Positions 1 through 64,000 of a DNA stretch of 64,000 nucleotides are shown piece after piece. The notes under the pieces are model-generated. The model saw only the letters and a program-made list of their open reading frames with translations. It did no database searches and was not told the DNA's origin. Position 1 is the first letter of the stretch. Each line of letters opens with the position of its first letter. A program made the translations under genes and the position numbers. This stretch comes from Phytoactinopolyspora limicola (GTDB taxonomy: Bacteria > Actinomycetota > Actinomycetes > Jiangellales > Jiangellaceae): positions 62,001 through 126,000 of the forward strand of contig NZ_JAAOEN010000007.1 in the NCBI RefSeq assembly GCF_011320225.1. Direction: 5' to 3'.

Positions 1-662
1 CCGGCAAAAGCAGGCGCTAACTCCCAGTCGACCTCTGCCTCGTCGCCTACGGACTGACATCAGCGCCAGGTTTCGAGGTTCCGCCACCCGACGGGTACTA
101 CTGGAACGTCAGCACGACCATGAAGGTCTGGCGTGAGTCGACGAACGTCGCCAACGCCTGCCACGACCACTCTCTCAACGACGTCAGGTTGAGCCATCCC
201 TACGAGGTGCTGCTGGAGGCGATCGGGGCCGAGGTCTTCCACGTCGTTTTCCGCAACCGTGAGTTGATGTTCCGGCTCAATCAATACCTCGCTGGACTCG
301 TCCAGGAGATCGAAGCCGAGATGCTCACTGATACGCCGGAGCTGCGAAAGCGGTTCACAGCTCGGGGCAATCTGAGGCGCTCGACGCCTCCGACCTGGGC
401 CCACTGGGCGGTGTTCTTCCGCGACGCGGGACTCTGCGTCATCTGCGGCGTCGACCTCACCGGCCGCTTCAATGTCCTGACTGCTAAGAATTACGATCAC
501 ATCGTGCCTCTAGCCGCCGGAGGCCTCAACGACGTCACCAACCTCCAGTTGCTCTGCCGGAAATGCAACGCCACGAAGTCCGACTCGCCGAGCGGCACGA
601 GTCGCGTCTACCCACACTTCGGCGCACGTCCGAACCCGAAGCCCAGCGGACCTTCGAAGTAG
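1..662 (+). pseudogene. HNH endonuclease remnant (broken paralogue)
   Basis: This is a decayed second copy of the HNH endonuclease at 4510-5493. Nucleotide similarity runs from the window edge to the stop codon and about 60 bp beyond it. In the frame of the intact copy, the codon TAT (Tyr in RRYLPVD) has become TAA at 18-20, so the reading frame is cut. An ATG at 120 could still give a 180-residue C-terminal piece. The HNH core is intact: CVIC, then DHIVPL with AAGG..N, and LLCRKCN. One codon is lost relative to the other copy, near residue 82 of the remaining frame. The 5' end lies outside the window. The fragment might still be expressed from 120, but no ribosome site is evident. Confidence 0.75.
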
Positions 663-1261
663 CCACGTGAGCGCCCCGCTCTTCGCCGGCGGTAGCCGCT
701 CGGCAGTCCCCTCTGTTCGACAACGGCAGGCAACGAGATCTCCGGGTGGCATACCTCCCTCATCGGGAGTTCGCCCTATTCTAAGCTGTCTCCGACGAGC
801 TCCTCAGAGCAAGTGACGGCGCGTGGCGTATCTGGTTTGGAACGTACTTGTCGGCGGTCAGATCACTCAGCTACCAGCAGAAACATACGGGCCACTTCCA
901 CGCCTCCTTGGCAATGCTCTGTTCCTGACGGTGAAGATCGGCGAATCGTTCATGGCAGCGGAACAACTGAAGGTAGGTTCATGCGTACTGCGCCAGAGTC
1001 CGGTTCAAGCAACGCACAATCGCCACTGCGATCGACATTGATACCAAGCCACATGCCTGGAGATGGCGGCGTCCCCCTTCGTGTCTGATAGCTGTTGACC
1101 TGCGCAGACGTAACATTGAGGGCCTCGCCTGCGGCTACTTTCGGCACGTATCTCTTACAACTACTCGTCGATGATCGCCGGACCCGTAGCTACATGCTGA
1201 TACGCACGCCGTTTCACCTAGATGTGGATCTTGTCCTCTTTGAACCTGTGGAGCATCGTCA
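663..1261. other. Region without a supported gene
   Basis: The first ~60 bp continue the duplication with the sequence after 5493. After that I see no convincing gene. A 72-codon frame starting GTG at 823 and ending at 1041 reads somewhat like protein at its start but has no ribosome site and no recognisable family. It may be a relic. Confidence 0.4.
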
Positions 1262-2560
1262 TCAGTCTGGCGTGTGCTGGGACACGAGTGTTTCGTGGCG
1301 CCAGAGGGTATCGACTGGTGCGACGTGGAGACGGTCGTCGTAAGTGTAGGAGCGTGCGCCGAGATAGAGCGCGACACCACCGACGAAGCGCTGCCCTAGC
1401 TTGTCACGCAGGAGTCTCAGCGGCGCAAGGTCTCGTCCGGTGACTCGCGAGGATGCCTTGACCTCGACGGCCGCGACGCTTCCGTCGTCGGCTTCCAACA
1501 CGAGGTCGACTTCTATGCCATCTCGTGTTCGGAAATGGCCGACCTCGATGAGCCGTTGCGACCAGCCAGTCTGTTTAATCACCTCACCGACGACGAACGT
1601 TTCCAACAGATGACCGAACTCGGTGAGGACTGCAGGCTCACGGCCGGCGAGCTTGCGCTCTGTCAGGCCCAGTAGCCATGCGGCGAGACCAGAATCGACG
1701 ATATGGAGCTTCGGGTTGTTGCCGACACGGGCAGCAAGCGTCGTTCCCCAGGCCGGAAGCCGCCGGATCAAGAAGACGGCCTCGAGAAGTGCGGCGTACC
1801 GCTCCGTGGTACTGCGATCAAGCTCGGCCGCGCGAGCGGCCTCAGCAAGATTCATCGCCTGGCCGGTCTGACTCGCCAAACGACGCAGCAGCTGCGGCAA
1901 CTGGGCCCGCTTCCGGACCCGGCTGAGTTCCACGACGTCTTTCGAGATGACCAGGTCGACGTAGTCGCGCAACCACCGCGCACGAGCATCGTCAGAAAAA
2001 CTACGCAGCGCCAACGGGAACCCTCCCCATACAACACGCTGGACGTACTCGTCCCGGCCGGTCGCCGATGGCACGGCCGTCACCAGGCCGGCCGGATGTT
2101 CCAAGAGTTGGTCAACGAAGACTTCGGCCGTTCCCCCGATCTCGCCTTGAGACAGCGGCAGCAGGTCCAGAACGTGAACTCGCCCAGTCAGCACTCGCGC
2201 CACCTGGGGCAGGCTTCCATAGCGTGTCGAGCCGGTAAGGACGTACCGCCCTGGCCGCAGGTCACGGTTGAGTTCCGCCTTGATTGCCGACAACAGCTCA
2301 GGCACATGCTGATATTCATCGATCAGGACCGGCGAGGGAGCAGACGCGAACAATGCCGGATCGGCCTGTACCGCCTCCCACGTCGCCACGTCATCGAGAT
2401 CAATCACAGTCGCCCCCATACTCCCCGCCAGAGCAGCGAGCATGGTGCTCTTACCCACAGTCCGCGGACCGTTGACGAGGACAACCGGCGCATCCCGCAT
2501 ACGTTCACGCAGGACACGCTCCAGCCGCCGCTCAACGGTGCCAGCCAGGGTCATTGCCAT
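1262..2560 (-). CDS. DUF4143-type AAA+ ATPase
   Basis: A 432-residue protein of the AAA_14/DUF4143 family. The N-terminal ATPase has a Walker A motif GPRTVGKST at about residues 31-39 and a Walker B-like VLIDEYQ near 100. It is followed by the family's VLTGSTRYG sensor-like motif. The C-terminal DUF4143 part has a nuclease-like pattern, FGHLLE then VDLVLE then AAVEVKAS, resembling a PD-(D/E)XK core. Such proteins are common in mobile and defence regions, but their role is poorly defined. The gene stands alone. Alternative starts lie only two codons in. A different, frameshifted relative is at 14741-16010. Confidence 0.85.
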   Translation of the reverse strand: MAMTLAGTVERRLERVLRERMRDAPVVLVNGPRTVGKSTMLAALAGSMGATVIDLDDVATWEAVQADPALFASAPSPVLIDEYQHVPELLSAIKAELNRDLRPGRYVLTGSTRYGSLPQVARVLTGRVHVLDLLPLSQGEIGGTAEVFVDQLLEHPAGLVTAVPSATGRDEYVQRVVWGGFPLALRSFSDDARARWLRDYVDLVISKDVVELSRVRKRAQLPQLLRRLASQTGQAMNLAEAARAAELDRSTTERYAALLEAVFLIRRLPAWGTTLAARVGNNPKLHIVDSGLAAWLLGLTERKLAGREPAVLTEFGHLLETFVVGEVIKQTGWSQRLIEVGHFRTRDGIEVDLVLEADDGSVAAVEVKASSRVTGRDLAPLRLLRDKLGQRFVGGVALYLGARSYTYDDRLHVAPVDTLWRHETLVSQHTPD

Positions 2561-2913
2561 CGACGTTCACCTCGTGAGCATATTGGAGGTAGGTATTTGC
2601 ACGTTTTGGCGCCAGGTTTATGACAATTTTGGAGGCCTGCTACTGCATATTTTCGGAGCCCAGAGCTAGCCCACTCAAGTTTCCACGCCGAAACGTCCCG
2701 AGACGCCCACCATGCCGCGCTCGACGACGTGGGGCGGCACGCGCCAACTCCTCCTGGATTCCACGCCAAGTGCATCGACGGTAACGCGGCCCGCAACCGA
2801 GCCAAGATCGACCAGGCTCTCGGACGATCGCTGGGAGACTGAAAACTTGCGCGCGTATTTGGCGTGAGTGGCCGCGGGCAACCGGTTTCAGCCGGTGACC
2901 GCCGGACATAACA

Positions 2914-2955
2914 AGAGCACCCCTCACCTGCGTTTCCGCAGGTGAGGGGCGCTCT
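2914..2955 (-). terminator. Strong hairpin after the tRNA fragment
   Basis: A perfect 13-bp inverted repeat lies at 2920-2932 and 2937-2949 with a 4-nt loop, and the outer bases extend the stem. On the minus strand it follows the tRNA CCA end directly and is followed by a short T-rich run. It is best read as the original tRNA terminator. Confidence 0.65.
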
Positions 2956-2960
2956 ACCAG

Positions 2961-3012
2961 TGGTAGCCCCGACGGGATTCGAACCCGCGCTACCGCCTTG
3001 AGAGGGCGGCGT
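2961..3012 (-). tRNA. tRNA-Glu(CTC) 3' fragment, probable att site
   Basis: The minus strand carries the 3' two-thirds of a tRNA: an anticodon stem CCGCC/GGCGG around a CTCTCAA loop (anticodon CTC, Glu), a T arm with loop TTCGAAT, the acceptor 3' strand and an encoded CCA at 2963-2961. The D arm and 5' acceptor strand are missing, because the sequence upstream of 3012 does not fit them. A 3' tRNA fragment of this kind is the usual scar of a tyrosine-integrase element integrated in a tRNA gene. The orientation places the element to the right and old chromosome, with the terminator, to the left. No complete tRNA-Glu was seen in this window. Confidence 0.75.
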
Positions 3013-3222
3013 GACTGCAACAAGTACACATGCCCTGAACTGCGACGATGCCCTTTCATCGGCGACGCGGACGGAGACTTGGGCACGTATTTGACACAGA
3101 CACTCGACGACAACTAGGGATCACCGATCACGCTCGCGAAAGTGCAGCTTCCCCGCCACATCTCTGCCGCCAACAGACCCAACACAGCTCACTACGGCGT
3201 TCCGATCAACCCTGGGCTTGCT

Positions 3223-3924
3223 TCACGAGGCGAACGCCGTGTGGAAACCGTAGATGTCCAGGATCTTGGCCCGGGTAAGGGGTCGTCCGGTGGGTCGTCC
3301 TGAGGACATGTCCCATGTCGTGTGCAAGTGCCGGACGCTGTCAATCTCTTCTGCATGACGCTCGTAGAATCCTGCCAACAAGTCCAACACTCGTGGGCTG
3401 ACCCGGTTGAACGCCACCTTCTCCGTCTTCGTCTCTCCCAATCCCCTGAAACCTCGCACGAAATAGGTGTCGAACGACGGCAGGCAACCCCAAACGCCCA
3501 TCATGACCTTGCTGATCAAGATTCGGCTATTCCCGCCATCAGGCAGCAGCGCCAGCCGAATGTCGCGCCAGGCGTCCTCCAGCGCCTGCCTTTTCCTGGT
3601 ATCGCGGTAAGCGTCCACGTCGCAGCCCCGCATAGTGGCGTTGTGTGTGGCGATCACCTCGACCACCCTGCGGTAGTGCATGACGTTGGTCTGCCTGAAC
3701 AGAAACGTCGAGCCACGCAGCATCCCCCACGAGGCCAGGTAGTAGCCGAGATGAAGGCATGACAGTTCCATCACCTTGGTCGGATCACTGTGTTCTTGGA
3801 AATGGTTGAAACAGAAATCCCAGGATCTCTCTCGACGCCTGGACGCGCTCAGCTCGACGTCCTCGCGCAGATACGCCTCAACACCCGCCGCAATCTGGCC
3901 CTTCGTGACCTCCTTCATAGCCAT
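3223..3924 (-). CDS. Hypothetical protein (233 aa)
   Basis: The open frame extends to 4422, but the part beyond 3924 is antisense to a maturase remnant on the plus strand. The protein therefore most likely starts at the ATG at 3924 (MAMKEVTKGQ). It is soluble and rich in aromatic residues, with no membrane segment and no motif that I can assign. The sequence has protein-like composition throughout (for example WDFCFNHFQEH and ILISKVMMGVWG). It lies just inside the tRNA fragment, where element-end genes sit, but it does not resemble an integrase. Function unknown. Confidence 0.6.
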   Translation of the reverse strand: MAMKEVTKGQIAAGVEAYLREDVELSASRRRERSWDFCFNHFQEHSDPTKVMELSCLHLGYYLASWGMLRGSTFLFRQTNVMHYRRVVEVIATHNATMRGCDVDAYRDTRKRQALEDAWRDIRLALLPDGGNSRILISKVMMGVWGCLPSFDTYFVRGFRGLGETKTEKVAFNRVSPRVLDLLAGFYERHAEEIDSVRHLHTTWDMSSGRPTGRPLTRAKILDIYGFHTAFAS

Positions 3925-4055
3925 GAGCCTAGCCCTAGCGTCACCACTGAGTAGGGCCGTCGTCGGGTGTCCTCGGTCGCGAGTTGAGTCCTTGATCGTG
4001 GTGTAGCGCGGTCGCTGCGGCGCTCGCGCCGATGGGCCTGCGCCTGTCGGAAGAG

Positions 4056-4506
4056 AAGGCGAGGGGCTGCCCACATCAATGAGGTGTTCGCCTTCCTCGG
4101 CTGGTGCATCCAGCGCCGCGCCTGCCGGAGCCGGACCGGCAAGAAGGCGATCTACACCTACCCATCGAAGAAGTCGCTGGCTTCGGTATCGGTAAGGTGC
4201 GGCCGCTGACGCGCCGTGCAAGACATCGAACGCTCCCAGACCTGCTGTGCAGGTTGAACCCGACGCTGCGGGGCTGGTGCCCCTACTTCCGCCACGGAGT
4301 GTCCTCGCGGACCTTCGGCTAGCTCGCCACTTCGCCTTCTGGCAGATCGTGGGCTGGCTCCGCAAACGACACCTCTGAGTGAACAAGCACACACTGATCG
4401 GCACTACCCGCCCGGATGGCACACCAGCGCCGACGGGACCAACATGTTCCGAGCCAACGCGTCCCCATCGAGTGCTATCGCTACCGGGGCACCAAGATCT
4501 GTCGAG
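4056..4506 (+). mobile_element. Group II intron maturase remnant
   Basis: Broken pieces of the C-terminal part of a group II intron reverse transcriptase/maturase. In successive frames one reads FAFLGWCIQRR...TGKKAIYTYPSKKSL (from about 4090), then LNPTLRGWCPYFRHGVSSRTF (about 4255-4320), then HFAFWQIVGWLRKRH (about 4329-4375), and finally YRYRGTKI just before 4500. These match the maturase (X) and end segments of bacterial group II ORFs. At least two frameshifts or stops separate the pieces, and the reverse transcriptase domain is absent. The remnant ends right where the HNH gene begins. Confidence 0.75.
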
Positions 4507-4509
4507 CCG

Positions 4510-5493
4510 ATGTCAGACGTACGCGGTCGGATCGATCGTAAGATCGTGAGGCGAGCTCTGGGGGTGCAGATGAAGCGTCGCGACAACGAGTGGATCGATC
4601 ACCGCTACTTCCGGACGTACAGCGTCGCGGCCCGTCTCACAGCAGCTGTGAGCGATCCGTACACACATCTGCCCGGTGTCGAATCTCTCACGGCGGACGG
4701 CGACATCCTCGCGTTCATCGCCCCTTGGCAATCCGACACGCTCGTTCACAAGCTCGCTCGTTGGGTTGCGGACGACATGTTCCTGGAAGATACGGACGGT
4801 CCATACATCTCGAAGCACGACCTGGGGCTCGGCAAGAACAGGCGCTATCTCCCAGTCGACCTCTGCCTCGTCGCCTACGGGCTGTCGTCAGCGCCAGGCT
4901 TCGAGGTCCCGCCACCCGACGGGTACTACGAGAACGTCAGCACGACCATGAAGGTCTGGCGTGAGTCGACGAACGTCGCTAACGCCTGCTACGACTATTT
5001 TCTTAATGACATCAGGGTGAGCCAGCCCTACGAGGTGCTGCTGGAGGCGATTGGGGACGAGGTTTTCCACGTCGTTTTCCGAAACCGTGAGTTGATGTTC
5101 CGGCTCAATCAATTCCTCGCCGAGCTCGTTCAGGAGATCGAACCCGAGATGCTCACTGATACGCCGGAGCTGCGGAAGCAGTTCACGGCTCGAGGCGATC
5201 GACTGAGGCGCTCAAAGCCTCCGGCCCGGGCCCAACGGGCGGTGTTCTTCCGCGACGCGGGACTCTGCGTCATCTGCGGCGTCGACCTCACCGGCCGCTT
5301 CAATATCCTAACTGCTAAGAATTTCGATCACATCGTGCCTCTCGCCGCCGGAGGCCTCAACGACGTCACCAACCTCCAGTTGCTCTGCCAGGGTTGCAAC
5401 GCCACGAAGTCCGACTCGCCGACCGGCACGAGTCGCACCTACCCACGCTTCGTCGCGCATCCGAACCCGAAGCCCAACGCACCTTGGAAGTAG
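4510..5493 (+). CDS. HNH endonuclease-domain protein
   Basis: An intact HNH protein of 327 residues from the ATG at 4510 (MSDVRGRID). The frame is open from 4444, but residues coded by 4444-4506 are group II maturase sequence, so the upstream ATG is probably not native. The C-terminal HNH nuclease core has CVIC and CQGC zinc-binding pairs around DHIVPLAAGGLNDVTNL, the usual metal-binding His/Asn pattern. The N-terminal ~220 residues have no family that I recognise. Likely a DNA nicking or cleaving enzyme of mobile-element or defence type. Its decayed copy is at 1-662. Confidence 0.75.
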   Translation: MSDVRGRIDRKIVRRALGVQMKRRDNEWIDHRYFRTYSVAARLTAAVSDPYTHLPGVESLTADGDILAFIAPWQSDTLVHKLARWVADDMFLEDTDGPYISKHDLGLGKNRRYLPVDLCLVAYGLSSAPGFEVPPPDGYYENVSTTMKVWRESTNVANACYDYFLNDIRVSQPYEVLLEAIGDEVFHVVFRNRELMFRLNQFLAELVQEIEPEMLTDTPELRKQFTARGDRLRRSKPPARAQRAVFFRDAGLCVICGVDLTGRFNILTAKNFDHIVPLAAGGLNDVTNLQLLCQGCNATKSDSPTGTSRTYPRFVAHPNPKPNAPWK

Positions 5494-6110
5494 CCGCGTG
5501 AGCACTCGACGCTTAGCTGAGGGTAGCCGCTCCGGATTCTCCTCTGGTCGGCAACGGCCTGGAACGCCGTTGCAGCCCCGAGCCGACCATCCCGAGCCCG
5601 ACGACGCACCAGCCGCCAGCTCTTGGCCACGCCCGACCGTATCGGCCGCGGCTCCGCACTGTTGCGGTAGAAGTCTGCGGGTTTCCCCATCCACCCTGAG
5701 CTGGCCCCGCCGATCATCGATCTCGACACTCCAACGCCACACGGCTCTGACTCGTCTCAGCGAACAACAGATTGAAGGACTGGTCTGGCAAGTGGGCAGC
5801 GCAGTCAAGGCACTGGGCAATGCCGCGGTGGAAGAGCGAGTTGAACTCCAAGACGAGGTCGCCGTTCGTCTCACATACACAGCCCTCCGCACCAGGTCAA
5901 AGTGGACGTTGACCCTGCGAGGGTTAGGGCGTGTCCGAGAGGGACTCGGCTGTATACCCCCGCACACCGCGCTCGAACTAACCACCTGACCTGCGGCTTT
6001 ACCGACGGACGCCGGCTCATTGTCCTTGGGCCGACGCGTCGGGAGCACCAGGCGCGCGCCGCTCGTCGTCATGTCGTGCAAGATCACATACGACACCAAA
6101 TGGAGGCTAC
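5494..6110. other. Region without a supported gene
   Basis: The first ~80 bp are shared with the region after 662. Long frames on both strands here overlap each other and read as low-complexity Arg/Ser/Pro sequence, so none is called. A ribosome site (TGGAGG) at 6101-6106 belongs to the next gene. Confidence 0.4.
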
Positions 6111-6824
6111 GTGCGACGACAAAAATACGCGTCCTTATCCCCGGTACAACGGCTTGAAGATCATCTCCGCGCATACCTGAACCACGGGGGCACCGAACAC
6201 CTACGGGCGTGCAAGGAGATGATCAACAACCACAAGATCGGCACCAAGCTCGTACGGCACCACACGGACACATCGCACCTCGGCATCGCGACCCGGCTCA
6301 GCCGACTCATCGACAACCTCACGACCCAGAGAGATGAAGCCGAATGCCTCCGAGAGTTGAGATCGGCCACCGAGGACGCTGCTCAAGCACTCAATGTTCG
6401 CGCCAGCTCCCTCCGCCCACCAGGGGTGGTGTTCCTAGCCATGATTCCCATCGGCTTCTCCATCATCTTGGGCGTGGCGACACTCGACGTAGCACAAGAG
6501 AATCGGTCCTGGGTCATGTTCATCGGATTCATATTCATCGTTGCCGGCACATGGTTCAAAGCATGTCTTGACTTCTGGACGGAAGGTCTACAACGACGAA
6601 CGGCAGCCTGGGAGCTCGTCAGGGACGCCACCCAGAGGGGACTCGACCAACACCGGCAACAAGAACGACAGATTCACAGCCCACGGATCGAGGCAACGCC
6701 CACACACGCCCGCCGACAGTTATGGGCAGCCGCCGGCTCCGCCGGGCTGTTCTCCGCCATAGCATCAATCGCGCTCGCTCGGCGGATACATCACCGGCAA
6801 CAATCCACACCATCGCGCTCGTAG
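6111..6824 (+). CDS. Hypothetical membrane protein
   Basis: A 237-residue protein from a GTG start with a TGGAGG ribosome site about 5 nt upstream. The first ~100 residues are helical and charged (cytoplasmic). Two hydrophobic segments follow, around residues 105-125 (VVFLAMIPIGFSIILGV) and 135-155 (VMFIGFIFIVAGTWF), and a weaker one lies near 205-225. No family is recognised. The next gene, on the same strand, also encodes a tail-anchored membrane protein. Possibly element cargo. Confidence 0.6.
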   Translation: MRRQKYASLSPVQRLEDHLRAYLNHGGTEHLRACKEMINNHKIGTKLVRHHTDTSHLGIATRLSRLIDNLTTQRDEAECLRELRSATEDAAQALNVRASSLRPPGVVFLAMIPIGFSIILGVATLDVAQENRSWVMFIGFIFIVAGTWFKACLDFWTEGLQRRTAAWELVRDATQRGLDQHRQQERQIHSPRIEATPTHARRQLWAAAGSAGLFSAIASIALARRIHHRQQSTPSRS

Positions 6825-6983
6825 CCCCAGAGAACTAGAGACCCCAGGTACGCAAGTCACACTCAGATTCTCATTCGACACCCAAGGGCCGCGACCTGAC
6901 GCCTGGCTGGCGAGCGCTTCATCGACATCCGTGGCCCACGGTCAAGGTTGACTGGCGGTTTCATATCGCAATCTCGTTTCCCG

Positions 6984-7850
6984 ATGTACGGTCGTGCTGT
7001 GACCGACGAAATTCCCCAGGAAGAACCTGGCGATCAGGACGAACCTAGTAATGCCGGAACCAGCGAAGATGCGACAGATCCGCCCGAGTCTGGGTCGATT
7101 CAATACATTGGCTCGGACGGGGAGTGGCACGATATTGAGGTCGAACCGAAGAAGACGGGTGACCCTGAACTTGACGCCATCTGGTCGATGTCGTTCCATG
7201 AGTTGGAACGAATCCTTGAGGACGAGGCGCATCCTCTGCATGAGAAGGCGAAACAGGTCTCGGCCGAGGCAGCCGGGCCGATAGTCGACGCGGCGAATGA
7301 CATTTTCCGGCCACTCACAGAATCGTTCGCAAAAGGCCTGGACATGTCGAAGATCGCTGCGTCGCTGGCTCCCAAACTCGACATGCAGGCGCTGTTCCCG
7401 GCGCTGAACGCCTCGTCATGGTTCGCCAAGCTGGTGCCAGATCTTCCAAAGTACGAACTCCCGGAGGGCCTGGCGGAGCAACTCTTCCAGAATTCCAGAT
7501 TGGCACCATTGCCCGCACCTGAGCCTCCCGTGCATCGGCTAATCAACTTCGAAGCTGTCGAGCCCCCGGATGCATCACTGACGGAAATCAAAGAGGCCGC
7601 CGATGCACGGGCCCACGAAATGCGCGGCAGGCAGATCGAGATCCTCAGCAACCTGCTCATGGAGGCACGTGCAAGTACGGAATCCGGGAAGGAGGCCCTG
7701 GATCTCAGCAGGCAGGCGCTCGAAGCAACCAGAGAGAGCGTGAGCGAGGCGAGAGGCTCGAAGATCGCCGCCTGGACGGCGGCCGCTGTCGGCGCCATTG
7801 GTCTAGTGGCAACAGTTGTCTTAGGCATCATCAATCTCATTGCTCAATAG
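6984..7850 (+). CDS. Hypothetical tail-anchored protein
   Basis: About 288 residues from the ATG at 6984; a GTG at 6999 (VTDEIPQEE) is an equally good start and neither has a clear ribosome site. The N-terminal third is acidic and disordered. The middle and C-terminal parts look helical, with a coiled-coil-like segment (residues ~195-260) before one membrane helix at the very end (TAAAVGAIGLVATVVLGIINLI). The protein is thus predicted to be anchored by its tail with the bulk in the cytoplasm. No known family recognised. Confidence 0.6.
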   Translation: MYGRAVTDEIPQEEPGDQDEPSNAGTSEDATDPPESGSIQYIGSDGEWHDIEVEPKKTGDPELDAIWSMSFHELERILEDEAHPLHEKAKQVSAEAAGPIVDAANDIFRPLTESFAKGLDMSKIAASLAPKLDMQALFPALNASSWFAKLVPDLPKYELPEGLAEQLFQNSRLAPLPAPEPPVHRLINFEAVEPPDASLTEIKEAADARAHEMRGRQIEILSNLLMEARASTESGKEALDLSRQALEATRESVSEARGSKIAAWTAAAVGAIGLVATVVLGIINLIAQ

Positions 7851-8010
7851 CTGTGCGGGCGGGGGCGCACACACACGGATTGAGTTCGACCTGGACATTC
7901 CGTGCCAATCAGTTGCGTCGCTGGAGCGGTCAGACTTGGTTGGCTGCCGCTAGACGCCTGGAATGACGGGCAAGCATTCCAATATTCCTCAGAATGCCTG
8001 ATTCGAAGGC

Positions 8011-9120
8011 CTATCCATCGTCGACCACGACCGCCGTCTGCTTCTGCGTGAAGTCGATTGTTAGCCCCACGAATGCGTTCTCAGTAGCGATACCGGTCCG
8101 TCGGTCCGGAGCTCCCCCGCCGGGAGGAGTCGTGACTGGGTAACGCAGCCCCACGACCGCGTTGCGTGCCAGATGCTCGGGGGTGGGACCCAAAGGGAGC
8201 TTGGGGCATTCAGCTAGCTGTACGTCCCTGCCCTTGAAGTGTCGCTCGGCCGCAAGGTGGAACATGACGCCATGGGTGAGTGCCACCATCCATGCTTCTG
8301 CCAGGAGCGTAGCGGGTATTAGGCGCAACACTGACATCTCAAGTCCTTGCTTGCGTCCATTAGTCTTCGGTGCCACTGCGAGGTAGCGAAGCGTGATCGC
8401 ATCGATCACATTGAACGCATCCGGTCCGTTCAGCGCGCTTAGCGGTATCGTGCCGTCGGCAGTGGGCCCCTGTCTAACGAAGACCGCGCGCTCATTGTCG
8501 TTCGCGGCCACTGCTAGGCCGTGTTTCAGCTTGTTGTGGGCGGCGTCGATGTTGATGTCTTCTCGTGTTAAGAGCAACATTGCGCGTCTGAGCCACGAAG
8601 CCATCACATTTAACGACTTGTTGGCGGAAGCTCTGATGCTACTGTCGGCGACCGCATCAATTGGCAAGGCAATGGACCAGAAAGTGCTGGCTCCAAGGTC
8701 ACTATCGAGGTGATCAGCAGCTTGTCCGACAAGGTCGGCCATTTGCCGTGGACCATTGACCATGGACACCCAGACCGATGGTGCCTGTCGTTCTTTAGAC
8801 GGTGTTACAGCGAGCGCGTGATAGAGCCGCACGAGCGCCTCTGCTGCATGGTGGCGGACGGCAAAGGCGTCGGTCGCGATCTGCAACGCGCGGTCCTTTT
8901 CGTCCGCTGCAAGGATTCCGTCAACGTCGTGGAATCCTAGCTTTGACAAGAACGCCGCGCCCAACCCATGAGCGACATCCGGTACACCAGGTTCTGATGC
9001 CGAGATCAGGGCGGCGATCCGGGAGGTGAAGTACCCAAACGGTCTCGAAGTGAAGAAGCTGTCGTCAAGTTCGCGTGCCTGTTGATCCGTCACTTGTGGT
9101 CCTTCAGGCTCCATAAACAC
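8011..9120 (-). CDS. Hypothetical protein, second gene of DUF4365 operon
   Basis: A 369-residue soluble protein from a GTG start, with AAGGAG six bases upstream (the ATG at 9114 is too far). It begins 45 bp after the large DUF4365 gene on the same strand, so the two are very likely one transcript. The sequence is mostly helical in composition, with no catalytic motif that I can identify. It has a conserved-looking segment around residues 150-250 (AASTFWSIALP-like, then HNKLKHGLAVAANDNERAVF). Function unknown. The partnership suggests that it works with the upstream nuclease-like protein. Confidence 0.7.
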   Translation of the reverse strand: MFMEPEGPQVTDQQARELDDSFFTSRPFGYFTSRIAALISASEPGVPDVAHGLGAAFLSKLGFHDVDGILAADEKDRALQIATDAFAVRHHAAEALVRLYHALAVTPSKERQAPSVWVSMVNGPRQMADLVGQAADHLDSDLGASTFWSIALPIDAVADSSIRASANKSLNVMASWLRRAMLLLTREDINIDAAHNKLKHGLAVAANDNERAVFVRQGPTADGTIPLSALNGPDAFNVIDAITLRYLAVAPKTNGRKQGLEMSVLRLIPATLLAEAWMVALTHGVMFHLAAERHFKGRDVQLAECPKLPLGPTPEHLARNAVVGLRYPVTTPPGGGAPDRRTGIATENAFVGLTIDFTQKQTAVVVDDG

Positions 9121-9165
9121 CGCTGACTCCTTCCCTCGATCTCTGCCCAGCCACCGGAAAGATCT

Positions 9166-11961
9166 TCAGCCGGAGGCAGGGCGCTCCATGCTGTTGATCC
9201 TGGCGCGAACCTTCGCGGACGGGTGTTTGCGGAGGTTATGAAGGATACCGCTGAACGTTGATGTTGGGGCTTCCAATCTACTCAGTGTCGAGGCTATCCC
9301 GAGTGCGACGCGCGTACCTGTGTCCTGCATGCAATGCTGAAGTCCTTCGACGGCAAGATTGCTGCGCTGTCCTGTTGCCACTAATTCGGCGAGGATGGCA
9401 GCTGCCGGGCCCCGAACTTCGGGATATGGATCTTGGAGCAGCCCGACCAGGATCGCGGCCGCCTCAGGCCCGGGAATGCGTCGTAGGAGATGGGGTACCC
9501 ATGATCGATCGGACGTGTCACCGGACAGCAGGGAGACAACTGCAGGCCCGATCGTTTGCTCGTCAAATGCGCCCAGTACCAGCGCGAGCTCCCATGCTGG
9601 GCCTCGGCTTCCGGCCGAGTTGCCAAATGGTGAGATCACGCCTGATTCGTTGGATGCTGAGGTAGCTGCTATCGATGCGAGCCGCGGCCGGATTTGCGCT
9701 GCGATCTCCTCCGCGTGATGTGCCAGGATCCACATCGGTTGGCGCTTGTCTGCGCTGGCCACATCCGGGTGAGCGAGAAGGTTGAGCAATGGCTCCCAAT
9801 CAGCGACGTCCGGGTAGGTGACATTCAGTAGCGCCAATCCTGCCCCGGCATCGATCATGCCAAGTTCGTAAGAGTGCTTCTCTGCCGAGCTGATTCGCCG
9901 ATTTACTCGTGATGCCATCTCAGTCACTAGGTTCGCTGCGGCATCTGCCCGCAGAACACCGAGATCGGCAATCTCAGTAAGAGCGTGCCACGAGCCTTGC
10001 TGTGCCTCCACCATCAAGACTTGCCGCGCAGCGGCGTCGTGTCGTGCAGCTATACCGAGGAGAGGCCGTCGAAGCTCATCGTGGTGAATTGGGGCCTTCT
10101 GCCCTGCCAGGACAGCCGTGGACCCATTCCATGCGTCGTCGGGCAGTGCCCCAACGACCCTGGCCCAGGATGTAGCACACGACTGATCTTGACCTGACAG
10201 TGCAACCAGGAATTCGACCACGGCCGATCTAGCAGCCGGCGAAGCCGCGAGAACGATGCCGGCAAGGGTGTCGATGAGCTTGAGCTCCACTCTGTAGGTC
10301 GGACTCGTTCGCTCCACGAAGGACTCGGGGGTCTTCAACGTCGCCATGACCCAATCGATGGACCGGTCCGCAGCGGCCTCATCAAGTACGTCCCCGCCAT
10401 GACCAAGCAGTGCGAGATTGGTGGGAGCCGTGGTCCGTGTTGATCTCTCAAGATCGATGTCGGATGCGGCGGCGGTGACCGCCGCGGCGGGCCCGTCCGC
10501 GACGATGCGCGTCACGGCGCGGGCAAGCGCCTTGGCGTCTCCGGCCCATCGGAGCACATCGAGCCCTTCACGAAAGTATTCCGGATCGCTGTCACGATCC
10601 AGCCCTTGAAGGATGTACTTCCCCAGCAAGCCAGACGAATCCCGCCACCCACCATGATCACCGAGATAGCTAGCGAGCACTGAGGCACTCAGGAGGTTGT
10701 TCCGCGCGTCGTCCCCACCGATCAGTGAGATGCTCGAATCCCGTGACCACGCCGTGAACGCACGATCTGCCTGTGCCCCTAACCCCCACGCCAACTTCTG
10801 GGTGCGCCACCAGTTTGCAGCTGTGTCCATGCCCGTGATGACGTCGGCGACGTCCTTTGTCCGCCAGGCAGAGACATTGAACAGCAGCACCGCGGCCGCG
10901 CCCGCGATGGCCGAAGCGGTCACATCTTCGGGGTGAGTTACGCGGATCTGTTGAATATCGATCGCTGTCGCGCGGGCATCATCGACACGGCCAATCTCCG
11001 CGCATGCCCGGGCGTGTTGGAGTCTGAGCCAGGCGTAATCCACCGGGCTCGCCTCATCAAGGGCGAGAGTCGCTTCCAAGACCATCAAGGCGTAATCGGC
11101 GTCACCCTCTTCCAAGAGTCCCTCGACCGCAACCACGGTGGCCGCCGCCCGCGTCGCCGCATCCGGCGCCTCATCAATCAGCGGCAGCAGCAGATCCTTG
11201 TCACCACTGACCAGGCGCCGATACAGCCGGCCCACCAATCGCCAAGCCCAGGACCTCGAGTCTGCCGCCTCGTCGAGTGACGGCACGTCGTCGTCATCTT
11301 CGATGATCTCCCTCAAAGCGCGCACACGCGCCAATACCAGCATTGCGATCGCCTGCTCCACAACGAGTCCTTTTCGCCGCCCAGCATTGGGATGTGGAGC
11401 CACAAGCCTGGGCACGATTAGCGCGTATCGCAGCAGATCACGCGGCAGCACCGACTCAGAACCTGTCCATGCACTGCCCTCTAGAGCTACCACAGGACGA
11501 GCTGTAGCGGCCACAGCCAGCAGGGCGTGACGATTGCTCTCATCTACCGTGTTTTCCACCGGCACAAGGACCTTTGCGCCCTTGCCAGTACGAGTCACCG
11601 CGTCTTCGGTCACATGCTGCCAATATGACGTTCGCGATTCAAGATCGTGCAGCACGATAAGATGCGGCAATGCGTGCGAGAGCCAGGCGTCGATGTGCTT
11701 ACTGTCGCTGTCGCGAAACCACCATCCGCGTAAACGCTCAGACTCGTATGCGGGCTCGTTAAAGTAGGTCGCACCTGCTTTCACCTGGGCACCCACAACA
11801 AGCCCGAGGTCAAACAAACGTTCATCCCGAACCGCGAGGAATAGGTCAGTACCGAGGTCGTGCCGATCATTCGCGGCCGACCCCCACCCGAGTCGCACGA
11901 AGGCTGCGGATACCTCGTCCATCCCAGCCCCGCCGACTTGGCTCTGGTTCGTCGCGCGCAT
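9166..11961 (-). CDS. DUF4365 nuclease-like protein with HEAT/TPR-like repeats
   Basis: About 931 residues from the ATG at 11961 (MRATNQSQVGG); an in-frame ATG at 12045 would add 28 residues. The N-terminal ~170 residues match the DUF4365 pattern: NQSQVG...AAFVRLGW, then HDLGTDLFLAV, then GAQVKAG, and an LPHLIVLHD segment. D and QVK are spaced as in PD-(D/E)XK nuclease folds. The remaining ~750 residues are helical repeats, TPR-like in the middle and HEAT-like near the C-terminus (LVGLLQDPYPEVRGPAAAILAEL). A nuclease fused to a repeat sensor is typical of antiphage proteins, but this role is inferred. Confidence 0.7.
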   Translation of the reverse strand: MRATNQSQVGGAGMDEVSAAFVRLGWGSAANDRHDLGTDLFLAVRDERLFDLGLVVGAQVKAGATYFNEPAYESERLRGWWFRDSDSKHIDAWLSHALPHLIVLHDLESRTSYWQHVTEDAVTRTGKGAKVLVPVENTVDESNRHALLAVAATARPVVALEGSAWTGSESVLPRDLLRYALIVPRLVAPHPNAGRRKGLVVEQAIAMLVLARVRALREIIEDDDDVPSLDEAADSRSWAWRLVGRLYRRLVSGDKDLLLPLIDEAPDAATRAAATVVAVEGLLEEGDADYALMVLEATLALDEASPVDYAWLRLQHARACAEIGRVDDARATAIDIQQIRVTHPEDVTASAIAGAAAVLLFNVSAWRTKDVADVITGMDTAANWWRTQKLAWGLGAQADRAFTAWSRDSSISLIGGDDARNNLLSASVLASYLGDHGGWRDSSGLLGKYILQGLDRDSDPEYFREGLDVLRWAGDAKALARAVTRIVADGPAAAVTAAASDIDLERSTRTTAPTNLALLGHGGDVLDEAAADRSIDWVMATLKTPESFVERTSPTYRVELKLIDTLAGIVLAASPAARSAVVEFLVALSGQDQSCATSWARVVGALPDDAWNGSTAVLAGQKAPIHHDELRRPLLGIAARHDAAARQVLMVEAQQGSWHALTEIADLGVLRADAAANLVTEMASRVNRRISSAEKHSYELGMIDAGAGLALLNVTYPDVADWEPLLNLLAHPDVASADKRQPMWILAHHAEEIAAQIRPRLASIAATSASNESGVISPFGNSAGSRGPAWELALVLGAFDEQTIGPAVVSLLSGDTSDRSWVPHLLRRIPGPEAAAILVGLLQDPYPEVRGPAAAILAELVATGQRSNLAVEGLQHCMQDTGTRVALGIASTLSRLEAPTSTFSGILHNLRKHPSAKVRARINSMERPASG

Positions 11962-12282
11962 ACGGGCAGTCAACCCAACCCGAGCTGCGAAGTCCAGAAC
12001 AACGCTCGGCAGAACGAGACGACGACCTCCGAGAAGCGTTTCCATCCATTATGGACGTGGAATGTCTCATTCAATGCGGCATCACCTTCTGTACCGCTCG
12101 GCCACATGAAGCCGACAGACCTCGGAATAGCCGCGGCACGGTCGGACGGCGCCGTCACGCGCCAGGCCCGGCTAGCCCAGAGGATGTGGACGATGCTGGT
12201 CTCGCCAGCCTCGGTTGAGCGTTGCCCAGGTCGGCTATGCTCGCATATCGGAGTCCATTGGCGGCGGGGTTGGTGTGGCGGC

Positions 12283-13431
12283 ATGGTCACGGTGGCGTCG
12301 TACAACCTGGAGAACCTGTTCGCGCGGCCGAAGGCGTTCGATCCGCTTGACTGGTCGGCCGGCGAACCCATCTTGCAGGCCTATGGCGAGTTCAACTCGC
12401 TGATCACCGACGACACCTACACCGGCGCCGACCGGGACCGGATGCGCGAGCTGCTGCTCGAGGTTGGCGTGTATTACCGCAACACCCACGGCGCGATCCG
12501 CCGCCGCCCCAGCCCGACACCAGCGTGAGCGTGGCTGCGGAAGAACCGCGGCGATTTCGACCGCCAACCCCGCGATCCCACCGACGACGTCGAGATCACC
12601 GCGACCGGACGCGGGGATTGGATCGGTTGGCTGGAGTTGGCCACCGAACCCACCGATGAGATCGGCACCCGCATGACCGCCCGCGTCATCGATGATGTCG
12701 ATGCCGACATCATCGCCGTCGTCGAAGCCGAAGACCGCCCGTCACTGGTCCGGTTCAACCACGACATGCTCGACCGGCACTACCGCCACGTGATGCTCGT
12801 CGACGGCAACGACGAACGCGGCATCGACGTCGGCATCATGACCAAACCCGGCTACCCCATCGGCACCATCCGCTCCCACGTCGACACCGAAGACCACGTC
12901 GGCACCATCTTCAGCCGCGACTGCCCCCAATATGAGGTCACCACCCCCACCGGGGTGGCGCTGCATGTGCTGGTCAACCACTTCAAGTCCCAGTTCGGCG
13001 GCGGCGACAACAAACGCCGACGCCAGGCCGACGCCGTCCGTGACATCGTCGACGACCTTGTCGCCGACGATCAACACGTCATCGTGCTGGGCGACCTCAA
13101 CGAAGGCCAACCCTCCCTCGACGAACCACCCGTCAACCTGCGGGCCATGTTCGACGACGATGGGCCGCTGGTGTCCTGCTACGACCTCGACGGCTTCGAT
13201 GCCGGGGAGCGGCCCGGCACGTTCGACACCTGCAGTATCCGCAACCGGCTCGACTACATCCTCATCTCCCACAGTCTCGTACCGGCGTTCACCGGCGGCA
13301 CCGTGTTCCGCAGAGGCCTATGGGGAACCCGCAAGACCCGCCCCACCGCCTGGGATACCTACTCCGACATGACCGCCAACATCCACCAAGCCTCAGACCA
13401 CGCCGCCGTCACCGTCAACCTCGACCTATGA
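12283..13431 (+). pseudogene. Endonuclease/exonuclease/phosphatase protein with in-frame TGA
   Basis: A member of the endonuclease/exonuclease/phosphatase family (DNase I-like fold). The frame starts at the ATG 12283 with VASYNLENLF, the typical first motif. It continues with DADIIAVVEAED, VLGDLNEGQ and RLDYILIS, and ends with SDHAAVTVNL. A single TGA at 12526-12528 interrupts it, although the frame on both sides is the same. The context PTPA-stop-AWLRKNRGDFD suggests a Trp codon TGG changed to TGA. The downstream piece from 12637 alone would lack the first catalytic Asn/Glu strand. It is most simply a recent pseudogene, or a base-call error. Confidence 0.75.
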
Positions 13432-13621
13432 GCACATGTGTCCTTGCCGGAGCTGCCGGGCACCGGCCCAGACGACAGCGCCCTCGCGTTCGGAACCGGC
13501 GATGGGCTAACGGTCGAGCAACTTCAACCGGTTCCGGCAACGACGACAAGCCGGCGACCGGACACCGCCACGCCCGTCCCACCGCGCCACCGCCCGAACC
13601 GGCTCCCCCGTTGCCGTCTTC

Positions 13622-13951
13622 TCAACGCGCACAGTGGCCAGTGACACACAACGCCGGGGCCCACCCATCCAGCGTCATCGGCCCGGGCGCGGCGGCATGA
13701 TCACGCTCACCTATTCCGCGGTCGACCGCGCCGACACCGGGATGCGGCAGCGTATCCAGTAACTCAACCGCGACCGGGTCGAACTGGACCCGTTCCAGCG
13801 CGCTGATCAACTCGCGTCCGTAAGCCTTGTCTTTCTCGGTCAGGTGACGGCGCAGGTGGATGATTCCGGGCATCGGGTCGTCAAGGTCGATCGCGACGGT
13901 GTAGCGGCACATCGCGAACGGGCACCGTGCGACCGTCTGAGGCGTGTCCAC
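13622..13951 (-). CDS. C2H2-like small protein of GntR module, copy 1
   Basis: 109 residues from the GTG at 13951. The N-terminus has CPFAMC followed about 20 residues later by HLRRHLTEK, a possible Cys2His2-type zinc site. A homologue sits at 60807-61235, and the two share about 95 residues up to MTLDGWAPALCV, after which the C-termini differ. Each copy is followed upstream by a GntR-type regulator and a ~90-residue protein on the same strand. A LexA-like box lies 11 bp before the start. Function unknown; a regulatory or DNA-binding role is inferred. Confidence 0.65.
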   Translation of the reverse strand: MDTPQTVARCPFAMCRYTVAIDLDDPMPGIIHLRRHLTEKDKAYGRELISALERVQFDPVAVELLDTLPHPGVGAVDRGIGERDHAAAPGPMTLDGWAPALCVTGHCAR

Positions 13952-13961
13952 ACGTCTATAG

Positions 13962-13977
13962 TCGAACCTTTGTTCGC
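13962..13977 (-). promoter_or_regulatory. LexA-like SOS box
   Basis: The site TCGAAC-N4-GTTCGC differs at one position from the actinobacterial LexA consensus TCGAAC-N4-GTTCGA. It stands immediately upstream of the GTG at 13951, where a repressor would block transcription. A related site (61246) precedes the paralogous gene. Confidence 0.5.
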
Positions 13978-14060
13978 TCTTGTCACGTTGATCTCTGCCA
14001 TCCACCCCAGGGAACCACACGTCCACAGCCTGAGCCAGCCGACCCGTCCGCCCGGCCGGG

Positions 14061-14333
14061 CTAGGCGTAGCGACGCTTCGCGTCGATCAGCAGACCCCCG
14101 AGCCGTTCTGCCATCTCCCAGGACAGCACGGCTCGGCTGTACGGGGAGAACTGGCGAGCAGCCAGCGTCAACACGCAGTACGGCCACTTGGCTTCGGCTT
14201 CGGCGGTCACCGCCACGGCGAACACCGCAGCATTGCGGGCGAGCATGATCTCTCCCACGTGAGCGATGTGCAGGCCGCTGTGGCTGGGCTGCTCGGAGAA
14301 GTCACACCAGCGCAGGCAACTGAGTTCATGCAT
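14061..14333 (-). CDS. Conserved small protein of GntR module, copy 1
   Basis: 90 residues from the ATG at 14333. The sequence CLRWCDFSEQPSHSGLHIAHVGEI has two Cys and two or three His that could bind zinc. The middle (AVFAVAVTAEAEAKWPYCVLTLAARQFSPY) reads as a beta-rich core, and the end is helical. The homologue at 61503-61787 is very similar over its whole length. The start overlaps the end of the GntR remnant, so the two were translationally linked. Function unknown. Confidence 0.7.
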   Translation of the reverse strand: MHELSCLRWCDFSEQPSHSGLHIAHVGEIMLARNAAVFAVAVTAEAEAKWPYCVLTLAARQFSPYSRAVLSWEMAERLGGLLIDAKRRYA

Positions 14334-14517
14334 CCTGATCACCACCCGGACGACGAGTCACGAAGGTCCCCTTGGCCGGCAACGTGACCACGAGATCGCG
14401 CTGCCGCAGCTCCTCCGTGGCCCGGCGCACCGTACCGATCGACACGCCCAGCATCGCCGCCAGGCTCTGCTCCCCCGGCAGCATCGCTCGAGGCTCAAGG
14501 TTCCTGGCTTCGACCAC
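14326..14517 (-). pseudogene. GntR-family regulator, truncated copy
   Basis: 63 residues from the GTG at 14517, covering the C-terminal half of a GntR winged helix (LPGEQSLAAMLGVSIGTVRRATEELRQRDLV...AKGTFV). Codons upstream still encode sequence like the start of the intact paralogue (ERAWLYSLAAVVEARN). However, no start codon is found in frame before a TGA near 14607, so the first helix cannot be made from a normal start. The intact version is at 61787-62050. Probably inactive, or a shortened regulator. Confidence 0.6.
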
Positions 14518-14698
14518 AGCCGCGAGGCTGTAGAGCCAGGCCCGCTCGGCTTCACAATTGATCGCGGCGCTAGGAGCTGGACGAGCCTGACCGCCTATGA
14601 CACGTCACCCTGAATGCCTGACCGAATGGTTGCGCCAGGCAGTTGGCCGTCTGATGAAGCAAGAACGTCAGCCTGCAGAAAGAACAGTACGAATGCTG

Positions 14699-14735
14699 CT
14701 AACGGTAGCGTTAGGTCTGTGCTAACGGTAGTGTC
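14699..14735 (+). promoter_or_regulatory. Tandem operator-like repeats before the ATPase gene
   Basis: CTAACG-GTAG-CGTTAG at 14699-14714 is a perfect inverted repeat. A second, imperfect copy (GCTAACGGTAGTGTC) follows at 14721-14735, and the ATG of the next gene is at 14741. The spacing suggests a dimeric repressor, TetR-like in site type, covering the promoter. Confidence 0.5.
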
Positions 14736-14740
14736 GGCCC

Positions 14741-16010
14741 ATGGCTCGGTATCAGCGGCGGCTCCTGGACACCGAACTCGACGAGCTCCTACCGGCGCTC
14801 GCGGCGGTGGCGATCGAAGGCCCGAAAGGGGTCGGCAAGACTGCCACCGCGCAGCGCCGCGCAGACATCACGTTCGAACTCGACGACGCCGAACAGCAAC
14901 GCCTACTCGCCGCCGACCCCGCCCGCATCAACCGCGCCACGGGTACCGTCCTCATCGACGAATGGCAACGCTACCCCGCCATCTGGGACGACATACGCCG
15001 CAGCGTCGACCAGAACCCACGACCCGGCCGGTTCATCCTGACCGGCAGCGCAGCACCCGTCGTCACCCCCGTGCACTCCGGCGCCGGACGCATCGTCCAA
15101 CTGCGGATGCGACCAATGAGCCTGGCCGAACGCGGCCTCGACACCCCAACCGTCAGCCTCACCGCCCTGCTCGCCGGCACACGGCCCCAGATCGAGGGTG
15201 AAGCGTCGATGGACCTGCCCGCCTACGTCGAAGAAATCCTGCGCTCCGGATTCCCCGGCATCCGCCACCTGCCGCCACGCGCCAGACGCGCACAACTCGA
15301 CGGATACCTCGCCCGCATCGTCGAACGCGACTTCCACGACCAGGGATACCAAGTCCGCAAGCCCGCCACACTTCGAGCGTGGCTGCAGGCCTATGCTGCG
15401 GCAACCGCCACGACCACGGCTTACAACGCAATCCTGGACGCCGCCAACCCCCGGCGAATCGGACAAACCCGCAAAGACCACCACCATCGCCTACCGCGAC
15501 GTGCTCACCCAGCTATGGCTGCTCGACCCGATACCCGGATGGCTGCCCGTCGATAACCCGTTCGCGCGACTCGCCCAAGCACCCAAACACCACCTCGCCG
15601 ACCCCGCGCTCGCCGCGCGCCTGCTCAACCTCGACGCCGCCACCCTGCTCGCGGACTCACCGCAGCGACGACCCCACGGGCGAGCCATGATCGGCCAGCT
15701 CTTCGAATCACTCGTCGCGCTTAGCCTACGCGCCTACGCCCAAACCATCGAAGCCGACATCGCCCACCTACGCACCCGCAACGCCGACCACGAAATCGAC
15801 TTCATCATCACCGGACCCGGCGGGCGCATCGTGGCCCTGGAAGTGAAACTCGCCCGCACCGTCGACGACAACGACGTCACCCACCTGCACTGGCTCCACA
15901 ACAAGGTCGGCGACACACTCGCCGACGCCGCCATCATCACCACCGGACCCTACGCCTACCGCAGACCCGACGGCATCGCCGTCATACCCGCCACACTCCT
16001 CGGCCCCTGA
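14741..16010 (+). pseudogene. DUF4143-type ATPase, frameshifted
   Basis: The frame from 14741 encodes the AAA_14 domain with Walker A GPKGVGKT (residues ~28-35) and VLIDEWQ. Past about 15445 the homology moves to another frame, which ends at 16010 and holds the DUF4143 end (IGQLFESLVALSL, then HEIDFIITGPGG, then IVALEVKLA). The switch falls at a run of five C (about 15449), where one extra base explains it. The two pieces add up to about 420 residues, normal for the family. Either a recent pseudogene or a sequencing slip in the C run. Confidence 0.75.
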
Positions 16011-16312
16011 CCCGAAGTTGCCTCATCGCTATAACCAACGAATCAGCCGACCTGCGCCACACCACATCAAACACGAGGCGATACTTGATCGCCGAAAAAC
16101 CAAACCTTAGCCGCTCCAATTATGATTCACTATTTAAATTCATAGGATTGCGGACGCTATTTTACTAACCGCCCTCAATGGCCAATGAATTGTTAAACGG
16201 AAAAGCATTGGCGCCAGATTTCGGAGACTTGCGAATTCGCCGATTCATGCGCTATTCTCTATATCTAGGGCAATAAATTGCCCCACTTCACCTACAGAAG
16301 GGAATAGTAAGC
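16011..16312. promoter_or_regulatory. AT-rich leader with palindromic operator
   Basis: About 300 bp of clearly lower GC than the surroundings, with no gene. A perfect inverted repeat GGGCAAT-AA-ATTGCCC lies at 16268-16283, about 30 bp before the small gene at 16313, in operator position. Stretches such as ACTATTTAAATTC (about 16128) could serve as promoter. The composition suggests foreign DNA or a nucleoid-silenced promoter. Confidence 0.5.
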
Positions 16313-16435
16313 ATGACCCAATACAATGCGATCTACGACTGGGGGCACCGGACGGCTTGTTTCGGAATTATAGTGGCGGCAGTCTTCATACTTATCGTTG
16401 TAATACTCGCCTTCATTGCCGGCCTACTGGTCTAG
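16313..16435 (+). CDS. 40-residue single-span membrane peptide
   Basis: ATG at 16313, TAG ending at 16435, with AAGGGA about 9 bases upstream. The predicted peptide begins MTQYNAIYDWGHRTACFG and continues with one hydrophobic stretch (IIVAAVFILIVVILAFIAGLLV) to the end. It is therefore a small membrane peptide with a short hydrophilic N-terminus. It has its own operator-like palindrome upstream and a terminator hairpin downstream, which supports a real transcription unit. It could be a toxin-like or regulatory peptide; nothing identifies it. Confidence 0.6.
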   Translation: MTQYNAIYDWGHRTACFGIIVAAVFILIVVILAFIAGLLV

Positions 16436-16451
16436 GTGTTTCAATCCGTCT

Positions 16452-16482
16452 GCACGCTCCTGTCCGCCAGGAAGGAGCGTGC
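16452..16482 (+). terminator. Hairpin after the small peptide gene
   Basis: A perfect 10-bp stem, GCACGCTCCT at 16452-16461 with AGGAGCGTGC at 16473-16482, lies 17 bp after the stop. A modestly T-rich tail follows (TTGGACGTTTGTT). Confidence 0.6.
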
Positions 16483-16672
16483 TTGGACGTTTGTTCGCGC
16501 GGAGCGGGGATCCGTTAGCTATTGCGCAGGGCAAGACCGGCGAAACGGCCAGGACGAGCCTCAGAGGGCCACCAATGCGCGGACGACTAATTGCTACGCC
16601 TTGGCGTGGCTGGATCTAGCGCTCCGCTGGTTCCCCCAAGCCTCTGCCGAGAGGCCATTTGACCGTTCGTGA

Positions 16673-16897
16673 TCACGTGGCCGCGGACTCGGTATCTAGG
16701 ATGCCCAATGTGTCGATAATGTCGGAGCGGCGGGCTCGATAGCTACTGCCAATCTTGATCAAGGGCACGGGGAACTCTCCGGCGCGTGCTAGCTCGTGAG
16801 TCTTCGGTTGCCCAAGTCCGACGGCCCTCCCGGCGTCCACCAAAGGCACGGCGGCTGGAAGAGTTCTGAACTCGTCAACAGTCAACGCAGCTGCCAT
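16673..16897 (-). CDS. Excisionase-like HTH protein
   Basis: 74 residues from the ATG at 16897 (MAAALTVDEFRTLP), with GAGGAG about 9 bases upstream. The open frame continues upstream, but that part has no start signal. The sequence VDAGRAVGLGQPKTHELARAGEFPVPLIKIGSSYRARRSDI is a MerR-like winged helix of the kind used by excisionases and plasmid helix-turn-helix proteins. The gene follows the LysM-BTAD regulator with a gap of about 100 bp and could be the end of its operon. Likely controls element excision or local transcription. Confidence 0.7.
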   Translation of the reverse strand: MAAALTVDEFRTLPAAVPLVDAGRAVGLGQPKTHELARAGEFPVPLIKIGSSYRARRSDIIDTLGILDTESAAT

Positions 16898-16993
16898 GAC
16901 CACGCTCCTCAATCCCCAAAGCGTCGCACCCCTGAACCTTCGTGGCGCCCTCGTTACCTGGGAATCCCTTATGCGCGCACATGTCCTCCGCAA

Positions 16994-19948
16994 TCAGCTC
17001 CTTGCCTGGGTGTGTGACGTCACTGTGCTTGATCGTTCGATTTCCTCAATCAACGCGACGCTCTCATCCTCCAAGTCGCCGCCCAATTCGTCCGCGAGGT
17101 CGCGCAGCTTGGCTATGAGGGCCAGAACACTGGCGCGGGTACCGAGGCGCATCTCAGCTTTGAGGCGATCTCGCCACAGCAGTTCACAACCCGGTTCGAT
17201 CTCTAGACCGCGAAGTGCTGCACGTTGCGCACCTCGAAAGTCACCGTTCCGCAGGGCGCGCTCGGCCAGCTCGTGGCAGACGTCGACAATCTCGGCGATC
17301 ATCTCCTGCACGTGCATGTCTGCCCACGCGTACGAGCCACTACGTACCCCGGACAAGGGCCGTGCCCGCACAAGCTCCACCGCTCGCTCCAGATTCCCGG
17401 TGCTCGTCGTTTGCGGTCCGTCGCGCAGCAGCTCGCGCCAGTCGTCCCAGTCCGAACGGACCGCCGGATGCAGCTCGTACGTGCTGGTTGTCGGAGGTAG
17501 ATATGCCTGCCCAGATGGGTGCGCGCCGAGCCACCGCCGAAGTGTTGACACCGCGGTAGCGCGGGTAGCGCTGGCTTGCCGACGTCCGGGCCAGATGGCC
17601 TCGTCCATGGCCACACCACGGCGCCCCGGCCGCAACACCAGGTACGCGGCGACCTGCACTGCCTGTCCCCTCTTGCTCGGGTCAAGTGGGCCAACAGCGC
17701 CGATGACGTCTGGTTCGCCCAGCAGCAGGATGCGAGGGTGCTCGACGCGAGCCGCCGTCATGCCGGATGGCTGTGGGAGCCTTGGTGTTCTACCGGACTC
17801 CTGCTCGCTTCCACTCAAGTGGACAGTGAGATCGGCGGGGTATTCGCGCTCGTCTAGCGGTATTTCGTGCAGCCCAAGCTCTGCCTTCGCTGCCCCGGCC
17901 GGTTCAGCGTCAGCAGAAGCGATGAGGTCGGTGACCCGTTGCTGGGTGACGCGGTTCATCTGTTGCGGCCGCAGGGTGATTCCCCAGGGCTCCAGGATCG
18001 CTTCGTCGGCGCTTGCCACTCGAACGGACCATTCGCCTCTGCGGGTCGAATCGTTGGTCACGACGGCGATGGCGGCATGGGCTCTCTGACCGCTCAGCCG
18101 CGCGAGTTGTGTCCAATGCTGATCGTTTAGCTGCGTGGCCACGAGGACGATCTCCGGGGTCCACTCTCCCTCTAACCTGGTCCGTGCCTCGGTGAGGCTG
18201 GATGCGCCGCTCTCCTGAACAAGAGTTCGGTTGATGTGAGCCCGAGCCGTGAGTTCTTGCACGAGGATGTCCACATCTTGAGGGTCGACTCGCCTCGTAC
18301 GGCCCGTTTGCAGTGGCTGTGAGCCGGCGTGATCGACGAGCGTGATTTGGACGTCGTCGGCGAGGCCGGAGGTTGCATACTCGGCAGCCAAGGCCGTCAT
18401 GAACGCTCGCACGTTGTCGTCATTGCCGCTCACGTGCAGCATCCCGATGTGTTCGAGATCAAGCAGGATGTGCGCATCGTCGGCATCGTGGCCGATGGTG
18501 ACCAGGCCCGGATATGGGGCTGGCCAGTGCTCAGCCTCGTCCGCGACAAGAGAGCCGACCACGTCAGGTGTGAGCATCCAGACTGTGTCGTCGTCGGTGC
18601 TGATCCAGGGCTCTGGTGCCTTCGCCGGTGTAACTAGGTGAAGTTCGAACTGGTCGTGGGCTAGACGTGCTGCGCGGACTGTCGGCGGAGCTCGGTGTTG
18701 CTGAGCAAGATCGCGGGCGAGCATGCGCAGTGCTCGATTGATGAAGTCGAGACTCATGGGGTCCGCGACGTGGCGCAGCTCGATCTCGGCAGCCGTGCCC
18801 GCGGGTCCCGGTGGGACGAGCCGTTGGCCGGCCTTTCGGTGCCGCTGTCGCAACGCGCGGCGCGTCGTGAGAAGAGCAATGACACCCGCGGCGAGCAACG
18901 CACCAACTCCCGCCGTGGTTCGAACGACGCCCAACACATCTGAGTCGGCATCAGTTTCCTCGCCATGTCCGGCCTGCGAGAGTTCGTCCGGGGAGAGTTC
19001 GTCCGGGGAGAGTTCGTCCGGCGCTGAGTCTTCACAGTCTTCTGCCCGTGCCGCCATCGTCGGCTGCGGCTCGACCGGCGGTCGGGCGTCGGTAACACTC
19101 GCCGAGGGAGTCCCATCGTCGCTGCCGACCATGTCGTCACCACTGGTGGTGGCCTCACCGGTGTCGGGTACGTGCTGGCCCAGGTCTGATACCTCGATCG
19201 GCACGGTGAGATTCCATCCGGGATAGATCAGGTCCGGGTTGGTCAGCCGGCGACCGTCCGGCTGGATTGTGTCGGCGGAAGCTTCTGCGATCTCTGGCCA
19301 TCGGGTCGGATCGTCGAGTTGGTCGCCGGCGATGTCCCAGAGCGTGTCACCACGTTCTACCCGATGTATCGACTGATCAGCCTCCTCCAAATCGTGGGTG
19401 TCGGTTTCCGGGCCGGTACCGTCTGAATTCTCGCTCTCGTCGAGTGGTGCGTCGCGCACAGGTGGTTCAGTTTCGAGCTCGGCGGGCGGGACCGGCGGGA
19501 CGGGCCGCCAGTCGTCCGCCGCGACAAGCATGGTGGTCGCCGCCGATGGTGACCCGGCCATGGCGGCTGGGCCGACGGCAAGCATCCCCAGCACCGCAGA
19601 GACCAGCAGCGCAGCAACGCGTTGCTGGGCGCCCAGCGCGGGTATCTTCGGCGCTCGCACTCCCCGCAGCGCAGCTGGTACCTCGACCAGTACGGCGAGG
19701 GCGAACGCCGCCCATCCGATCCATCCGGCGATCAACAGGGCGGAGATGAACATAGACCCGTCATCCGGCCTTGTCAGGGCAGTGGTGACCTCGTCGAGGT
19801 TCGGGATCTCGGATGGCCAGGGCCGTCCGCCGATCCGCCACAAGCCGTACGGGATGGCGCCCAGCGTGGATGACAGAACGAACAGGGCCAGAAGGCCACG
19901 CAGGACTTCAGATCCGCGCGCGTGTTGGCCCGAGCCGGTCATGCGCAC
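16994..19948 (-). CDS. LysM/BTAD membrane-bound regulator
   Basis: 984 residues. Three hydrophobic segments near residues 20-35, 65-90 and 110-130 are followed by a Pro/Glu-rich linker, a LysM domain at ~190-245 (HRVERGDTLWDIAGDQL...NPDLIYPGWNL) that should bind cell wall, and another membrane helix at ~335-355. The large cytoplasmic part ends in a bacterial transcriptional activator domain (BTAD) with tetratricopeptide-like helices (LERAVELVRARPLSG...GCELLWRDRLKAEMRLG). Proteins of this build often accompany Tad pilus genes in actinobacteria. It probably senses envelope state and controls pilus expression, although a DNA-binding wing is only partly visible before the BTAD. Confidence 0.8.
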   Translation of the reverse strand: MRMTGSGQHARGSEVLRGLLALFVLSSTLGAIPYGLWRIGGRPWPSEIPNLDEVTTALTRPDDGSMFISALLIAGWIGWAAFALAVLVEVPAALRGVRAPKIPALGAQQRVAALLVSAVLGMLAVGPAAMAGSPSAATTMLVAADDWRPVPPVPPAELETEPPVRDAPLDESENSDGTGPETDTHDLEEADQSIHRVERGDTLWDIAGDQLDDPTRWPEIAEASADTIQPDGRRLTNPDLIYPGWNLTVPIEVSDLGQHVPDTGEATTSGDDMVGSDDGTPSASVTDARPPVEPQPTMAARAEDCEDSAPDELSPDELSPDELSQAGHGEETDADSDVLGVVRTTAGVGALLAAGVIALLTTRRALRQRHRKAGQRLVPPGPAGTAAEIELRHVADPMSLDFINRALRMLARDLAQQHRAPPTVRAARLAHDQFELHLVTPAKAPEPWISTDDDTVWMLTPDVVGSLVADEAEHWPAPYPGLVTIGHDADDAHILLDLEHIGMLHVSGNDDNVRAFMTALAAEYATSGLADDVQITLVDHAGSQPLQTGRTRRVDPQDVDILVQELTARAHINRTLVQESGASSLTEARTRLEGEWTPEIVLVATQLNDQHWTQLARLSGQRAHAAIAVVTNDSTRRGEWSVRVASADEAILEPWGITLRPQQMNRVTQQRVTDLIASADAEPAGAAKAELGLHEIPLDEREYPADLTVHLSGSEQESGRTPRLPQPSGMTAARVEHPRILLLGEPDVIGAVGPLDPSKRGQAVQVAAYLVLRPGRRGVAMDEAIWPGRRQASATRATAVSTLRRWLGAHPSGQAYLPPTTSTYELHPAVRSDWDDWRELLRDGPQTTSTGNLERAVELVRARPLSGVRSGSYAWADMHVQEMIAEIVDVCHELAERALRNGDFRGAQRAALRGLEIEPGCELLWRDRLKAEMRLGTRASVLALIAKLRDLADELGGDLEDESVALIEEIERSSTVTSHTQARS
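18981..19020 (-). repeat. 15-bp tandem repeat in the LysM/BTAD gene
   Basis: AGTTCGTCCGGGGAG is repeated 2.7 times without change and encodes DELSP units in the linker between LysM and the next membrane helix. The length is a multiple of three, so repeat number can vary without frameshift. Confidence 0.85.
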
Positions 19949-20002
19949 GTGGCACCTCCCTGTCGCCTGGCGAGAATCTCGATGGGTTTGCCGTTGCGCG
20001 GC

Positions 20003-20962
20003 TCACTGTTCGATGAGTTGCCGCTCGCCGATTCGGATTCGCGCGGTGGAAGTCAGCGGATCGACATCGAGCTCCCCGGTCTCGCCGCTGGACGATTCCC
20101 ACGTAGCGATCCACCGGGTCGTCACGCTAACCACGTAGGCCTGGTCTGGCTTCGAACCGCTGGTCTGTTCGTAGCGATGGCCGCACGTCGGCGAGTCGCG
20201 CACGCCCATTCGTGCCTCATATGGTGTTCCCGGCTCGGTACATACGTGGCTGCGGCCATCGCCCATATCCCATTCGGCATCCTCAACCGCAGCTGTCACC
20301 GTCACCGTGGTACCCCGCTCCGACGCTGAGTCGGTGATGGGGCCCCAGGTCTGCGGAGACGGATCGACGACCCACATCCATACGGGAGCCCCAACGAGGC
20401 CCATTGACTCGGGGTCCTCGTCGATCGGCCGCGGCGCTACGCCGACGTCCACGGGCTCCAGGTCCATGTCGTCGAGGATCTGCTGGGCCAGCACGGCTGG
20501 GTCGACGGGCGGCAGTCCAGGTGGCTCTCCCAGCCACACCACCCGATCGAGCTGGTACGGCGAGGGTGTTCCGGTGTTGTGGCCTATATGCATGTACAGC
20601 TGATAGATCCAACCGTCGGGGTAGTTCTCCCATAGGCCGTCGTGAAGACAACCTGGGCAGCCGTAGATGCCATCCGGTGCGTAGCGCCCGATCTCGTTGT
20701 CGGGAACCGGCCGCACGTACCGATCAAGTGACGGGTCGAACGGGCCGAAGGGGCCGGTGCACGGGATGTCCGGGACCGTGGGCTCGTTTTGATTGCAGCC
20801 CGTGGTTTCTTGTTCCTCGTCGTCCTCGGGCACGCATTGGAACCCGTTGTAGTACTGCCCGTCTTCACACCCGTACTCAGTCGAAGATTCCTCGGCTGCA
20901 TGAGCGGTGTGCCCTATGACCGCGATTGATGCCACCGTCAGGGCCACGATCAAGCCTCGCAC
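20003..20962 (-). CDS. Exported hypothetical protein
   Basis: 319 residues from the GTG at 20962, which overlaps the stop of the preceding lipoprotein gene (translational coupling). A signal peptide is visible (RGLIVALTVASIAVIGHTAHA, cut after AHA). The mature protein has a Cys-rich start (CEDGQYYNGFQCVPED), more Cys pairs (GCPGCLHD), and a C-terminal beta-rich part (GTTVTVTAAVEDAEWDMGDG) resembling a PKD/Ig-like fold. Its place between Tad pilin-like genes and the LysM regulator suggests a secreted pilus accessory. No named family. Confidence 0.65.
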   Translation of the reverse strand: MRGLIVALTVASIAVIGHTAHAAEESSTEYGCEDGQYYNGFQCVPEDDEEQETTGCNQNEPTVPDIPCTGPFGPFDPSLDRYVRPVPDNEIGRYAPDGIYGCPGCLHDGLWENYPDGWIYQLYMHIGHNTGTPSPYQLDRVVWLGEPPGLPPVDPAVLAQQILDDMDLEPVDVGVAPRPIDEDPESMGLVGAPVWMWVVDPSPQTWGPITDSASERGTTVTVTAAVEDAEWDMGDGRSHVCTEPGTPYEARMGVRDSPTCGHRYEQTSGSKPDQAYVVSVTTRWIATWESSSGETGELDVDPLTSTARIRIGERQLIEQ

Positions 20963-21579
20963 GGCTCGTCCACAGTGACTTCGATGTCTATCAACGTCCA
21001 ACCCGCGTCCGGGACGTTGGCCCAGGCGATGGCCCATACCTGGTACTGGGTGGCATCATCGACGACGACGGCCTGCCCGTCGTAGTCGAATGGCTCCAGC
21101 TCGGTCATGTCCAGGCATGCCTCTGACTCCGCATGCCCTGGTTCACCGCCGTCATCGGCCCCAATGGAAACGACGTCGTGGCTCATGATCCTCGACTCGC
21201 CGCGCAGTTCCAGGCCTGCAGTGCTCCAACGGCCGGCCCAGTCCAAGAGAAGGTTGTAGGCGTCGAGGTCAAGCGGCCAAGAATCGACGAGGTCGACGAC
21301 CCATTGCCCGTCGTCGTCTGCTGCATAGTCGCTGGTTGTCGCTCGGTAGTTGTCCCAGTCGGCGACGAAGTCCTCGAGCACATCCTTGATTTGTCGTTCT
21401 GCCTCGTCCTCCGGCGAGGTGGTCGGGGGTGCTGTGAGCGCCGGTGTGGTCACCTTGACCTGCTCATCTGTCGGCTCGTCGGTTGGCTCTGCCGCTGCGT
21501 CGTCGTCTCCCTGTGCGCAGCCAGCCAGGACTACACCGATCGACCACACCAGCGCCAGGACGACAGTCCGCAGGCTCAT
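20950..21579 (-). CDS. Putative lipoprotein
   Basis: 209 residues with a lipoprotein signal peptide: hydrophobic VVLALVWSIGVVLAGC, lipobox LAGC at residues 18-21, then an acidic, Thr/Pro-rich linker. The mature part has alternating Trp and acidic residues and resembles small NTF2-like secreted proteins common in actinobacteria. The stop overlaps the GTG of the next gene. Probably an extracytoplasmic accessory of the pilus operon. Confidence 0.7.
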   Translation of the reverse strand: MSLRTVVLALVWSIGVVLAGCAQGDDDAAAEPTDEPTDEQVKVTTPALTAPPTTSPEDEAERQIKDVLEDFVADWDNYRATTSDYAADDDGQWVVDLVDSWPLDLDAYNLLLDWAGRWSTAGLELRGESRIMSHDVVSIGADDGGEPGHAESEACLDMTELEPFDYDGQAVVVDDATQYQVWAIAWANVPDAGWTLIDIEVTVDEPCEA

Positions 21580-21603
21580 ATTGTTCTCCGTTCCATCGTG
21601 CGT

Positions 21604-22023
21604 TCATAAGTCCTCAGCGATCCGCACCGTCGCCTCGCCTCGTCCCGTTACGGAGGAGATGCCGATGATCGACAGCCATACTGTCGGCTCGGTGGTGTGG
21701 GTGGTCACTGTGATCGCGTCACCGCGTATGGCGACTGTTCCGTGAACGCCAGCTTGCTTAAGGTAGCTGCGCGCGGCGGCGGTTGCCGCTGGGCGATCAA
21801 GTCCCGTGTCGCCGAGCAGATCATTGCCGGTGATGTGTTGCCCAGCAGCGCGTGCGGCTTCGGCGGCCGCGTTGTCGGCACGTTGCATGGCTCGCACCTT
21901 CAGGCCGCCGTCGTGGACAAGGCCGATGAGCGCGATCAGCGCGATGGCGAGAACGGTAAGCGCAAGGCTGACCGAGCCGCGTTCTGCGGACCGTGTTCGT
22001 GTTTGTCTGGTCATGGTGGTCAC
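21604..22023 (-). CDS. TadG-like pilus assembly protein
   Basis: 139 residues from a GTG at 22023 that overlaps the stop of the gene upstream (GTGA). The N-terminus has the TadE/TadG pattern ERGSVSLALTVLAIALIALIGLVHDGG, a single membrane helix with a Gly before it, followed by a helix with QRADNAAAEAARAAGQ, as in TadG-like proteins. Such pseudopilins help assemble Flp pili at the membrane. One of three related genes in a row. Confidence 0.75.
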   Translation of the reverse strand: MTTMTRQTRTRSAERGSVSLALTVLAIALIALIGLVHDGGLKVRAMQRADNAAAEAARAAGQHITGNDLLGDTGLDRPAATAAARSYLKQAGVHGTVAIRGDAITVTTHTTEPTVWLSIIGISSVTGRGEATVRIAEDL

Positions 22024-22457
22024 CGCTGCCGGTAGGTGTCGATGGGGCTGGTACCGGTCGAGGTGGCTACCCGTTCGGTGATGCCGGGGATCGGTAGGTC
22101 CATGACCCGGATCGGGCAGGTAATGGTGACCGCGACAGTAGCGTGCTGACCAGCCGGACGGTGGAATCCCGACGTGTCCACGTCCATCCCCAGGGCCAGG
22201 CAGTCGATCCCCTGGTCGGTTAACGACATCTGCCCGGTGACGTGCGCTTCGGTGACCGCTTCTGAAGGCGTGCGCGCGATGGAGGCTGCCCGAGCTGCGT
22301 CGTTGGCTGCCTGTTCAACCGCCCCAGCCGTCGTGGTGACTCGACCGGCCAGTGCGATCACGGCGATGACCAGGAGCACCCCAGGAATCCAAACGGCCCA
22401 TTCCAGGGCGACCGATCCCCGCTCCGCGCGCAACGGCTGAAGTCGTCGGCGGCTCAT
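22020..22457 (-). CDS. TadE-like pseudopilin
   Basis: 145 residues from the ATG at 22457, which overlaps the previous stop as ATGA. ERGSVALEWAVWIPGVLLVIAVIALAG is a TadE signature with the conserved Glu five residues after the Gly. Two Cys in the C-terminal part (GIDCLAL and TITCPIRVMD) may form a disulphide outside the membrane. Minor pseudopilin of the Tad system. Confidence 0.75.
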   Translation of the reverse strand: MSRRRLQPLRAERGSVALEWAVWIPGVLLVIAVIALAGRVTTTAGAVEQAANDAARAASIARTPSEAVTEAHVTGQMSLTDQGIDCLALGMDVDTSGFHRPAGQHATVAVTITCPIRVMDLPIPGITERVATSTGTSPIDTYRQR

Positions 22458-22834
22458 CGCGTCGTCCACCCCTTCAAGGGAGCCGTTGAACTCTGCCTGA
22501 CCTGTGGGCCGGACAAGCCGGGGACGAGGGATGGGGCGCGACCAGTCACCGTCACTGTTGTCGTCGTTGCGTCGTCGCTTTGTGTGACGCTCTTGACCGT
22601 CATCACCGATGTCCCGCCGGCGTCGGCGATAAACGACGCAGCGCGGGCCGCCCCGTCGCCTCGGGACTCGGCCGACGCCGCGCGAGCGCCTTCCTGGGCT
22701 GCGCCTAACGCCACGTTACGGGCGTGGAACCACAGCGCTCCCTGCATGACAGCCACAAGCGCGAGAATGACCGTGGGCCAGATGATCACTGATTCCAGAG
22801 CGATCGCACCGCGTTCCCGCCGTCGAAAGGTCAT
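22454..22834 (-). CDS. TadE-like pseudopilin
   Basis: 126 residues. It starts MTFRRRERGAIALESVIIWPTVILALVAVMQGALWFHARNVAL, with the Gly-x4-Glu processing pattern and one membrane helix, then the AAQEGARAASAE helix typical of TadE proteins. The gene is six bases from the pilin gene and overlaps the next TadE gene by four bases. Confidence 0.8.
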   Translation of the reverse strand: MTFRRRERGAIALESVIIWPTVILALVAVMQGALWFHARNVALGAAQEGARAASAESRGDGAARAASFIADAGGTSVMTVKSVTQSDDATTTTVTVTGRAPSLVPGLSGPQVRQSSTAPLKGWTTR

Positions 22835-22840
22835 GGCCGT

Positions 22841-23047
22841 TTACGGTTGGATCTCTGCGGAACGGCTAGTGATCACGCCGCCAATCCATAGGGCCGCCGC
22901 CACCACGATGGGGAAGAGGATGGCTGCGACGATCACGTATTCGAGCGCGGACGCGCCCTTCTCTCGTTGTGTGGTCGCCATCCGGTCGCTTATGCGTGCG
23001 CCGATTTCAGCGATCCGGGTTGTGACGGTCAAGATGAAGTCGGTCAT
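22841..23047 (-). CDS. Flp-type pilin
   Basis: 68 residues. A short charged leader ends in REKG, followed by ASALEYVIVAAILFPIVVAAALWIGG, the class IVb pilin pattern with Glu at +5. A prepilin peptidase would cut after the Gly, leaving a mature pilin of about 36 residues, the normal size for Flp. No TadV/CpaA peptidase gene is visible in this cluster, so processing must come from elsewhere. Confidence 0.8.
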   Translation of the reverse strand: MTDFILTVTTRIAEIGARISDRMATTQREKGASALEYVIVAAILFPIVVAAALWIGGVITSRSAEIQP

Positions 23048-23119
23048 GAAGATCGTCCCCTCGGTGCGGTGTTTAGTGATGTCGGTTGTTGGCGTACCTC
23101 TCGTGTCGGTGTTTCGGGG

Positions 23120-24004
23120 CTATTGGATGGCGAGCGCCATCGGGGTAGCGATGATGAGCAGAAATACGATCGAGGTCACCGCAACGGGGGCCGTCGCGCG
23201 TTCGGTACGGACACCGGCTTGAGCCTTGTCGTGAGCCAGCAACTCGGCCCGCATGTCTTGGGCACGCGCACGCAGGTTGCCGTAGACGGTTGCGCCCTCG
23301 ACACCGGCGAGTTTCATGACGTCACCGACCTTGACCAGTTCGGGCAGGCGAAGCTCCTCCCCGACGTGTCGAAGCGCCTCCCACGCTGGTGTGCCGCGGT
23401 ATCTAGCACGTGCAAGTTCGTCTCGCAGCCTGCGAAATACCCATGAATCGCCCACGCTCGCCGCGTGTTCGAGCGCTTGGACAGGACCGGCGCCGCCCGC
23501 GCGTTCAAGCGCGACGAGATCGACGAAACAGGTCATCGCCCGCGCGAACTCTGCTCTGGCACGGTTGGCCTGGTTCGCCACCATGACATACGGGATGAGG
23601 GAAAGTCCGGCCGCGGCGGCAAGGCTGAACACTGCGGGTACGACGACGGGCGGTGTCCAGCCCACCACGGACGCCGCCAGCGCGGCCGCAGTCGGGGACG
23701 CCAAGCCCAGCATCGCCAGAATGGCGCGTTCCCCGAGGAACCGGCTCACGCTCATTCCCAACAGGGATAAATCGCGATGTGGTATGCGCATCAGCGTTGA
23801 CGACCACCCCCGTCTCAACAAGGCGCCGCCGAGGCGTTCGGGTATCGAGACGCCAGCGCTCCTTGCCAGCGGCGCGATCCGGTGTGTGTTGGTCAGCTTG
23901 GTCGCGGTGTGGACGGGATGCGGATACCTCGGTCGCATTTCCCGGACAACTATGAGCGCTCCGAGCCCGGCCACGAGGCCGGCAGCGATGGTCATCTGAG
24001 TCAT
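23120..24004 (-). CDS. tadC: TadC inner-membrane platform protein
   Basis: 294 residues from the ATG at 24004 (MTQMTIAAG). The start shares a base with the previous stop (TGATG). The protein has the GspF/TadC pattern: membrane helices near the N-terminus and centre, then EFARAMTCFVDLVALERAGGAGPVQALEHAA and RAQDMRAELLAHDKAQ, and a last helix at the C-terminus. It forms, with TadB, the platform on which the Flp pilus is built. Confidence 0.85.
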   Translation of the reverse strand: MTQMTIAAGLVAGLGALIVVREMRPRYPHPVHTATKLTNTHRIAPLARSAGVSIPERLGGALLRRGWSSTLMRIPHRDLSLLGMSVSRFLGERAILAMLGLASPTAAALAASVVGWTPPVVVPAVFSLAAAAGLSLIPYVMVANQANRARAEFARAMTCFVDLVALERAGGAGPVQALEHAASVGDSWVFRRLRDELARARYRGTPAWEALRHVGEELRLPELVKVGDVMKLAGVEGATVYGNLRARAQDMRAELLAHDKAQAGVRTERATAPVAVTSIVFLLIIATPMALAIQ

Positions 24005-24894
24005 CACGAAGGTCCACCCCCGACGGCCTGGCGAGCGTCCAGATCGAGGATGCGAGTCTGCCGCGGCGTGCGGGTGATGCTTCGCAACCACATCAAGCAG
24101 CCGACGTACAGGCTGAGGTACACCGCAAGGACGGCTTGGCCCAACGTGCTGCCGTACGGCTCGGAGTACGGGGTCATGAAGAGGAACGCCAGGCCGCAGA
24201 CAGTGATGAGCGTGATCACGCGTACATTGGCGCGTGGCTTGGCTTGTTCGGCGGCCACGTTGCGTCGCATGCGTACGTCGTCGGCGACGGTGTCCGCCAA
24301 CCCGGTCAGAACCTTGGCCAACTGGGCGCCACGTCGTTGTGCGCCGAGGATAAGCGCGGACGCGATGAGATCGCCGGTCGCGTCGTCGATGTCGTCTGCC
24401 CACGCACGAAGTGCGTCGGGAGTCTCCCAGCGGGCCTGAATCCGGGCTACCAGCCGCCCAACCTCGGTTCGGATGGGTGGCGGAACCGTGGCCAGGCTCG
24501 TTCGGATGGCTTGCTCGATGCCAATGCCCGCACCGATCACGCCTGCAAGATCACGCGTCCATGCGCTCATTGCCTCAAGGCGGGCGATCTGCTGTTTGTC
24601 CGCAGAAGTCTGCAGTAGCACCGGCAAGCCGACGATCGCTGCTGGGACCGCAGGGACGGCAAGGAGCCAGCCGGTCAGCAACCAGATCAATACACCGGCG
24701 CCGCATCCCGCCCCGAGCAGGGCTCGTCGGCGACGCTGGGCAGGTGTTTGGCCGCGCGCCGCCCGCAATCGTCGATGCAGGCGGTCCCGACCACGTGCAA
24801 CGTCGCTCTCAGGCACCGGAACGAGCCCGGCAACAATCAGCCACAAGCCGCCCAAGGCCGTGACAGCGAGAAGCGCAGCTACCGGTGGGTTCAT
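24004..24894 (-). CDS. tadB: TadB inner-membrane platform protein
   Basis: 296 residues from the ATG at 24894, which overlaps the TadA stop as ATGA; an ATG two codons upstream is also possible. GspF-type fold: a membrane helix at the N-terminus, a pair around residues 60-95, the conserved helix WTRDLAGVIGAGIGIEQAI, QRRGAQLAKVLTGLADTVADD, and two helices at the end. Partner of TadC. Confidence 0.85.
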   Translation of the reverse strand: MNPPVAALLAVTALGGLWLIVAGLVPVPESDVARGRDRLHRRLRAARGQTPAQRRRRALLGAGCGAGVLIWLLTGWLLAVPAVPAAIVGLPVLLQTSADKQQIARLEAMSAWTRDLAGVIGAGIGIEQAIRTSLATVPPPIRTEVGRLVARIQARWETPDALRAWADDIDDATGDLIASALILGAQRRGAQLAKVLTGLADTVADDVRMRRNVAAEQAKPRANVRVITLITVCGLAFLFMTPYSEPYGSTLGQAVLAVYLSLYVGCLMWLRSITRTPRQTRILDLDARQAVGGGPS

Positions 24895-26402
24895 GGCCAT
24901 TCCTGGGAAGGCCGGTAGCCATGATCAGCCAGTTCACCGATCCAGGGCGGCGGTGTGCCGGGCATGGCCACACCGTTCGGGCCAGCGGTGAACACATCGG
25001 TGACGGCTGGCATGCCCCGCTCGCCGGGTTCCAGTGCGATGACCTCGTCCACGTAGCGGCGTTGCTTGACCTGCCCATCGCCGCCACGGCTGGCGCGGAG
25101 CTTGATATGCACGATCAGGTCGACATGGTGTGCCAACAGCCGATATGCCAGCACGTCGGTTATGTGTGGACCAGCTTCCAGAAGGCAGGTGGCAAGCCGC
25201 TCAATGGCGTCTCGGGCATTGCGAGCGTGAATGGTGGACAGCGAACCCGCCCCGGCTTGAGCCACCTTGAGCATGGGCAATGCCTCAGGCCCGCGGATCT
25301 CGCCCACCAGCATCCGGTCAAGATTCAGCCTCAGCGCAGCCTCGAGGAGGTCGTCCAGGGTGACCTCGCCAACCGGACGTCCGTCCGGCCCCTGCTCACC
25401 ACTTCCCGGCCGCGCGGCCAACGCGATCGGGCGGCGGATGCTGGAGGAACGCAGCTCATCGAGATGGAGCTCGTGCTCGGTCTCGAAGGTGGCGATCTTT
25501 TCACCCGGATCAATCACTTGAGTGAGTGCTCGCAGCAGGGTGGTTTTGCCTGTGTTCGGTTCCCCCGCGACCAAGATGCTCCGCCGCGCCTGCACTGCGG
25601 CGCAAAGGAATGCAGCGAGCTCCGGGGTCAACGTGTGATATTCGCCGACGAGCTCGTCAATGGTGACGTTGATCAACCGGTGCCGCCGGATGTTGATCAC
25701 GGTCTGGGTAGCGAGCCATCCGATTGCTGCCAGCCGGTGCCCGCCGTGCAGATTCAGATGCAGGATCGGACTGTTCTCGGTGAATGTCCGTTCCGTCGTG
25801 CCGCCGTGGCTGGCGAGATTCGCCACCATCTCGCGCAGTTCTTCTTCACTGTCGGCAACCGGCGGGAGCTCCTCCACTCGCCCGTACTGGTCCAGGGTGA
25901 CGACCTTCTCGCAACCGAATACCTCGATGTTCTCCAGTTCCGGATCGTCAACCAAGGGCTGCAATCTGCCCAGTCCGAGCAGCGCGTCGAAGATCGCCTT
26001 CTCCATTGCGGCCTGGCTGTCAGGGGTGATGCTCTGATCCCCTGCCTGGTAGGCGGCACGGACGTGTTCGTCCAGTAGCTCACTGACAATCTGCCGGGCC
26101 ACATTGCGCCGATGCTCTTCGCTCACACCGTCGCTGTCGCGCAGCCGATCCGCGAGCCGGTCTGCCGCGACCCGGCGGAAGCTTCGGATCTGTGCCCAAT
26201 CGGGATCGCTGCCCTGCGCGGCGTTTGCCCGCTTGCTCGAGTCTGGTGGTCGCGTCCGAGAGCCATTGACGTGGCCGGAACCGACACCATTGCCGAGTGA
26301 TGAGACCAGATCACGTGCGCCGGGCCCGGCCGTCCCGTGCCCGGTGGCCGCATGCCGCAAGATCGGCAGGTCAGTGATGTCGGTACCCGGCGTCGTCGTC
26401 AT
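24891..26402 (-). CDS. tadA: TadA/CpaF-type pilus ATPase
   Basis: 503 residues, a VirB11/CpaF family secretion ATPase. Walker A GEPNTGKTT is at ~280-288, with the Asp box FETEHELHL, Walker B-like MLVGEIRGPEALPML, and His box GSLSTIHARNARD. It powers Flp pilus assembly. The start overlaps the TadZ stop (ATGA). The N-terminal 65 residues are Gly/Ser-rich and probably flexible. In a conjugative element a VirB11-like role is also thinkable, but neighbouring TadB/C/E and pilin genes fix it to the Tad system. Confidence 0.9.
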   Translation of the reverse strand: MTTTPGTDITDLPILRHAATGHGTAGPGARDLVSSLGNGVGSGHVNGSRTRPPDSSKRANAAQGSDPDWAQIRSFRRVAADRLADRLRDSDGVSEEHRRNVARQIVSELLDEHVRAAYQAGDQSITPDSQAAMEKAIFDALLGLGRLQPLVDDPELENIEVFGCEKVVTLDQYGRVEELPPVADSEEELREMVANLASHGGTTERTFTENSPILHLNLHGGHRLAAIGWLATQTVINIRRHRLINVTIDELVGEYHTLTPELAAFLCAAVQARRSILVAGEPNTGKTTLLRALTQVIDPGEKIATFETEHELHLDELRSSSIRRPIALAARPGSGEQGPDGRPVGEVTLDDLLEAALRLNLDRMLVGEIRGPEALPMLKVAQAGAGSLSTIHARNARDAIERLATCLLEAGPHITDVLAYRLLAHHVDLIVHIKLRASRGGDGQVKQRRYVDEVIALEPGERGMPAVTDVFTAGPNGVAMPGTPPPWIGELADHGYRPSQEWP

Positions 26403-27193
26403 GGCCGGCCGCCTCGCCCGTTGAGCACGTACTCGCGTCGTTGGGCGACATTGTTCAGCTCGCTGATCGCCGATCGGACGCTTCGCATCAGCGGCGACTT
26501 CTCAAAACGAGTCCGGCTGGTGATTTCCTTGCCGCCGGATAGCCGATCCGCATTGACCGGATCCCAGGCAACCGTGGCCCACACAGGTAGGCCGGTGGCC
26601 CGGGCCACGTCTTTCGATGAATGCGGCTGACCCTCGCCGACAACGATCGCACCTACCCGGTCGTTGGCCACGTCGGCGTCACCACGGAGTTCAGCCGCGT
26701 TCGCCGCTAAAGACACGATGTGGTCGAGCTTGCTCCGCGTGACCACCGCGCACAACGTCGCCCGATCGACCAGCGCCTTCGGCGCCTCGCGCATACCGAC
26801 CCGTCCGGCGTCGATCACAACGTCGATCCCGTGGCTGGGCAAGGTGACGAGAAGAGCCGCCAGCTCCTCCCAGAAATCCTTCGTCAGGGTCGCGCGTTGC
26901 GCGGAATTCGCCAGCCCTGGTAGCACCAGCCGGTCTGAATCGAGTGGCAACTCTCGTGTGACACCGCGCAGGGTGGAAAGGTTCAGAGCATTGTTCCGGG
27001 CCGCTACGGCGAGATCGACCATATTCGGTGCCGGCTCGGCCTCACCTCGTAGGTGACCTGCATTAATGCTCGAGCTACCCGAGACATCGCCCTCCACGAG
27101 CAGCGCAGGCCGCGGCCACGCGAGCGTCAACGCAAGTGCCAGCGTCGTCACACCCGGGGCGCCACGTGTTGACGTCAAGGCCAGAACCGTCAC
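26399..27193 (-). CDS. TadZ/MinD-like ATPase
   Basis: 264 residues from a GTG overlapping the previous stop. ParA/MinD-type fold with a strongly altered P-loop, STRGAPGVTTLALAL, where the usual Lys before Thr is missing. VVIDAGRVG occupies the Walker B place. TadZ proteins often have such degenerate loops and mark the pole or site for the pilus machine. The gene is directly before tadA, as in known Tad loci. ATP hydrolysis is doubtful. Confidence 0.75.
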   Translation of the reverse strand: MTVLALTSTRGAPGVTTLALALTLAWPRPALLVEGDVSGSSSINAGHLRGEAEPAPNMVDLAVAARNNALNLSTLRGVTRELPLDSDRLVLPGLANSAQRATLTKDFWEELAALLVTLPSHGIDVVIDAGRVGMREAPKALVDRATLCAVVTRSKLDHIVSLAANAAELRGDADVANDRVGAIVVGEGQPHSSKDVARATGLPVWATVAWDPVNADRLSGGKEITSRTRFEKSPLMRSVRSAISELNNVAQRREYVLNGRGGRP

Positions 27194-27960
27194 AACCCGT
27201 CACCGCCGTCCTCCAGCGAGTCCAAGACGATTCCGACACGACCGGTAGCAACCCGCGCGACAAGATCACCGGCCACGTTGCTACGAACCAGAACATTGAC
27301 GACGATGTGGCCGGTCGTGGCTTCGCTCGTGACACTCACAACCGACGCGGCGATCGAGTCCGGCGTCGTGTCCGGCGGGTCATCTCCCGCATTCGGTGTA
27401 TCGAAGATCCGCACTCGTGAGCCGGGAGTAATTGGCTCAGTTGGCAGCTGCGCCTCTGTGACGGCAACCCCGACAACTGTTTCACCCGCCGCTGGCAGCA
27501 TCTGAGTCGTCACGGACCCGTCAGTGAGCAGGCTCCCCCGCGACAGGTCAGCCGCGGCGCGTTGACCGACGATCTCAGGAATGCGCGAGGCGGGAATCGG
27601 CGCCAAGGCCGGATCCGGCATCGCTGAAGCGGTGGTCAAGTCATGTTCGCTGATGACATGACCCCTCGGCACATCCGCCATCATCGCGATCACCTCGACC
27701 GCGTCGCTGGCCCGTTCGGCGAGCACATAAGCACCACCACCGCCCAAGGCCAGAAGCGCCACGCCCAGCCCAATGAGTCCTCGCCGTCGCGAGTACCGCA
27801 CTCGTGCAGCCGTTCCGCGCTCACGAACATCCAGGAAGGCGGCGTGGCCGTTGGGTGCCGAACCGACGCCTTGATCACCTACATCATGCGCGGCCGTCCG
27901 GGGCGTCACGCTTGGCTCGCCCGCACAAGAGGGACGAATCCGCAGATGCGATCCACCCAC
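27190..27960 (-). CDS. CpaB/SAF-domain protein
   Basis: About 256 residues from a GTG at 27960; a GTG at 27909 is an alternative. After a charged N-terminus there is one membrane helix (RRGLIGLGVALLALGGGGAYVLA), then a SAF domain (VEVIAMMADVPRGHVISEHDLT..., with DLSRGSLLT). The C-terminal part is like the RcpC/CpaB beta-rich region (VTEAQLPTEPITPGSRVRIF). CpaB proteins help the pilus pass the envelope. It is the first gene of the Tad operon. Confidence 0.8.
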   Translation of the reverse strand: MGGSHLRIRPSCAGEPSVTPRTAAHDVGDQGVGSAPNGHAAFLDVRERGTAARVRYSRRRGLIGLGVALLALGGGGAYVLAERASDAVEVIAMMADVPRGHVISEHDLTTASAMPDPALAPIPASRIPEIVGQRAAADLSRGSLLTDGSVTTQMLPAAGETVVGVAVTEAQLPTEPITPGSRVRIFDTPNAGDDPPDTTPDSIAASVVSVTSEATTGHIVVNVLVRSNVAGDLVARVATGRVGIVLDSLEDGGDGL

Positions 27961-28166
27961 CGGCTCATCATGTATCTCCCCTCAGCCGCCTGGCGCCCCT
28001 CCCTGAGCGCCAGACACCTGGTCAATGACCCGTTGAAAGATCGTGTTCTTCCAACTGTCATGACACTTAAATGATCTTGCACAGCCTGCCGCGATTCCGC
28101 AAGGGGCCAATTGGGACCGCAACGCCTGCTCAGCCGACGTCGCGCGGCGCTCCAGGACCATGTCCA

Positions 28167-29039
28167 TCACGACGCCTCCGGCGGCGCTCCGTTGGCATTG
28201 GCCGCCAAACGAACGTCGGCGGCAACGAACCGCCGGCTTACCGGCGGCTCGGCGAAATGGGACTCGCCATCTCTTACGGCTTGCAGCCACCGCCGGCCCG
28301 TAGAAGGCGATACCCCATAGCGTTCAGCCACCATCGCTCCAGTCACCGCACGACCCGCATCGCGTTCCCTTTGCAACCAGACGCCCAGGTCTTCCAGGGT
28401 GGGCCGCACTCGCCGCGTCTCACTCGTCCGCAGGTGAGAGCGTGGAACGGCGTCCGTCCCGCCGGACCAGTCCGGAAGGTCATCGCGTACGACGCCGTGA
28501 TCCTCCCCGCCACCAGGGACCCCATCGCCCACATCGACGGCTCGCCACGCCTGCCGGTCTCCGCGCAGGCCCCGGCGCGGCTCGGCCGCAGGAGCAAGCA
28601 ACACAACGAGCATGTGCGATGCACACAGCAGCGCCGCCGGCGGGACGGCGCTGACCAGCGTCGCCACCAAGAGCGAGACCCGTGACAGGTCAGCGTGCGA
28701 CGCCGCATGCAGGGCGTTGCCCGCAACGCTCACGGATGCCGCCATCGCAAGCGTCACCCAGGGATACCACGCGATACGCCACCCACGAGGCCGCAGCAAT
28801 ACCGCGGCGACCGTGGCCACGCAAATGAAACCGTCCACCACCAACGGCCAGATCCACGCCAAGCGCTCCTCAATTCCGGAAGCAACGGCCAGGTCCCTGA
28901 GGGCATCAAATGACAAGCTGAACGCTGCCACACCAAGAGTGACTACGGCGATGGACAGCGCGACGAGCACATTCCGCCGGATCGCCTCAGAGTCCCGCCG
29001 TAGCCTTCCAAACGATGTGGCCGGCGCCGTGCTGCGCAC
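28167..29039 (-). CDS. DUF2637 membrane protein with C-terminal HTH
   Basis: 290 residues. Four membrane helices lie within residues 20-150 (VLVALSIAVVTLGVAAFSLSF, WIWPLVVDGFICVATVAAVLL, WYPWVTLAMAASVSVAGNAL, VSLLVATLVSAVPPAALL). This is the DUF2637 pattern, including HAASHADL. Such proteins are frequent in actinobacterial plasmids and ICEs, among them the Spd/KilA-like spread proteins. The C-terminal ~90 residues contain a helix-turn-helix (AMVAERYGVSPSTGRRWLQAV), so it may both sit in the membrane and bind DNA. Likely part of the transfer machinery. Confidence 0.8.
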   Translation of the reverse strand: MRSTAPATSFGRLRRDSEAIRRNVLVALSIAVVTLGVAAFSLSFDALRDLAVASGIEERLAWIWPLVVDGFICVATVAAVLLRPRGWRIAWYPWVTLAMAASVSVAGNALHAASHADLSRVSLLVATLVSAVPPAALLCASHMLVVLLAPAAEPRRGLRGDRQAWRAVDVGDGVPGGGEDHGVVRDDLPDWSGGTDAVPRSHLRTSETRRVRPTLEDLGVWLQRERDAGRAVTGAMVAERYGVSPSTGRRWLQAVRDGESHFAEPPVSRRFVAADVRLAANANGAPPEAS

Positions 29040-29326
29040 AAACCCGCTCCCTCCAGACGTAGCAACCCCTACATCCGGTCAGGGAGACGCCCCACCACGC
29101 ACACCGGGTGTGTCAGATACACCGCTCATCGGACAGACCCTGACTCGGGAACCCCTGCCAGAGCCGAACTCGCGGTCGGCGACCTTGGGTATGCTCGCCG
29201 CAGCATGATGCTGACAGGATCTGTCGGTACCAACCGGCCGACGAGCCCTGAGTTGAGGCCTCGAACGGACGCTAGCTTTCCGACCCGTACCGCCCACATT
29301 TCTATCGCGAACAGGGAGTCGTAGCC

Positions 29327-30586
29327 GTGAGCATTCATGACTCGGACGATATTGTCGCGCCCACGAGCGGCGCGATCGTCAGAGTCCGGCGCGTTGATCT
29401 AGATGCCAGTCGCATCTATATCGACCGTCTTCCGGATGGTCAGGGTTGGTTGTGGCATCCGACGCTCGCCAACTCGGAACCTGGCGACGTCTACTACATC
29501 CCAAAGAGCACAGCATCGGAGGAGCTCGAGAAGCTTCCATACGATTACTGGCCGAACCAGGGCAGAGACATCGCGACGGTCCTAGAGATCAGCGATGACC
29601 GGAAGACTGCAATCCTTGAGGTCAACGGCAAGATGACAGCCGTTCCTCAACGCATCGAACCACCGTTCGAGTCCGGTCAAACCGTCTCTTTCAGCTCCGA
29701 AGGCGAACCGGGAGCCGTACTCACCTCAAAGCCTATTGACCGACATGGGCTACACCGCGAGTCTCCCGGGCTCGACCCGTCAATCATGCTCGTCGAACCA
29801 CGCGACATCGACGTTCAACTGTCTGACTTCGGTGGCTCCGCGGACCTAGTCGGCCGAGCACTCGACCTCGTTCGCGTAGCACTCGACCCTCGGCAACTGA
29901 TGGACCGCATCGGGGTGAAACCCGTGAAAGGCATCCTGTTCAGTGGCCCCTCCGGCACAGGCAAGACCCATCTCGCTCGCGCGCTCAGCCGCGAAGCCGG
30001 CGCCAAGTTCTACCTCATCGATGGCCCCGAGATCATCAACAAATGGGTCGGAGAAAGCGAACAGCGCCTACGAGACCTCTTCGAGCACGCAGCAGCGAAT
30101 GCCCCCGCGATGCTCTTCTTCGACGAACTCGACAGCATCGTCTCCAGGCGAGGCGCCGATGCACCCGAGTATGTCACGCGCTTCGTTGGCCAGTTTCTGA
30201 CGGTGCTCGACGGTTTTGACTCCAGCAAGGGCGTACTGGTCATCGCAGCAACGAACCTCCCTGGCGCGCTCGACACGGCGCTCTTGCGCCCCGGCAGACT
30301 CAGCTTCAAGGTCGAGTTCAACGGCCGCCCCGACAGCGAAGACCGACTCGCCATCCTCGACGCTTCCTCACGTCGAGTCCGCGGAGCCGGCAACGCAGAT
30401 TTGAAGGCCCTTGTCGACGAGACCGAAGGGTGGACGGCCGCAGAAATGTCGATGATCTGGACCGAAGCCGGTGTCCTAGCCGCGCTCGACGGGCGAGAGA
30501 GCCTCAACGCAGAAGATATCCGAGAGGGCCAGGCGCGCGCGAGACTCAATCGCGAAACCACCCTCAGGCAGGAAGGCCGCGTGTGA
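29327..30586 (+). CDS. AAA+ ATPase partnered with DUF6414 protein
   Basis: 419 residues from a GTG with GGGAG about 8 bases upstream. The N-terminal ~160 residues include small beta-rich, OB-like parts. The AAA+ domain has Walker A GPSGTGKT at ~207-214, pore-loop-like NKWVGES, Walker B MLFFDELDS at ~262-270, and LLRPGR arginine fingers. It closely resembles Cdc48/proteasomal-type unfoldases. The next gene overlaps by four bases, so the two proteins are made together. The pair lies next to Gabija in a defence block, which suggests but does not prove an antiviral role. Confidence 0.8.
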   Translation: MSIHDSDDIVAPTSGAIVRVRRVDLDASRIYIDRLPDGQGWLWHPTLANSEPGDVYYIPKSTASEELEKLPYDYWPNQGRDIATVLEISDDRKTAILEVNGKMTAVPQRIEPPFESGQTVSFSSEGEPGAVLTSKPIDRHGLHRESPGLDPSIMLVEPRDIDVQLSDFGGSADLVGRALDLVRVALDPRQLMDRIGVKPVKGILFSGPSGTGKTHLARALSREAGAKFYLIDGPEIINKWVGESEQRLRDLFEHAAANAPAMLFFDELDSIVSRRGADAPEYVTRFVGQFLTVLDGFDSSKGVLVIAATNLPGALDTALLRPGRLSFKVEFNGRPDSEDRLAILDASSRRVRGAGNADLKALVDETEGWTAAEMSMIWTEAGVLAALDGRESLNAEDIREGQARARLNRETTLRQEGRV

Positions 30587-31947
30587 GGCTGAGACAGCGA
30601 TGGCGACGGAAGCGCACCTGGGAACAACGACGACGCGAGTTCGTCTATCTCGATGAAGTCAGCGTCACCAGCCTCGTTGCCGCTCGGCACGGGTCGATCG
30701 CCGAGACGTTCAAGAACACCCACAGCGAGACCGCAGGCATAGAGGCAGGGAGCCAGCTCTCTACCCCGCTCACACCTGGGCTGAGTCTCAACTCCCGGAC
30801 CACGTCCTCTAAGACGACCACTCAAGAGGTGGTGCGACGCGCTGTCGTACAAGGGACCTTCCGTAGCCTGCGAATCACCGACTCAGACCTGAAGCTCTCA
30901 ATCGAAGATCAGCAGCCCCAGAAGCGGCCCCGGCAAGCCAAGACGGAGGCTGAACTGGTCCGAGCCCTGGAGAAGCTCACCAAGCAGCGACGCGCAGTCC
31001 GAGTAAGTGACCTCAAGCGCGGAGACGTCGTTGAACTGCGTGTCGAACTGAGCGCCGACCGCACCTACCAGTTCACGGCCGCGGCCACGTCGATGCTCGA
31101 CATGATCAAGGGCCGATCCTCCGTGTTCGGAATCAGTGAGTTCCAACTCGCTGAGATTGCACCCATGCTCGACTTGCTTCCCAAGATGCTTGTAGACCTC
31201 GTACCAATCAACGCCAACGTCACCAGCCACGTCCAACTTGACCTGGAGAACGAGTCCTGGCTCATCGACACCACGATGATTGCACCAGAAAGTCCCCTGG
31301 TCACCCTATCCGAACCGATCTCAGTTGCCGGAGTAACCGAACTACCCCTCTACTGGAAGGACGCCCGCCGGGTTCTCTTCGACCGGTCTGAGTACATCGT
31401 CTACGCGCGCCTCGCCAGATCTGGTCTCGACACGGCCTGGTCACCGGTCAAGATTGCGGACGTATTCGACTCCATCTCCAAAGACATCGGCGACCAGATC
31501 AGGCAACTCCCCCTCGCGTTCGAAGGCGTGCACAAGGCAGGGGTCGAAGTACTAGCAACCCCGATCCCCGATGTGCTGAAGACCCACGGTCTCATCCCCT
31601 TCGGACAAATACTCGCCCGAGCCACCGGCCGCGAACTCGACGACAGCGCCCTGGAGCAGGCCGCACATGAAGCAGCACAGGGCGTCGCGGACATTGAGAA
31701 GCTCGGCGATGTGCGCGTCACTCGTGCCGCGTTCGACCGGGTCGTCGCAGCCGTGGAGTCGAGCGCGCCGCTCGTCCTAGCGCCCATCGACAGGGACCTA
31801 GTGGCCGAACTACGCGAACCCTTCCAGAACCTCGCCCGAGTACTGGCCGCACTCCCTGTGGTCGAAGCAGCAGCGGTAGAGAACTCCGCAGAAGACGACT
31901 CAAAACAGCAACTTCTCGAGGTCGAGTTCGTAGCGATCTACTGGTGA
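30583..31947 (+). CDS. DUF6414-family protein
   Basis: 454 residues from the GTG at 30583, overlapping the AAA+ stop as GTGA. The frame is open from 30430, but that stretch lies inside the ATPase gene. The start region RREFVYLDEVSVTSLVAARHGSIAETF matches the opening of DUF6414 proteins. No catalytic motif is visible. The middle has a helical part (AELVRALEKLTKQRRAV) and a beta-rich core. DUF6414 genes recur in mobile and defence regions. Here it may be a substrate adaptor or effector of the AAA+ protein. Confidence 0.7.
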   Translation: MRLRQRWRRKRTWEQRRREFVYLDEVSVTSLVAARHGSIAETFKNTHSETAGIEAGSQLSTPLTPGLSLNSRTTSSKTTTQEVVRRAVVQGTFRSLRITDSDLKLSIEDQQPQKRPRQAKTEAELVRALEKLTKQRRAVRVSDLKRGDVVELRVELSADRTYQFTAAATSMLDMIKGRSSVFGISEFQLAEIAPMLDLLPKMLVDLVPINANVTSHVQLDLENESWLIDTTMIAPESPLVTLSEPISVAGVTELPLYWKDARRVLFDRSEYIVYARLARSGLDTAWSPVKIADVFDSISKDIGDQIRQLPLAFEGVHKAGVEVLATPIPDVLKTHGLIPFGQILARATGRELDDSALEQAAHEAAQGVADIEKLGDVRVTRAAFDRVVAAVESSAPLVLAPIDRDLVAELREPFQNLARVLAALPVVEAAAVENSAEDDSKQQLLEVEFVAIYW

Positions 31948-32161
31948 CGCCGCGCTGCGAACGCAACCTGTGATCACTCGCCTTTTTGTAAGGGCCATCG
32001 GCTTTACTTGGGGTTGCAATACGGGACTCGTCGATGATTGTTGTATGGATGGAGCGTAGACAAGCCCGGACGCAAGGCGGCGGAATGGTACACTCGTAGA
32101 CACCGGAAAGCTAATCTGACGACCGTCCGTGCGCGACCATGACTCACGGGAACGCCGTCGG

Positions 32162-33970
32162 CTATCGGACGAGTTCGAGAAATCTCGACGGGTTCGAGGC
32201 TCGGCTCCCATACCTGGTCATACGCGACTGCGGTCGGGTCAACAGAAGAGAGCGCCGGGCTCGGCTTATCGCGACATAAAACGTCCGGAGCTCCGCCGTT
32301 AGTTTCTCGGTGGAAGTGGCTCTGAAGTCAGGCAGCTGACCGTCATTCAGGCCGACGACAGCAACAGCCCGGAACTCACGGCCCTGCGATTTGTGAATCG
32401 TTAGGAGTCGTACGCCGGGAGCCAATTCGTCCCCTCGCTGCTGCTTGGCGCAGAACAGCTTGAAGTTTCCCCATGTGACGGCAACACGGTCGACTTCGGC
32501 ATCAAAGCGGGACCATGCCTCGTCAAGGAGGGCCAGGTCGGATTCCCAAGCTGCCGACTCGTCTGGGGTGCTCGTCTCCGGAAGTTCGACATCTGCGAGC
32601 GTCCGAGTGAAATCCTCAACTCGATCGACTTCGGCCAACGGAGCCAACGCTGCGATCGCAGGGTCTTCATGTGCTCGCAGTACGGATGCCAGGGCGTCGA
32701 GTGTCGAGGCCTGATCCTCGGAGACGTTCAACAGGCGCCCGAGCTGCCAGTGGGTTGACCGGTGATCGGCAGATGTCCGGAGAGAGACGATCTCCATCGC
32801 GATGCGGCCCGGTACGCTTGAGAGCCAATCGCCTGTGGTGCTCGCCGACACAAACTCGACGCCTCGCCCGCTCAGCGCTGTGCTGACAAACCGAAGCGCA
32901 CCGCCCGACCGTGCAAGGATCGCGATCTGCTCAGGCTCGATTGCCGCCGTTTCATCCGGAGCGAGTTTCGACGGATTGAGGCCACCGGACAAAAGGCCTT
33001 CGACCCATCCCGCAACCAAGTCAGCCTCGGCTGCCTCATCGGGTGCCTCGCGAAAAGCCACTTCGCCCTCAGCAGCGTATTCCCCGGCAGGGTTCGGATG
33101 ACCAAGTTGAGCGGCGATCGCCTCTGTTGTTCGTCCGATCGCCGTTGCCGAACGGAAGTTGGCCGTCAGATCGAATCTCCTTGCTCCGAACTCTGCGGCG
33201 AACTTGAGCATCAGCGTCGGATCGGCGCCCGCGAAGCTCACGATCGACTGTTTGTCATCGCCAACCAGCATCGTCGGGATGGTCAACTCGCCCTCCGACC
33301 CAGATATGAGGCCGACCAGCAATCCGTATTGCGCCGCGGTCAGATTCTGGGCCTCGTCAACAATCACCTGCTCGTAGACGCGGGCGACCTGACGCTTTAC
33401 TGACTTCACTTCGAGGAGTCGCTCCGCAGCGGAGAGCAGTCCTGGGTAGTCCAACGCCCCCGCGTTCTCAAGAGCCTGCTCCCACTCCTCCAGAAACTCA
33501 CACGTCGTACAGGTGGACCGAGCCAGGTCCAAGGCTCGAAGTGTGTCGACCGTGTCTTCGGGAGCGTCGATGCCGTTGTCGTCCAGCCACCGGTTCAGCA
33601 GTTCAGCACGGTCCTCGTCGCGCACGAGCAACTCTGGCTCAGCAGGAAGACCGATGTTGGTCCCGTGCTGCCGCAGCAACGAATGAGCAAAGCCGTGAAT
33701 CGTTTCCGTGTCGACTCTGCGAGAAGCACTGCCCAGACGTGTCCTGAGGCGATGCCGTAGCTCTGTAGCGGCTTTGACGGTGTACGTCACCGTCAGAACT
33801 CGACTGTGCGACTCCGCCTGGCCCTCAAGCAGTCGCTCGACGCGTCTTGCCACGACCTCTGTTTTTCCGCTTCCAGCACTCGCCACAACGATGACGGCCG
33901 CATCCTCACTAGCGATGGCGGCAGCCTGTTCTGGACTCGGAATGATCTCGTTCAAGGTCGGCTCTGCCAT
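32162..33970 (-). CDS. gajB: Gabija helicase GajB-like (UvrD/PcrA type)
   Basis: 602 residues from the ATG at 33970, one base after the stop of the nuclease gene. Superfamily 1 helicase: Walker A VASAGSGKTE (~30-38), the TxxxA-type motif TYTVKAATELRHRL, motif II VDEAQNLT (~204-211), GDDKQSI, LTANFRS, and the final motifs LTIHKSQGREF and LYVAISRARRSLLLTR. The frame continues upstream of 33970, but that part lies inside gajA. Together with the OLD-type nuclease it forms Gabija, which senses nucleotide loss and cuts phage DNA. It is somewhat longer than the Bacillus protein. Confidence 0.85.
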   Translation of the reverse strand: MAEPTLNEIIPSPEQAAAIASEDAAVIVVASAGSGKTEVVARRVERLLEGQAESHSRVLTVTYTVKAATELRHRLRTRLGSASRRVDTETIHGFAHSLLRQHGTNIGLPAEPELLVRDEDRAELLNRWLDDNGIDAPEDTVDTLRALDLARSTCTTCEFLEEWEQALENAGALDYPGLLSAAERLLEVKSVKRQVARVYEQVIVDEAQNLTAAQYGLLVGLISGSEGELTIPTMLVGDDKQSIVSFAGADPTLMLKFAAEFGARRFDLTANFRSATAIGRTTEAIAAQLGHPNPAGEYAAEGEVAFREAPDEAAEADLVAGWVEGLLSGGLNPSKLAPDETAAIEPEQIAILARSGGALRFVSTALSGRGVEFVSASTTGDWLSSVPGRIAMEIVSLRTSADHRSTHWQLGRLLNVSEDQASTLDALASVLRAHEDPAIAALAPLAEVDRVEDFTRTLADVELPETSTPDESAAWESDLALLDEAWSRFDAEVDRVAVTWGNFKLFCAKQQRGDELAPGVRLLTIHKSQGREFRAVAVVGLNDGQLPDFRATSTEKLTAELRTFYVAISRARRSLLLTRPQSRMTRYGSRASNPSRFLELVR

Positions 33971-33971
33971 C

Positions 33972-35747
33972 TCACAACTCCGCGACCAGGCGACGAACGA
34001 GCGTTTGAAGCGACTCCGGCCAGTCAGAAACTGACGGGTAGCCCTCAATCAACCTGCTCGCAAAGGCCGCACCGCCGCTGCCCTTCAGGCCCTTCATCGC
34101 AGCGAGGACCGAGTCAGACGTGCCCACCGTCACGTCGATGTCCGCACATGTCTTGCGGCAGAGTTCCTCGTCGAAGTTAACAAGCATGTGCTCGAACCCT
34201 CCGACTAGTGGCTCGCCGGATTCGTCAACGCCGACAGCCCAGACGACCTTGTTCATGTCGCTTCCACCGTGGTTCTCGATCAGACTCTTCACCGCCTTTT
34301 GACCCGCGTCGTCTGAGTCTGCGAAAAGGAACCAAGGCATCTCGATCATGTTCGCAAACTTTGCGGCCGCTTGAGCGAGCGTGCCGTTCATGCTCTCGGG
34401 ATCGATGACACAAATTCCATGTGCCTTGTCTCTCAGGGCATGCCGGAGAATCACCGGAAGAAATGCTCGTTCGCTTGCACCGTCACCGATGACGAGCGCG
34501 TTTGCGAAGAGCAGCTCTCCGAAGGGCCGTTCCACCAACCGACGCAACTTCTCCATCTCAGCTTGGTGCGTGCTGGGTCTGAACGCTCGGTGCGTCGCTG
34601 CCGCGTCGGTGTCAGCCGGACCCAGGTCGACTACGCGCAGAACTGGCCGTCCACCAGGCAGGATCCGGATGCACATAGGATCGACTACTGTAACCAGTTG
34701 TGAGGAATGGGTGCTCACAACCTTCTGACCCTGAAGGCCGCTCAGCAAGCCCGCGAGATCTAGACTGGCTTGTGGGTGAAGATGTGCTTCGGGTTCCTCA
34801 ATTAGGGTAATGGGGTGAGGTCTAATTCGCGGCCCATCATTTCCGAGCCGACGTTCGTAGAGAACGCCTTGAACCTGCAACGACGCGAGGCTCCGCGAGC
34901 CGGCGCCGTGAAGTCGAATGGGCATTGCCCCGGTGCCGCTGTTCAAGTCGATTGAGATCGACCGCGCGAGCTCCTCAAGCCTGATCGGAAGCGGATTCAA
35001 GTCAGGCGATCCCATGCTGCCAATCAGGCGGTTCAACTGCCCGAGCGCCTCGGCAATCGAAGCCAGGGTTTGACTCCCCGTCACGATCTCTTGACCCAAC
35101 GCCGACAGCTGGGCTTCGAGCGACTCGCGGTCGCCGTCCCTGACCTCGAGGTCGCTCAGCACCTTCCGAATGCTCGACCCACGTCTCCCGAGCTCCTCCA
35201 TAAGGTCTCGTCCGGTGTTAACTAGATCAACTGCGAAAGCTTGACGGTGATCCCGTGAAAGGGAGGACGGATTTCTTTGCTCTACCCAACCGCCCGTACT
35301 TGCATTGAAGGTCAGGAAGAACGCTTCAGACCGAGCTCCAGTCCCCTCCGAGGAACGCCGAATACGAGTACGCCAAGCGATGCGCTCCCGGAACGGCTCC
35401 TCCCTGATCGTCTGGCTCATGCCAGCGAACCTTCGACCGATCGCATCGTCGAACGTGTCCTCTTTTGAATCCGAACGAGGCGGCGTAGGTGCAACGACGA
35501 CGTCAATCTCGGGCTCTGAGCTGTTACCGATCGTGAAGTCGTCTACATCGGCCGGACGGCCCCCGAACGCAACCTGGATCGCGCTCAGGATGCGCGACTT
35601 GCCGACGTTGTTGCGCCCCACCAGGAGAGTCAGGTCTGGTTCCAACTCAACGGAACATTCAGCAACGCCTCGGAAGTTGCGAATGGTCACACGCTCGACG
35701 TAGACCGACGCAAACTCGCGCGACCGTTCAGTGGGCTGTTGCGTCAT
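33972..35747 (-). CDS. gajA: Gabija nuclease GajA-like (OLD family)
   Basis: 591 residues, the normal size for GajA. An N-terminal ABC-type ATPase has Walker A GRNNVGKS (~44-51), a signature-like GAGSRSLASL (~281-290), Walker B TLIEEPEAH (~314-322) and H-loop STHSS (~345-349). A C-terminal TOPRIM nuclease follows with Glu ~426 in GDGASER and acidic FADSDD at ~475-480. All key residues are present. Single-gene OLD proteins also exist, but the tightly coupled UvrD-like gene points to Gabija. The nearest upstream gene is about 530 bp away on the other strand. Confidence 0.88.
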   Translation of the reverse strand: MTQQPTERSREFASVYVERVTIRNFRGVAECSVELEPDLTLLVGRNNVGKSRILSAIQVAFGGRPADVDDFTIGNSSEPEIDVVVAPTPPRSDSKEDTFDDAIGRRFAGMSQTIREEPFRERIAWRTRIRRSSEGTGARSEAFFLTFNASTGGWVEQRNPSSLSRDHRQAFAVDLVNTGRDLMEELGRRGSSIRKVLSDLEVRDGDRESLEAQLSALGQEIVTGSQTLASIAEALGQLNRLIGSMGSPDLNPLPIRLEELARSISIDLNSGTGAMPIRLHGAGSRSLASLQVQGVLYERRLGNDGPRIRPHPITLIEEPEAHLHPQASLDLAGLLSGLQGQKVVSTHSSQLVTVVDPMCIRILPGGRPVLRVVDLGPADTDAAATHRAFRPSTHQAEMEKLRRLVERPFGELLFANALVIGDGASERAFLPVILRHALRDKAHGICVIDPESMNGTLAQAAAKFANMIEMPWFLFADSDDAGQKAVKSLIENHGGSDMNKVVWAVGVDESGEPLVGGFEHMLVNFDEELCRKTCADIDVTVGTSDSVLAAMKGLKGSGGAAFASRLIEGYPSVSDWPESLQTLVRRLVAEL

Positions 35748-36275
35748 GACTCGAACCTACCGCCTTAAGGCTCCGAGGTCCTGTTGACACGGTCTTCCCG
35801 CGGGTGTGAGTACGAGAACAGTCCCGATAACCGAGAATGCCCCCGCCAGCATGTGTCCTGTCGACGGCTCGAGGCGCCCCCACCCGACTGAACGAGGCAA
35901 TTGTCCACCCCAAACGTCCGGGCCCACTAAAGCGCATGTATCTCTGGGCGGACTGACACGATGCCGCCACGTCATAGCCACACCGCACCAGCTTTCGCCG
36001 CGCTCTCGTAGCCGCCCGCATATGGCTAACAATCCTGCGACGACGAACGAGGAACCAGAAGCGATGCTTCGGCACAGCGCATTCCGCTCTGTCGGGTCCA
36101 GGATGACGAGAAGCAAGTGGCCGTCCTTTGCCGATCCTACCGATCTCGGACACTTCTGGCATTCCGGCCCCTGATCCGTTCGGCAGCCGTTCGTTTGTGC
36201 GGCGGTCACCTACTCCCTTTCAGCAGAAGCACGTTGGTCTGGCCCGCGTCGACGACGTGATACAGGGAGGCTTCG
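35748..36275. other. Intergenic region before the relaxase operon
   Basis: About 530 bp between divergent transcription units with no supported gene. Conjugative elements often keep oriT just before the relaxase operon, so this is the first place to look for it. I could not find a clear nic site; only a short hairpin GAAGC-GAT-GCTTC near 36058-36070 stands out. The ribosome site AGGGAGG of the next gene is at 36264-36270. Confidence 0.35.
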
Positions 36276-36431
36276 GTGGCCATTGCAAGGATCGCAATTC
36301 TGCGCTGGTGCGCCCTCTGTAGTTCGCTCCGGCTCCACGAAGAACTAACAGGCAAGGCCGCTCGTCCACTACCGGATCGACGCATCCTCGTCTGTGACCA
36401 GTGCGGTTTTGTCACCACACCACCGCGATGA
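36276..36431 (+). CDS. 51-residue zinc-ribbon protein
   Basis: A small gene with a GTG start, AGGGAGG about 6 bases upstream, and a stop that overlaps the next start as ATGA. The peptide has two CxxC pairs (WCALCSS and VCDQCGF) about 25 residues apart, a zinc-ribbon arrangement, in a basic background. It is the first gene of the relaxase operon. It may bind DNA near oriT or act as regulator, but that is inference. Confidence 0.65.
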   Translation: MAIARIAILRWCALCSSLRLHEELTGKAARPLPDRRILVCDQCGFVTTPPR

Positions 36432-36856
36432 GAACTGCGGACACGACAGCACTCGAAGAGCCTGGTCACCAACGGGTACCGATCGGCGCACTCAATGAGA
36501 AGCGCTGCCAGAACGGGCACTGTAGGCGCTGGTTCGTCGCGGCCAGCGTCGTACAACGATTCTGCTCATCGAGGTGCCGCACTGCGGCTCGCAGCGATCA
36601 GTCCGTCGCTCGCGAGCGACGCTCATGCGAACATTGCGGTGCCGATATCGCCGGTCGGCGCGCAGACGCGCGTTTCTGCTCATCCGTCTGTCGCTCGCGC
36701 GCTCACCGGCAACGCGCACGAGCGAGCGATCACCAGACATGCCAACAGTGTGGTATCGACCTGGCCGGGCGGCGCGCCGATGCCAAGTACTGCTCGTCAG
36801 CTTGCCGCGCAATGGCGTATCGCTCGCGTACGGACATCGATGGTGCACGCTCATGA
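36428..36856 (+). CDS. Triple zinc-knuckle protein
   Basis: 142 residues from the ATG at 36428 (overlap ATGA with the gene before); the stop overlaps the relaxase start in the same way. Three Cys-rich units occur: CQNGHC...RFCSSRC, then CEHCGADIAGRRADARFCSSVC, then CQQCGIDLAGRRADAKYCSSAC. The last two are close tandem repeats with ~40-residue spacing. The rest is Arg-rich. The pattern predicts a zinc-binding nucleic-acid protein. Fixed coupling to the relaxase suggests a relaxosome accessory factor. Confidence 0.75.
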   Translation: MRTADTTALEEPGHQRVPIGALNEKRCQNGHCRRWFVAASVVQRFCSSRCRTAARSDQSVARERRSCEHCGADIAGRRADARFCSSVCRSRAHRQRARASDHQTCQQCGIDLAGRRADAKYCSSACRAMAYRSRTDIDGARS

Positions 36857-39800
36857 TGTCGATCAAGGAGCTGCACGCAGGCGACGGATATTCGTATCTA
36901 CTGCGTGGCGTCGCTGATGGTGAAGGTATCACTGGTGTGGTCTCGCCTATGAGCCGTTACTACGCCGAGTCCGGCCACCCGCCCGGTCGGTGGACCGGCG
37001 CAGGCCTTGCCGGCCTCGCCAATGGTGCCGGGCTAGTCGCCGGTGAGCGCGTTACCGAACAGCAGATGGAGCGACTGCTCAAACACGGCACCGACCCCGT
37101 CACCGGAGATCCTCTTGGCCGCCGATACAACCAGCCAAGATCGTGGCGTGAGCGAGCCGACGCGCGCGTCCGCGCATTGTCGACGACGCTCACCGACCAG
37201 GAGCGTGCTGCACTCACTACCGCAATCGAAGCCGAGGAGCGTGCACGACCAACCCGCCGCCCGGTGGCCGGGTTCGACTGCGTGTTCTCCCCGCCGAAGT
37301 CGGTAAGCACGCTCTGGGCGCTCGCTGAACCAGGCGTGCGCGATCAAATCGCTCATGCACACTACGTGGCCATCGACGAAGTCATGCGGGTGATGGAGCG
37401 CGATGTCGCGCGCACCCGGATCGGCACTGACGGTGTCGCTCAGGTCGAGACTCGCGGATTAATCGCCACGGCGTTCGATCATTACGATTCCCGCGCTGGC
37501 GACCCACAGCTGCACACCCACGTCGTGATCGCCAACCGGGTTCAAGGTCCGGACGGGAAGTGGCGAACGCTGGACTCGCGCGGTTCGTTGTTTCCAGCCG
37601 CCGTCGCAATGAGCGAGCTCTACGACACCGTGCTCGCCGACCAGCTCACCGCTCGTCTAGGCGTGAGATGGGAACGACGCGGCACCCCGGCGAAGCCGAA
37701 GAACCAGTCTTGGGAGATCGCCGGGGTACCCAACGAACTCATGACGGAGTTTTCTCAGCGGGCTAAAGGCATCGAGGCGGTCACACATGAGCTGATCGCC
37801 GCCTACCGCACAACCCACAGCCGGGATCCCGACGACGTCACAATCGTCCGTCTACGTCAACAAGCGACGTACGCCACCCGCCCTGACAAGCAGTTTCGCT
37901 CGCTCGCCGAGATGACCGCTGACTGGCGCGCCCGCGCAACCTTCTATGTTGGCTCCGACCCGCAACGCTGGGCCAGGGGCCTGATCGGGCACACCACGGA
38001 GGCACCGGCGCCAGCCCTTAGCGAAGACGCCGTCGCACCGCTGATCGATCAGCTCGCCGCAGAAGCGCTCGGTGAGCTTAGTGCCGACCGTTCAACCTGG
38101 CGTACCTGGAACGTACGCGCGGCCGCCGCGCGCGCATCTATGCCGCACCGACTGCCCGCCCCCGCCGAACGCGACGCTCTCATCCAAGCGATCACACGAC
38201 GGGTGACCGAGATATCGGTCAACATCACCCCGCCAGAGCTCGCCTTTACCCCCGAGACATTCCGTCGCAAAGATGGCACGTCGGCGTTCCGACGCACCCA
38301 CGGCGACATATTCACCACGAGCAGCATCCTCGACGCCGAAGATCGGCTGTTGGCTGCGTCGGAGACGTTAACGGCTACCGTGCTCGACCCGACTACCGTC
38401 GAGCATGCGGTCGCGTCGTCATCACCCAGTGGACTCACAACCTCGATAGATCAGGCCACAGCCGTGAGGCAGATCGCGACCAGCGCACGCATGCTCGACG
38501 TCCTCGTTGGCGCAGCAGGCAGCGGGAAGACCACCGCTCTGGCCACTCTGAGGTGCGCATGGGAGACCGAACACGGTCCCGGCAGCGTCGTCGGGCTAGC
38601 TCCCTCGGCGGCAGCGGCCGAAGTGCTTGGCGAGAGCCTCGGTATACCGACCGAGAACACAGCCAAGTGGCTCTTCGAATCAACCGGAGCCGCTACACAG
38701 AATCGCGGCCAGCCCACTGCCGGTCCGTGGTCCTTCCGGGCCGGACAGCTCGTGATCGTCGATGAGGCATCCCTCGCCGGAACCCTGGCGCTTGACATTC
38801 TTCGAGCGCAAGCCGAGGCCGCCGGAGCAAAGCTGCTCCTCGTCGGAGACAACGCTCAACTGTCGCCTGTCGAAGCAGGTGGAGCGTTCGGGATGCTCGT
38901 GCGCGAACTCGGCGATCGAGTTCCCGAGCTCACGGATATTCGACGCTTCACCCACCCGTGGGAGCGCGACGCCAGCCGCGCGTTGCGCGTAGGTGATACG
39001 AACGTCATCGAGACTTACATCGACCATGACAGGGTTCGCGACGGCGACCGCGAACAGGCGATCGATGCCGCCTACAGTGCTTGGCGGGCCGACGAGGCTG
39101 CCGGACAGCGGTCGCTCCTCATCGCCACCGACGCAGCGACCGTCCGCGACCTGAACGAACGCGCGCGCACGGACCGCGTCGCTGCTGGTCATGTTGAACG
39201 GGATGGCGTCACACTGCACGATGGCACCCGCGCCGGGCAGGGAGACCGGATCGTCACACGGCAGAACATGCGGAGCCTGGCCACCGGGCCACGCTCCTTC
39301 GTGAAAAACGGTGACCAGTGGACAGTTCAACAACGCAGAAACGACGGAGCGCTCATCGCCACCAGGCGAACCGGTGGACCGTCAATCGCCCTTCCCCCTG
39401 ACTACGTCGCCGAACATGTCGAGCTGGCCTACGCCACCACAGCACATCGCGCGCAGGGCAGAACCGTCGATACCGCCCACACCATCATCGACCACACACG
39501 ATCCACACGCGAAGCTCTATACGTCTCAATGACCCGCGGTGCCAACGCCAACAGCGCATACGTCATCACTGAGCTGACCGACGAAGAAATCCCCGATGGC
39601 GACATCCGAACCGCTCGCGACGTCCTCTCCGAGGTGATGAAGCGCAGCGGTGCCGAGCTGTCCGCTCGAGAGACCATCGCCGACCAACAGCGCCAGGCCA
39701 CAAGCATCGCCCGCCTCGCAGCCGAATACGAGACCATCGCGCGCGAAGCGGCCGCCAGTCATTGGTCCGGCATAATCGACTCTTGTCCACTTCCCCGTTC

Positions 39801-40434
39801 CCGGGACGTTCCTACGACGTCGCCGTCATACACGCCACTTGTCATCGCGATGCGGCGCGCAGAGAACAGCGGACTGAGTCCCGAACAGCTCCTGCCCCGC
39901 CTTGCCACCGCCGAGGAGCTGGAGCACTGCGACGATCCGATCGCCATTCTTCATCACAGGCTTGATCAGGTGACCGAACATGCCGCCTTCACTAGGCCAG
40001 GCCTCGATCAGCAACACCTCATCGCCGGGCTTATCCCGGTAGCTGAACATGTATCCGATCCTGCGCTACGCCGCGCACTCGACGAACGAGCCGAACTGAT
40101 CGAGCACCGCGCCACCGAGCTCGTCCAGCAAGCCATCGCCGACCAGCCGCCGTGGATAACCGAGCTCGGTCCAGTCCCTCATGACCTCACCAAACGTCAG
40201 CAATGGCAGCGCCATGTGGCGACTATCGCTGCCTATCGCGAGCTCCATGCCATCAACGGTCCGGCGGCCCTTGGACGCGACCTGTCGTCGGAGGCGATAC
40301 GACGCCTCGGCCACCGCCGCGCCCGGGCTGCATTCGGCAGCGCACAAAAACTCGCCGCGAATGCTCACGCTGAATTCACTCGCCCACGCGCTCCGAAGGC
40401 GTCGACCGAAGCCTGTCGGTCATACCGTCCCTGA
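36853..40434 (+). CDS. MobF-family relaxase-helicase (TraA/TrwC type)
   Basis: 1193 residues from the ATG at 36853, overlapping the zinc protein stop (an ATG at 36856 is equally possible). N-terminal TrwC relaxase: a Tyr pair at ~35-36 (PMSRYYAESG) and the His triad near residues 209, 220 and 222 (FDHYD...PQLHTHVVIANR). The middle to C-terminal RecD-like helicase has Walker A VGAAGSGKTT (~551-560), Walker B VIVDEASL, and AYATTAHRAQGRTVD. It nicks oriT, stays bound to the strand and unwinds it for transfer. A long C-terminal tail follows. All catalytic residues are present. Confidence 0.92.
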   Translation: MMSIKELHAGDGYSYLLRGVADGEGITGVVSPMSRYYAESGHPPGRWTGAGLAGLANGAGLVAGERVTEQQMERLLKHGTDPVTGDPLGRRYNQPRSWRERADARVRALSTTLTDQERAALTTAIEAEERARPTRRPVAGFDCVFSPPKSVSTLWALAEPGVRDQIAHAHYVAIDEVMRVMERDVARTRIGTDGVAQVETRGLIATAFDHYDSRAGDPQLHTHVVIANRVQGPDGKWRTLDSRGSLFPAAVAMSELYDTVLADQLTARLGVRWERRGTPAKPKNQSWEIAGVPNELMTEFSQRAKGIEAVTHELIAAYRTTHSRDPDDVTIVRLRQQATYATRPDKQFRSLAEMTADWRARATFYVGSDPQRWARGLIGHTTEAPAPALSEDAVAPLIDQLAAEALGELSADRSTWRTWNVRAAAARASMPHRLPAPAERDALIQAITRRVTEISVNITPPELAFTPETFRRKDGTSAFRRTHGDIFTTSSILDAEDRLLAASETLTATVLDPTTVEHAVASSSPSGLTTSIDQATAVRQIATSARMLDVLVGAAGSGKTTALATLRCAWETEHGPGSVVGLAPSAAAAEVLGESLGIPTENTAKWLFESTGAATQNRGQPTAGPWSFRAGQLVIVDEASLAGTLALDILRAQAEAAGAKLLLVGDNAQLSPVEAGGAFGMLVRELGDRVPELTDIRRFTHPWERDASRALRVGDTNVIETYIDHDRVRDGDREQAIDAAYSAWRADEAAGQRSLLIATDAATVRDLNERARTDRVAAGHVERDGVTLHDGTRAGQGDRIVTRQNMRSLATGPRSFVKNGDQWTVQQRRNDGALIATRRTGGPSIALPPDYVAEHVELAYATTAHRAQGRTVDTAHTIIDHTRSTREALYVSMTRGANANSAYVITELTDEEIPDGDIRTARDVLSEVMKRSGAELSARETIADQQRQATSIARLAAEYETIAREAAASHWSGIIDSCPLPRSRDVPTTSPSYTPLVIAMRRAENSGLSPEQLLPRLATAEELEHCDDPIAILHHRLDQVTEHAAFTRPGLDQQHLIAGLIPVAEHVSDPALRRALDERAELIEHRATELVQQAIADQPPWITELGPVPHDLTKRQQWQRHVATIAAYRELHAINGPAALGRDLSSEAIRRLGHRRARAAFGSAQKLAANAHAEFTRPRAPKASTEACRSYRP

Positions 40435-40540
40435 CATCGCGAATACCCAGCACGCACCGGTCTAGCCTCGTCAAGATCCGGCCTCGTCGTCCCGCACTCT
40501 CCAGGATCAGGCCCGACATGACCGCCGGTGAGGCATTGCG

Positions 40541-40966
40541 CTAGCCGTCACGCCTCAACTCTGTGTGAAGCTCAATGCTGGGGCAGCCAAGAAACACGGC
40601 ATCATGGGCGACTAGCGGGATCTGCCAACGCATCGCGGTGGCAGCGATCCACAGGTCACCCAAATGCTCCTTCTGATGCAAAGGGTGGCCAAGACGACGG
40701 CATTCTGCCCGCAACCTTGCATACGACCACACCGTGTCGTCATCGACGGGCAGTGGCCGACTACGACGAATCAGGCGCTCTAGCTGTTCAAGGCGCTTGC
40801 CACCCCATCCGGCGGCTAAGGCGCCATACCGAGCTTCGGCGACGGTCTGCTGAGCGACCGCCAGCCGATTCCCGTAGACATGTTTGCCATACAGATTGAT
40901 GAGGGGCGACCGTGGTCGAAGCCACGCGGTGAAGACATTCGTATCAAGGAGTACGGTTGCCGCCAT
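40541..40966 (-). CDS. PIN-domain toxin (VapC type)
   Basis: 141 residues from the ATG at 40966, sharing a base with the antitoxin stop (TGATG). PIN fold: LLDTNVFTAWL with the first Asp, QQTVAEARYGAL with Glu, and HLGDLWIAATAMRWQIPLVAHDAVFLG with the last acidic residues. Predicted ribonuclease, probably cutting tRNA or rRNA. It acts as an addiction module to stabilise the element. Confidence 0.85.
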   Translation of the reverse strand: MAATVLLDTNVFTAWLRPRSPLINLYGKHVYGNRLAVAQQTVAEARYGALAAGWGGKRLEQLERLIRRSRPLPVDDDTVWSYARLRAECRRLGHPLHQKEHLGDLWIAATAMRWQIPLVAHDAVFLGCPSIELHTELRRDG

Positions 40967-41145
40967 CACTCGTGGATCGCTCGAATAAACGCATCCCACT
41001 CGTCATCAGTGAGGTCAGCGATCTCGAACGATTCATCTTTCCGGAGAGGCTTAGCGCCAGCCATCACCTCATCCAGGTCAGGTTTTCGCCAGTACGAGGC
41101 GCTAGCCTCATCGAGCGCGTCAGGCGCGACTGCTGGTTCAGACAT
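40966..41145 (-). CDS. Antitoxin of the PIN toxin
   Basis: 59 residues from the ATG at 41145 (MSEPAVAPDALDEAS). GGAGG lies 8 bases upstream; the ATG at 41151 would be too close to that site. An acidic, helical protein with a Trp- and Asp-rich end (EIADLTDDEWDAFIRAI). No clear DNA-binding fold is seen, so it is named from its place before the toxin. Confidence 0.7.
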   Translation of the reverse strand: MSEPAVAPDALDEASASYWRKPDLDEVMAGAKPLRKDESFEIADLTDDEWDAFIRAIHE

Positions 41146-41299
41146 CGCCATCACCTCCTCACCTTCCCTCAAGAGTAACCGACATTCGCCATCAAGCTAT
41201 TTCCTTGATCGCCAAACGTCGCGTGGCCAGCATCATCGCAGATCAGTGCCCGTCAACAGCGACCTTGCCGAACCCTGGAGCCCTCGCGTTGCCCAGTGT

Positions 41300-42622
41300 C
41301 TAACCGATCGACGGGCGATTCAAGGGGCCAAGCCGTGGACGTTGCCGGTCGCGGCGGAGCGTTCCCGGATCGAGCACGTCCCGCGGTCGCGAAACCGCGT
41401 CTCTTCGGGCTCCCGACTGGCCGGTCGGCAACTGGGCACCTAGCCGCTCAGCCTGCTTGGCGGCGCGATCAACAGCCTTGGAAAGGCGTTCGTGGATCGG
41501 ATCATCGAGTGCAAGACCGGGCATCTGCACTCCCTGGTGTTCAGGCCGCCGGCACCATTCACCCCGGCTTACCATCCTGTCGATGAGATCGCGGGACGAC
41601 GTCACGGTGGCCAACGCCGGTTGAACGCTACGCAAGGCGGCTCGCCGCTCGGAGTCGCTCAATGCGGCGACCCCTCGCTCCTCCACACGGCGCCAAACCA
41701 GGCGGATCTCGCGGACCTGGTGCAGTGGGCGCTGATCGTCCGCGGCCAGCGAGGTGTAAGCGCGGGTGTAGCGCGCGATGGCGTTCACCGAGGACGCAAC
41801 GCGCCGAGTGCTGTCCGCAAGCGGACCCAATACGCGTTTGTCGCTATGTTGGTCCAGGACAGCCGCCACCGCAGCCAAGCTACGAGCATGAGCGTGAAGC
41901 ACGGCCTGGACGCTCTCCGGTCTAAGGTGCTCGGCTGTGCGAAGCAGGTGACTCAACCGCGCGGTAGCAGCCGGCACCTCGGGCAGCGAGCGCACACGTA
42001 ACGGCATGTCCCGGCGGCCGTCTGGTAGGGGGACGCCTTGGGGCAGAGGACCAGCTTTGGCAGTGCGTCGCAGGTGCTCGCCGGCAAGGGCGAGTTCCCA
42101 TCCGTCTCGCTCGCGGGCATACGCCGGGCCGATGACAGCAGCCTTCGGATGCGCTCGCGCTAGGTCGCGGTCAAGCAAAGCGGCCGCCTCGACGAGCACG
42201 GCGATATCGGCAATGGCGGGCCACGCGTCCTCCCCATGGGGACGTGCCTCGGCTGGCACCGCGTTCCACTCATGGGCCGCCAAGGCTGCGTGTCGGCGTA
42301 TCTCACGCCATTGCCGCCCCGCGTCGGTCACGACGTCGTAGTCCTGCCAGCCGATGTCGTCGCGCGAGGAACCATAAGGGACGGGTTCGCAGCTCAGCAG
42401 GCCCAGGGCCGAACCGATGGGTCGAATCATCAAGTCTCCGAGCAATGGCTCCGGGACGGGGGTTTCACCGGTGACGTCTTGCAGTACTTGCCTGCAGAGC
42501 CGTCGGACGTTGACACGGCCTTCGTCGACCAAAGCGAGTTCGCCGTTGTCGACCCGGGGGGACTTTCCCATGAGGTTGGCAATCTCGATGGCCAGCCGAC
42601 TGAGCTCTTCGTCATAGGTCAC
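41300..42622 (-). CDS. Hypothetical helical protein
   Basis: 440 residues, almost wholly alpha-helical in composition, with many Ala/Arg/Leu and no membrane segment. No motif that I recognise. The start overlaps the stop of the preceding small gene (ATGA). It stands downstream of the primase-polymerase in the replication/transfer operon. Probably an element maintenance protein. Confidence 0.65.
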   Translation of the reverse strand: MTYDEELSRLAIEIANLMGKSPRVDNGELALVDEGRVNVRRLCRQVLQDVTGETPVPEPLLGDLMIRPIGSALGLLSCEPVPYGSSRDDIGWQDYDVVTDAGRQWREIRRHAALAAHEWNAVPAEARPHGEDAWPAIADIAVLVEAAALLDRDLARAHPKAAVIGPAYARERDGWELALAGEHLRRTAKAGPLPQGVPLPDGRRDMPLRVRSLPEVPAATARLSHLLRTAEHLRPESVQAVLHAHARSLAAVAAVLDQHSDKRVLGPLADSTRRVASSVNAIARYTRAYTSLAADDQRPLHQVREIRLVWRRVEERGVAALSDSERRAALRSVQPALATVTSSRDLIDRMVSRGEWCRRPEHQGVQMPGLALDDPIHERLSKAVDRAAKQAERLGAQLPTGQSGARRDAVSRPRDVLDPGTLRRDRQRPRLGPLNRPSIG

Positions 42623-42966
42623 GGCACGCCGCCCAAGCGATCATGCTCAGCGAGAAGGTGACTGGCTCGAGCGATTCTCAGCCGCAGCTCGACATCAGTG
42701 CCGGCTTCGGCCGCGGCCCTGGCCAGCGCCTCACTCACGGCCGGCAGAACTACGCCCAACGGCGACGGCTGGCGACTGTCGTCCACTCTCGGATACGGAG
42801 GTGTGACGTCGGTCAGGACGGTCAGTACCTCGCTCGCGGTAATGAGCGCGAGGATGCCCGATCCGTCAAAGGGATCGGCGTCGTGGCGCTCCGCGGCCGA
42901 AAGCCACGCGCAGGCGTTGGCGAGATGCGGAGGAAACGGTTGCATTTGCATCTGGTGTGCGTTCAT
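42619..42966 (-). CDS. Hypothetical small protein
   Basis: 115 residues from the ATG at 42966 (MNAHQMQMQPFPP); the upstream part of the open frame is Arg-rich and has no start signal. Helical in composition (LANACAWLSAAERHD, LARAAAEAGTDVELRLRIARASHLLAEHD). It links the primase gene to the 440-residue protein by a 4-base overlap. No family recognised. Confidence 0.6.
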   Translation of the reverse strand: MNAHQMQMQPFPPHLANACAWLSAAERHDADPFDGSGILALITASEVLTVLTDVTPPYPRVDDSRQPSPLGVVLPAVSEALARAAAEAGTDVELRLRIARASHLLAEHDRLGGVP

Positions 42967-43053
42967 GCTTTCAGCCTTCCGTCGCCGCCGATCACGTGTC
43001 CCCCTCCGCACGGCATCTGTGGATAAACCATCGACAATGCTCCCCTCTTGCGC

Positions 43054-43893
43054 TCAGCGCTGTGGATACTGGCCACGCCCACTTGCACGCCGCAACTGTG
43101 ATGGGCCATGGCCCGCGAGCCTGCGGTAGGCCGAAGAGATCGTCTGAGCCGCCTCACGCTGATCCAGGCCAGCACGTACGGCGGCGTCGAGCAATGGTTG
43201 CGTGTCCCGCACTCCTCCCTCAGCTGCCCGACAGGACGCCCAATACAGGACGTCGTTTCGGTTCCCTTCGGGAGTTTGAGCAACGTAGCGGGCCAACCTC
43301 TCGACCACGCGCTCCGACGTCGCACTGTCCAAATCGGGGGCAGCCCTTGTGGCCGCCAGGTGACGTCTGGGCACAGATGCGCTGAGATACTCGCGAATGG
43401 CTTCCCAGTTCACCGACGCACTTGGCTGCGTGCTGCTGGCCACTGTCACGTAAGTCCCATGGCCGCTGATCGCGGACGGCGGCAGCAGCACGTAACCCCC
43501 GGTAGACCGAAAGTCGATATGGGCACGCGGCACAGACCCGTTGCGTTGGGCGGTGCCGGGAAAGTAGATATGCACTCCCCCGCTCGGCGTACGAACCATG
43601 TGTGTCCAGCCGTCAAGCAACCCCGCGTTGCGGAGCTCTGTCATCTGCGGGTATCCGTTGCCCGCGGCGTGAACATCGACGTCGACCACGTCAAAGGTGC
43701 TCCGCCCGCCGTGCCGTCCCGTCGGCATGGCCAGGTTCGCCTCGGGCCAACGAGTCCACCAGTCACGGATCTCGTCCACGTCCGTCATGGCGGCGTAGAA
43801 GCCGCGCTGAATGAGCGGACGTTTGGTGCCTGGGACGCAGGGAAATACCGGCAGCCCTGACGATGCGCACCTCAACGCCGCGTCGAGCATCAT
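43054..43893 (-). CDS. Primase-polymerase (Prim-Pol) domain protein
   Basis: 279 residues from the ATG at 43893, overlapping the previous stop as ATGA. Bifunctional primase/polymerase N-terminal domain: LDAALRCASSGLPVFPCVPGTKRPL, then FYAAMTD, WPEANLAMPTG, the acidic pair FDVVDVDVHA, and HIDFRSTGGYVLLPPSAISG. These match replication proteins of actinobacterial plasmids and ICEs. No helicase domain follows, so it probably acts as primase. The C-terminal ~80 residues are a helical bundle. Confidence 0.85.
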   Translation of the reverse strand: MMLDAALRCASSGLPVFPCVPGTKRPLIQRGFYAAMTDVDEIRDWWTRWPEANLAMPTGRHGGRSTFDVVDVDVHAAGNGYPQMTELRNAGLLDGWTHMVRTPSGGVHIYFPGTAQRNGSVPRAHIDFRSTGGYVLLPPSAISGHGTYVTVASSTQPSASVNWEAIREYLSASVPRRHLAATRAAPDLDSATSERVVERLARYVAQTPEGNRNDVLYWASCRAAEGGVRDTQPLLDAAVRAGLDQREAAQTISSAYRRLAGHGPSQLRRASGRGQYPQR

Positions 43894-44420
43894 TCTGGAC
43901 TCCCGGCGTCCGGATGGTCCGTTCCCGCTTCGGCTCCAAGCTCGTCGCTTATTGCCGTGGCGAACTCGCTCCACCAGTGGGCATACAGATCGTCAGCCCA
44001 TGGCGGCGTAGTGCCCTCTCGGTGTTCACGCGCGGAACAGCCCGTTCGCGATGTCCATTCGCGCAGCCGTTCGCGCGCCTCGGCGAACATGCTGTGCCAG
44101 TCGGCCATCGCCGACGCCGACTGACGATCGCCGTACGCCACCTCCCATGAGCCCCACAGCGCAGTCAGCTCCTCAGTTTGTGCGCCATGCCGCCACCAGC
44201 AGGGCGGCAGCTCCCGGCTGTCCAGCTGATACCGGAGAGCAACCCAGCGCACCCACCCAGCAAGGTCGACGAACGCCCGCTCGTAGTCGTCTGCGGACAT
44301 CTCATGCCAGCGGATCGGTCGTGGCGATTTCGGACCGATGAACTCCGCAACCAATCCCTCGACGACAGCCGGATCTAGACCGTCGTGAGCTGGATCCGAC
44401 GCATCATAAAGGTCGTCCAC
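43890..44420 (-). CDS. DUF4913-like hypothetical protein
   Basis: 176 residues, first gene of this operon. LAGWVRWVALRYQLDSRELPPCWWRHGAQTEELTALWGSWEVAY and the later WHSMFAEARERLREWTSRTGCS recall the W/H/C-rich pattern of DUF4913 proteins, which are linked to actinobacterial transfer regions. The match is made by eye and is not certain. A LexA-like site lies about 165 bp upstream. Confidence 0.6.
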   Translation of the reverse strand: MDDLYDASDPAHDGLDPAVVEGLVAEFIGPKSPRPIRWHEMSADDYERAFVDLAGWVRWVALRYQLDSRELPPCWWRHGAQTEELTALWGSWEVAYGDRQSASAMADWHSMFAEARERLREWTSRTGCSAREHREGTTPPWADDLYAHWWSEFATAISDELGAEAGTDHPDAGSPE

Positions 44421-44584
44421 GCCCGCGGCACCTCCTCGCCGTCAACATCTCAGCCACGGCTTCGCGTCGCCGTCTGAGAACCTCTCAAGCCGAAGGGAGA
44501 CGACTATTCGCGCACACGCTCAGCGACGACGGCCCGCGCGAACACCACGACAGGTCGCTCGCAACGCCACAGCAGCGGCTTCAA

Positions 44585-44600
44585 TCGAACATTTGTTCTA
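44585..44600 (-). promoter_or_regulatory. LexA-like SOS box
   Basis: TCGAAC-ATTT-GTTCTA differs in one base from the LexA consensus. On the minus strand a -10-like TAGAAT directly precedes it. Its position 165 bp before the 43890-44420 gene fits control of the primase operon. Confidence 0.5.
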
Positions 44601-44678
44601 TTCTAGCGAAGATGGTCGCGCCGTTCGAAGCCCACAGCGTCAGAGCCAGGGGGCATGGTTCGACACGTCGACCTGTAT

Positions 44679-46442
44679 CTACACGTGATCTGCGCCGGCG
44701 AGTCGCCGTTCGGTCTCGTCACGTTCGTGGCGCAGTTGTTCGGCGTCGTGCCGGTCCGTCCACGGCGCCATCTCGAGAACGATTGGCGGGGCCGAGCGGA
44801 GCATGAGAACGCCGGTCCCGAAGGGCAGGGTGCGGAGTCGGCCCGTATCCATGATCGGGACTCGCCGCAGGCTCGTTGAGGTCGAGCGGGCCCCGTCCTG
44901 CGCTCGTGACGTTGAGAGCGTCTCGTCATCGCGTTCACCGATCAGCGCGGAGATGTCTTGGAGATCTTTAGGGTTCGACGCGCCGCCAAGGATCAGCTTG
45001 ACCGTTGCGGCGTCCCAGATGGTGGCTGCGTCGTGCTCACCCCATCTGCCCCGCGCCTGGGCCAGTGATTGAAGGACGGCAGTCGTGGCGAGCCCGCTTC
45101 CGCCGCCTTCTGCCATGAGGGCGGGCAGGCTCGGAATAGGCACAAGATTGCCGATCTCGTCCAAGACAAGACTCAACGGCGGGTCAAGGCGCGCACCGGG
45201 GTTACCAGCTGCGAGACGGCGTGCGGTTTCTAGCACGTCTTCGACGAAGGCGTTGACGAGTGCGTTCGCTGCGCCAGCACCGGTCGATGTGCCCAGCATG
45301 TACAGCGTCCCACCCGAGACGATGAACTCCTCGGGGTCAAATTGCTCGTGCGCAGTGGGAGTGACGGCGTCGAGAACTCGTGGGTCGGCCAATGCACCCA
45401 GTGCTTGACGGACGCCGCTCCAAACGTTTGAGCGAGTCCGCTCATCCATCGAGATCGTGGCTTCCAAGGCGTCCGCCCAGCCGGCGGCAGCGACGTCGGT
45501 GTTGTACATGAGCCGGACGGCCTCCGATGCGTGCACCGGATCTAGGGACCAGCGATAAAGATCGCGGGCGGTGCGGTGGTCGAGGGCAGCGGCATGCAAC
45601 AGGCCACGTAGAACTGCCTCGGTTTGCGCTTGCCAATATGAGCCGTTCTCCACGCCGCCCCGGAAGCCGGTATCGGAGGCGAGGCCCCGCGCTCGGATCA
45701 TCGCGGTCTGTGGATCTGCGCATCCTCGTACTGGCGACCACCGCAGTCCACCGGGGATGCCGGGAGCGAGGTGCTGCGGATCGAAGACCGCCACCGGCCC
45801 GAGTCGAGCTCGGGCGTTGTGAGTGATGGCGAGATTGTCGGGGCGGGTCGAAGTTGTAACGACGGCGCCGGGAGCGTCCAGGATCATGTCGACGACGACA
45901 TGAAGCCCTTTACCCGAGCGGGTCGGGCCCAGAACAATCACCGAGTCTTCGCAGCTAATCCAGACGGGCACACCGCGGGCTTTACCGAGTTGGTGACCAA
46001 CATCATCGGGGGCAGGTTGACCAAGCGATGGCCGCAGATACCGGGCACGCTTGCGCAGGGTCCGCGCGGACGCAGCACGACGGATCTGCTGTCTAGTGGC
46101 AGTGCCAGGGAGCGCATGAACAGGTGCGGCTTCTCTGCCTCCGACCCAGTGCTGGGCTAGCCACGCGCTGCCAACGACGACCAGGGCAAGCGCGACAGTG
46201 GCCGCCCAGGTCACGGCAGGACCGGGCATCGGCTGACCCCACGCAGCATCAGGGTCTCGCGGGTGCGTGATAACCGCAACCACCGCATCCGGCGTGAACC
46301 TAGGCACGTCGTACCCGCCTGCCAACGCCGCGATGGCCGCTCCGGCCCACACCACTCCGGCCGCGGCCAGCAGTCCCAGTGCTGCGGTGATAACGAGAGT
46401 GCTTTCACGGTTTGTGTTTAAACGTCCACGTGTCGAGGTCAT
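44679..46442 (-). CDS. Type IV coupling protein (TraG/VirD4 type)
   Basis: 587 residues. Two N-terminal membrane helices (ITAALGLLAAAGVVWAGAAIAAL and WAATVALALVVVGSAWL), then a VirD4-type ATPase with Walker A GPTRSGKG (~172-179) and Walker B SLVLDEIGNLVPIPSLPAL. It links the relaxase-DNA complex to the secretion channel. Six bases separate it from the VirB4-like gene upstream. Confidence 0.9.
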   Translation of the reverse strand: MTSTRGRLNTNRESTLVITAALGLLAAAGVVWAGAAIAALAGGYDVPRFTPDAVVAVITHPRDPDAAWGQPMPGPAVTWAATVALALVVVGSAWLAQHWVGGREAAPVHALPGTATRQQIRRAASARTLRKRARYLRPSLGQPAPDDVGHQLGKARGVPVWISCEDSVIVLGPTRSGKGLHVVVDMILDAPGAVVTTSTRPDNLAITHNARARLGPVAVFDPQHLAPGIPGGLRWSPVRGCADPQTAMIRARGLASDTGFRGGVENGSYWQAQTEAVLRGLLHAAALDHRTARDLYRWSLDPVHASEAVRLMYNTDVAAAGWADALEATISMDERTRSNVWSGVRQALGALADPRVLDAVTPTAHEQFDPEEFIVSGGTLYMLGTSTGAGAANALVNAFVEDVLETARRLAAGNPGARLDPPLSLVLDEIGNLVPIPSLPALMAEGGGSGLATTAVLQSLAQARGRWGEHDAATIWDAATVKLILGGASNPKDLQDISALIGERDDETLSTSRAQDGARSTSTSLRRVPIMDTGRLRTLPFGTGVLMLRSAPPIVLEMAPWTDRHDAEQLRHERDETERRLAGADHV

Positions 46443-46448
46443 GCTCGT

Positions 46449-47927
46449 TTACCCGTTCATCCGCTGGTCCGTGTCGAACAGTTTTCGCTCGGTCAGCGAG
46501 AGCGCATGGGCCACAACGTAGGCGCGTTGTCCGATACGCCAGAGCCCTTCGCCGACGCCGAGTTCGCCGATGATGTCGCGTTGGGTTGGGGTCAACCCGA
46601 GCAAGGCAGCGGACTGTCCAAGTTGGTCGCTCTCTTGCCGGTAGGCGATCCGGGTTGAGCAGTCGGCCAATAGTCCGGCGGCCAACTCACGCGATTCGGA
46701 GCCTGCGTCACCGATGGCATCAAGATCGCTGAGCCGGTGGATCACGGCCATATTCGCGATCCCCCACGCGCGGGACAGCTTCCACTGGGCTTGCATGCGG
46801 CGCAACAATGCGGTCACGGACATCAGGCGCCACGCTTCGTCGTAAATGATCCACCGAAGGCCGCTCTGAGCATCCTGCAGAGCCCCTTCCAGCCACGACG
46901 ATGCGCAGGTCATGATGATCGGGAGCGCTTCGTCGTTCTCGTTGAAAGCGGACAGATCAAGGCTCACCATCGGTAGGGTCGGGTCGAATTGGGTCGTCGA
47001 CTCACCGTCGAACATGCCCCCGAGGTCGCCGTGAACCATGCGCGCCAGCGCGTGCCCGACACGGCGGCCGTCGTCGCGCAGGACAGCGACATCGTCCGCT
47101 GACAGGTCTGTCGCCAACGGCGACGGCGCCAGCAAATGCTGAACCACCGTCGGCAGTGTGGGCGTGCCTCCCGCACCCTCGGCCACGGTCAGGGCCGTGG
47201 TTAGCGCAGTTTGCTCGGTCGGAGCCAACGCGTCGCCGAGCACTGTCTCTGCGATAGCGCGAAGCAATTGCCTGCGCCTGGCCTGTACGAGAGTGGACCA
47301 CTGCGCATCACTCAAACCACTTGGGCGAGTTCCTTCATCCAGAGGATTGAGCCTGGTGGTTAGCCCCGGGCCAAGTCGAATCACCTTGCCGCCTGCGGCC
47401 TCGACGACGACGCTCCATTCGCCCTTGATGTCGCCTGGCACGTACGTCTTGCGTCCGAAGGCCAGCGATCTCCAAGCGATTGACTTGGCTAGACTGCTTT
47501 TGCCGTTGCCGATGACGCCGGCCAGCAGCACGTTTGGGTTCGTGACGATCCTCGCCTTGTAAAGCTCCCAAGGGTCGAAACAGAAGCTCGCGCCGGCGAG
47601 CAAGTCCCGGCCGATGTACATTCCGCTAGCCCCGAGTCCGTCGTCGGCGAGAAAGGGATACAGCACACGCAGGCTGGCGCTCGTGGAGTAGTGCGCCTGT
47701 AAACGCAGCGGCAACCAGGACCGTCCAGCCGCTGGGCCGGGGGCACCGGCTCGTGGGTGGGTCACGTCCCGCGGAGTGGCGCGCTCAGCCATTTGTTCTT
47801 CGCGTCGCCGCACGCGTTCGTCATCCCTCTTCTGGCGAATCAGTCTGCGTGCTTCCTTGCGCGCTGCCCGCCGAGCGGCGGGGCTGGCATCGGCTGGGAT
47901 GAAGAGTTGACCGGAACGCACGTTCAT
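46449..47927 (-). CDS. VirB4-like ATPase, C-terminal type
   Basis: 492 residues from the ATG at 47927 (MNVRSGQLF), overlapping the SCO6880-like stop (ATGA). After a charged, helical start comes the ATPase with Walker A GVIGNGKSS (~137-145), the FGRKTYVPGDIKGEW strand, and Walker B WIIYDEAWRLM. Together with the SCO6880-like protein it represents a split VirB4, the energy source of the T4SS. Confidence 0.88.
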   Translation of the reverse strand: MNVRSGQLFIPADASPAARRAARKEARRLIRQKRDDERVRRREEQMAERATPRDVTHPRAGAPGPAAGRSWLPLRLQAHYSTSASLRVLYPFLADDGLGASGMYIGRDLLAGASFCFDPWELYKARIVTNPNVLLAGVIGNGKSSLAKSIAWRSLAFGRKTYVPGDIKGEWSVVVEAAGGKVIRLGPGLTTRLNPLDEGTRPSGLSDAQWSTLVQARRRQLLRAIAETVLGDALAPTEQTALTTALTVAEGAGGTPTLPTVVQHLLAPSPLATDLSADDVAVLRDDGRRVGHALARMVHGDLGGMFDGESTTQFDPTLPMVSLDLSAFNENDEALPIIMTCASSWLEGALQDAQSGLRWIIYDEAWRLMSVTALLRRMQAQWKLSRAWGIANMAVIHRLSDLDAIGDAGSESRELAAGLLADCSTRIAYRQESDQLGQSAALLGLTPTQRDIIGELGVGEGLWRIGQRAYVVAHALSLTERKLFDTDQRMNG

Positions 47928-49399
47928 AGCAGCATGCGCCCGAATGGCAGCCCCGCATAAAAGGCGGTGTCTTGCTGTCCATACAGCACGACAGTGTCCA
48001 GGCCGCAATGGTGGCAGGCGGTCTCCGTCTCCTCCAGTGCGAGTTCGAGTTCCTCCTTCGAACCGGCGGACACTGTCACCAGTCCGGTGAACGCCAGGTC
48101 AGCGTGCCCAGAGACCAACTCACGTTCACGTTTATCAACGTCTTCCTGTTCCCGCCTCTGAGCCGCCGTGGTTCGGATGTCACGCTTGTCGCGGCGCCGC
48201 TGTTCGGATTCTTGTTCCGCCTGCTCGATCTTGAGTTGTCGCGTGGCCTCACGGACCGTGCGCGGTCGGTAGACCACGCTGACGCTTCGCTGAACCGACG
48301 TGGCCAGGAGGAGCGGCACCAGAAACGTGGCGTCGACCTCTTCACGCGTCCATTCCTTGATCCACAGAACAGCGTGCCAACCGTCGTCAATGCGCAGATG
48401 GTCCCATTCGGAAGAGACAGCCACAGGTCCGGCTACCGCAACGTCGCGGCCTAGGCCCGACCTCTCCCACGCAGGAGTGTGGTGTGGTCTGAAGGCGGTG
48501 TTGATCAGGCGAGCGAGGTCCGACTCGTCCAGCCAGGCGTCCACGTTGATTTCGGCCGAACGCAGATTCGCAGTCAACGAGGTCAGCTCCCGCGCAAGAA
48601 CGTCGGCCGCGCCGGCCACTCCTCCACCGGCGGACCGGACAGCGCGTGCCGAGTCCTTCAACGACACGGTGACGGAGAGCAGTGCTTCGTGTCTGGACGA
48701 CGTCGGCTCGGCATTGCTGACAAGCTGTCCGTATGACTCCGCGGCGAGGCGGGAGTCCTGGCGGCCATCCCGTTCCCAATGGGTGCGTACCGCGTTCCCA
48801 CCTTCAGGAAGCGACCGGACGAGCACCTGGAGCCTGCTCATACGCCCAGTGCGGCACGCGCCGCTGAGGGCCTGTCCCCACCCGGCTACACGACGGTTCT
48901 GGTCGTCCACGCTGAGCAGCAGGAAGACGTCGTGGCGGACGCGAATTACGCCGGTCAGCGTGCGCCGATGTGGGTCAAGGATGAATGCGGCCCCAGAAGG
49001 GTCGTGCCGATGGAGCCGTAGGCTCGCTGACTCACCCGGCAGGGAAAGTGTCCCCACGGATCGGGGCCGGTCCGGCCGGATCAGCCACAGCGCCTGGCCG
49101 CGGATCCGCCGTAACAGGGCATGCACCACAACTGGTGTCCATGACACGAGGGTTCGGCCTCGTGGAGCGACGAAGGCAAGAACGAGCGCACTGATCCATA
49201 CCGGCGCCGTGATCACTATCCCGGTAGCGCCAGCGCTCATCGCCGCCGGGCCGAGGACGGCCGCCGCGACACCCACAGCTGCCATCTGAGCCGCAGAGAG
49301 CCCCCACATGACACCTCGCTCAGAGCGTCGGCCCAACCGTGCGGTGACCGCAGCCGGTGGGCGCGTACTTCCGATACCGTCCATTAACACGTTCTCCAT
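47924..49399 (-). CDS. SCO6880-family T4SS protein
   Basis: 491 residues of the SCO6880 family, which combines a PrgI-like membrane start (two helices near residues 35-75) with a VirB4 N-terminal-like part. The C-terminal part has a long charged helix (QLKIEQAEQESEQRRRDKRD). The ATG directly follows the stop of the VirB6-like gene. In actinobacterial ICEs this gene always precedes the VirB4-like ATPase, as it does here. Confidence 0.88.
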   Translation of the reverse strand: MENVLMDGIGSTRPPAAVTARLGRRSERGVMWGLSAAQMAAVGVAAAVLGPAAMSAGATGIVITAPVWISALVLAFVAPRGRTLVSWTPVVVHALLRRIRGQALWLIRPDRPRSVGTLSLPGESASLRLHRHDPSGAAFILDPHRRTLTGVIRVRHDVFLLLSVDDQNRRVAGWGQALSGACRTGRMSRLQVLVRSLPEGGNAVRTHWERDGRQDSRLAAESYGQLVSNAEPTSSRHEALLSVTVSLKDSARAVRSAGGGVAGAADVLARELTSLTANLRSAEINVDAWLDESDLARLINTAFRPHHTPAWERSGLGRDVAVAGPVAVSSEWDHLRIDDGWHAVLWIKEWTREEVDATFLVPLLLATSVQRSVSVVYRPRTVREATRQLKIEQAEQESEQRRRDKRDIRTTAAQRREQEDVDKRERELVSGHADLAFTGLVTVSAGSKEELELALEETETACHHCGLDTVVLYGQQDTAFYAGLPFGRMLL

Positions 49400-50491
49400 T
49401 CACCCAGATGTGTGTTGGCGTTGTCGGTGCAGGAGATGGGCCGGAGCAGTTATCACTCGCCCCGCCCCGGCCACCGCCGCGCGAGACTGAAAGATCACCG
49501 AACGCGCGCTGTGTGAACCGGCATGGACCGTCATTGCGCCGCGCCCCATAGTGCCGTCCCATTCCCGGCCGCTCGGTGTCACGAAATCGAGGAACTTGTA
49601 CGTCAACCAGGGCGCAATCGCAGCGACGAAAAGCAGCATCAAGCCCATGGACAACTCGCCAATAGACCGCAACACCGACCCAGCGGAGCCAGACAATCCT
49701 TCACGGATGGCACTGGCGGCGATCGCAAACGTCATCACAATAGTGATCTTGCTAATCGCGAGCGCGAACATGATGCTTGCCCATTTCTGCGCCCAGCCAG
49801 ACGTCCATCTGCTCGTCAGACCTGCAAAGGCCAGCGGAGCGAACACGGCCGCGACTATGATCAAGGCCTTGCGTGCCATCAGCGCGAACCACACGGTGAT
49901 CGACGCCAAAATGTAAAAGAAGGCGAAGACAATGATGAGTATCGCCGGGAGCACAGCACCGTGGCCGGTGGCCGAGGCAACCAACATAGCCGGCGTCAGC
50001 GCCTCGATCGCCTCGCCTACCTCGACGCCGACCCGCCATCGCATGATCAAACCAGCAGCCCAGTCGGTCAACGTCAACACCGACTGCGTCACAGACAAGG
50101 CAATCGCCGTGGCCGAGAAGCTACCAAGCATGCCCACGACCGCACGGACCAGTTCGCTCGACTGGCGCCGCCACGCCGCTGACGCTAGCTGAACGATATA
50201 GAGCGCAACGACGATCGGCAGCGCGATGAGCATGGCAACCGTGACATTGCCCCTCACCCAATCGGCGGTCAGGTCAACTGCCGTCGTCTCCATGAGCAGG
50301 GACCACATCGCGACAATCAGCGTCTCCGCCGCCTCAGCCATAGCTCGGGCCAGATTGCCGATCGTCTTGTCATGGAGCCACCCGCCCGGATCTATTCCAC
50401 CGCTGACGAGCTTGCACACGAACTGGGAGAACGGATCGAACAGGCCACCACAACCGCCACCGGTCGGCGAGGGCTCGGGATAGCTCCGCAT
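49400..50491 (-). CDS. VirB6/TrbL-like channel protein
   Basis: 363 residues from the ATG at 50491, with GGAG about 8 bases upstream inside the preceding stop region. The N-terminus has CGGLFDPFSQFVCKLVSGG. At least six membrane helices follow (VAMLIALPIVVALYIVQL, AVLPAILIIVFAFFYILASITVWFALM, ALIIVAAVFAPLAFAGL and others). The size and layout match TrbL/VirB6 proteins that form the inner channel. The C-terminal tail is basic and disordered. Confidence 0.85.
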   Translation of the reverse strand: MRSYPEPSPTGGGCGGLFDPFSQFVCKLVSGGIDPGGWLHDKTIGNLARAMAEAAETLIVAMWSLLMETTAVDLTADWVRGNVTVAMLIALPIVVALYIVQLASAAWRRQSSELVRAVVGMLGSFSATAIALSVTQSVLTLTDWAAGLIMRWRVGVEVGEAIEALTPAMLVASATGHGAVLPAILIIVFAFFYILASITVWFALMARKALIIVAAVFAPLAFAGLTSRWTSGWAQKWASIMFALAISKITIVMTFAIAASAIREGLSGSAGSVLRSIGELSMGLMLLFVAAIAPWLTYKFLDFVTPSGREWDGTMGRGAMTVHAGSHSARSVIFQSRAAVAGAGRVITAPAHLLHRQRQHTSG

Positions 50492-50495
50492 CAAC

Positions 50496-50849
50496 TCACT
50501 CCGCGCCGGGCAACGGAATCCCTTGGCCGATGCCCCACGCCCACGACGTGATCGTGTTCACCATGCCGAAACCGATGAACGACACCAGCGCCCAACCAGC
50601 CGCCGTCTTGCCCGTATCGACACGATGAGTCGAGCCAGACATTCGTCCCCAGGCCCACATCAGAAACGCCACGATCACCGCACCTATCGACGCAAACAGA
50701 CAGAACGACAGGACCCCACCAAGCAGCCTTCTCAGCGCCGGTATCCCCGGAACCGCATCGTCATTCGGCGTAATCCCAGGGTTAAACAGCCCTACGTCGA
50801 CCTCCCCCAACAGCCCGAACGCCGCGATCAGCCCTTCAACGACACCCAT
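50496..50849 (-). CDS. DUF6112-family membrane protein
   Basis: 117 residues from the ATG at 50849, with AGGGAG about 6 bases upstream. The open frame extends to 50939, but the added part has no start signal. The sequence NPGITPNDDAVPGIPALRRLLGGVLSFCLFASIGAVIVAFLMWAWG and a second helix match DUF6112 proteins, which stand before the VirB6-like gene in actinobacterial transfer operons. It could take the place of a pilin/VirB2 subunit. The genes that normally come before it are missing here. Confidence 0.8.
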   Translation of the reverse strand: MGVVEGLIAAFGLLGEVDVGLFNPGITPNDDAVPGIPALRRLLGGVLSFCLFASIGAVIVAFLMWAWGRMSGSTHRVDTGKTAAGWALVSFIGFGMVNTITSWAWGIGQGIPLPGAE

Positions 50850-51185
50850 GCCTACTCCCTGCCGCTCGACCGACCCGCGTCGGGCGCGGGCCTCCGAACG
50901 GTAGGGAGCCAACCATCGGCGCACGTGGGCGAACATCACGCGCGATACCCGCCTCCCCAGATGGCCAAAGGCCGAGATAACACGCCGTGATGCAGGTCAG
51001 CCAGACGATCACGTTATTGAGTTCGTGTTGGGCCTTTGGCGACACCCGTGTTCCTGATCGCACGAGGGGGTGACGCCCGAAGGTCCAGAAGCGTGGCGTC
51101 GGACGCCCGACGCGACGCTCGGGAACCTCTAATCACGCTCGCGTTCGCATTCTTGTTACGCGGGCATCTCCCCCGCCAGCGCCTG
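50850..51185. other. Region without a supported gene
   Basis: About 336 bp upstream of the DUF6112 gene. It may contain the operon promoter, but I see no clear elements and no gene. Confidence 0.4.
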
Positions 51186-51506
51186 TCAAGCGTTCTCGTA
51201 CACGGTCGTCAAGACCCGAACAATGATCAATGGTTCTAACATCTGCCGCTGACTCATGCCCGGGCCGTCCAGAATCAGCTGTGCGGCGGTAACGCCCATC
51301 TGAATCGTCGGCTGAGTAATCACCAACAATGCCAGCAACAGGTACTCCGCCCACGCGGAGTCAGCCAAACCGTCCATGACGACATCGCCCGGTACGTTCC
51401 GACCGTTAGCGGCAAGCGAATTGAACACGCGAAATGTCGCGCCTTCCGTGGTCCCGAACACCGCGTACACCGCTCCGTCGGCGAGCCCAACGCGGACGCG
51501 ATACAA
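51186..51506 (-). CDS. Possible small protein (T4SS-linked?)
   Basis: 106 residues from a TTG at 51506. The frame stays open without a start codon to a TAG near 51580, and the added codons (TGQGHSLRGGNTALTRRLYRVRVGLADG) also read like protein. The real gene may therefore be 5'-truncated. Contents: a beta-rich start, one hydrophobic helix (AEYLLLALLVITQPTIQMGVTA), then a helical end. The 51507-51952 interval holds nothing else that I can support. Confidence 0.4.
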   Translation of the reverse strand: MYRVRVGLADGAVYAVFGTTEGATFRVFNSLAANGRNVPGDVVMDGLADSAWAEYLLLALLVITQPTIQMGVTAAQLILDGPGMSQRQMLEPLIIVRVLTTVYENA

Positions 51507-51952
51507 CCGCCTTGTGAGGGCGGTGTTCCCGCCCCGTAGACTATGCCCCTGACCAGTAACGACGCGTCCAAGACTGAGGCGCTAGAGACAATCTGGCCGC
51601 GTATTTGCCGACGGCTCCCGGTGGACAGTCGATGTCAACCGATGATCGCCGGACACGCGAAGAAGGCCACACTTCGCGGTATAGCATCGCGGCCACCTTT
51701 CACACGGCGCTGCGACCATGTTCTATGAGGAGGCCGACGCGGTGTGGGGGCGTGGCCGCGTCGGGCAACCACGCTTGCCAAGCATGCGGACGTGGCCGAT
51801 CAGCTCGTGCGATCGACGTTGGAGCAAAAGATCCGCCTGATTCGGGGCTATGAACGTCGCCTGCGCCCCTTACTCCGTCCGGCGGCGTCCATGCCGTCGC
51901 ATGCATGTTCCCGAAGGGCGTGCTCCGCCCAAGAGCTCAGTAATATCGAGAC

Positions 51953-53071
51953 GTGGCGCCCATCATTCAGCGAATCAGGCACTTCCTATCGGACGAGGCG
52001 CGCCGCGAGCGCAAGGCAGCCCGGGCTGAGTGGAGTGAGCGTTGGAAGCAGAGCCAAGCTGAGGAACAAGCCATCCTCGCTGGGAGAAGCCCATTGCACT
52101 TCGCGACCACGCGGTCGCCGTTGGTTCAGGGACAGGTCCAGATGGGGCCCGCCTACGCACGCATCCGCGGCAGGTACAGCTTCAATTCGCGACTCACTTT
52201 CGCTACCCCCGCAGGGGAATCACGCACAACACCAGCCCGGGTGGATCATCCCGCAACCGTCTGCCTGCCAGCAGACACCGAAGTGTGGATGCACGAGGAG
52301 ATCTTAGACCAATCCGGAAAGAAGCTTGGCTATGTTTCCTCAGTAGACCACGTCCCAACCGGGCAGCAGATCGATTCGGTCCCGGTGAGTGGGCCCTGTG
52401 GCGAGAACCTCGTGGCACGAATCTCGACGCTGGAGCACATTAAGATCAACTTCACGCGTGACCTTACCATCACCTCGACAGTCGAGACGCATCGTCCAGT
52501 GGTTCTCGTCACCGCAAATGATCGTGACCGGCCGCTCGACCTCGGAGCAGAACAAGCAGCCATTGAGCGAGCTATCGGCTGGAACTGTGTCAGGGCAGTC
52601 CCTGCCGCGACACCCGGAAGGCTTGTGGAAGCCATTGATCAACACAGCCCAGCAGTCCTTCACTTCGCTGGCCACAGCAACACAGAAAGCCTCTACCTAC
52701 GAGACGAACTGGACCACGAAATCGAAGTCACCAGTGAGAACTTTCGAGATTTCGTGGAGGGTCGCGGCATCAGGCTTCTGATTCTTAACTCATGCTACTC
52801 GAATGCCACAGCCGAAATGTGCTTACCGTACGTGTCAACGGTGATCGGGTCGTCCAGCGAAGTGGACGATGAAGACGCCTGTCGATTCGCTGGTGAGTTC
52901 TATGCGAGCCTGAGCCGGGGCCTCACCGCTGAGCAGGCGATGAAGAACGCTACCGATATCGTCAAGATGCACGATGGCGAGGACTACTTCGTGTTCCTGG
53001 GCGAAGGCGAACTTCGCCTGAACATCCCAAGCGTGGCCACACCACGGCAGGACACGTCGGTCGACGCATAA
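51953..53071 (+). CDS. CHAT-domain protease-like protein
   Basis: 372 residues from a GTG at 51953. The C-terminal half has the CHAT/caspase-like dyad: His ~241 in AVLHFAGHSNTESLYL and Cys ~281 in IRLLILNSCYSNA, with the expected spacing. A Walker-like motif is absent. The N-terminal ~180 residues have charged helices and a beta-rich stretch of unknown type. CHAT proteases act in prokaryotic cell-death and antiphage systems, usually set off by a sensor protein. No sensor gene is adjacent here, so it may act alone or have lost its partner. Confidence 0.75.
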   Translation: MAPIIQRIRHFLSDEARRERKAARAEWSERWKQSQAEEQAILAGRSPLHFATTRSPLVQGQVQMGPAYARIRGRYSFNSRLTFATPAGESRTTPARVDHPATVCLPADTEVWMHEEILDQSGKKLGYVSSVDHVPTGQQIDSVPVSGPCGENLVARISTLEHIKINFTRDLTITSTVETHRPVVLVTANDRDRPLDLGAEQAAIERAIGWNCVRAVPAATPGRLVEAIDQHSPAVLHFAGHSNTESLYLRDELDHEIEVTSENFRDFVEGRGIRLLILNSCYSNATAEMCLPYVSTVIGSSSEVDDEDACRFAGEFYASLSRGLTAEQAMKNATDIVKMHDGEDYFVFLGEGELRLNIPSVATPRQDTSVDA

Positions 53072-53389
53072 CCCGCGCCGCGGAAGCTCCCGCGCAGTTC
53101 GCGCGGCAGAGTTCAGACGGCCGTCGTGACCGCTGGATGTCTCCGTGCAACAGCTCCCGGCCTAAGCCAATGCGCGAGTCAAGTTGCTGATGCCGCCGAC
53201 CCTAAAACCGACTAGCTCAGCTGACCTAGGAGGCCACAACGCAGCTCAGTCCCGATGGTTGAGTCGGCCTGGGGCGCGGTTCCGGAATTGCTTCCGGTCC
53301 GTTTCCCCAGGCCGCTCACCGAACCCGTCGTGCCGATCTCTCGGCAACGGGCTCTCCACGGTGTCTGCCGTTAGGTGTGGTTGAGAGCG
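53072..53389. other. Region without a supported gene
   Basis: About 318 bp between the CHAT gene and the intron remnant; I see no gene or clear signal. Confidence 0.4.
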
Positions 53390-53900
53390 ATCCAGGGGTT
53401 GGGGATCTTGGTTCCTCGGTACCGGTATCGCGTGATCGGTACTGAGGAGAGGTTGAAACAGTTCGATCCCATGCGTCGACGGTCTGCGCCACCGGCCGTT
53501 GGAGCCGGTGAGGCATCGCCGGATGTCCTTCCTGCTCCAGCGGTGCAAATTCTTTCCCTAGCGGATCCCCCTCCGCCACACGAAGTTTTCGAGGGACTGC
53601 ATTGTGTGCTTACAGACTGCGTGCTTGAAGTAGTTGGACCAGCCGCGCATGATCTGGTTGAGCCTGATCAACACGGCCCCGGGTGGCTGCGACAACCTGT
53701 TTGTCAGGGCATGGACCTTTCCTTCAACGACCGGATGGGCCGGTCGCCGATGAAGGTGTAGGCGTACCACTTGTTCGTGCCTCGCTTGCGTTTCCACTGG
53801 ATGCGGAACCCTAGGAAGTCGAAGGGCCTGCTGCACAAACGGATGACACTTTCGGTTTGGGCTGCCTTGGAGTCGGCTGGTTTTATGATCAACTCGTATT
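53390..53900 (-). mobile_element. Group II intron maturase remnant
   Basis: C-terminal pieces of a group II intron maturase in several minus-strand frames. They are FDFLGFRIQWKRKRGTNKW and YTFIGDRPIRSLKE (about 53825-53710), then LTNRLSQPPGAVLIRLNQ and IMRGWSNYFKHAVCKH (about 53700-53600), WRRGIR and RWSRKDIRRCL near 53565-53520, and finally GRWRRPSTHGIELF and IPVPRNQDPQP towards 53390. Frameshifts separate them, and the reverse transcriptase core is missing. It belongs to a different subtype from the one at 4056-4506. Confidence 0.75.
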
Positions 53901-54277
53901 GGATCTGAGATCAACCGTCCTAGAGTATCCTGTGGACGGCAGCGGTGACAGGTTCTCTCGACCCAGACAACGATCACGATTCGCGTTTCTTCGCCTGTAG
54001 TCCAGGAGCGGCGGTCGAGGACCTTTTTCTGTAGCCTTACCATAAGGCCTGGAACCAAATCGCCTTCTGCCGCGGCGCGGGGCCGCCAACGTCCCACTCG
54101 GCCAACGCTTTCCGGACTACCCTTCAGGGCGTGATCACGATGCCATCTTGTCACCGCGCAGACCGTATCCAAGATCTCACCCCTCGCCACTACAGCCGAG
54201 TTTCGGCCACCGACCCAGCTGAGCCTGGATGTTCTGCTTGCGAGCCGCCAACTTCAGCTCCTTCTCAGATCAGTCAA

Positions 54278-54565
54278 ATGTGCACTGTCGACGTGCCATC
54301 GATCAACGTCTACGCCGAGACATACGGCATGGGAAGATCACTCCAAAACCTACCCATCAAGTTCATCTCTGCACTGAACAAGATCATCCATCTGTACCCT
54401 TTTCCATATCCGGCACCGATACCACCAGGACCGCACGACTGGAGCGCTAGCGCGGCTAGCCAATTTCTCGCGATGCGCAGCTCAAGATCATCTCATGTCA
54501 ACATTCATCAGCAGGGTGCACTATTCAAGATTATCAGTGCCTTAAACGAAATGGAGGTTCTGTGA
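54278..54565 (+). CDS. Possible small protein upstream of membrane protein
   Basis: 95 residues from the ATG at 54278; the frame is open from 54131. The stop overlaps the next GTG (GTGA), which supports a coupled gene. The start is not marked by a ribosome site. It contains a helix (GRSLQNLPIKFISALNKIIHLYPFPYP) and a Pro-rich stretch. Lower GC than the surroundings. No family known. Confidence 0.4.
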   Translation: MCTVDVPSINVYAETYGMGRSLQNLPIKFISALNKIIHLYPFPYPAPIPPGPHDWSASAASQFLAMRSSRSSHVNIHQQGALFKIISALNEMEVL

Positions 54566-55149
54566 ATCGCGGCCGTGCTTCTTCCAAGCCTGAGGGCGAG
54601 TCATCGCAGGCCCTTAACGCGAAAACACAGCTGACTTCGGCATGGATCGGACTCGTTGGTGTCGCCATCGGCGCAATATTGGGACTTAGTGGGAGCCTTC
54701 TATTATACTTTCAAGGCAATAATATTCATGATGTTGCCGCACAGAACCGCGTTGCTGACATAAGACGAGCGGCATACAGTGATTTCGTGGCACAGACTCA
54801 AAGTGTGCGGGGCACGTTTACAACATTTCATAATCAGGTAGTCAACGGAGCAAAGGGACAGGAGTTATTTACGCTGTACAATGAAATAATAGCACCTGAG
54901 TTAGTAAAGTATGCCCGCGTCGCATCTAGCATTGAACTTGTCGCTCCGCCGAGTGTCGGAGATGCATCCCGCAAGGTGAGTCTAGTGCGAGATCGCTTCA
55001 GTGAATTGGCGTTTCGCTCCATCGAATCCAAGGATGGTGAGAGCGGCCCTGTCGTGCCATATTCTCAGGACGAATTCGAGTCGATACTCGATGATTTCGA
55101 CCGCGCAGTACGCGATTTTACAAATGAAGCGAGGGCTAGCTCAGTTTAA
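54562..55149 (+). CDS. Hypothetical membrane-anchored protein
   Basis: 195 residues from a GTG with GGAGG about 5 bases before. One membrane helix near residues 27-50 (AWIGLVGVAIGAILGLSGSLLLYF) is followed by a helical domain of about 140 residues (DIRRAAYSDFVAQTQSVRGTF...). Clearly more AT-rich than the flanks, so probably acquired separately. Similar helical anchor proteins are widespread in actinobacteria, but their role is unknown. Confidence 0.65.
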   Translation: MNRGRASSKPEGESSQALNAKTQLTSAWIGLVGVAIGAILGLSGSLLLYFQGNNIHDVAAQNRVADIRRAAYSDFVAQTQSVRGTFTTFHNQVVNGAKGQELFTLYNEIIAPELVKYARVASSIELVAPPSVGDASRKVSLVRDRFSELAFRSIESKDGESGPVVPYSQDEFESILDDFDRAVRDFTNEARASSV

Positions 55150-55239
55150 AGCCAAAATACCGCAACCTGAGGCTCAGGGTTTCGGACTATCGCGAATTGA
55201 AAATAGCTAGCCGTTCAGAGTCAAGCTTCTCAAAGTGAT

Positions 55240-55860
55240 TTAACCCGCGAGCATTGGCTCGCCTGGCACGTGTGGCGCCACACCCGACGCGACAACAAGT
55301 ACGTCACCGTGATCATCGATCTGACCGGCATCCGCGATGGCGCCGGCCAGCCAGGCTGCTGGACATGGTCGAGGGCCGCTCCAAGCAGGTGCTCAAGACC
55401 TGGCTCGCCGAACGCGACGGGTCCAGCAGGACATCCATAACCACCGCAGCCGCAAGAGCGACCCGCTCCACGGTGCACCACGGACGCTGCACACCGGAGT
55501 CGATCTGCTCACCGACAAGCAGAACGACCGACTGAGCGCCCTGTTCGCTGACGACCAGCATGTCGAGGTCAAGGCCACCTCGGGGATATACCAACGCATG
55601 CTCGCCGCCTACCGCGAGCAGGACCGACGCTGTGGTCGTGAGCTGATAGTCAAGCTGATCGACTCGGTCAGCCACGCCGTGCCGAACGCGCTGAGCGAAG
55701 TCATCGCGCTCGGCCGGACACTGAACAAGAGGTCCGCAGACGTCCTGGCCCACTTCGACTGGCCCGGCACATCCAACGGCCCGACCGAGGCCATCAGCGG
55801 CCGACTCGAACACCTCTACGGCTCCGCCCTCGGATTCCGCAACCTCACCAACTACATCGC
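55240..55860 (+). pseudogene. ISL3-family transposase, 5' part (interrupted)
   Basis: Pieces of an ISL3 transposase: NKYVTVIIDLTGIRDG (about 55296-55340), LLDMVEGRSKQVLKTWLAER, then in another frame RRVQQDIHNHRSRKSDPL, HTGVDLLTDKQNDRLSALF, and GPTEAISGRLEHLYGSALGFRNLTNYIA up to 55860. The N-terminus and about 60 internal residues are missing, so it was already defective. A RIT element is inserted after NYIA; the coding sequence resumes at 59009. Confidence 0.8.
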
Positions 55861-55886
55861 TTATGTCGACTTCCGCATAAGCGATG
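55855..55886. repeat. Inverted core-like site at RIT left end
   Basis: CATCGCTTATG at 55855-55865 and CATAAGCGATG at 55876-55886 are exact inverted copies around a 10-bp spacer, the layout of a tyrosine-recombinase crossover site. The outer six bases come from the target transposase on one side and the terminal repeat on the other. Confidence 0.65.
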
Positions 55887-55969
55887 GTATGTCGCCTTCA
55901 TCGTTATGTTGACCAGCTCCGTGTGCGCCCCTGCTCGGGCCGGGATCAGCGGTTGATCCGGCAACATAA
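55881..55969 (+). repeat. RIT terminal inverted repeat, left
   Basis: 89 bp, inverted relative to 58919-59008. The two differ by one substitution (near 55929) and one missing base near the inner end. The outer end is GCGATGGTATGTCGCC. Confidence 0.9.
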
Positions 55970-55980
55970 TCGTCCGGGTG

Positions 55981-56976
55981 TTACCTGCTCTTGAGGAAGG
56001 CGATGAGAGCGTCTGACGCCTGGTAGCGGGCGGGTGGCCGCTCGTCGAGGGTGGGGACGCGTCCGAGGGTCCGTCGCTTGAGTTCCAGGTCGGCGTGGAA
56101 GTAGATCTGCGTGGTCTGGATGTTCGCGTGTCCGAGCCAGAGCGCGATGCTCGCGGTGTCGATTCCGGCGTGCAGCAGGCTCATCGCGCAGGTGTGCCGC
56201 AGCGTGTGCGGGGTGACATTCTTCCCGGCCAGCGAAGGACACCGCTGTGCCGCGGTCGTGGTGTGCCGGGTGACGAGCTTGCCGACCGCGGCCCTGGTCA
56301 GCGGTGTCCCACTGCTGGTCGGGAACACTGGCCCGTCCGGCGCCGGAGAGAGCTCGCCGAGCCAGGCGGCCAGGAGCTTGACGGTGTTCTTCTGCAGCGG
56401 GATCACGCGCTGTTTACGGCCCTTCCCGACGCATTCGAGTTGGCTATGCGGGCCGAGCTGGATGCTGTCGATGCGCAGGCTGGCCAGTTCGCTGACGCGG
56501 AGTCCGGTCTGGATGCCCAGGTGCAGCAGGAGCCGGTCGCGACGGCCGAGCCAGGTGCTGGTGTCGGGAGCGGCGATGAGCGCTTCGGCCTCGGGGGCGG
56601 TGAGGAACGAGACGAGCGTGGTCTTCGTGCGTTTCGCGGGGATCGCGAGGACCTGGCTGATCGTGGAGATCGCGTCCGGTGCCCGGTAGCTGGCGTAGCT
56701 GAAGAACGACCGCAGCGCGGCGCGGCGGGCGTTGCGGGTGGCGGCGGAGTTCCCGCGCTCGGTTTCCAGGTGTTGGAGGAACCCGCCGATCAGGTCCGCG
56801 TCCAGGTCGGCCAGCGCCAACGCGGACGGAGCGATGCCGGTGGCCTGCTGGGCGTAGGTCAGCAGGAGTCGGAACGTGTCGGCGTAGGCGGCTTTCGTGT
56901 GGACGCTGGCGTTCAGGTGCCGGTCGAGCTTGTCGGTGAAGAACCGTTGCAGCAGCGGCGCGAGGTCACTCATCAT
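55981..56976 (-). CDS. RIT tyrosine recombinase, third gene
   Basis: 331 residues. Integrase domain with the catalytic Arg in TGLRVSELASL, HxxR in HTLRHTCAMSLLHAG, and LGHANIQTTQIYFHAD with the last His and the Tyr nucleophile. The N-terminal SAM-like domain (LDRHLNASVHTKAAYADTF) binds core DNA. Overlaps the middle gene by 11 bases; the ATG at 56973 is an equal start. All five key residues are present. Confidence 0.88.
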   Translation of the reverse strand: MMSDLAPLLQRFFTDKLDRHLNASVHTKAAYADTFRLLLTYAQQATGIAPSALALADLDADLIGGFLQHLETERGNSAATRNARRAALRSFFSYASYRAPDAISTISQVLAIPAKRTKTTLVSFLTAPEAEALIAAPDTSTWLGRRDRLLLHLGIQTGLRVSELASLRIDSIQLGPHSQLECVGKGRKQRVIPLQKNTVKLLAAWLGELSPAPDGPVFPTSSGTPLTRAAVGKLVTRHTTTAAQRCPSLAGKNVTPHTLRHTCAMSLLHAGIDTASIALWLGHANIQTTQIYFHADLELKRRTLGRVPTLDERPPARYQASDALIAFLKSR

Positions 56977-57901
56977 CGCCCCCGCTCGCGTGGATGCGTT
57001 CGGCGAGAGCGGCTGCGAGTTCTGGAGTGTTCGACAGATACCAGTAGGTCGCTTCCGGGCCGACGTGCCCGAGCCAGGCTGACAGCACCGGCATCATCGC
57101 GTCGACGTCGCCGCCGGCGCGGACGTGACCGATCAGGGTGTTCGTCGCGAACGAGTGCCGGAAGTCGTGCAACCTGGCGGCCGGTTCGGTCGGGCCGCCG
57201 GCGAGGCCGGCTGCCTCTCGTATTTCGCGGAAGGTGTTCCCCGCGGTGGAGCGGGCGATCCGGGTGCCGCGGCGGGCGACGAACACCGCCGTCGTCTTCG
57301 GGACCGGGAACGTCCGATCGCGCATCCGCTGATATCTCTGGATCGCGGCCATCGTCGTCGCGTGGAGTGGGACGAGCCGGGACTTGCCGAACTTGGTATC
57401 GGTGACCCGTGCCCATCCGCTGCCGTCACCGGCCTCGTCGTCGGTGGCGATGTCGTCGTCGTTCAGGTTCCGGGCCTCGCTGATCCGCATCCCCGTCGCC
57501 GTCAGCAGCCCGAGGAGTGTCTGCCAGGACGCTGCACGGACTCGTGGAGTCAGTGTCCCTGCCGCGACCAGCAGAGCATCGATCTGCCCACTGGTGAAGA
57601 TCAGCGGGCGAGGACGATGAGCGCCGTAGGGTCGCCCGTCGAGAACGGGAACCTCTGTCGCGGCGTCGAACCACGCGACGTGCTCAGCGAACTGGCGGAC
57701 GTAGTTCAACCGTTCCAGCACCGTGCCGCGGGAGAACTGTGATGCCCACGCGGTCGCCAGATCACGGCGGATCGTGGGCTCGCCGGCCTCTTCCATCCAG
57801 CAGACGAATCCGTCCAGTGCCTTGCCCGTCGCGGTCAGCTTGAACCCCAGCGCCCGCCTGGTCGCCAGGTAACCGTCCAGGAGGTCACGCAGCCCGCTCA
57901 T
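56966..57901 (-). CDS. RIT tyrosine recombinase, middle gene
   Basis: 311 residues from the ATG at 57901, overlapping the first gene's stop as ATGA. Catalytic motifs TGMRISEARNL, LHDFRHSFATN and WLGHVGPEATYWYLSNTPEL carry Arg, HxxR and His/Tyr. The N-terminal part is SAM-like. It is the shortest of the three and resembles the second-position protein of RIT sets. Confidence 0.88.
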   Translation of the reverse strand: MSGLRDLLDGYLATRRALGFKLTATGKALDGFVCWMEEAGEPTIRRDLATAWASQFSRGTVLERLNYVRQFAEHVAWFDAATEVPVLDGRPYGAHRPRPLIFTSGQIDALLVAAGTLTPRVRAASWQTLLGLLTATGMRISEARNLNDDDIATDDEAGDGSGWARVTDTKFGKSRLVPLHATTMAAIQRYQRMRDRTFPVPKTTAVFVARRGTRIARSTAGNTFREIREAAGLAGGPTEPAARLHDFRHSFATNTLIGHVRAGGDVDAMMPVLSAWLGHVGPEATYWYLSNTPELAAALAERIHASGGDDE

Positions 57902-58836
57902 CGTGCCCACCTGCCCGACGCGGCAGCAGGCCACTCGGGGACGAGCTGGGTGAGCCGGTTCTTGTCGACCTTGGTGTAGATCGCGGTCGTGCGCGGATGC
58001 GCGTGTCGCAGCAGCCCCTGAACCTCCTGCAACGTCGCTCCGGAGGCGAGCATCCCGGTCGCGAACGTGTGCCGCAGCCGATGCGGGCCGAACTTCTCCA
58101 CCCCGGCTTTGATGCAGATCTGCCGGACGGTCCCGCAGACGCCGTTGGAGCTCAGCGGCTGGACCGGATCGATCACCGTCCAGAACACCTCATCGCCGGC
58201 GACCCTGCCGCCGCGGCCGTGGAGCACATAGTCCTCCAGCGCCTGGCCGACCTCGTCGGGCAGCGGGAGTTCATCGACCCGGTCGCCTTTGCCCCGGATG
58301 CGCAGGCTTCCGGTGCGCCAGCCGATGTCATCAAGCCGCAAGCCTGCGATCTCGCATGCGCGCAGCCCGAGCCCGGTGAGCAGCAGCAGGATCGCCCGGT
58401 CGCGGAGCCCTTTCGCCGAACGCAGATCAAGCGTGTCGAACAGCGCCTCGATCGTGCCCGCCGGCACCGGGTCCGGGATCGACGAGAGCCGCCACGCCGC
58501 CGCATGCGGCACCACCCCCGACAAGTCCTGCCCCGTCCGCCCGGAGCGATGGCAGTACTGCAGGAACGAGCGCAGCATCACCAGCTGCTTGCCCAGCGTC
58601 GAAGCCTTCAACCCGCGCGCGGCTTCCAGGTTCACCCACTCGATCACCGTCGCCGCCGCCAGCTTCCGCAGCGACTGATCGACCGGCGCGGGCAGCCACT
58701 CCACGAACCCCGCCACCCGGGCGGTGTATGCGGCTGCGGTGCGCTCCTGCGCCGACCGCTCCCGCAGTAGCCACCCCTCGAACTCGTCCAGCACGCCTCG
58801 CGCGTCGGCGCGGCGCTGATCACGATGAATCGCCAT
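57898..58836 (-). CDS. RIT tyrosine recombinase, first gene
   Basis: 312 residues. Catalytic motifs LLTGLGLRACEIAGLRLDD (Arg), GPHRLRHTFATGML (HxxR) and LLRHAHPRTTAIYTKVDK (His and Tyr). N-terminal core-binding domain with TAAAYTARVAGFVEWL. It starts about 80 bp inside the right terminal repeat, where the promoter must lie. Confidence 0.88.
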   Translation of the reverse strand: MAIHRDQRRADARGVLDEFEGWLLRERSAQERTAAAYTARVAGFVEWLPAPVDQSLRKLAAATVIEWVNLEAARGLKASTLGKQLVMLRSFLQYCHRSGRTGQDLSGVVPHAAAWRLSSIPDPVPAGTIEALFDTLDLRSAKGLRDRAILLLLTGLGLRACEIAGLRLDDIGWRTGSLRIRGKGDRVDELPLPDEVGQALEDYVLHGRGGRVAGDEVFWTVIDPVQPLSSNGVCGTVRQICIKAGVEKFGPHRLRHTFATGMLASGATLQEVQGLLRHAHPRTTAIYTKVDKNRLTQLVPEWPAAASGRWAR

Positions 58837-58918
58837 CTCGGTCCTCCTCGACCTGATGCTGGGCGATCCCAGCGACCGCCCAGTCAGATCAAGCGAACCC
58901 CGACGCGACCGCGCACGG

Positions 58919-59008
58919 TTATGTTGACCGGATCAACCGCTGATCCCGGCCCGAGCAGGAGCGCACACGGAGCTGGTCAACATAACGATGAAGGCGACAT
59001 ACCATCGC
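58919..59008 (-). repeat. RIT terminal inverted repeat, right
   Basis: 90 bp, partner of the left repeat. Its outer end (ACCATCGC) shares ATCGC with the target transposase sequence. Confidence 0.9.
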
Positions 59009-59077
59009 CAGAGCCCTCCTGGAAACCGGCGGCGCCAGCCCTCCCTATCAGCCCGCGCCACACCCGCATCTGTGAAG
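59009..59077 (+). pseudogene. ISL3-family transposase, 3' end
   Basis: Continues the transposase after the RIT insertion: the target codons encode RALLETGGASPP then end in TGA at 59075-59077. The join with 55860 is in frame (NYIA-RALLE). Confidence 0.8.
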
Positions 59078-59164
59078 AGCCGAATAGTGGCCGGAATCAC
59101 GCCCCGGGCACCGTGGCAGGCCCCGAGCCGTGGTCGGTATCGAGATATCCAGGTTGGCCTGCGC

Positions 59165-59553
59165 GGAGAGCAATGTACCCCAATGCTGTCGGCGATCGAT
59201 ACCCTAATCTCGCTCATCGGCTCTGGGTACTGCAGCTGCCGTCCGGTGTTGCCGACCTCAACAGCCCGGTCACCGCACCCGACGTACAGCGCTACATCCA
59301 GTCACCCGGCGTAGGCAGCATCGAACGCATCAAGCTGTCCCGGCTCGCCTGGGACATCAGCGGCTCAGAGTTTGCCGGTCGCCATCAGCAGTACGAGATC
59401 TTCTACGCCGGCGCTCCGTTCGTAGTAAGAGGCGTCTACACGTTCCACAACTTTGGCTATGACGAGCACGTCGCCAGGCTTGACGAGTTTTTAGCGACCT
59501 ACGGTACCGACGCACAGCCGAATCGGACCGCGACTACTAGCCGGGAGGTATGA
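59165..59553 (+). pseudogene. 4-hydroxyphenylacetate 3-monooxygenase (HpaB) C-terminal fragment
   Basis: Only the last ~110 residues of an HpaB-type flavin monooxygenase remain: NSPVTAPDVQRYIQ, then IERIKLSRLAWDISGSEFAGRHQQYEIFYAG. The substrate and flavin domains are absent. The 5' end is lost near the ISL3 end. The stop overlaps the next ATG, so this was the start of an operon with the cupin and reductase genes. Confidence 0.75.
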
Positions 59554-59927
59554 GCATGGCCAAGCCGGAGATCGAGTTCACTCCCACCTCGTCGGTGCCG
59601 TTCCGGCCGTGTGATCCACCGATAGACGGGCTCTCCGAGGCGGTCCTGGCGCGCAACGGCACCGACGGCACGATCACCCGCATACTGCGGTTCGAGCCGG
59701 GAACCGACACATCCCCAATCGGAACACTCACTCACGACTTCTGGGAGGAGGTGTACATCTTTGAGGGCTCATTCGTAGACCTTCGGCTCGGCCGCACCTT
59801 CCGGACCGGTGACTGGGCCACCCGCCCGCCTGGGATGGAGCACGGTCCATGGTTCTCACCAGACGGAGCCAAGATGTTCGAGGTCAGGTACACCCAGCCG
59901 GCAGCAGACGGGGGAGATAGGCGATGA
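59550..59927 (+). CDS. Cupin-domain protein
   Basis: 125 residues from the ATG at 59550 (ATGA overlap); the ATG at 59556 has better spacing from GGGAGG. Single cupin: PIGTLTHDFWEEVYIFEGSFVDLRLGRTFRTGDWATRPPGMEHGPWFSPDG, with His and Glu residues for a metal. It may be an isomerase or a sensor of an aromatic pathway. It is intact, but the partner genes on both sides are broken. Confidence 0.75.
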   Translation: MSMAKPEIEFTPTSSVPFRPCDPPIDGLSEAVLARNGTDGTITRILRFEPGTDTSPIGTLTHDFWEEVYIFEGSFVDLRLGRTFRTGDWATRPPGMEHGPWFSPDGAKMFEVRYTQPAADGGDRR

Positions 59928-60444
59928 TGACCGACACCTTCATCGAGCCAGACAGCGCCATCATGCGTCGGACCATGGGGCGCTTCCTGACCGGTGTCGC
60001 AGTGGTCACCGCCGCCCACGACGAAGCACTCGTGGGGATGACGATCAACTCGCTCACCTCGATCAGTCTCGAACCGCCGATCCTCATGATCGCGCTGAAC
60101 CAAAACACCCGAACCGGCGATGCTGTGCTGCACAGCGGGCAGTTCGCCATCTCCATCCTGGGCGCCAAACAAGAAGCGGTCGCGCGTCAGTTCGCGGTCC
60201 GAGGCGAACGCGGTTCGAGGCGGGCGAATTCGACACCACCACCTGCGGCCTGCCGACCATCCGCGGAGCACTCTCCCAAGTCGAATGCCGCGTGCTCAAG
60301 CATGACAACATCGGGGATCACCAGGTCTTCTTCGGTCGAGTCATGGGCTGCCGGGACCGCGACGGCGAAGGGCTCGCGTTCAACGCCGGCGCGTTCGGAG
60401 CCTTCCGCGATTTCCGCCACGACACGATGCCATGGACATTCTGA
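59924..60444 (+). pseudogene. Flavin reductase (HpaC-like), frameshifted
   Basis: The first half (MRRTMGRFLTGVAVVTAAHDEALVGMTINSLTSISLEPPILMIAL) is the FMN-binding fold of HpaC-type reductases. The second half (FEAGEFDTTTCGLPTIRGALSQVECRVLKHDNIGDHQVFFGRV) is in another frame, reached by a shift near 60205-60215. It would have supplied reduced flavin to the HpaB-like oxygenase. Confidence 0.75.
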
Positions 60445-60491
60445 CCTGCTCCCTCCTGGTGCCACGCCCGCCCTCCACCTCAGGGATCTCG

Positions 60492-60780
60492 ATGAGTCAA
60501 GAAGACCGATGCACCTATCCACTCGACGCGGCGCCACCGGTCGCCGACGATCCCACCCAGACCGCGTACACGCAACACATGGGATCGCGCCGCTAAACCG
60601 ACGTCCAATACGCCATCCTGTCCGGATACCGCCCACTGCTACTCGACCTCACGGTGCCTCAGACCGACAGCCGCCCGCCACTGGTGATCATCGTGCATGG
60701 AGGCGCCTGGCTAACCGGCAGCCACAAGCGGGCTCTGGGGCTAGGCACCTCCGTCGGCCAGTTCATGACCTGGAACGGAC
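60492..60780 (+). pseudogene. Alpha/beta-hydrolase fragment with in-frame stop
   Basis: From the ATG at 60492 the frame runs to a TAA at 60594-60596 and then continues in frame to the oxyanion motif VIIVHGGAWLTGSHKRALG. This matches the start of an esterase/lipase of the alpha/beta-hydrolase type. The catalytic Ser, Asp and His parts are gone; similarity stops near 60780 at the module boundary. It is the last piece of the decayed catabolic cluster. Confidence 0.65.
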
Positions 60781-60806
60781 TGAGCCGTGTTCAGGGGCCC
60801 AAGTCT

Positions 60807-61235
60807 TTAGGCGGTTTTGGCAGCGCCGACAGCTCGGTTTCCGAGCTGTCGCGCGACCATCCCAGCGCAGGACGGCGCGCAACGGATCACCCGTCGCCGT
60901 TCTGTATAGGGAGAAGTGGCAAGGTCGACACACAGGGCAGGTGCCCACCCGTCAAGGGTCATCAACCCCGGAGCGGCGGCGTGATCGCCACCGCCGATTC
61001 CTCGATCGGTCACCCCAACCCCGGGATGCGGCAAGGTCGTGAAGATCTCGATGGGAGTTGGCTCGAAGCTGACCTCGCGCAATGCGCCCATCAACTCTCT
61101 CCCGAACGCCATGTGCACCTCAGTGAGATGACGTCTCAGGCAGGTGACCGCCGAGATCGCGTCGTCGACGTTCAACTCGATGTCGCGGCGGCACGCCGGT
61201 GCCGGACATCGCGCAATAGTTTGCCTCGACTCCAT
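60807..61235 (-). CDS. C2H2-like small protein of GntR module, copy 2
   Basis: 142 residues from the ATG at 61235. CPAPAC and LRRHLTEVH form a possible zinc site. It is homologous to the protein at 13622-13951 over the first ~95 residues, but the last 45 residues (DLATSPYTERRR...) differ and may come from the adjoining junction DNA. A degenerate LexA-like site lies 11 bp upstream, at the same distance as in copy 1. Function unknown. Confidence 0.65.
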   Translation of the reverse strand: MESRQTIARCPAPACRRDIELNVDDAISAVTCLRRHLTEVHMAFGRELMGALREVSFEPTPIEIFTTLPHPGVGVTDRGIGGGDHAAAPGLMTLDGWAPALCVDLATSPYTERRRVIRCAPSCAGMVARQLGNRAVGAAKTA

Positions 61236-61245
61236 CAACCAACTG

Positions 61246-61261
61246 TCGAACTTATTTTCTA
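61246..61261 (-). promoter_or_regulatory. Degenerate LexA-like box
   Basis: TCGAAC-TTAT-TTTCTA at the position matching the copy-1 site. The first half-site is perfect; the second has two mismatches. The sequence after it (TTGTCACTTTGATCTCT) is also conserved with copy 1. Confidence 0.4.
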
Positions 61262-61502
61262 TTTTGTCACTTTGATCTCTAAACTCCCGCGCACACTGCC
61301 CGACACGGGCACATCAGCTACCACCCTTTGAGAGTGCGCCCCCGCTGCCCGATGGCCAGCATAGTGCGGCGCCATGTGCAGAGAGGAGCAGCGGCCCGAC
61401 CTGCGGAACACCAGGCCCATCCACCCACGATTCCGTCCACCCGAGAACCCGATGCTGCGCTGCCACAGCAAGGACACAGGGTCGCGGAGGGCGAACGCTG
61501 AT

Positions 61503-61787
61503 CTAACCCGCCCAGGAGCCGTAGCGCCCCTTGGCATCCATGAGAAGTCCGGCGAGCCGTTCGGCCATTTCCCAGGACAGGATCGCCTTGCCGTACGGGC
61601 TGAATTGCCGTGCCGCCAGCGTGAGCACGCAGTACGGCCGCTTGGCGTCGGCTTCGGCGGTCACCGCGACCGCGAAGACGCTCGCGTTGCGGGCGAGCAT
61701 GACCTCACCAATGTGGGCAGTATGCAGACCGCTGTGACCGGCCTGGTCGGAGAAGTCACACCACCGAGGACATCGTCGCTCGCGCAT
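61503..61787 (-). CDS. Conserved small protein of GntR module, copy 2
   Basis: 94 residues, very similar to 14061-14333 (PRWCDFSDQAGHSGLHTAHIGEVMLARNASVFAVAVTAEADAK). The Cys and His positions are conserved. The ATG shares a base with the regulator's stop (TGATG). No family recognised. The conserved pairing with a GntR-type protein in two places suggests joint action. Confidence 0.75.
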   Translation of the reverse strand: MRERRCPRWCDFSDQAGHSGLHTAHIGEVMLARNASVFAVAVTAEADAKRPYCVLTLAARQFSPYGKAILSWEMAERLAGLLMDAKGRYGSWAG

Positions 61788-62050
61788 CAGGACTCACCAC
61801 CCAGACCAGCGACGACGAAGGTCCCTTTGGCCCGTAGCGTGACCACCACACCACGTCGCCGCAGATCTTCGAGGGCGCGACGGACGGTGCCGATCGAGAC
61901 ACCCAACATCGAGGCAAGCGCACGCTCACCCGGCAACCTCGTCCCAGGTGCGAGGTTCTGGGCCTCAATCACCGACCCGAGGTGATCCGTGACCCGGCGG
62001 TGGACGTAACCAGGGGCGCCGTCATCGGGGTCGAACTCTTCCCACATCAT
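61787..62050 (-). CDS. GntR-type DNA-binding protein (intact)
   Basis: 87 residues made only of a GntR winged helix: YVHRRVTDHLGSVIEAQNLAPGTRLPGERALASMLGVSIGTVRRALEDLRRRGVVVTLRAKGTFVV. The effector domain of normal GntR proteins is absent, as in small element-borne GntR regulators of actinobacterial plasmids. It overlaps the gene before it and the gene after it. It probably represses transfer or excision genes. Confidence 0.85.
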   Translation of the reverse strand: MMWEEFDPDDGAPGYVHRRVTDHLGSVIEAQNLAPGTRLPGERALASMLGVSIGTVRRALEDLRRRGVVVTLRAKGTFVVAGLGGES

Positions 62051-62283
62051 GCACCGCCCCGATCGGCCCCGTCGCTCTCGCCCCGCCTGCCGGACCGCGA
62101 ACCCGCGCCACGACGGGCACGATCAGAGGTAGCTGCGATATCGGCGTTGCTGAGCAGCAAATCCAGGCACATGATCTCGCGCTGCAGATCCCACAAGGCC
62201 GACTGCACCTCAGCCTCGGCCTGAGCCACCCGGTCCACCTGGCGAGTCACAGCCCGATCTCCATCACCCGGCATGGCCACCAC
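62047..62283 (-). CDS. Small helical protein before GntR
   Basis: 78 residues from the ATG at 62283 (MVAMPGDGDRA). The centre is a helix (VDRVAQAEAEVQSALWDLQREIMCLDLLL) of coiled-coil type and the C-terminus is Arg/Gly-rich. The stop overlaps the GntR ATG (ATGA). No counterpart of this gene is seen in copy 1. No family recognised. Confidence 0.6.
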   Translation of the reverse strand: MVAMPGDGDRAVTRQVDRVAQAEAEVQSALWDLQREIMCLDLLLSNADIAATSDRARRGAGSRSGRRGESDGADRGGA

Positions 62284-62357
62284 CCCGCATCGTCACCAGC
62301 GGGCCTTCGCCCTGCCCCAGGGCAGGCGTGATCGATAGGGTGTGTCCCATGGTTCTC

Positions 62358-62422
62358 AACCTCCAAGCAGGTTGGGTTCCTAGGTCTTGGGTGGCGTTGG
62401 CGCGCCGCCCAAGACCGCCTAG
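62358..62422. repeat. Two adjacent inverted repeats
   Basis: CAACCT/AGGTTG around 62358-62375, and an imperfect pair at 62380-62396 and 62403-62422 (core CTTGGGTGGCG with CGCCGCCCAAG). With the palindrome that follows they make a highly folded 120-bp stretch before the excisionase-like gene. Confidence 0.6.
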
Positions 62423-62434
62423 TTGTCGCTCTTC

Positions 62435-62476
62435 AGTCTACAGCGGATTCGCTGCGCAGCAAATCCGCTGTAGACT
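62435..62476. repeat. 42-bp near-perfect palindrome
   Basis: AGTCTACAGCGGATT at 62435-62449 is the exact reverse complement of 62462-62476, and the bases between (GCTGCGCAGC) are themselves a palindrome. Only one base pair (C/A) breaks the 21-bp symmetry. It ends 13 bp before the GTG at 62490, so it covers the promoter or start site of the next gene. Confidence 0.85.
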
Positions 62477-62489
62477 AGCGTTATCTGCC

Positions 62490-62678
62490 GTGGCGGAGCA
62501 GGAGCTATGGGATACCAAGGCCGTGGCTGAGTATCTGGGAGTGACCGCTTCAACAGTTCGGGCCTATGTCGCCCGAAATGAGATGCCAGCCCCGGACATG
62601 AGGCTTGCTGGTGGTTGGGTCTGGCACGCCTCCACGATCCGTGAGTGGCACGAAAACCGGCCAAGCCAACGCGGCTAG
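62490..62678 (+). CDS. Excisionase-like HTH protein
   Basis: 62 residues from a GTG at 62490 (MAEQELWDTKAVAEYLGVTASTVRAYVARNEMPAPDMRLAGG). The longer open frame upstream runs through the palindrome and is not likely to be translated. Winged-helix excisionase/HTH_17 type, with a Trp-rich wing. A divergent regulatory region with the GntR module on the minus strand lies directly upstream. Likely Xis or directionality factor of the ICE, though the matching integrase is not in this window. Confidence 0.8.
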   Translation: MAEQELWDTKAVAEYLGVTASTVRAYVARNEMPAPDMRLAGGWVWHASTIREWHENRPSQRG

Positions 62679-62783
62679 ATTCAGCGTAACCGAGGCAACT
62701 GCACAACATTGAACCTCGCGGTACGCGAGCTGGTCATGTCGGCGCGATCTAGTGCATTGGAGCGCGGTCTCCGCTTCAGCTTC

Positions 62784-63782
62784 TCATGGCTCCAGGTTGT
62801 GTTCAGCGAACCAGTGTTCCGGATCCAGGGTCGCTCCGTCGTGGCGAATGGTCAGATGTAAGTGCGGTCCTGTAGATAAGCCTTCGTTGCCGACGGTGCC
62901 GATTTGCTGTCCGGCATCGACGGTTCCGCGGCGGGCGACGGTGGTAGACGCCATGTGCCCATACTCGCTGGTGTGACCGTCTCCGTGGTCGATCTCGACC
63001 AGATGTGGTCCGGCCCATGGCCGGAATCCGACGAATGTGACCTTGCCTGCGGCGATGGCTAGGATAGGAGTACCGGCGGATGCGGCGAAGTCGAGCCCGT
63101 CGTGCAGTTTCCACTCGCCGGTGATCGGGTGTTCCCGGTAGCCGTACCGGTCGGTTATTCGGTAGCTCCCCTTCGCGATGGGCAACGACGCAGCACAAGT
63201 GGCGCCGTCTCCGGCCAGCTCGGCCACCCAGGCGCGTGCGTCGTCTTCCCAGTCGGCATAGCGATCGGGATAGGCGCTGCGTTGAACGGCCTGGGCGGCT
63301 TGCCCAACGGTCATCTGTTCCCAGCCGGGGATGTCGAGCAGTCCGGGCGGTTCGCTTGCTGCTCCTTGAGAGTTTGGCCCGTCGGGGCCGCCGAAGAATG
63401 CTGCCGATGCGTAGGAGACGTTCATCAGTTCGCTGGGTGTCCCCCAACCAGTTGATGGGCGTTGCTGGAACACACCGAGGGAGTCCCGGTCGCCATAAGG
63501 AAGGTTCCTCAGTCGGGTCTCGACCGCCCCGGCGGCCAACGCAACGACCAGGCCCCGATGCGGAACGCTGGCGGTTTCGCCTGCCCTGATGACGGTTCGT
63601 GCTATCCCCGTTTGCTCCGCGTCGAGTTCGCTGCTGGTGGATGCTGCACAGAACGTTCCGTGGCCATCGTCGCCGGTGTCGTCGTTGCCTGCGTCGCCGA
63701 GCACGACAGAGATGCCGAACGTGGCGGTGAGTAGGAAGGCGAGTGAGATGAATGCGAGCCCACCGATTGTCTTGCCTAGCAT
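62784..63782 (-). CDS. M23 cell-wall hydrolase (transfer type)
   Basis: 332 residues. An N-terminal membrane anchor or signal (GGLAFISLAFLLTATFGISVVLG) is followed by a lysozyme-like/scaffold region (GLVVALAAGAVETRLRNLPYGDRDSLGVFQQRPSTGWG) and a C-terminal M23 peptidase with HDGLDFAA and HLHLTI, the Zn-binding His/Asp and HxH motifs. Such hydrolases open the cell wall for conjugation. It is on the same strand as the T4SS genes and was probably next to them before cargo was inserted. Confidence 0.88.
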   Translation of the reverse strand: MLGKTIGGLAFISLAFLLTATFGISVVLGDAGNDDTGDDGHGTFCAASTSSELDAEQTGIARTVIRAGETASVPHRGLVVALAAGAVETRLRNLPYGDRDSLGVFQQRPSTGWGTPSELMNVSYASAAFFGGPDGPNSQGAASEPPGLLDIPGWEQMTVGQAAQAVQRSAYPDRYADWEDDARAWVAELAGDGATCAASLPIAKGSYRITDRYGYREHPITGEWKLHDGLDFAASAGTPILAIAAGKVTFVGFRPWAGPHLVEIDHGDGHTSEYGHMASTTVARRGTVDAGQQIGTVGNEGLSTGPHLHLTIRHDGATLDPEHWFAEHNLEP

Positions 63783-64000
63783 TTATGGTTGCCGATCAAG
63801 GACCCGTAGGAGTCGGCATCCGGACCACTCGGCCGCGCAACCGATCAGCATCTCCAGCGACGGTCGAATAAGTTGAGTCTGAGCGCTGCCGTCGCCGCCG
63901 GTGTAGTGCATCGTCTGCGTGCCGGTGACAAGGACCATCGTGGTGATGACGCCAGCGCGCGTCAGGGCAGGGTCGAGTTCGACCTCCTCGGCGCCAATGG
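63783..64000 (-). CDS. Partial gene upstream of the M23 hydrolase
   Basis: The last 71 codons of a gene that runs off the window; its TAA at 63785-63783 directly precedes the M23 ATG. The visible sequence (TTMVLVTGTQTMHYTGG, SLEMLIGCAAEWSGCRLLRVL) is not a family I know, though its position fits a small T4SS structural protein. Confidence 0.55.
   Translation of the reverse strand, partial: IGAEEVELDPALTRAGVITTMVLVTGTQTMHYTGGDGSAQTQLIRPSLEMLIGCAAEWSGCRLLRVLDRQP

Follow-up and report, generated by a model that had tools for sequence, protein, structure and literature searches.

A RIT element within an ISL3 transposase gene and a probable site-specific mode of insertion for its lineage

The window, a 64-kb stretch of actinobacterial DNA, carries a complete RIT element inside an ISL3 transposase gene, in agreement with the original prediction; gene order, orthology to known RITs and a DDE_Tnp_ISL3 match in the flank all support this assignment. 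We consider it likely that the element represents an actinobacterial RIT lineage that is site-specific for one ISL3 nucleotide and inserts through a circle with a palindromic dual-site junction, exchanging 6 bp with its target. Relatives at the same ISL3 base reveal the target choice and the mode of entry of a poorly understood kind of element.

Recombinase genes, terminal repeats and the interrupted ISL3 copy

Three overlapping tyrosine recombinase genes had been predicted, and three minus-strand open reading frames with Phage_integrase matches bear this out: ritA (57898..58836, 312 aa, E 4.5e-31), ritB (56966..57934, 322 aa from GTG 57934, E 1e-19) and ritC (55981..56976, 331 aa, E 9.5e-32). 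Alignment suggests that ritB starts at ATG 57901, giving a ritA/ritB overlap of 4 bp (37 bp from GTG 57934); ritB and ritC overlap by 8–11 bp, depending on the ATG chosen. The best matches of each gene are its positional counterparts, with the families in A-B-C order: RitA is 39–42% identical to four first-gene RIT proteins, RitB 38–42% to four second-gene proteins and RitC 45–54% to four third-gene proteins, the values against pHG1 and EbN1 being 39%, 38–39% and 45–46%, respectively. The catalytic residues claimed for all three proteins are indeed present, as the R, K, HxxR, H and Y that act in catalysis align with those of RIT proteins and each protein has the R...H-Y motif. According to PMC8138268, two sequential core-binding domains characterize the RitA subgroup; the window RitA has one Phage_int_SAM_1 match and lacks the N-terminal extension of EbN1 RitA, the alignment beginning at residue 120 of the latter. 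Short RitA proteins occur elsewhere (330 aa in M. riyadhense; 333 aa in pHG1 as annotated), and the single core-binding domain lowers the status of the element as a typical RIT, not its membership of the trio family.

The inserted unit measures 3,148 bp and can be placed at 55855–59002 or, equivalently, 55861–59008. Its first 6 bp, CATCGC (55855..55860, plus strand; termed a), are on the palindrome side and would be the imported copy by the rule seen in relatives. They are followed by a 20-bp palindromic core, TTATGTCGACTTCCGCATAA (55861..55880), which lies outside the repeat at the ritC-side end only and is imperfect (14 of 20 positions) compared with the TTATG-N10-CATAA of relatives. The left terminal inverted repeat spans 55881..55972 (ritC side, plus strand) and the right one 58916..59008 (ritA side, minus strand), with a second CATCGC at 59003..59008 (plus strand; termed c), the position of the native target 6-mer in relatives. 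As the 6-mers a, b and c agree here, the rule cannot be demonstrated from the window copy alone. The whole interval between the repeats is taken up by the three recombinase genes, with neither tfp nor srap. The inverted repeats had rightly been called near-identical (99% over 81 nt, 55881–55961 against 58928–59008); their length, given as 89/90 bp, comes to 92/93 bp, over which 2 substitutions and a single 1-bp indel distinguish them. The palindrome begins exactly at the proposed start, 55861; the palindrome itself, the imported 6 bp and the degraded state of the ISL3 had been overlooked, and the proposed right boundary, 59077, falls about 70 bp too far out, in ISL3 DNA. The junction first sought within 59000–59080 moves to 59002 or 59008.

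To the left lies the 5' flank (T1) of an ISL3-family transposase remnant (55252..55854, plus strand; BLAST against L047, L118, L048 and L094), with an open reading frame at 55337–55912 that matches DDE_Tnp_ISL3 (E 3.6e-17); named plasmid matches to the flank carry ISL3 or ISPfr2 family annotation. The 3' flank (T2, 59009..59081, plus strand) continues with C-terminal codons (..IARALLETGG..) and ends at 59081 in GAAGAGCC, which is taken as the ISL3 terminal repeat from comparison with other copies. Rejoining the transposase in frame, as had been proposed, works for its C-terminal part only; this ISL3 copy was already broken and, compared with intact copies, lacks about 150 bp near 55415–55420 as well as its 5' part. 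The target and empty site could be deduced as foreseen, and the predicted empty site is matched by intact ISL3 copies, the closest being L047 (89% over 159 bp, CATCGC at the site). Within the host's own genome, no other ISL3 of the window type was found at E<=1e-20 and no second RIT copy.

Chance or an unrelated repeat was considered as an origin of these ends and rejected. The same ends recur in 13 relatives at 83–93% amino-acid identity, and TTATG-N10-CATAA occurs once across the 64-kb window, at the RIT end; the structure is therefore not due to chance. All 22 close elements for which both ends were read have at least one recombinase gene.

Target choice and six-base-pair exchange in close relatives

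Among the 30 close elements studied, 26 sit at the same ISL3 base, ..AACTA^CATCGC CAG.., in both orientations; both ends were read for 20 of the 26 and a single end for 6. The other four are found within or next to a C5-methylase gene. The palindrome TTATG-N10-CATAA was observed at exactly one end in 21 of the 22 elements read at both ends; in 10 of these it borders the ritA side and in 11 the ritC side (one-gene mini-RITs scored as gene-start or gene-end; L021 placed by gene position), and it follows the same ISL3 base in all 19 ISL3-site elements that possess it. One element, L024, lacks the palindrome and is flanked on either side by ISL3 3' DNA; it counts against the rule. Target duplication was not seen at the RIT insertions.

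This distribution might also have arisen without any choice of ISL3, had one RIT entered a single ISL3 long ago and the composite then spread by ISL3 transposition. Many of these genomes carry multiple copies of ISL3, and 8-bp direct repeats flank the RIT-bearing IS in 3 of 6 cases (L019, L086 and L123, both IS ends at the expected distance), which indicates that such a composite could move. However, the T1 flanks of the 19 ISL3-site elements fall into 13 groups at 95% identity (L017, also included in the grouping, formed a 14th), from which it follows that insertion was repeated rather than one event copied. Furthermore, the RITs lie in both orientations and occur as full and mini elements, near-identical ISL3 hosts (L086, L123 and L124) carry different imported 6-mers, and a similar end structure is found in non-ISL3 targets. 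Taken with these observations, we regard spread from a single ancient entry as very improbable.

Repeated, site-specific insertion can be followed to the base where empty and filled sites occur naturally in one genome; such pairs fix the rule to the exact base, allow the circle junction to be predicted and provide a small target on which insertion could be tested directly in the laboratory. Genome G416 carries 6 RITs and 6 mini-RITs, the latter about 1.3 kb long with a ritA-ritC fusion. The flanks of L086, a full RIT in ISL3, are identical to two empty copies (T1 1372/1372 bp, T2 61/61 bp), with no duplication, the native CATAGC at c and a foreign CACCGC at a beside the palindrome. In L123 and L124 (T1 99.3–99.6%; T2 100% and 98.4%), c likewise holds this native 6-mer, and the foreign 6-mers are different ones. 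Of the 10 ISL3-site elements in which a and c differ, 8 have at c the 6-mer found in the closest of the intact ISL3 copies seen (T1 identity at least 95% in 6 of the 8 and under 88% in 2). L087 and L126 count against the rule, carrying the native 6-mer of the T1 type at a, not c; their T2 does not match the T1 type, and we interpret both as chimeric copies. Regarding the origin of the 6 bp brought in by the circle, the 6-mers compared by eye fit donor c for L085 to L086 and donor a for L084/L087. For the two ISL3 types compared in G416, the small number of intact copies showed no foreign 6-mer of the sort that excision could leave behind, a faint hint of donor retention.

Proposed circle junction, and similar palindromes in distant RITs

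The ISL3 position, the two orientations, the one-sided palindrome, the lack of duplication and the native 6-mer at the far end, as read in the aligned sequences, can be combined in one route. The recombinase trio would join both element ends into a circle with the junction ITR–6 bp–20-bp palindrome–6 bp–ITR. Such a (nearly) symmetric junction would flank the palindrome with a pair of equivalent crossover sites, each consisting of a CATAA-type arm, 6 bp and a TTATG-type arm. Either site could serve for strand exchange, which would take place at the 5' edge of its 6 bp and open the circle into the target to give T1–imported 6 bp–palindrome–element–native 6 bp–T2 with neither duplication nor loss, in either orientation; precise excision would, by this geometry, alter the IS by no more than 6 bp and keep its reading frame. 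We infer the circle and its sequence, excision, the division of labor among the recombinases and target recognition from these arrangements. A head-to-head ITR–core–ITR junction was found in 0 of 14 genomes and in no viral contig, and none is expected in assemblies; the 20-bp core was likewise absent from the viral contigs.

Two versions of this route can be considered. A strand-biased copy-out/copy-in resembling that of SEs, with single-strand exchange at each step, replication completing the circle and the donor kept, is a credible option that falls somewhat short of probable: native and imported 6 bp lie at opposite ends, as the relevant part of PMC10214605 describes for SEs, and G416 holds many copies. 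Classical duplex excision and integration of the Int type, with a 6-bp overlap and random heteroduplex repair, seems rather doubtful to us. Tyrosine recombinases of known elements use overlaps of 6–8 bp and the three proteins have intact-looking motifs, in keeping with it; but random repair predicts the native 6-mer beside the palindrome in about half of cases, and this arrangement accounts for 2 of 10 elements (L087 and L126, interpreted as chimeric) in a set whose members are not all independent.

Regarding distribution, the mini-RIT was found in 1 of 39 genomes of the genus of G416, which is G416 itself (the other match, in G393, is to full RITs). RitA at E<=1e-60 was found in 1 of 22 genomes of the host's family, the host itself, the order-level search covering the same 22; across the class, RitA is in 2 of 393 genomes, the host and one 43% match. 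The core-plus-ITR pattern occurs in 1 of 393 genomes class-wide, indicating that this RIT lineage is rare. Among plasmids, RitA had no match at E<=1e-50; at E<=1e-15, 428 records matched, each with less than 60% identity.

Twenty distant plasmid regions were hand-picked for diversity (16 from 40 listed of the 428, 4 from 30 listed elsewhere). A palindrome of this kind could be recognized beside the recombinase genes in 11 of the 20, a count in which the ends of L138, L142, L143, L148 and L149 were not resolved. TTATG-N10-CATAA has 10 occurrences in the 207,674 bp of these regions, every one beside a recombinase cluster and 8 with both inverted repeats seen. L144 has inverted repeats with a palindrome recognized at neither end, and the palindromes of L136, L141 and L145 are imperfect or of another kind. 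The targets of distant RITs include IS21, IS66 and other genes. Whether the RIT class as a whole hunts other mobile genes site-specifically, with one conserved coding motif per lineage (ISL3 NYIA, IS66 TnpB D(F/M)RKG, two IstA motifs and a RitB catalytic motif), seems to us evenly balanced; such a class would enter in any orientation through its palindromic dual-site junction and swap 6 bp in frame on leaving, its one-gene RitA-RitC fusion derivatives spreading likewise. The one-gene derivative raises the question of how much of the recombinase trio is required.

Comparison with known systems

The RIT elements of Cupriavidus metallidurans CH34, C. necator pHG1 and Aromatoleum aromaticum EbN1 share with the window element the overlapping A-B-C trio, a length of about 3–3.5 kb and inverted repeats; its short RitA and the occurrence of its lineage mostly at one ISL3 site set it apart. 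Gene overlaps of 4–8 bp and insertion into transposase or other genes were noted earlier, in the sections consulted of PMC3414803 and, for insertion, PMC2864759. Those of PMC3414803 give no convincing recombinase sites beyond a 28–29 bp inverted repeat and a palindrome, whereas for the window lineage the ends, the target base and the exchange of 6 bp are now specified. No RIT target base or attachment site was found in the portions of the literature searched, and an earlier description may exist in Ricker 2013, Van Houdt 2009 or PMC5737581. Table 1 of a 2023 paper marks RIT target specificity, empty site and movement as not tested, and its accompanying text states that RIT transposition had yet to be reproduced in the laboratory (PMC10214605).

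The same 6-bp exchange ties RITs to SE and Tn554 elements. To our knowledge, Tn554 has no 20-bp palindrome. The exchange matches what the sections used of PMC10214605 describe for both, and the further comparisons rest on the same sections. SEs resemble RITs in target specificity and in carrying the imported and the native 6 bp at opposite ends, and SE insertion into an IS gene (insJ) is reported; they differ in carrying intA-tfp-intB-srap and in being found in Gammaproteobacteria, and those sections mention neither a palindromic dual-site junction nor insertion in both orientations. Tn554 likewise has more than one tyrosine recombinase, target specificity, terminal inverted repeats and a 6-bp footprint, with a tnpA-tnpB-tnpC arrangement whose TnpC is compared with Srap; the third protein in the window is a RitC-family tyrosine recombinase, not of TnpC type. 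GInts also have three integrase-type genes, and integration of their circular form was shown in vivo, but they comprise four conserved genes, all required, and form genomic islands rather than a bare trio (PMC10214605).

The element in the window and its surroundings

The original prediction of three tyrosine recombinase genes between inverted repeats inside an ISL3 transposase was confirmed by Pfam and flank matches. The left (55881-55972) and right (58916-59008) repeats are two substitutions and one 1-bp indel apart and enclose three minus-strand ORFs, each with a Phage_integrase match in Pfam, which by position are ritA (57898-58836), ritB and ritC of a recombinase-in-trio (RIT) element. 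The residues commonly called catalytic in tyrosine recombinases (R, K, HxxR, H, and Y) are aligned with those of RIT proteins in all three. Each protein most resembles the one at the same place in the trio in the RITs of pHG1 and EbN1 (39%, 38-39%, and 45-46% identity), and RitA is without the N-terminal extension found in the EbN1 RitA; the RitA subgroup has two core-binding domains according to PMC8138268. The window element belongs to a RIT lineage that has a short RitA and targets mostly ISL3.

The insertion is clean and the inserted unit measures 3,148 bp; read along the ISL3 strand, the sequence runs ..CACCAACTA / CATCGC / TTATGTCGACTTCCGCATAA / GCGATG..element..GACATAC / CATCGC / CAGAGCCC... 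Both the upstream and the downstream flank are parts of one ISL3-family transposase gene, a remnant that, compared with intact copies, has its 5' part absent and about 150 bp missing near 55415-55420. Near this remnant lies an ORF with a group II intron maturase domain (53558-54190, minus strand; GIIM, E 7.9e-12). ORFs at 51953-53071 (plus strand) and 47924-50494 (minus strand) yield a CHAT-domain protein and an EccE match (E 4.7e-6), together with a TrbL match that falls short of its cut-off; these hint at a region connected with mobility or secretion. The Pfam match of a flavin reductase-like gene (59924-60444, plus strand) is confined to positions 1-90 of 153; together with an overlap of ORFs in two frames, this suggests a frameshift near 60200. 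Elsewhere in the same genome, DNA at G000:C23:598532-599073 (L010, L011) is a diverged match (68-74%) to the recombinase genes and possibly a second RIT-like region.

Target position and orientation among close relatives

A scan of genome contigs covering 84,980 species, each by a single genome, returned 14 loci, of which 13 were kept (83-93% identity) and L025 (24%) was excluded as too distant. Among 198 genomes of one relative's family there were eight carriers, five of them known from the earlier scan; G416, a newly found carrier, has six copies, all on one 3.60-Mb contig. The same ISL3 base is occupied by 26 of the 30 close elements examined, 20 of these 26 being read at both ends and six at one (L012, L014, L022, L023, L090, L127). 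The other four sit inside or next to a gene for a C5-methylase, assigned from a Pfam match to just one of the flanks: L017 and L018 represent a single locus shared by two species, and L091 and L092, with one end found each, were placed by likeness to L017.

Of the 22 elements with both ends read, 21 have a 20-bp palindrome at one end and not at the other; the sole exception, L024, has ISL3 3' DNA at both. The palindrome is imperfect (14/20 positions) in the window element and L015. It directly follows the same ISL3 base in all 19 ISL3-site elements carrying one. Of the 21 palindromes, 10 lie next to the ritA end of the element and 11 next to the ritC end (20 read from the element ends, L021 placed from gene position). 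As the palindrome is fixed with respect to the target, yet adjoins either end of the element, insertion takes place in either orientation. In G416, close to an ISL3-site element, lies another RIT-type core, TTATGCCGAGGTCGGCATAA, with repeat-like sequence adjoining (L113, 2012); it belongs perhaps to a different RIT family.

Empty and filled sites

Two empty copies in G416 match the ISL3 flanks of L086, in the same genome, at 1372/1372 bp (long side) and 61/61 bp (short side). With L123 and L124 the agreement is 99.3-99.6% for the long flank, and for the short flank 100% and 98.4%. The empty site is reconstructable, as had been proposed. CATAGC is present at the site in the empty copies and at the far end in all three elements, and their palindrome-side 6-mers are CACCGC, CGTCGC, and CATCGC. 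L019, L130, and L131 give the same pattern when compared with intact copies (96-97.5% identical), which for L019 and L131 come from other genomes. Of ten ISL3-site elements whose end 6-mers differ (11 if L017, without an intact counterpart among these sequences, is included), eight share the far-end 6-mer with their closest intact copy. For two of the eight, L084 and L085, identity to that copy is no higher than 87.5%. In the exceptions, L087 and L126, the flanks of each come from two different ISL3 types.

Direct repeats of 8 bp surround ISL3 in three (L019, L086, L123) of six cases with both IS ends at the expected distance, and are absent in L013, L087, and L124. The palindrome-side ISL3 flanks of 19 ISL3-site elements split into 13 groups at 95% identity, which speaks against a single composite ISL3::RIT multiplied by ISL3.

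G416 also holds five mini-RIT copies of about 1.3 kb (L123, L124, L125, L130, L131), four of them 2-4 bp different from L124, with ITRs, core, and ISL3 site the same as in full RITs and a single ORF in which about 38 RitA residues are fused to RitC; mini-RITs were seen in one of 39 genomes of its genus. A sixth copy, L126, has two additional insertions, reading by eye as IS256- and IS30-type transposases; the same 454-aa IS256-type transposase ORF (family by eye) lies inside L126 and the full RIT L089.

Distant RITs and a proposed mechanism

In 20 plasmid regions with distant RIT-type genes (207,674 bp in total), TTATG-N10-CATAA occurs 10 times, always adjoining the recombinase cluster and at least 16/20 palindromic. 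Both inverted repeats were seen in eight of these (L028-L031, L134, L135, L146, L147) and not in L137 and L139. L140 carries both repeats and, in the corresponding position, a different 20-bp palindrome; the palindromes of L136, L141, and L145 are imperfect or of another kind; and L144 has inverted repeats with no palindrome recognised at either end. L138, L142, L143, L148, and L149 were left out of these assignments.

Named from flank Pfam, record annotation, and reading by eye, the targets are IS21 IstA (L028/L029, and at a different place L134), an rve-type transposase (L030), a DDE_Tnp_1 transposase reading as IS1634-type (L031), IS66 TnpB, in three regions and at the same codons (L135, L146, L147), the HxxR motif in another RIT's ritB (L140), and a gene annotated as error-prone polymerase (L139). 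At L140 (4322-7931) one RIT is apparently nested in a second. In two Rhodococcus plasmids, L028 and L029 share the istA site and the outer 6-mers and differ in the 6-mer on the palindrome's inner side. In L031, L146, and L147 the end 6-mers are unequal, and the far-end 6-mer, read by eye, restores conserved codons. RIT insertions in radC, IS66 tnpA, and a Tn6049-type transposase are described in PMC2864759 and PMC3414803; the open literature examined, a coverage outside which the main RIT papers fall, gives no target rule for RITs.

The simplest account would be a circle with the junction ITR-6-palindrome-6-ITR, a junction not found in the 14 genomes and viral contigs searched. With a CATAA-type arm on one side of each 6 bp and a TTATG-type arm on the other, the junction would offer two equivalent recombination sites, and the choice between them would give the two orientations. 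Far- and near-end 6-mers would arise as in SEs, known elements with a 6-bp exchange, and we infer this combination of circle, dual-site junction, and SE-like 6-bp placement. In SEs, according to PMC10214605, the 6 bp of the circle go to one end and those of the target to the other; in both SEs and these RITs, native and imported 6 bp lie at opposite ends.
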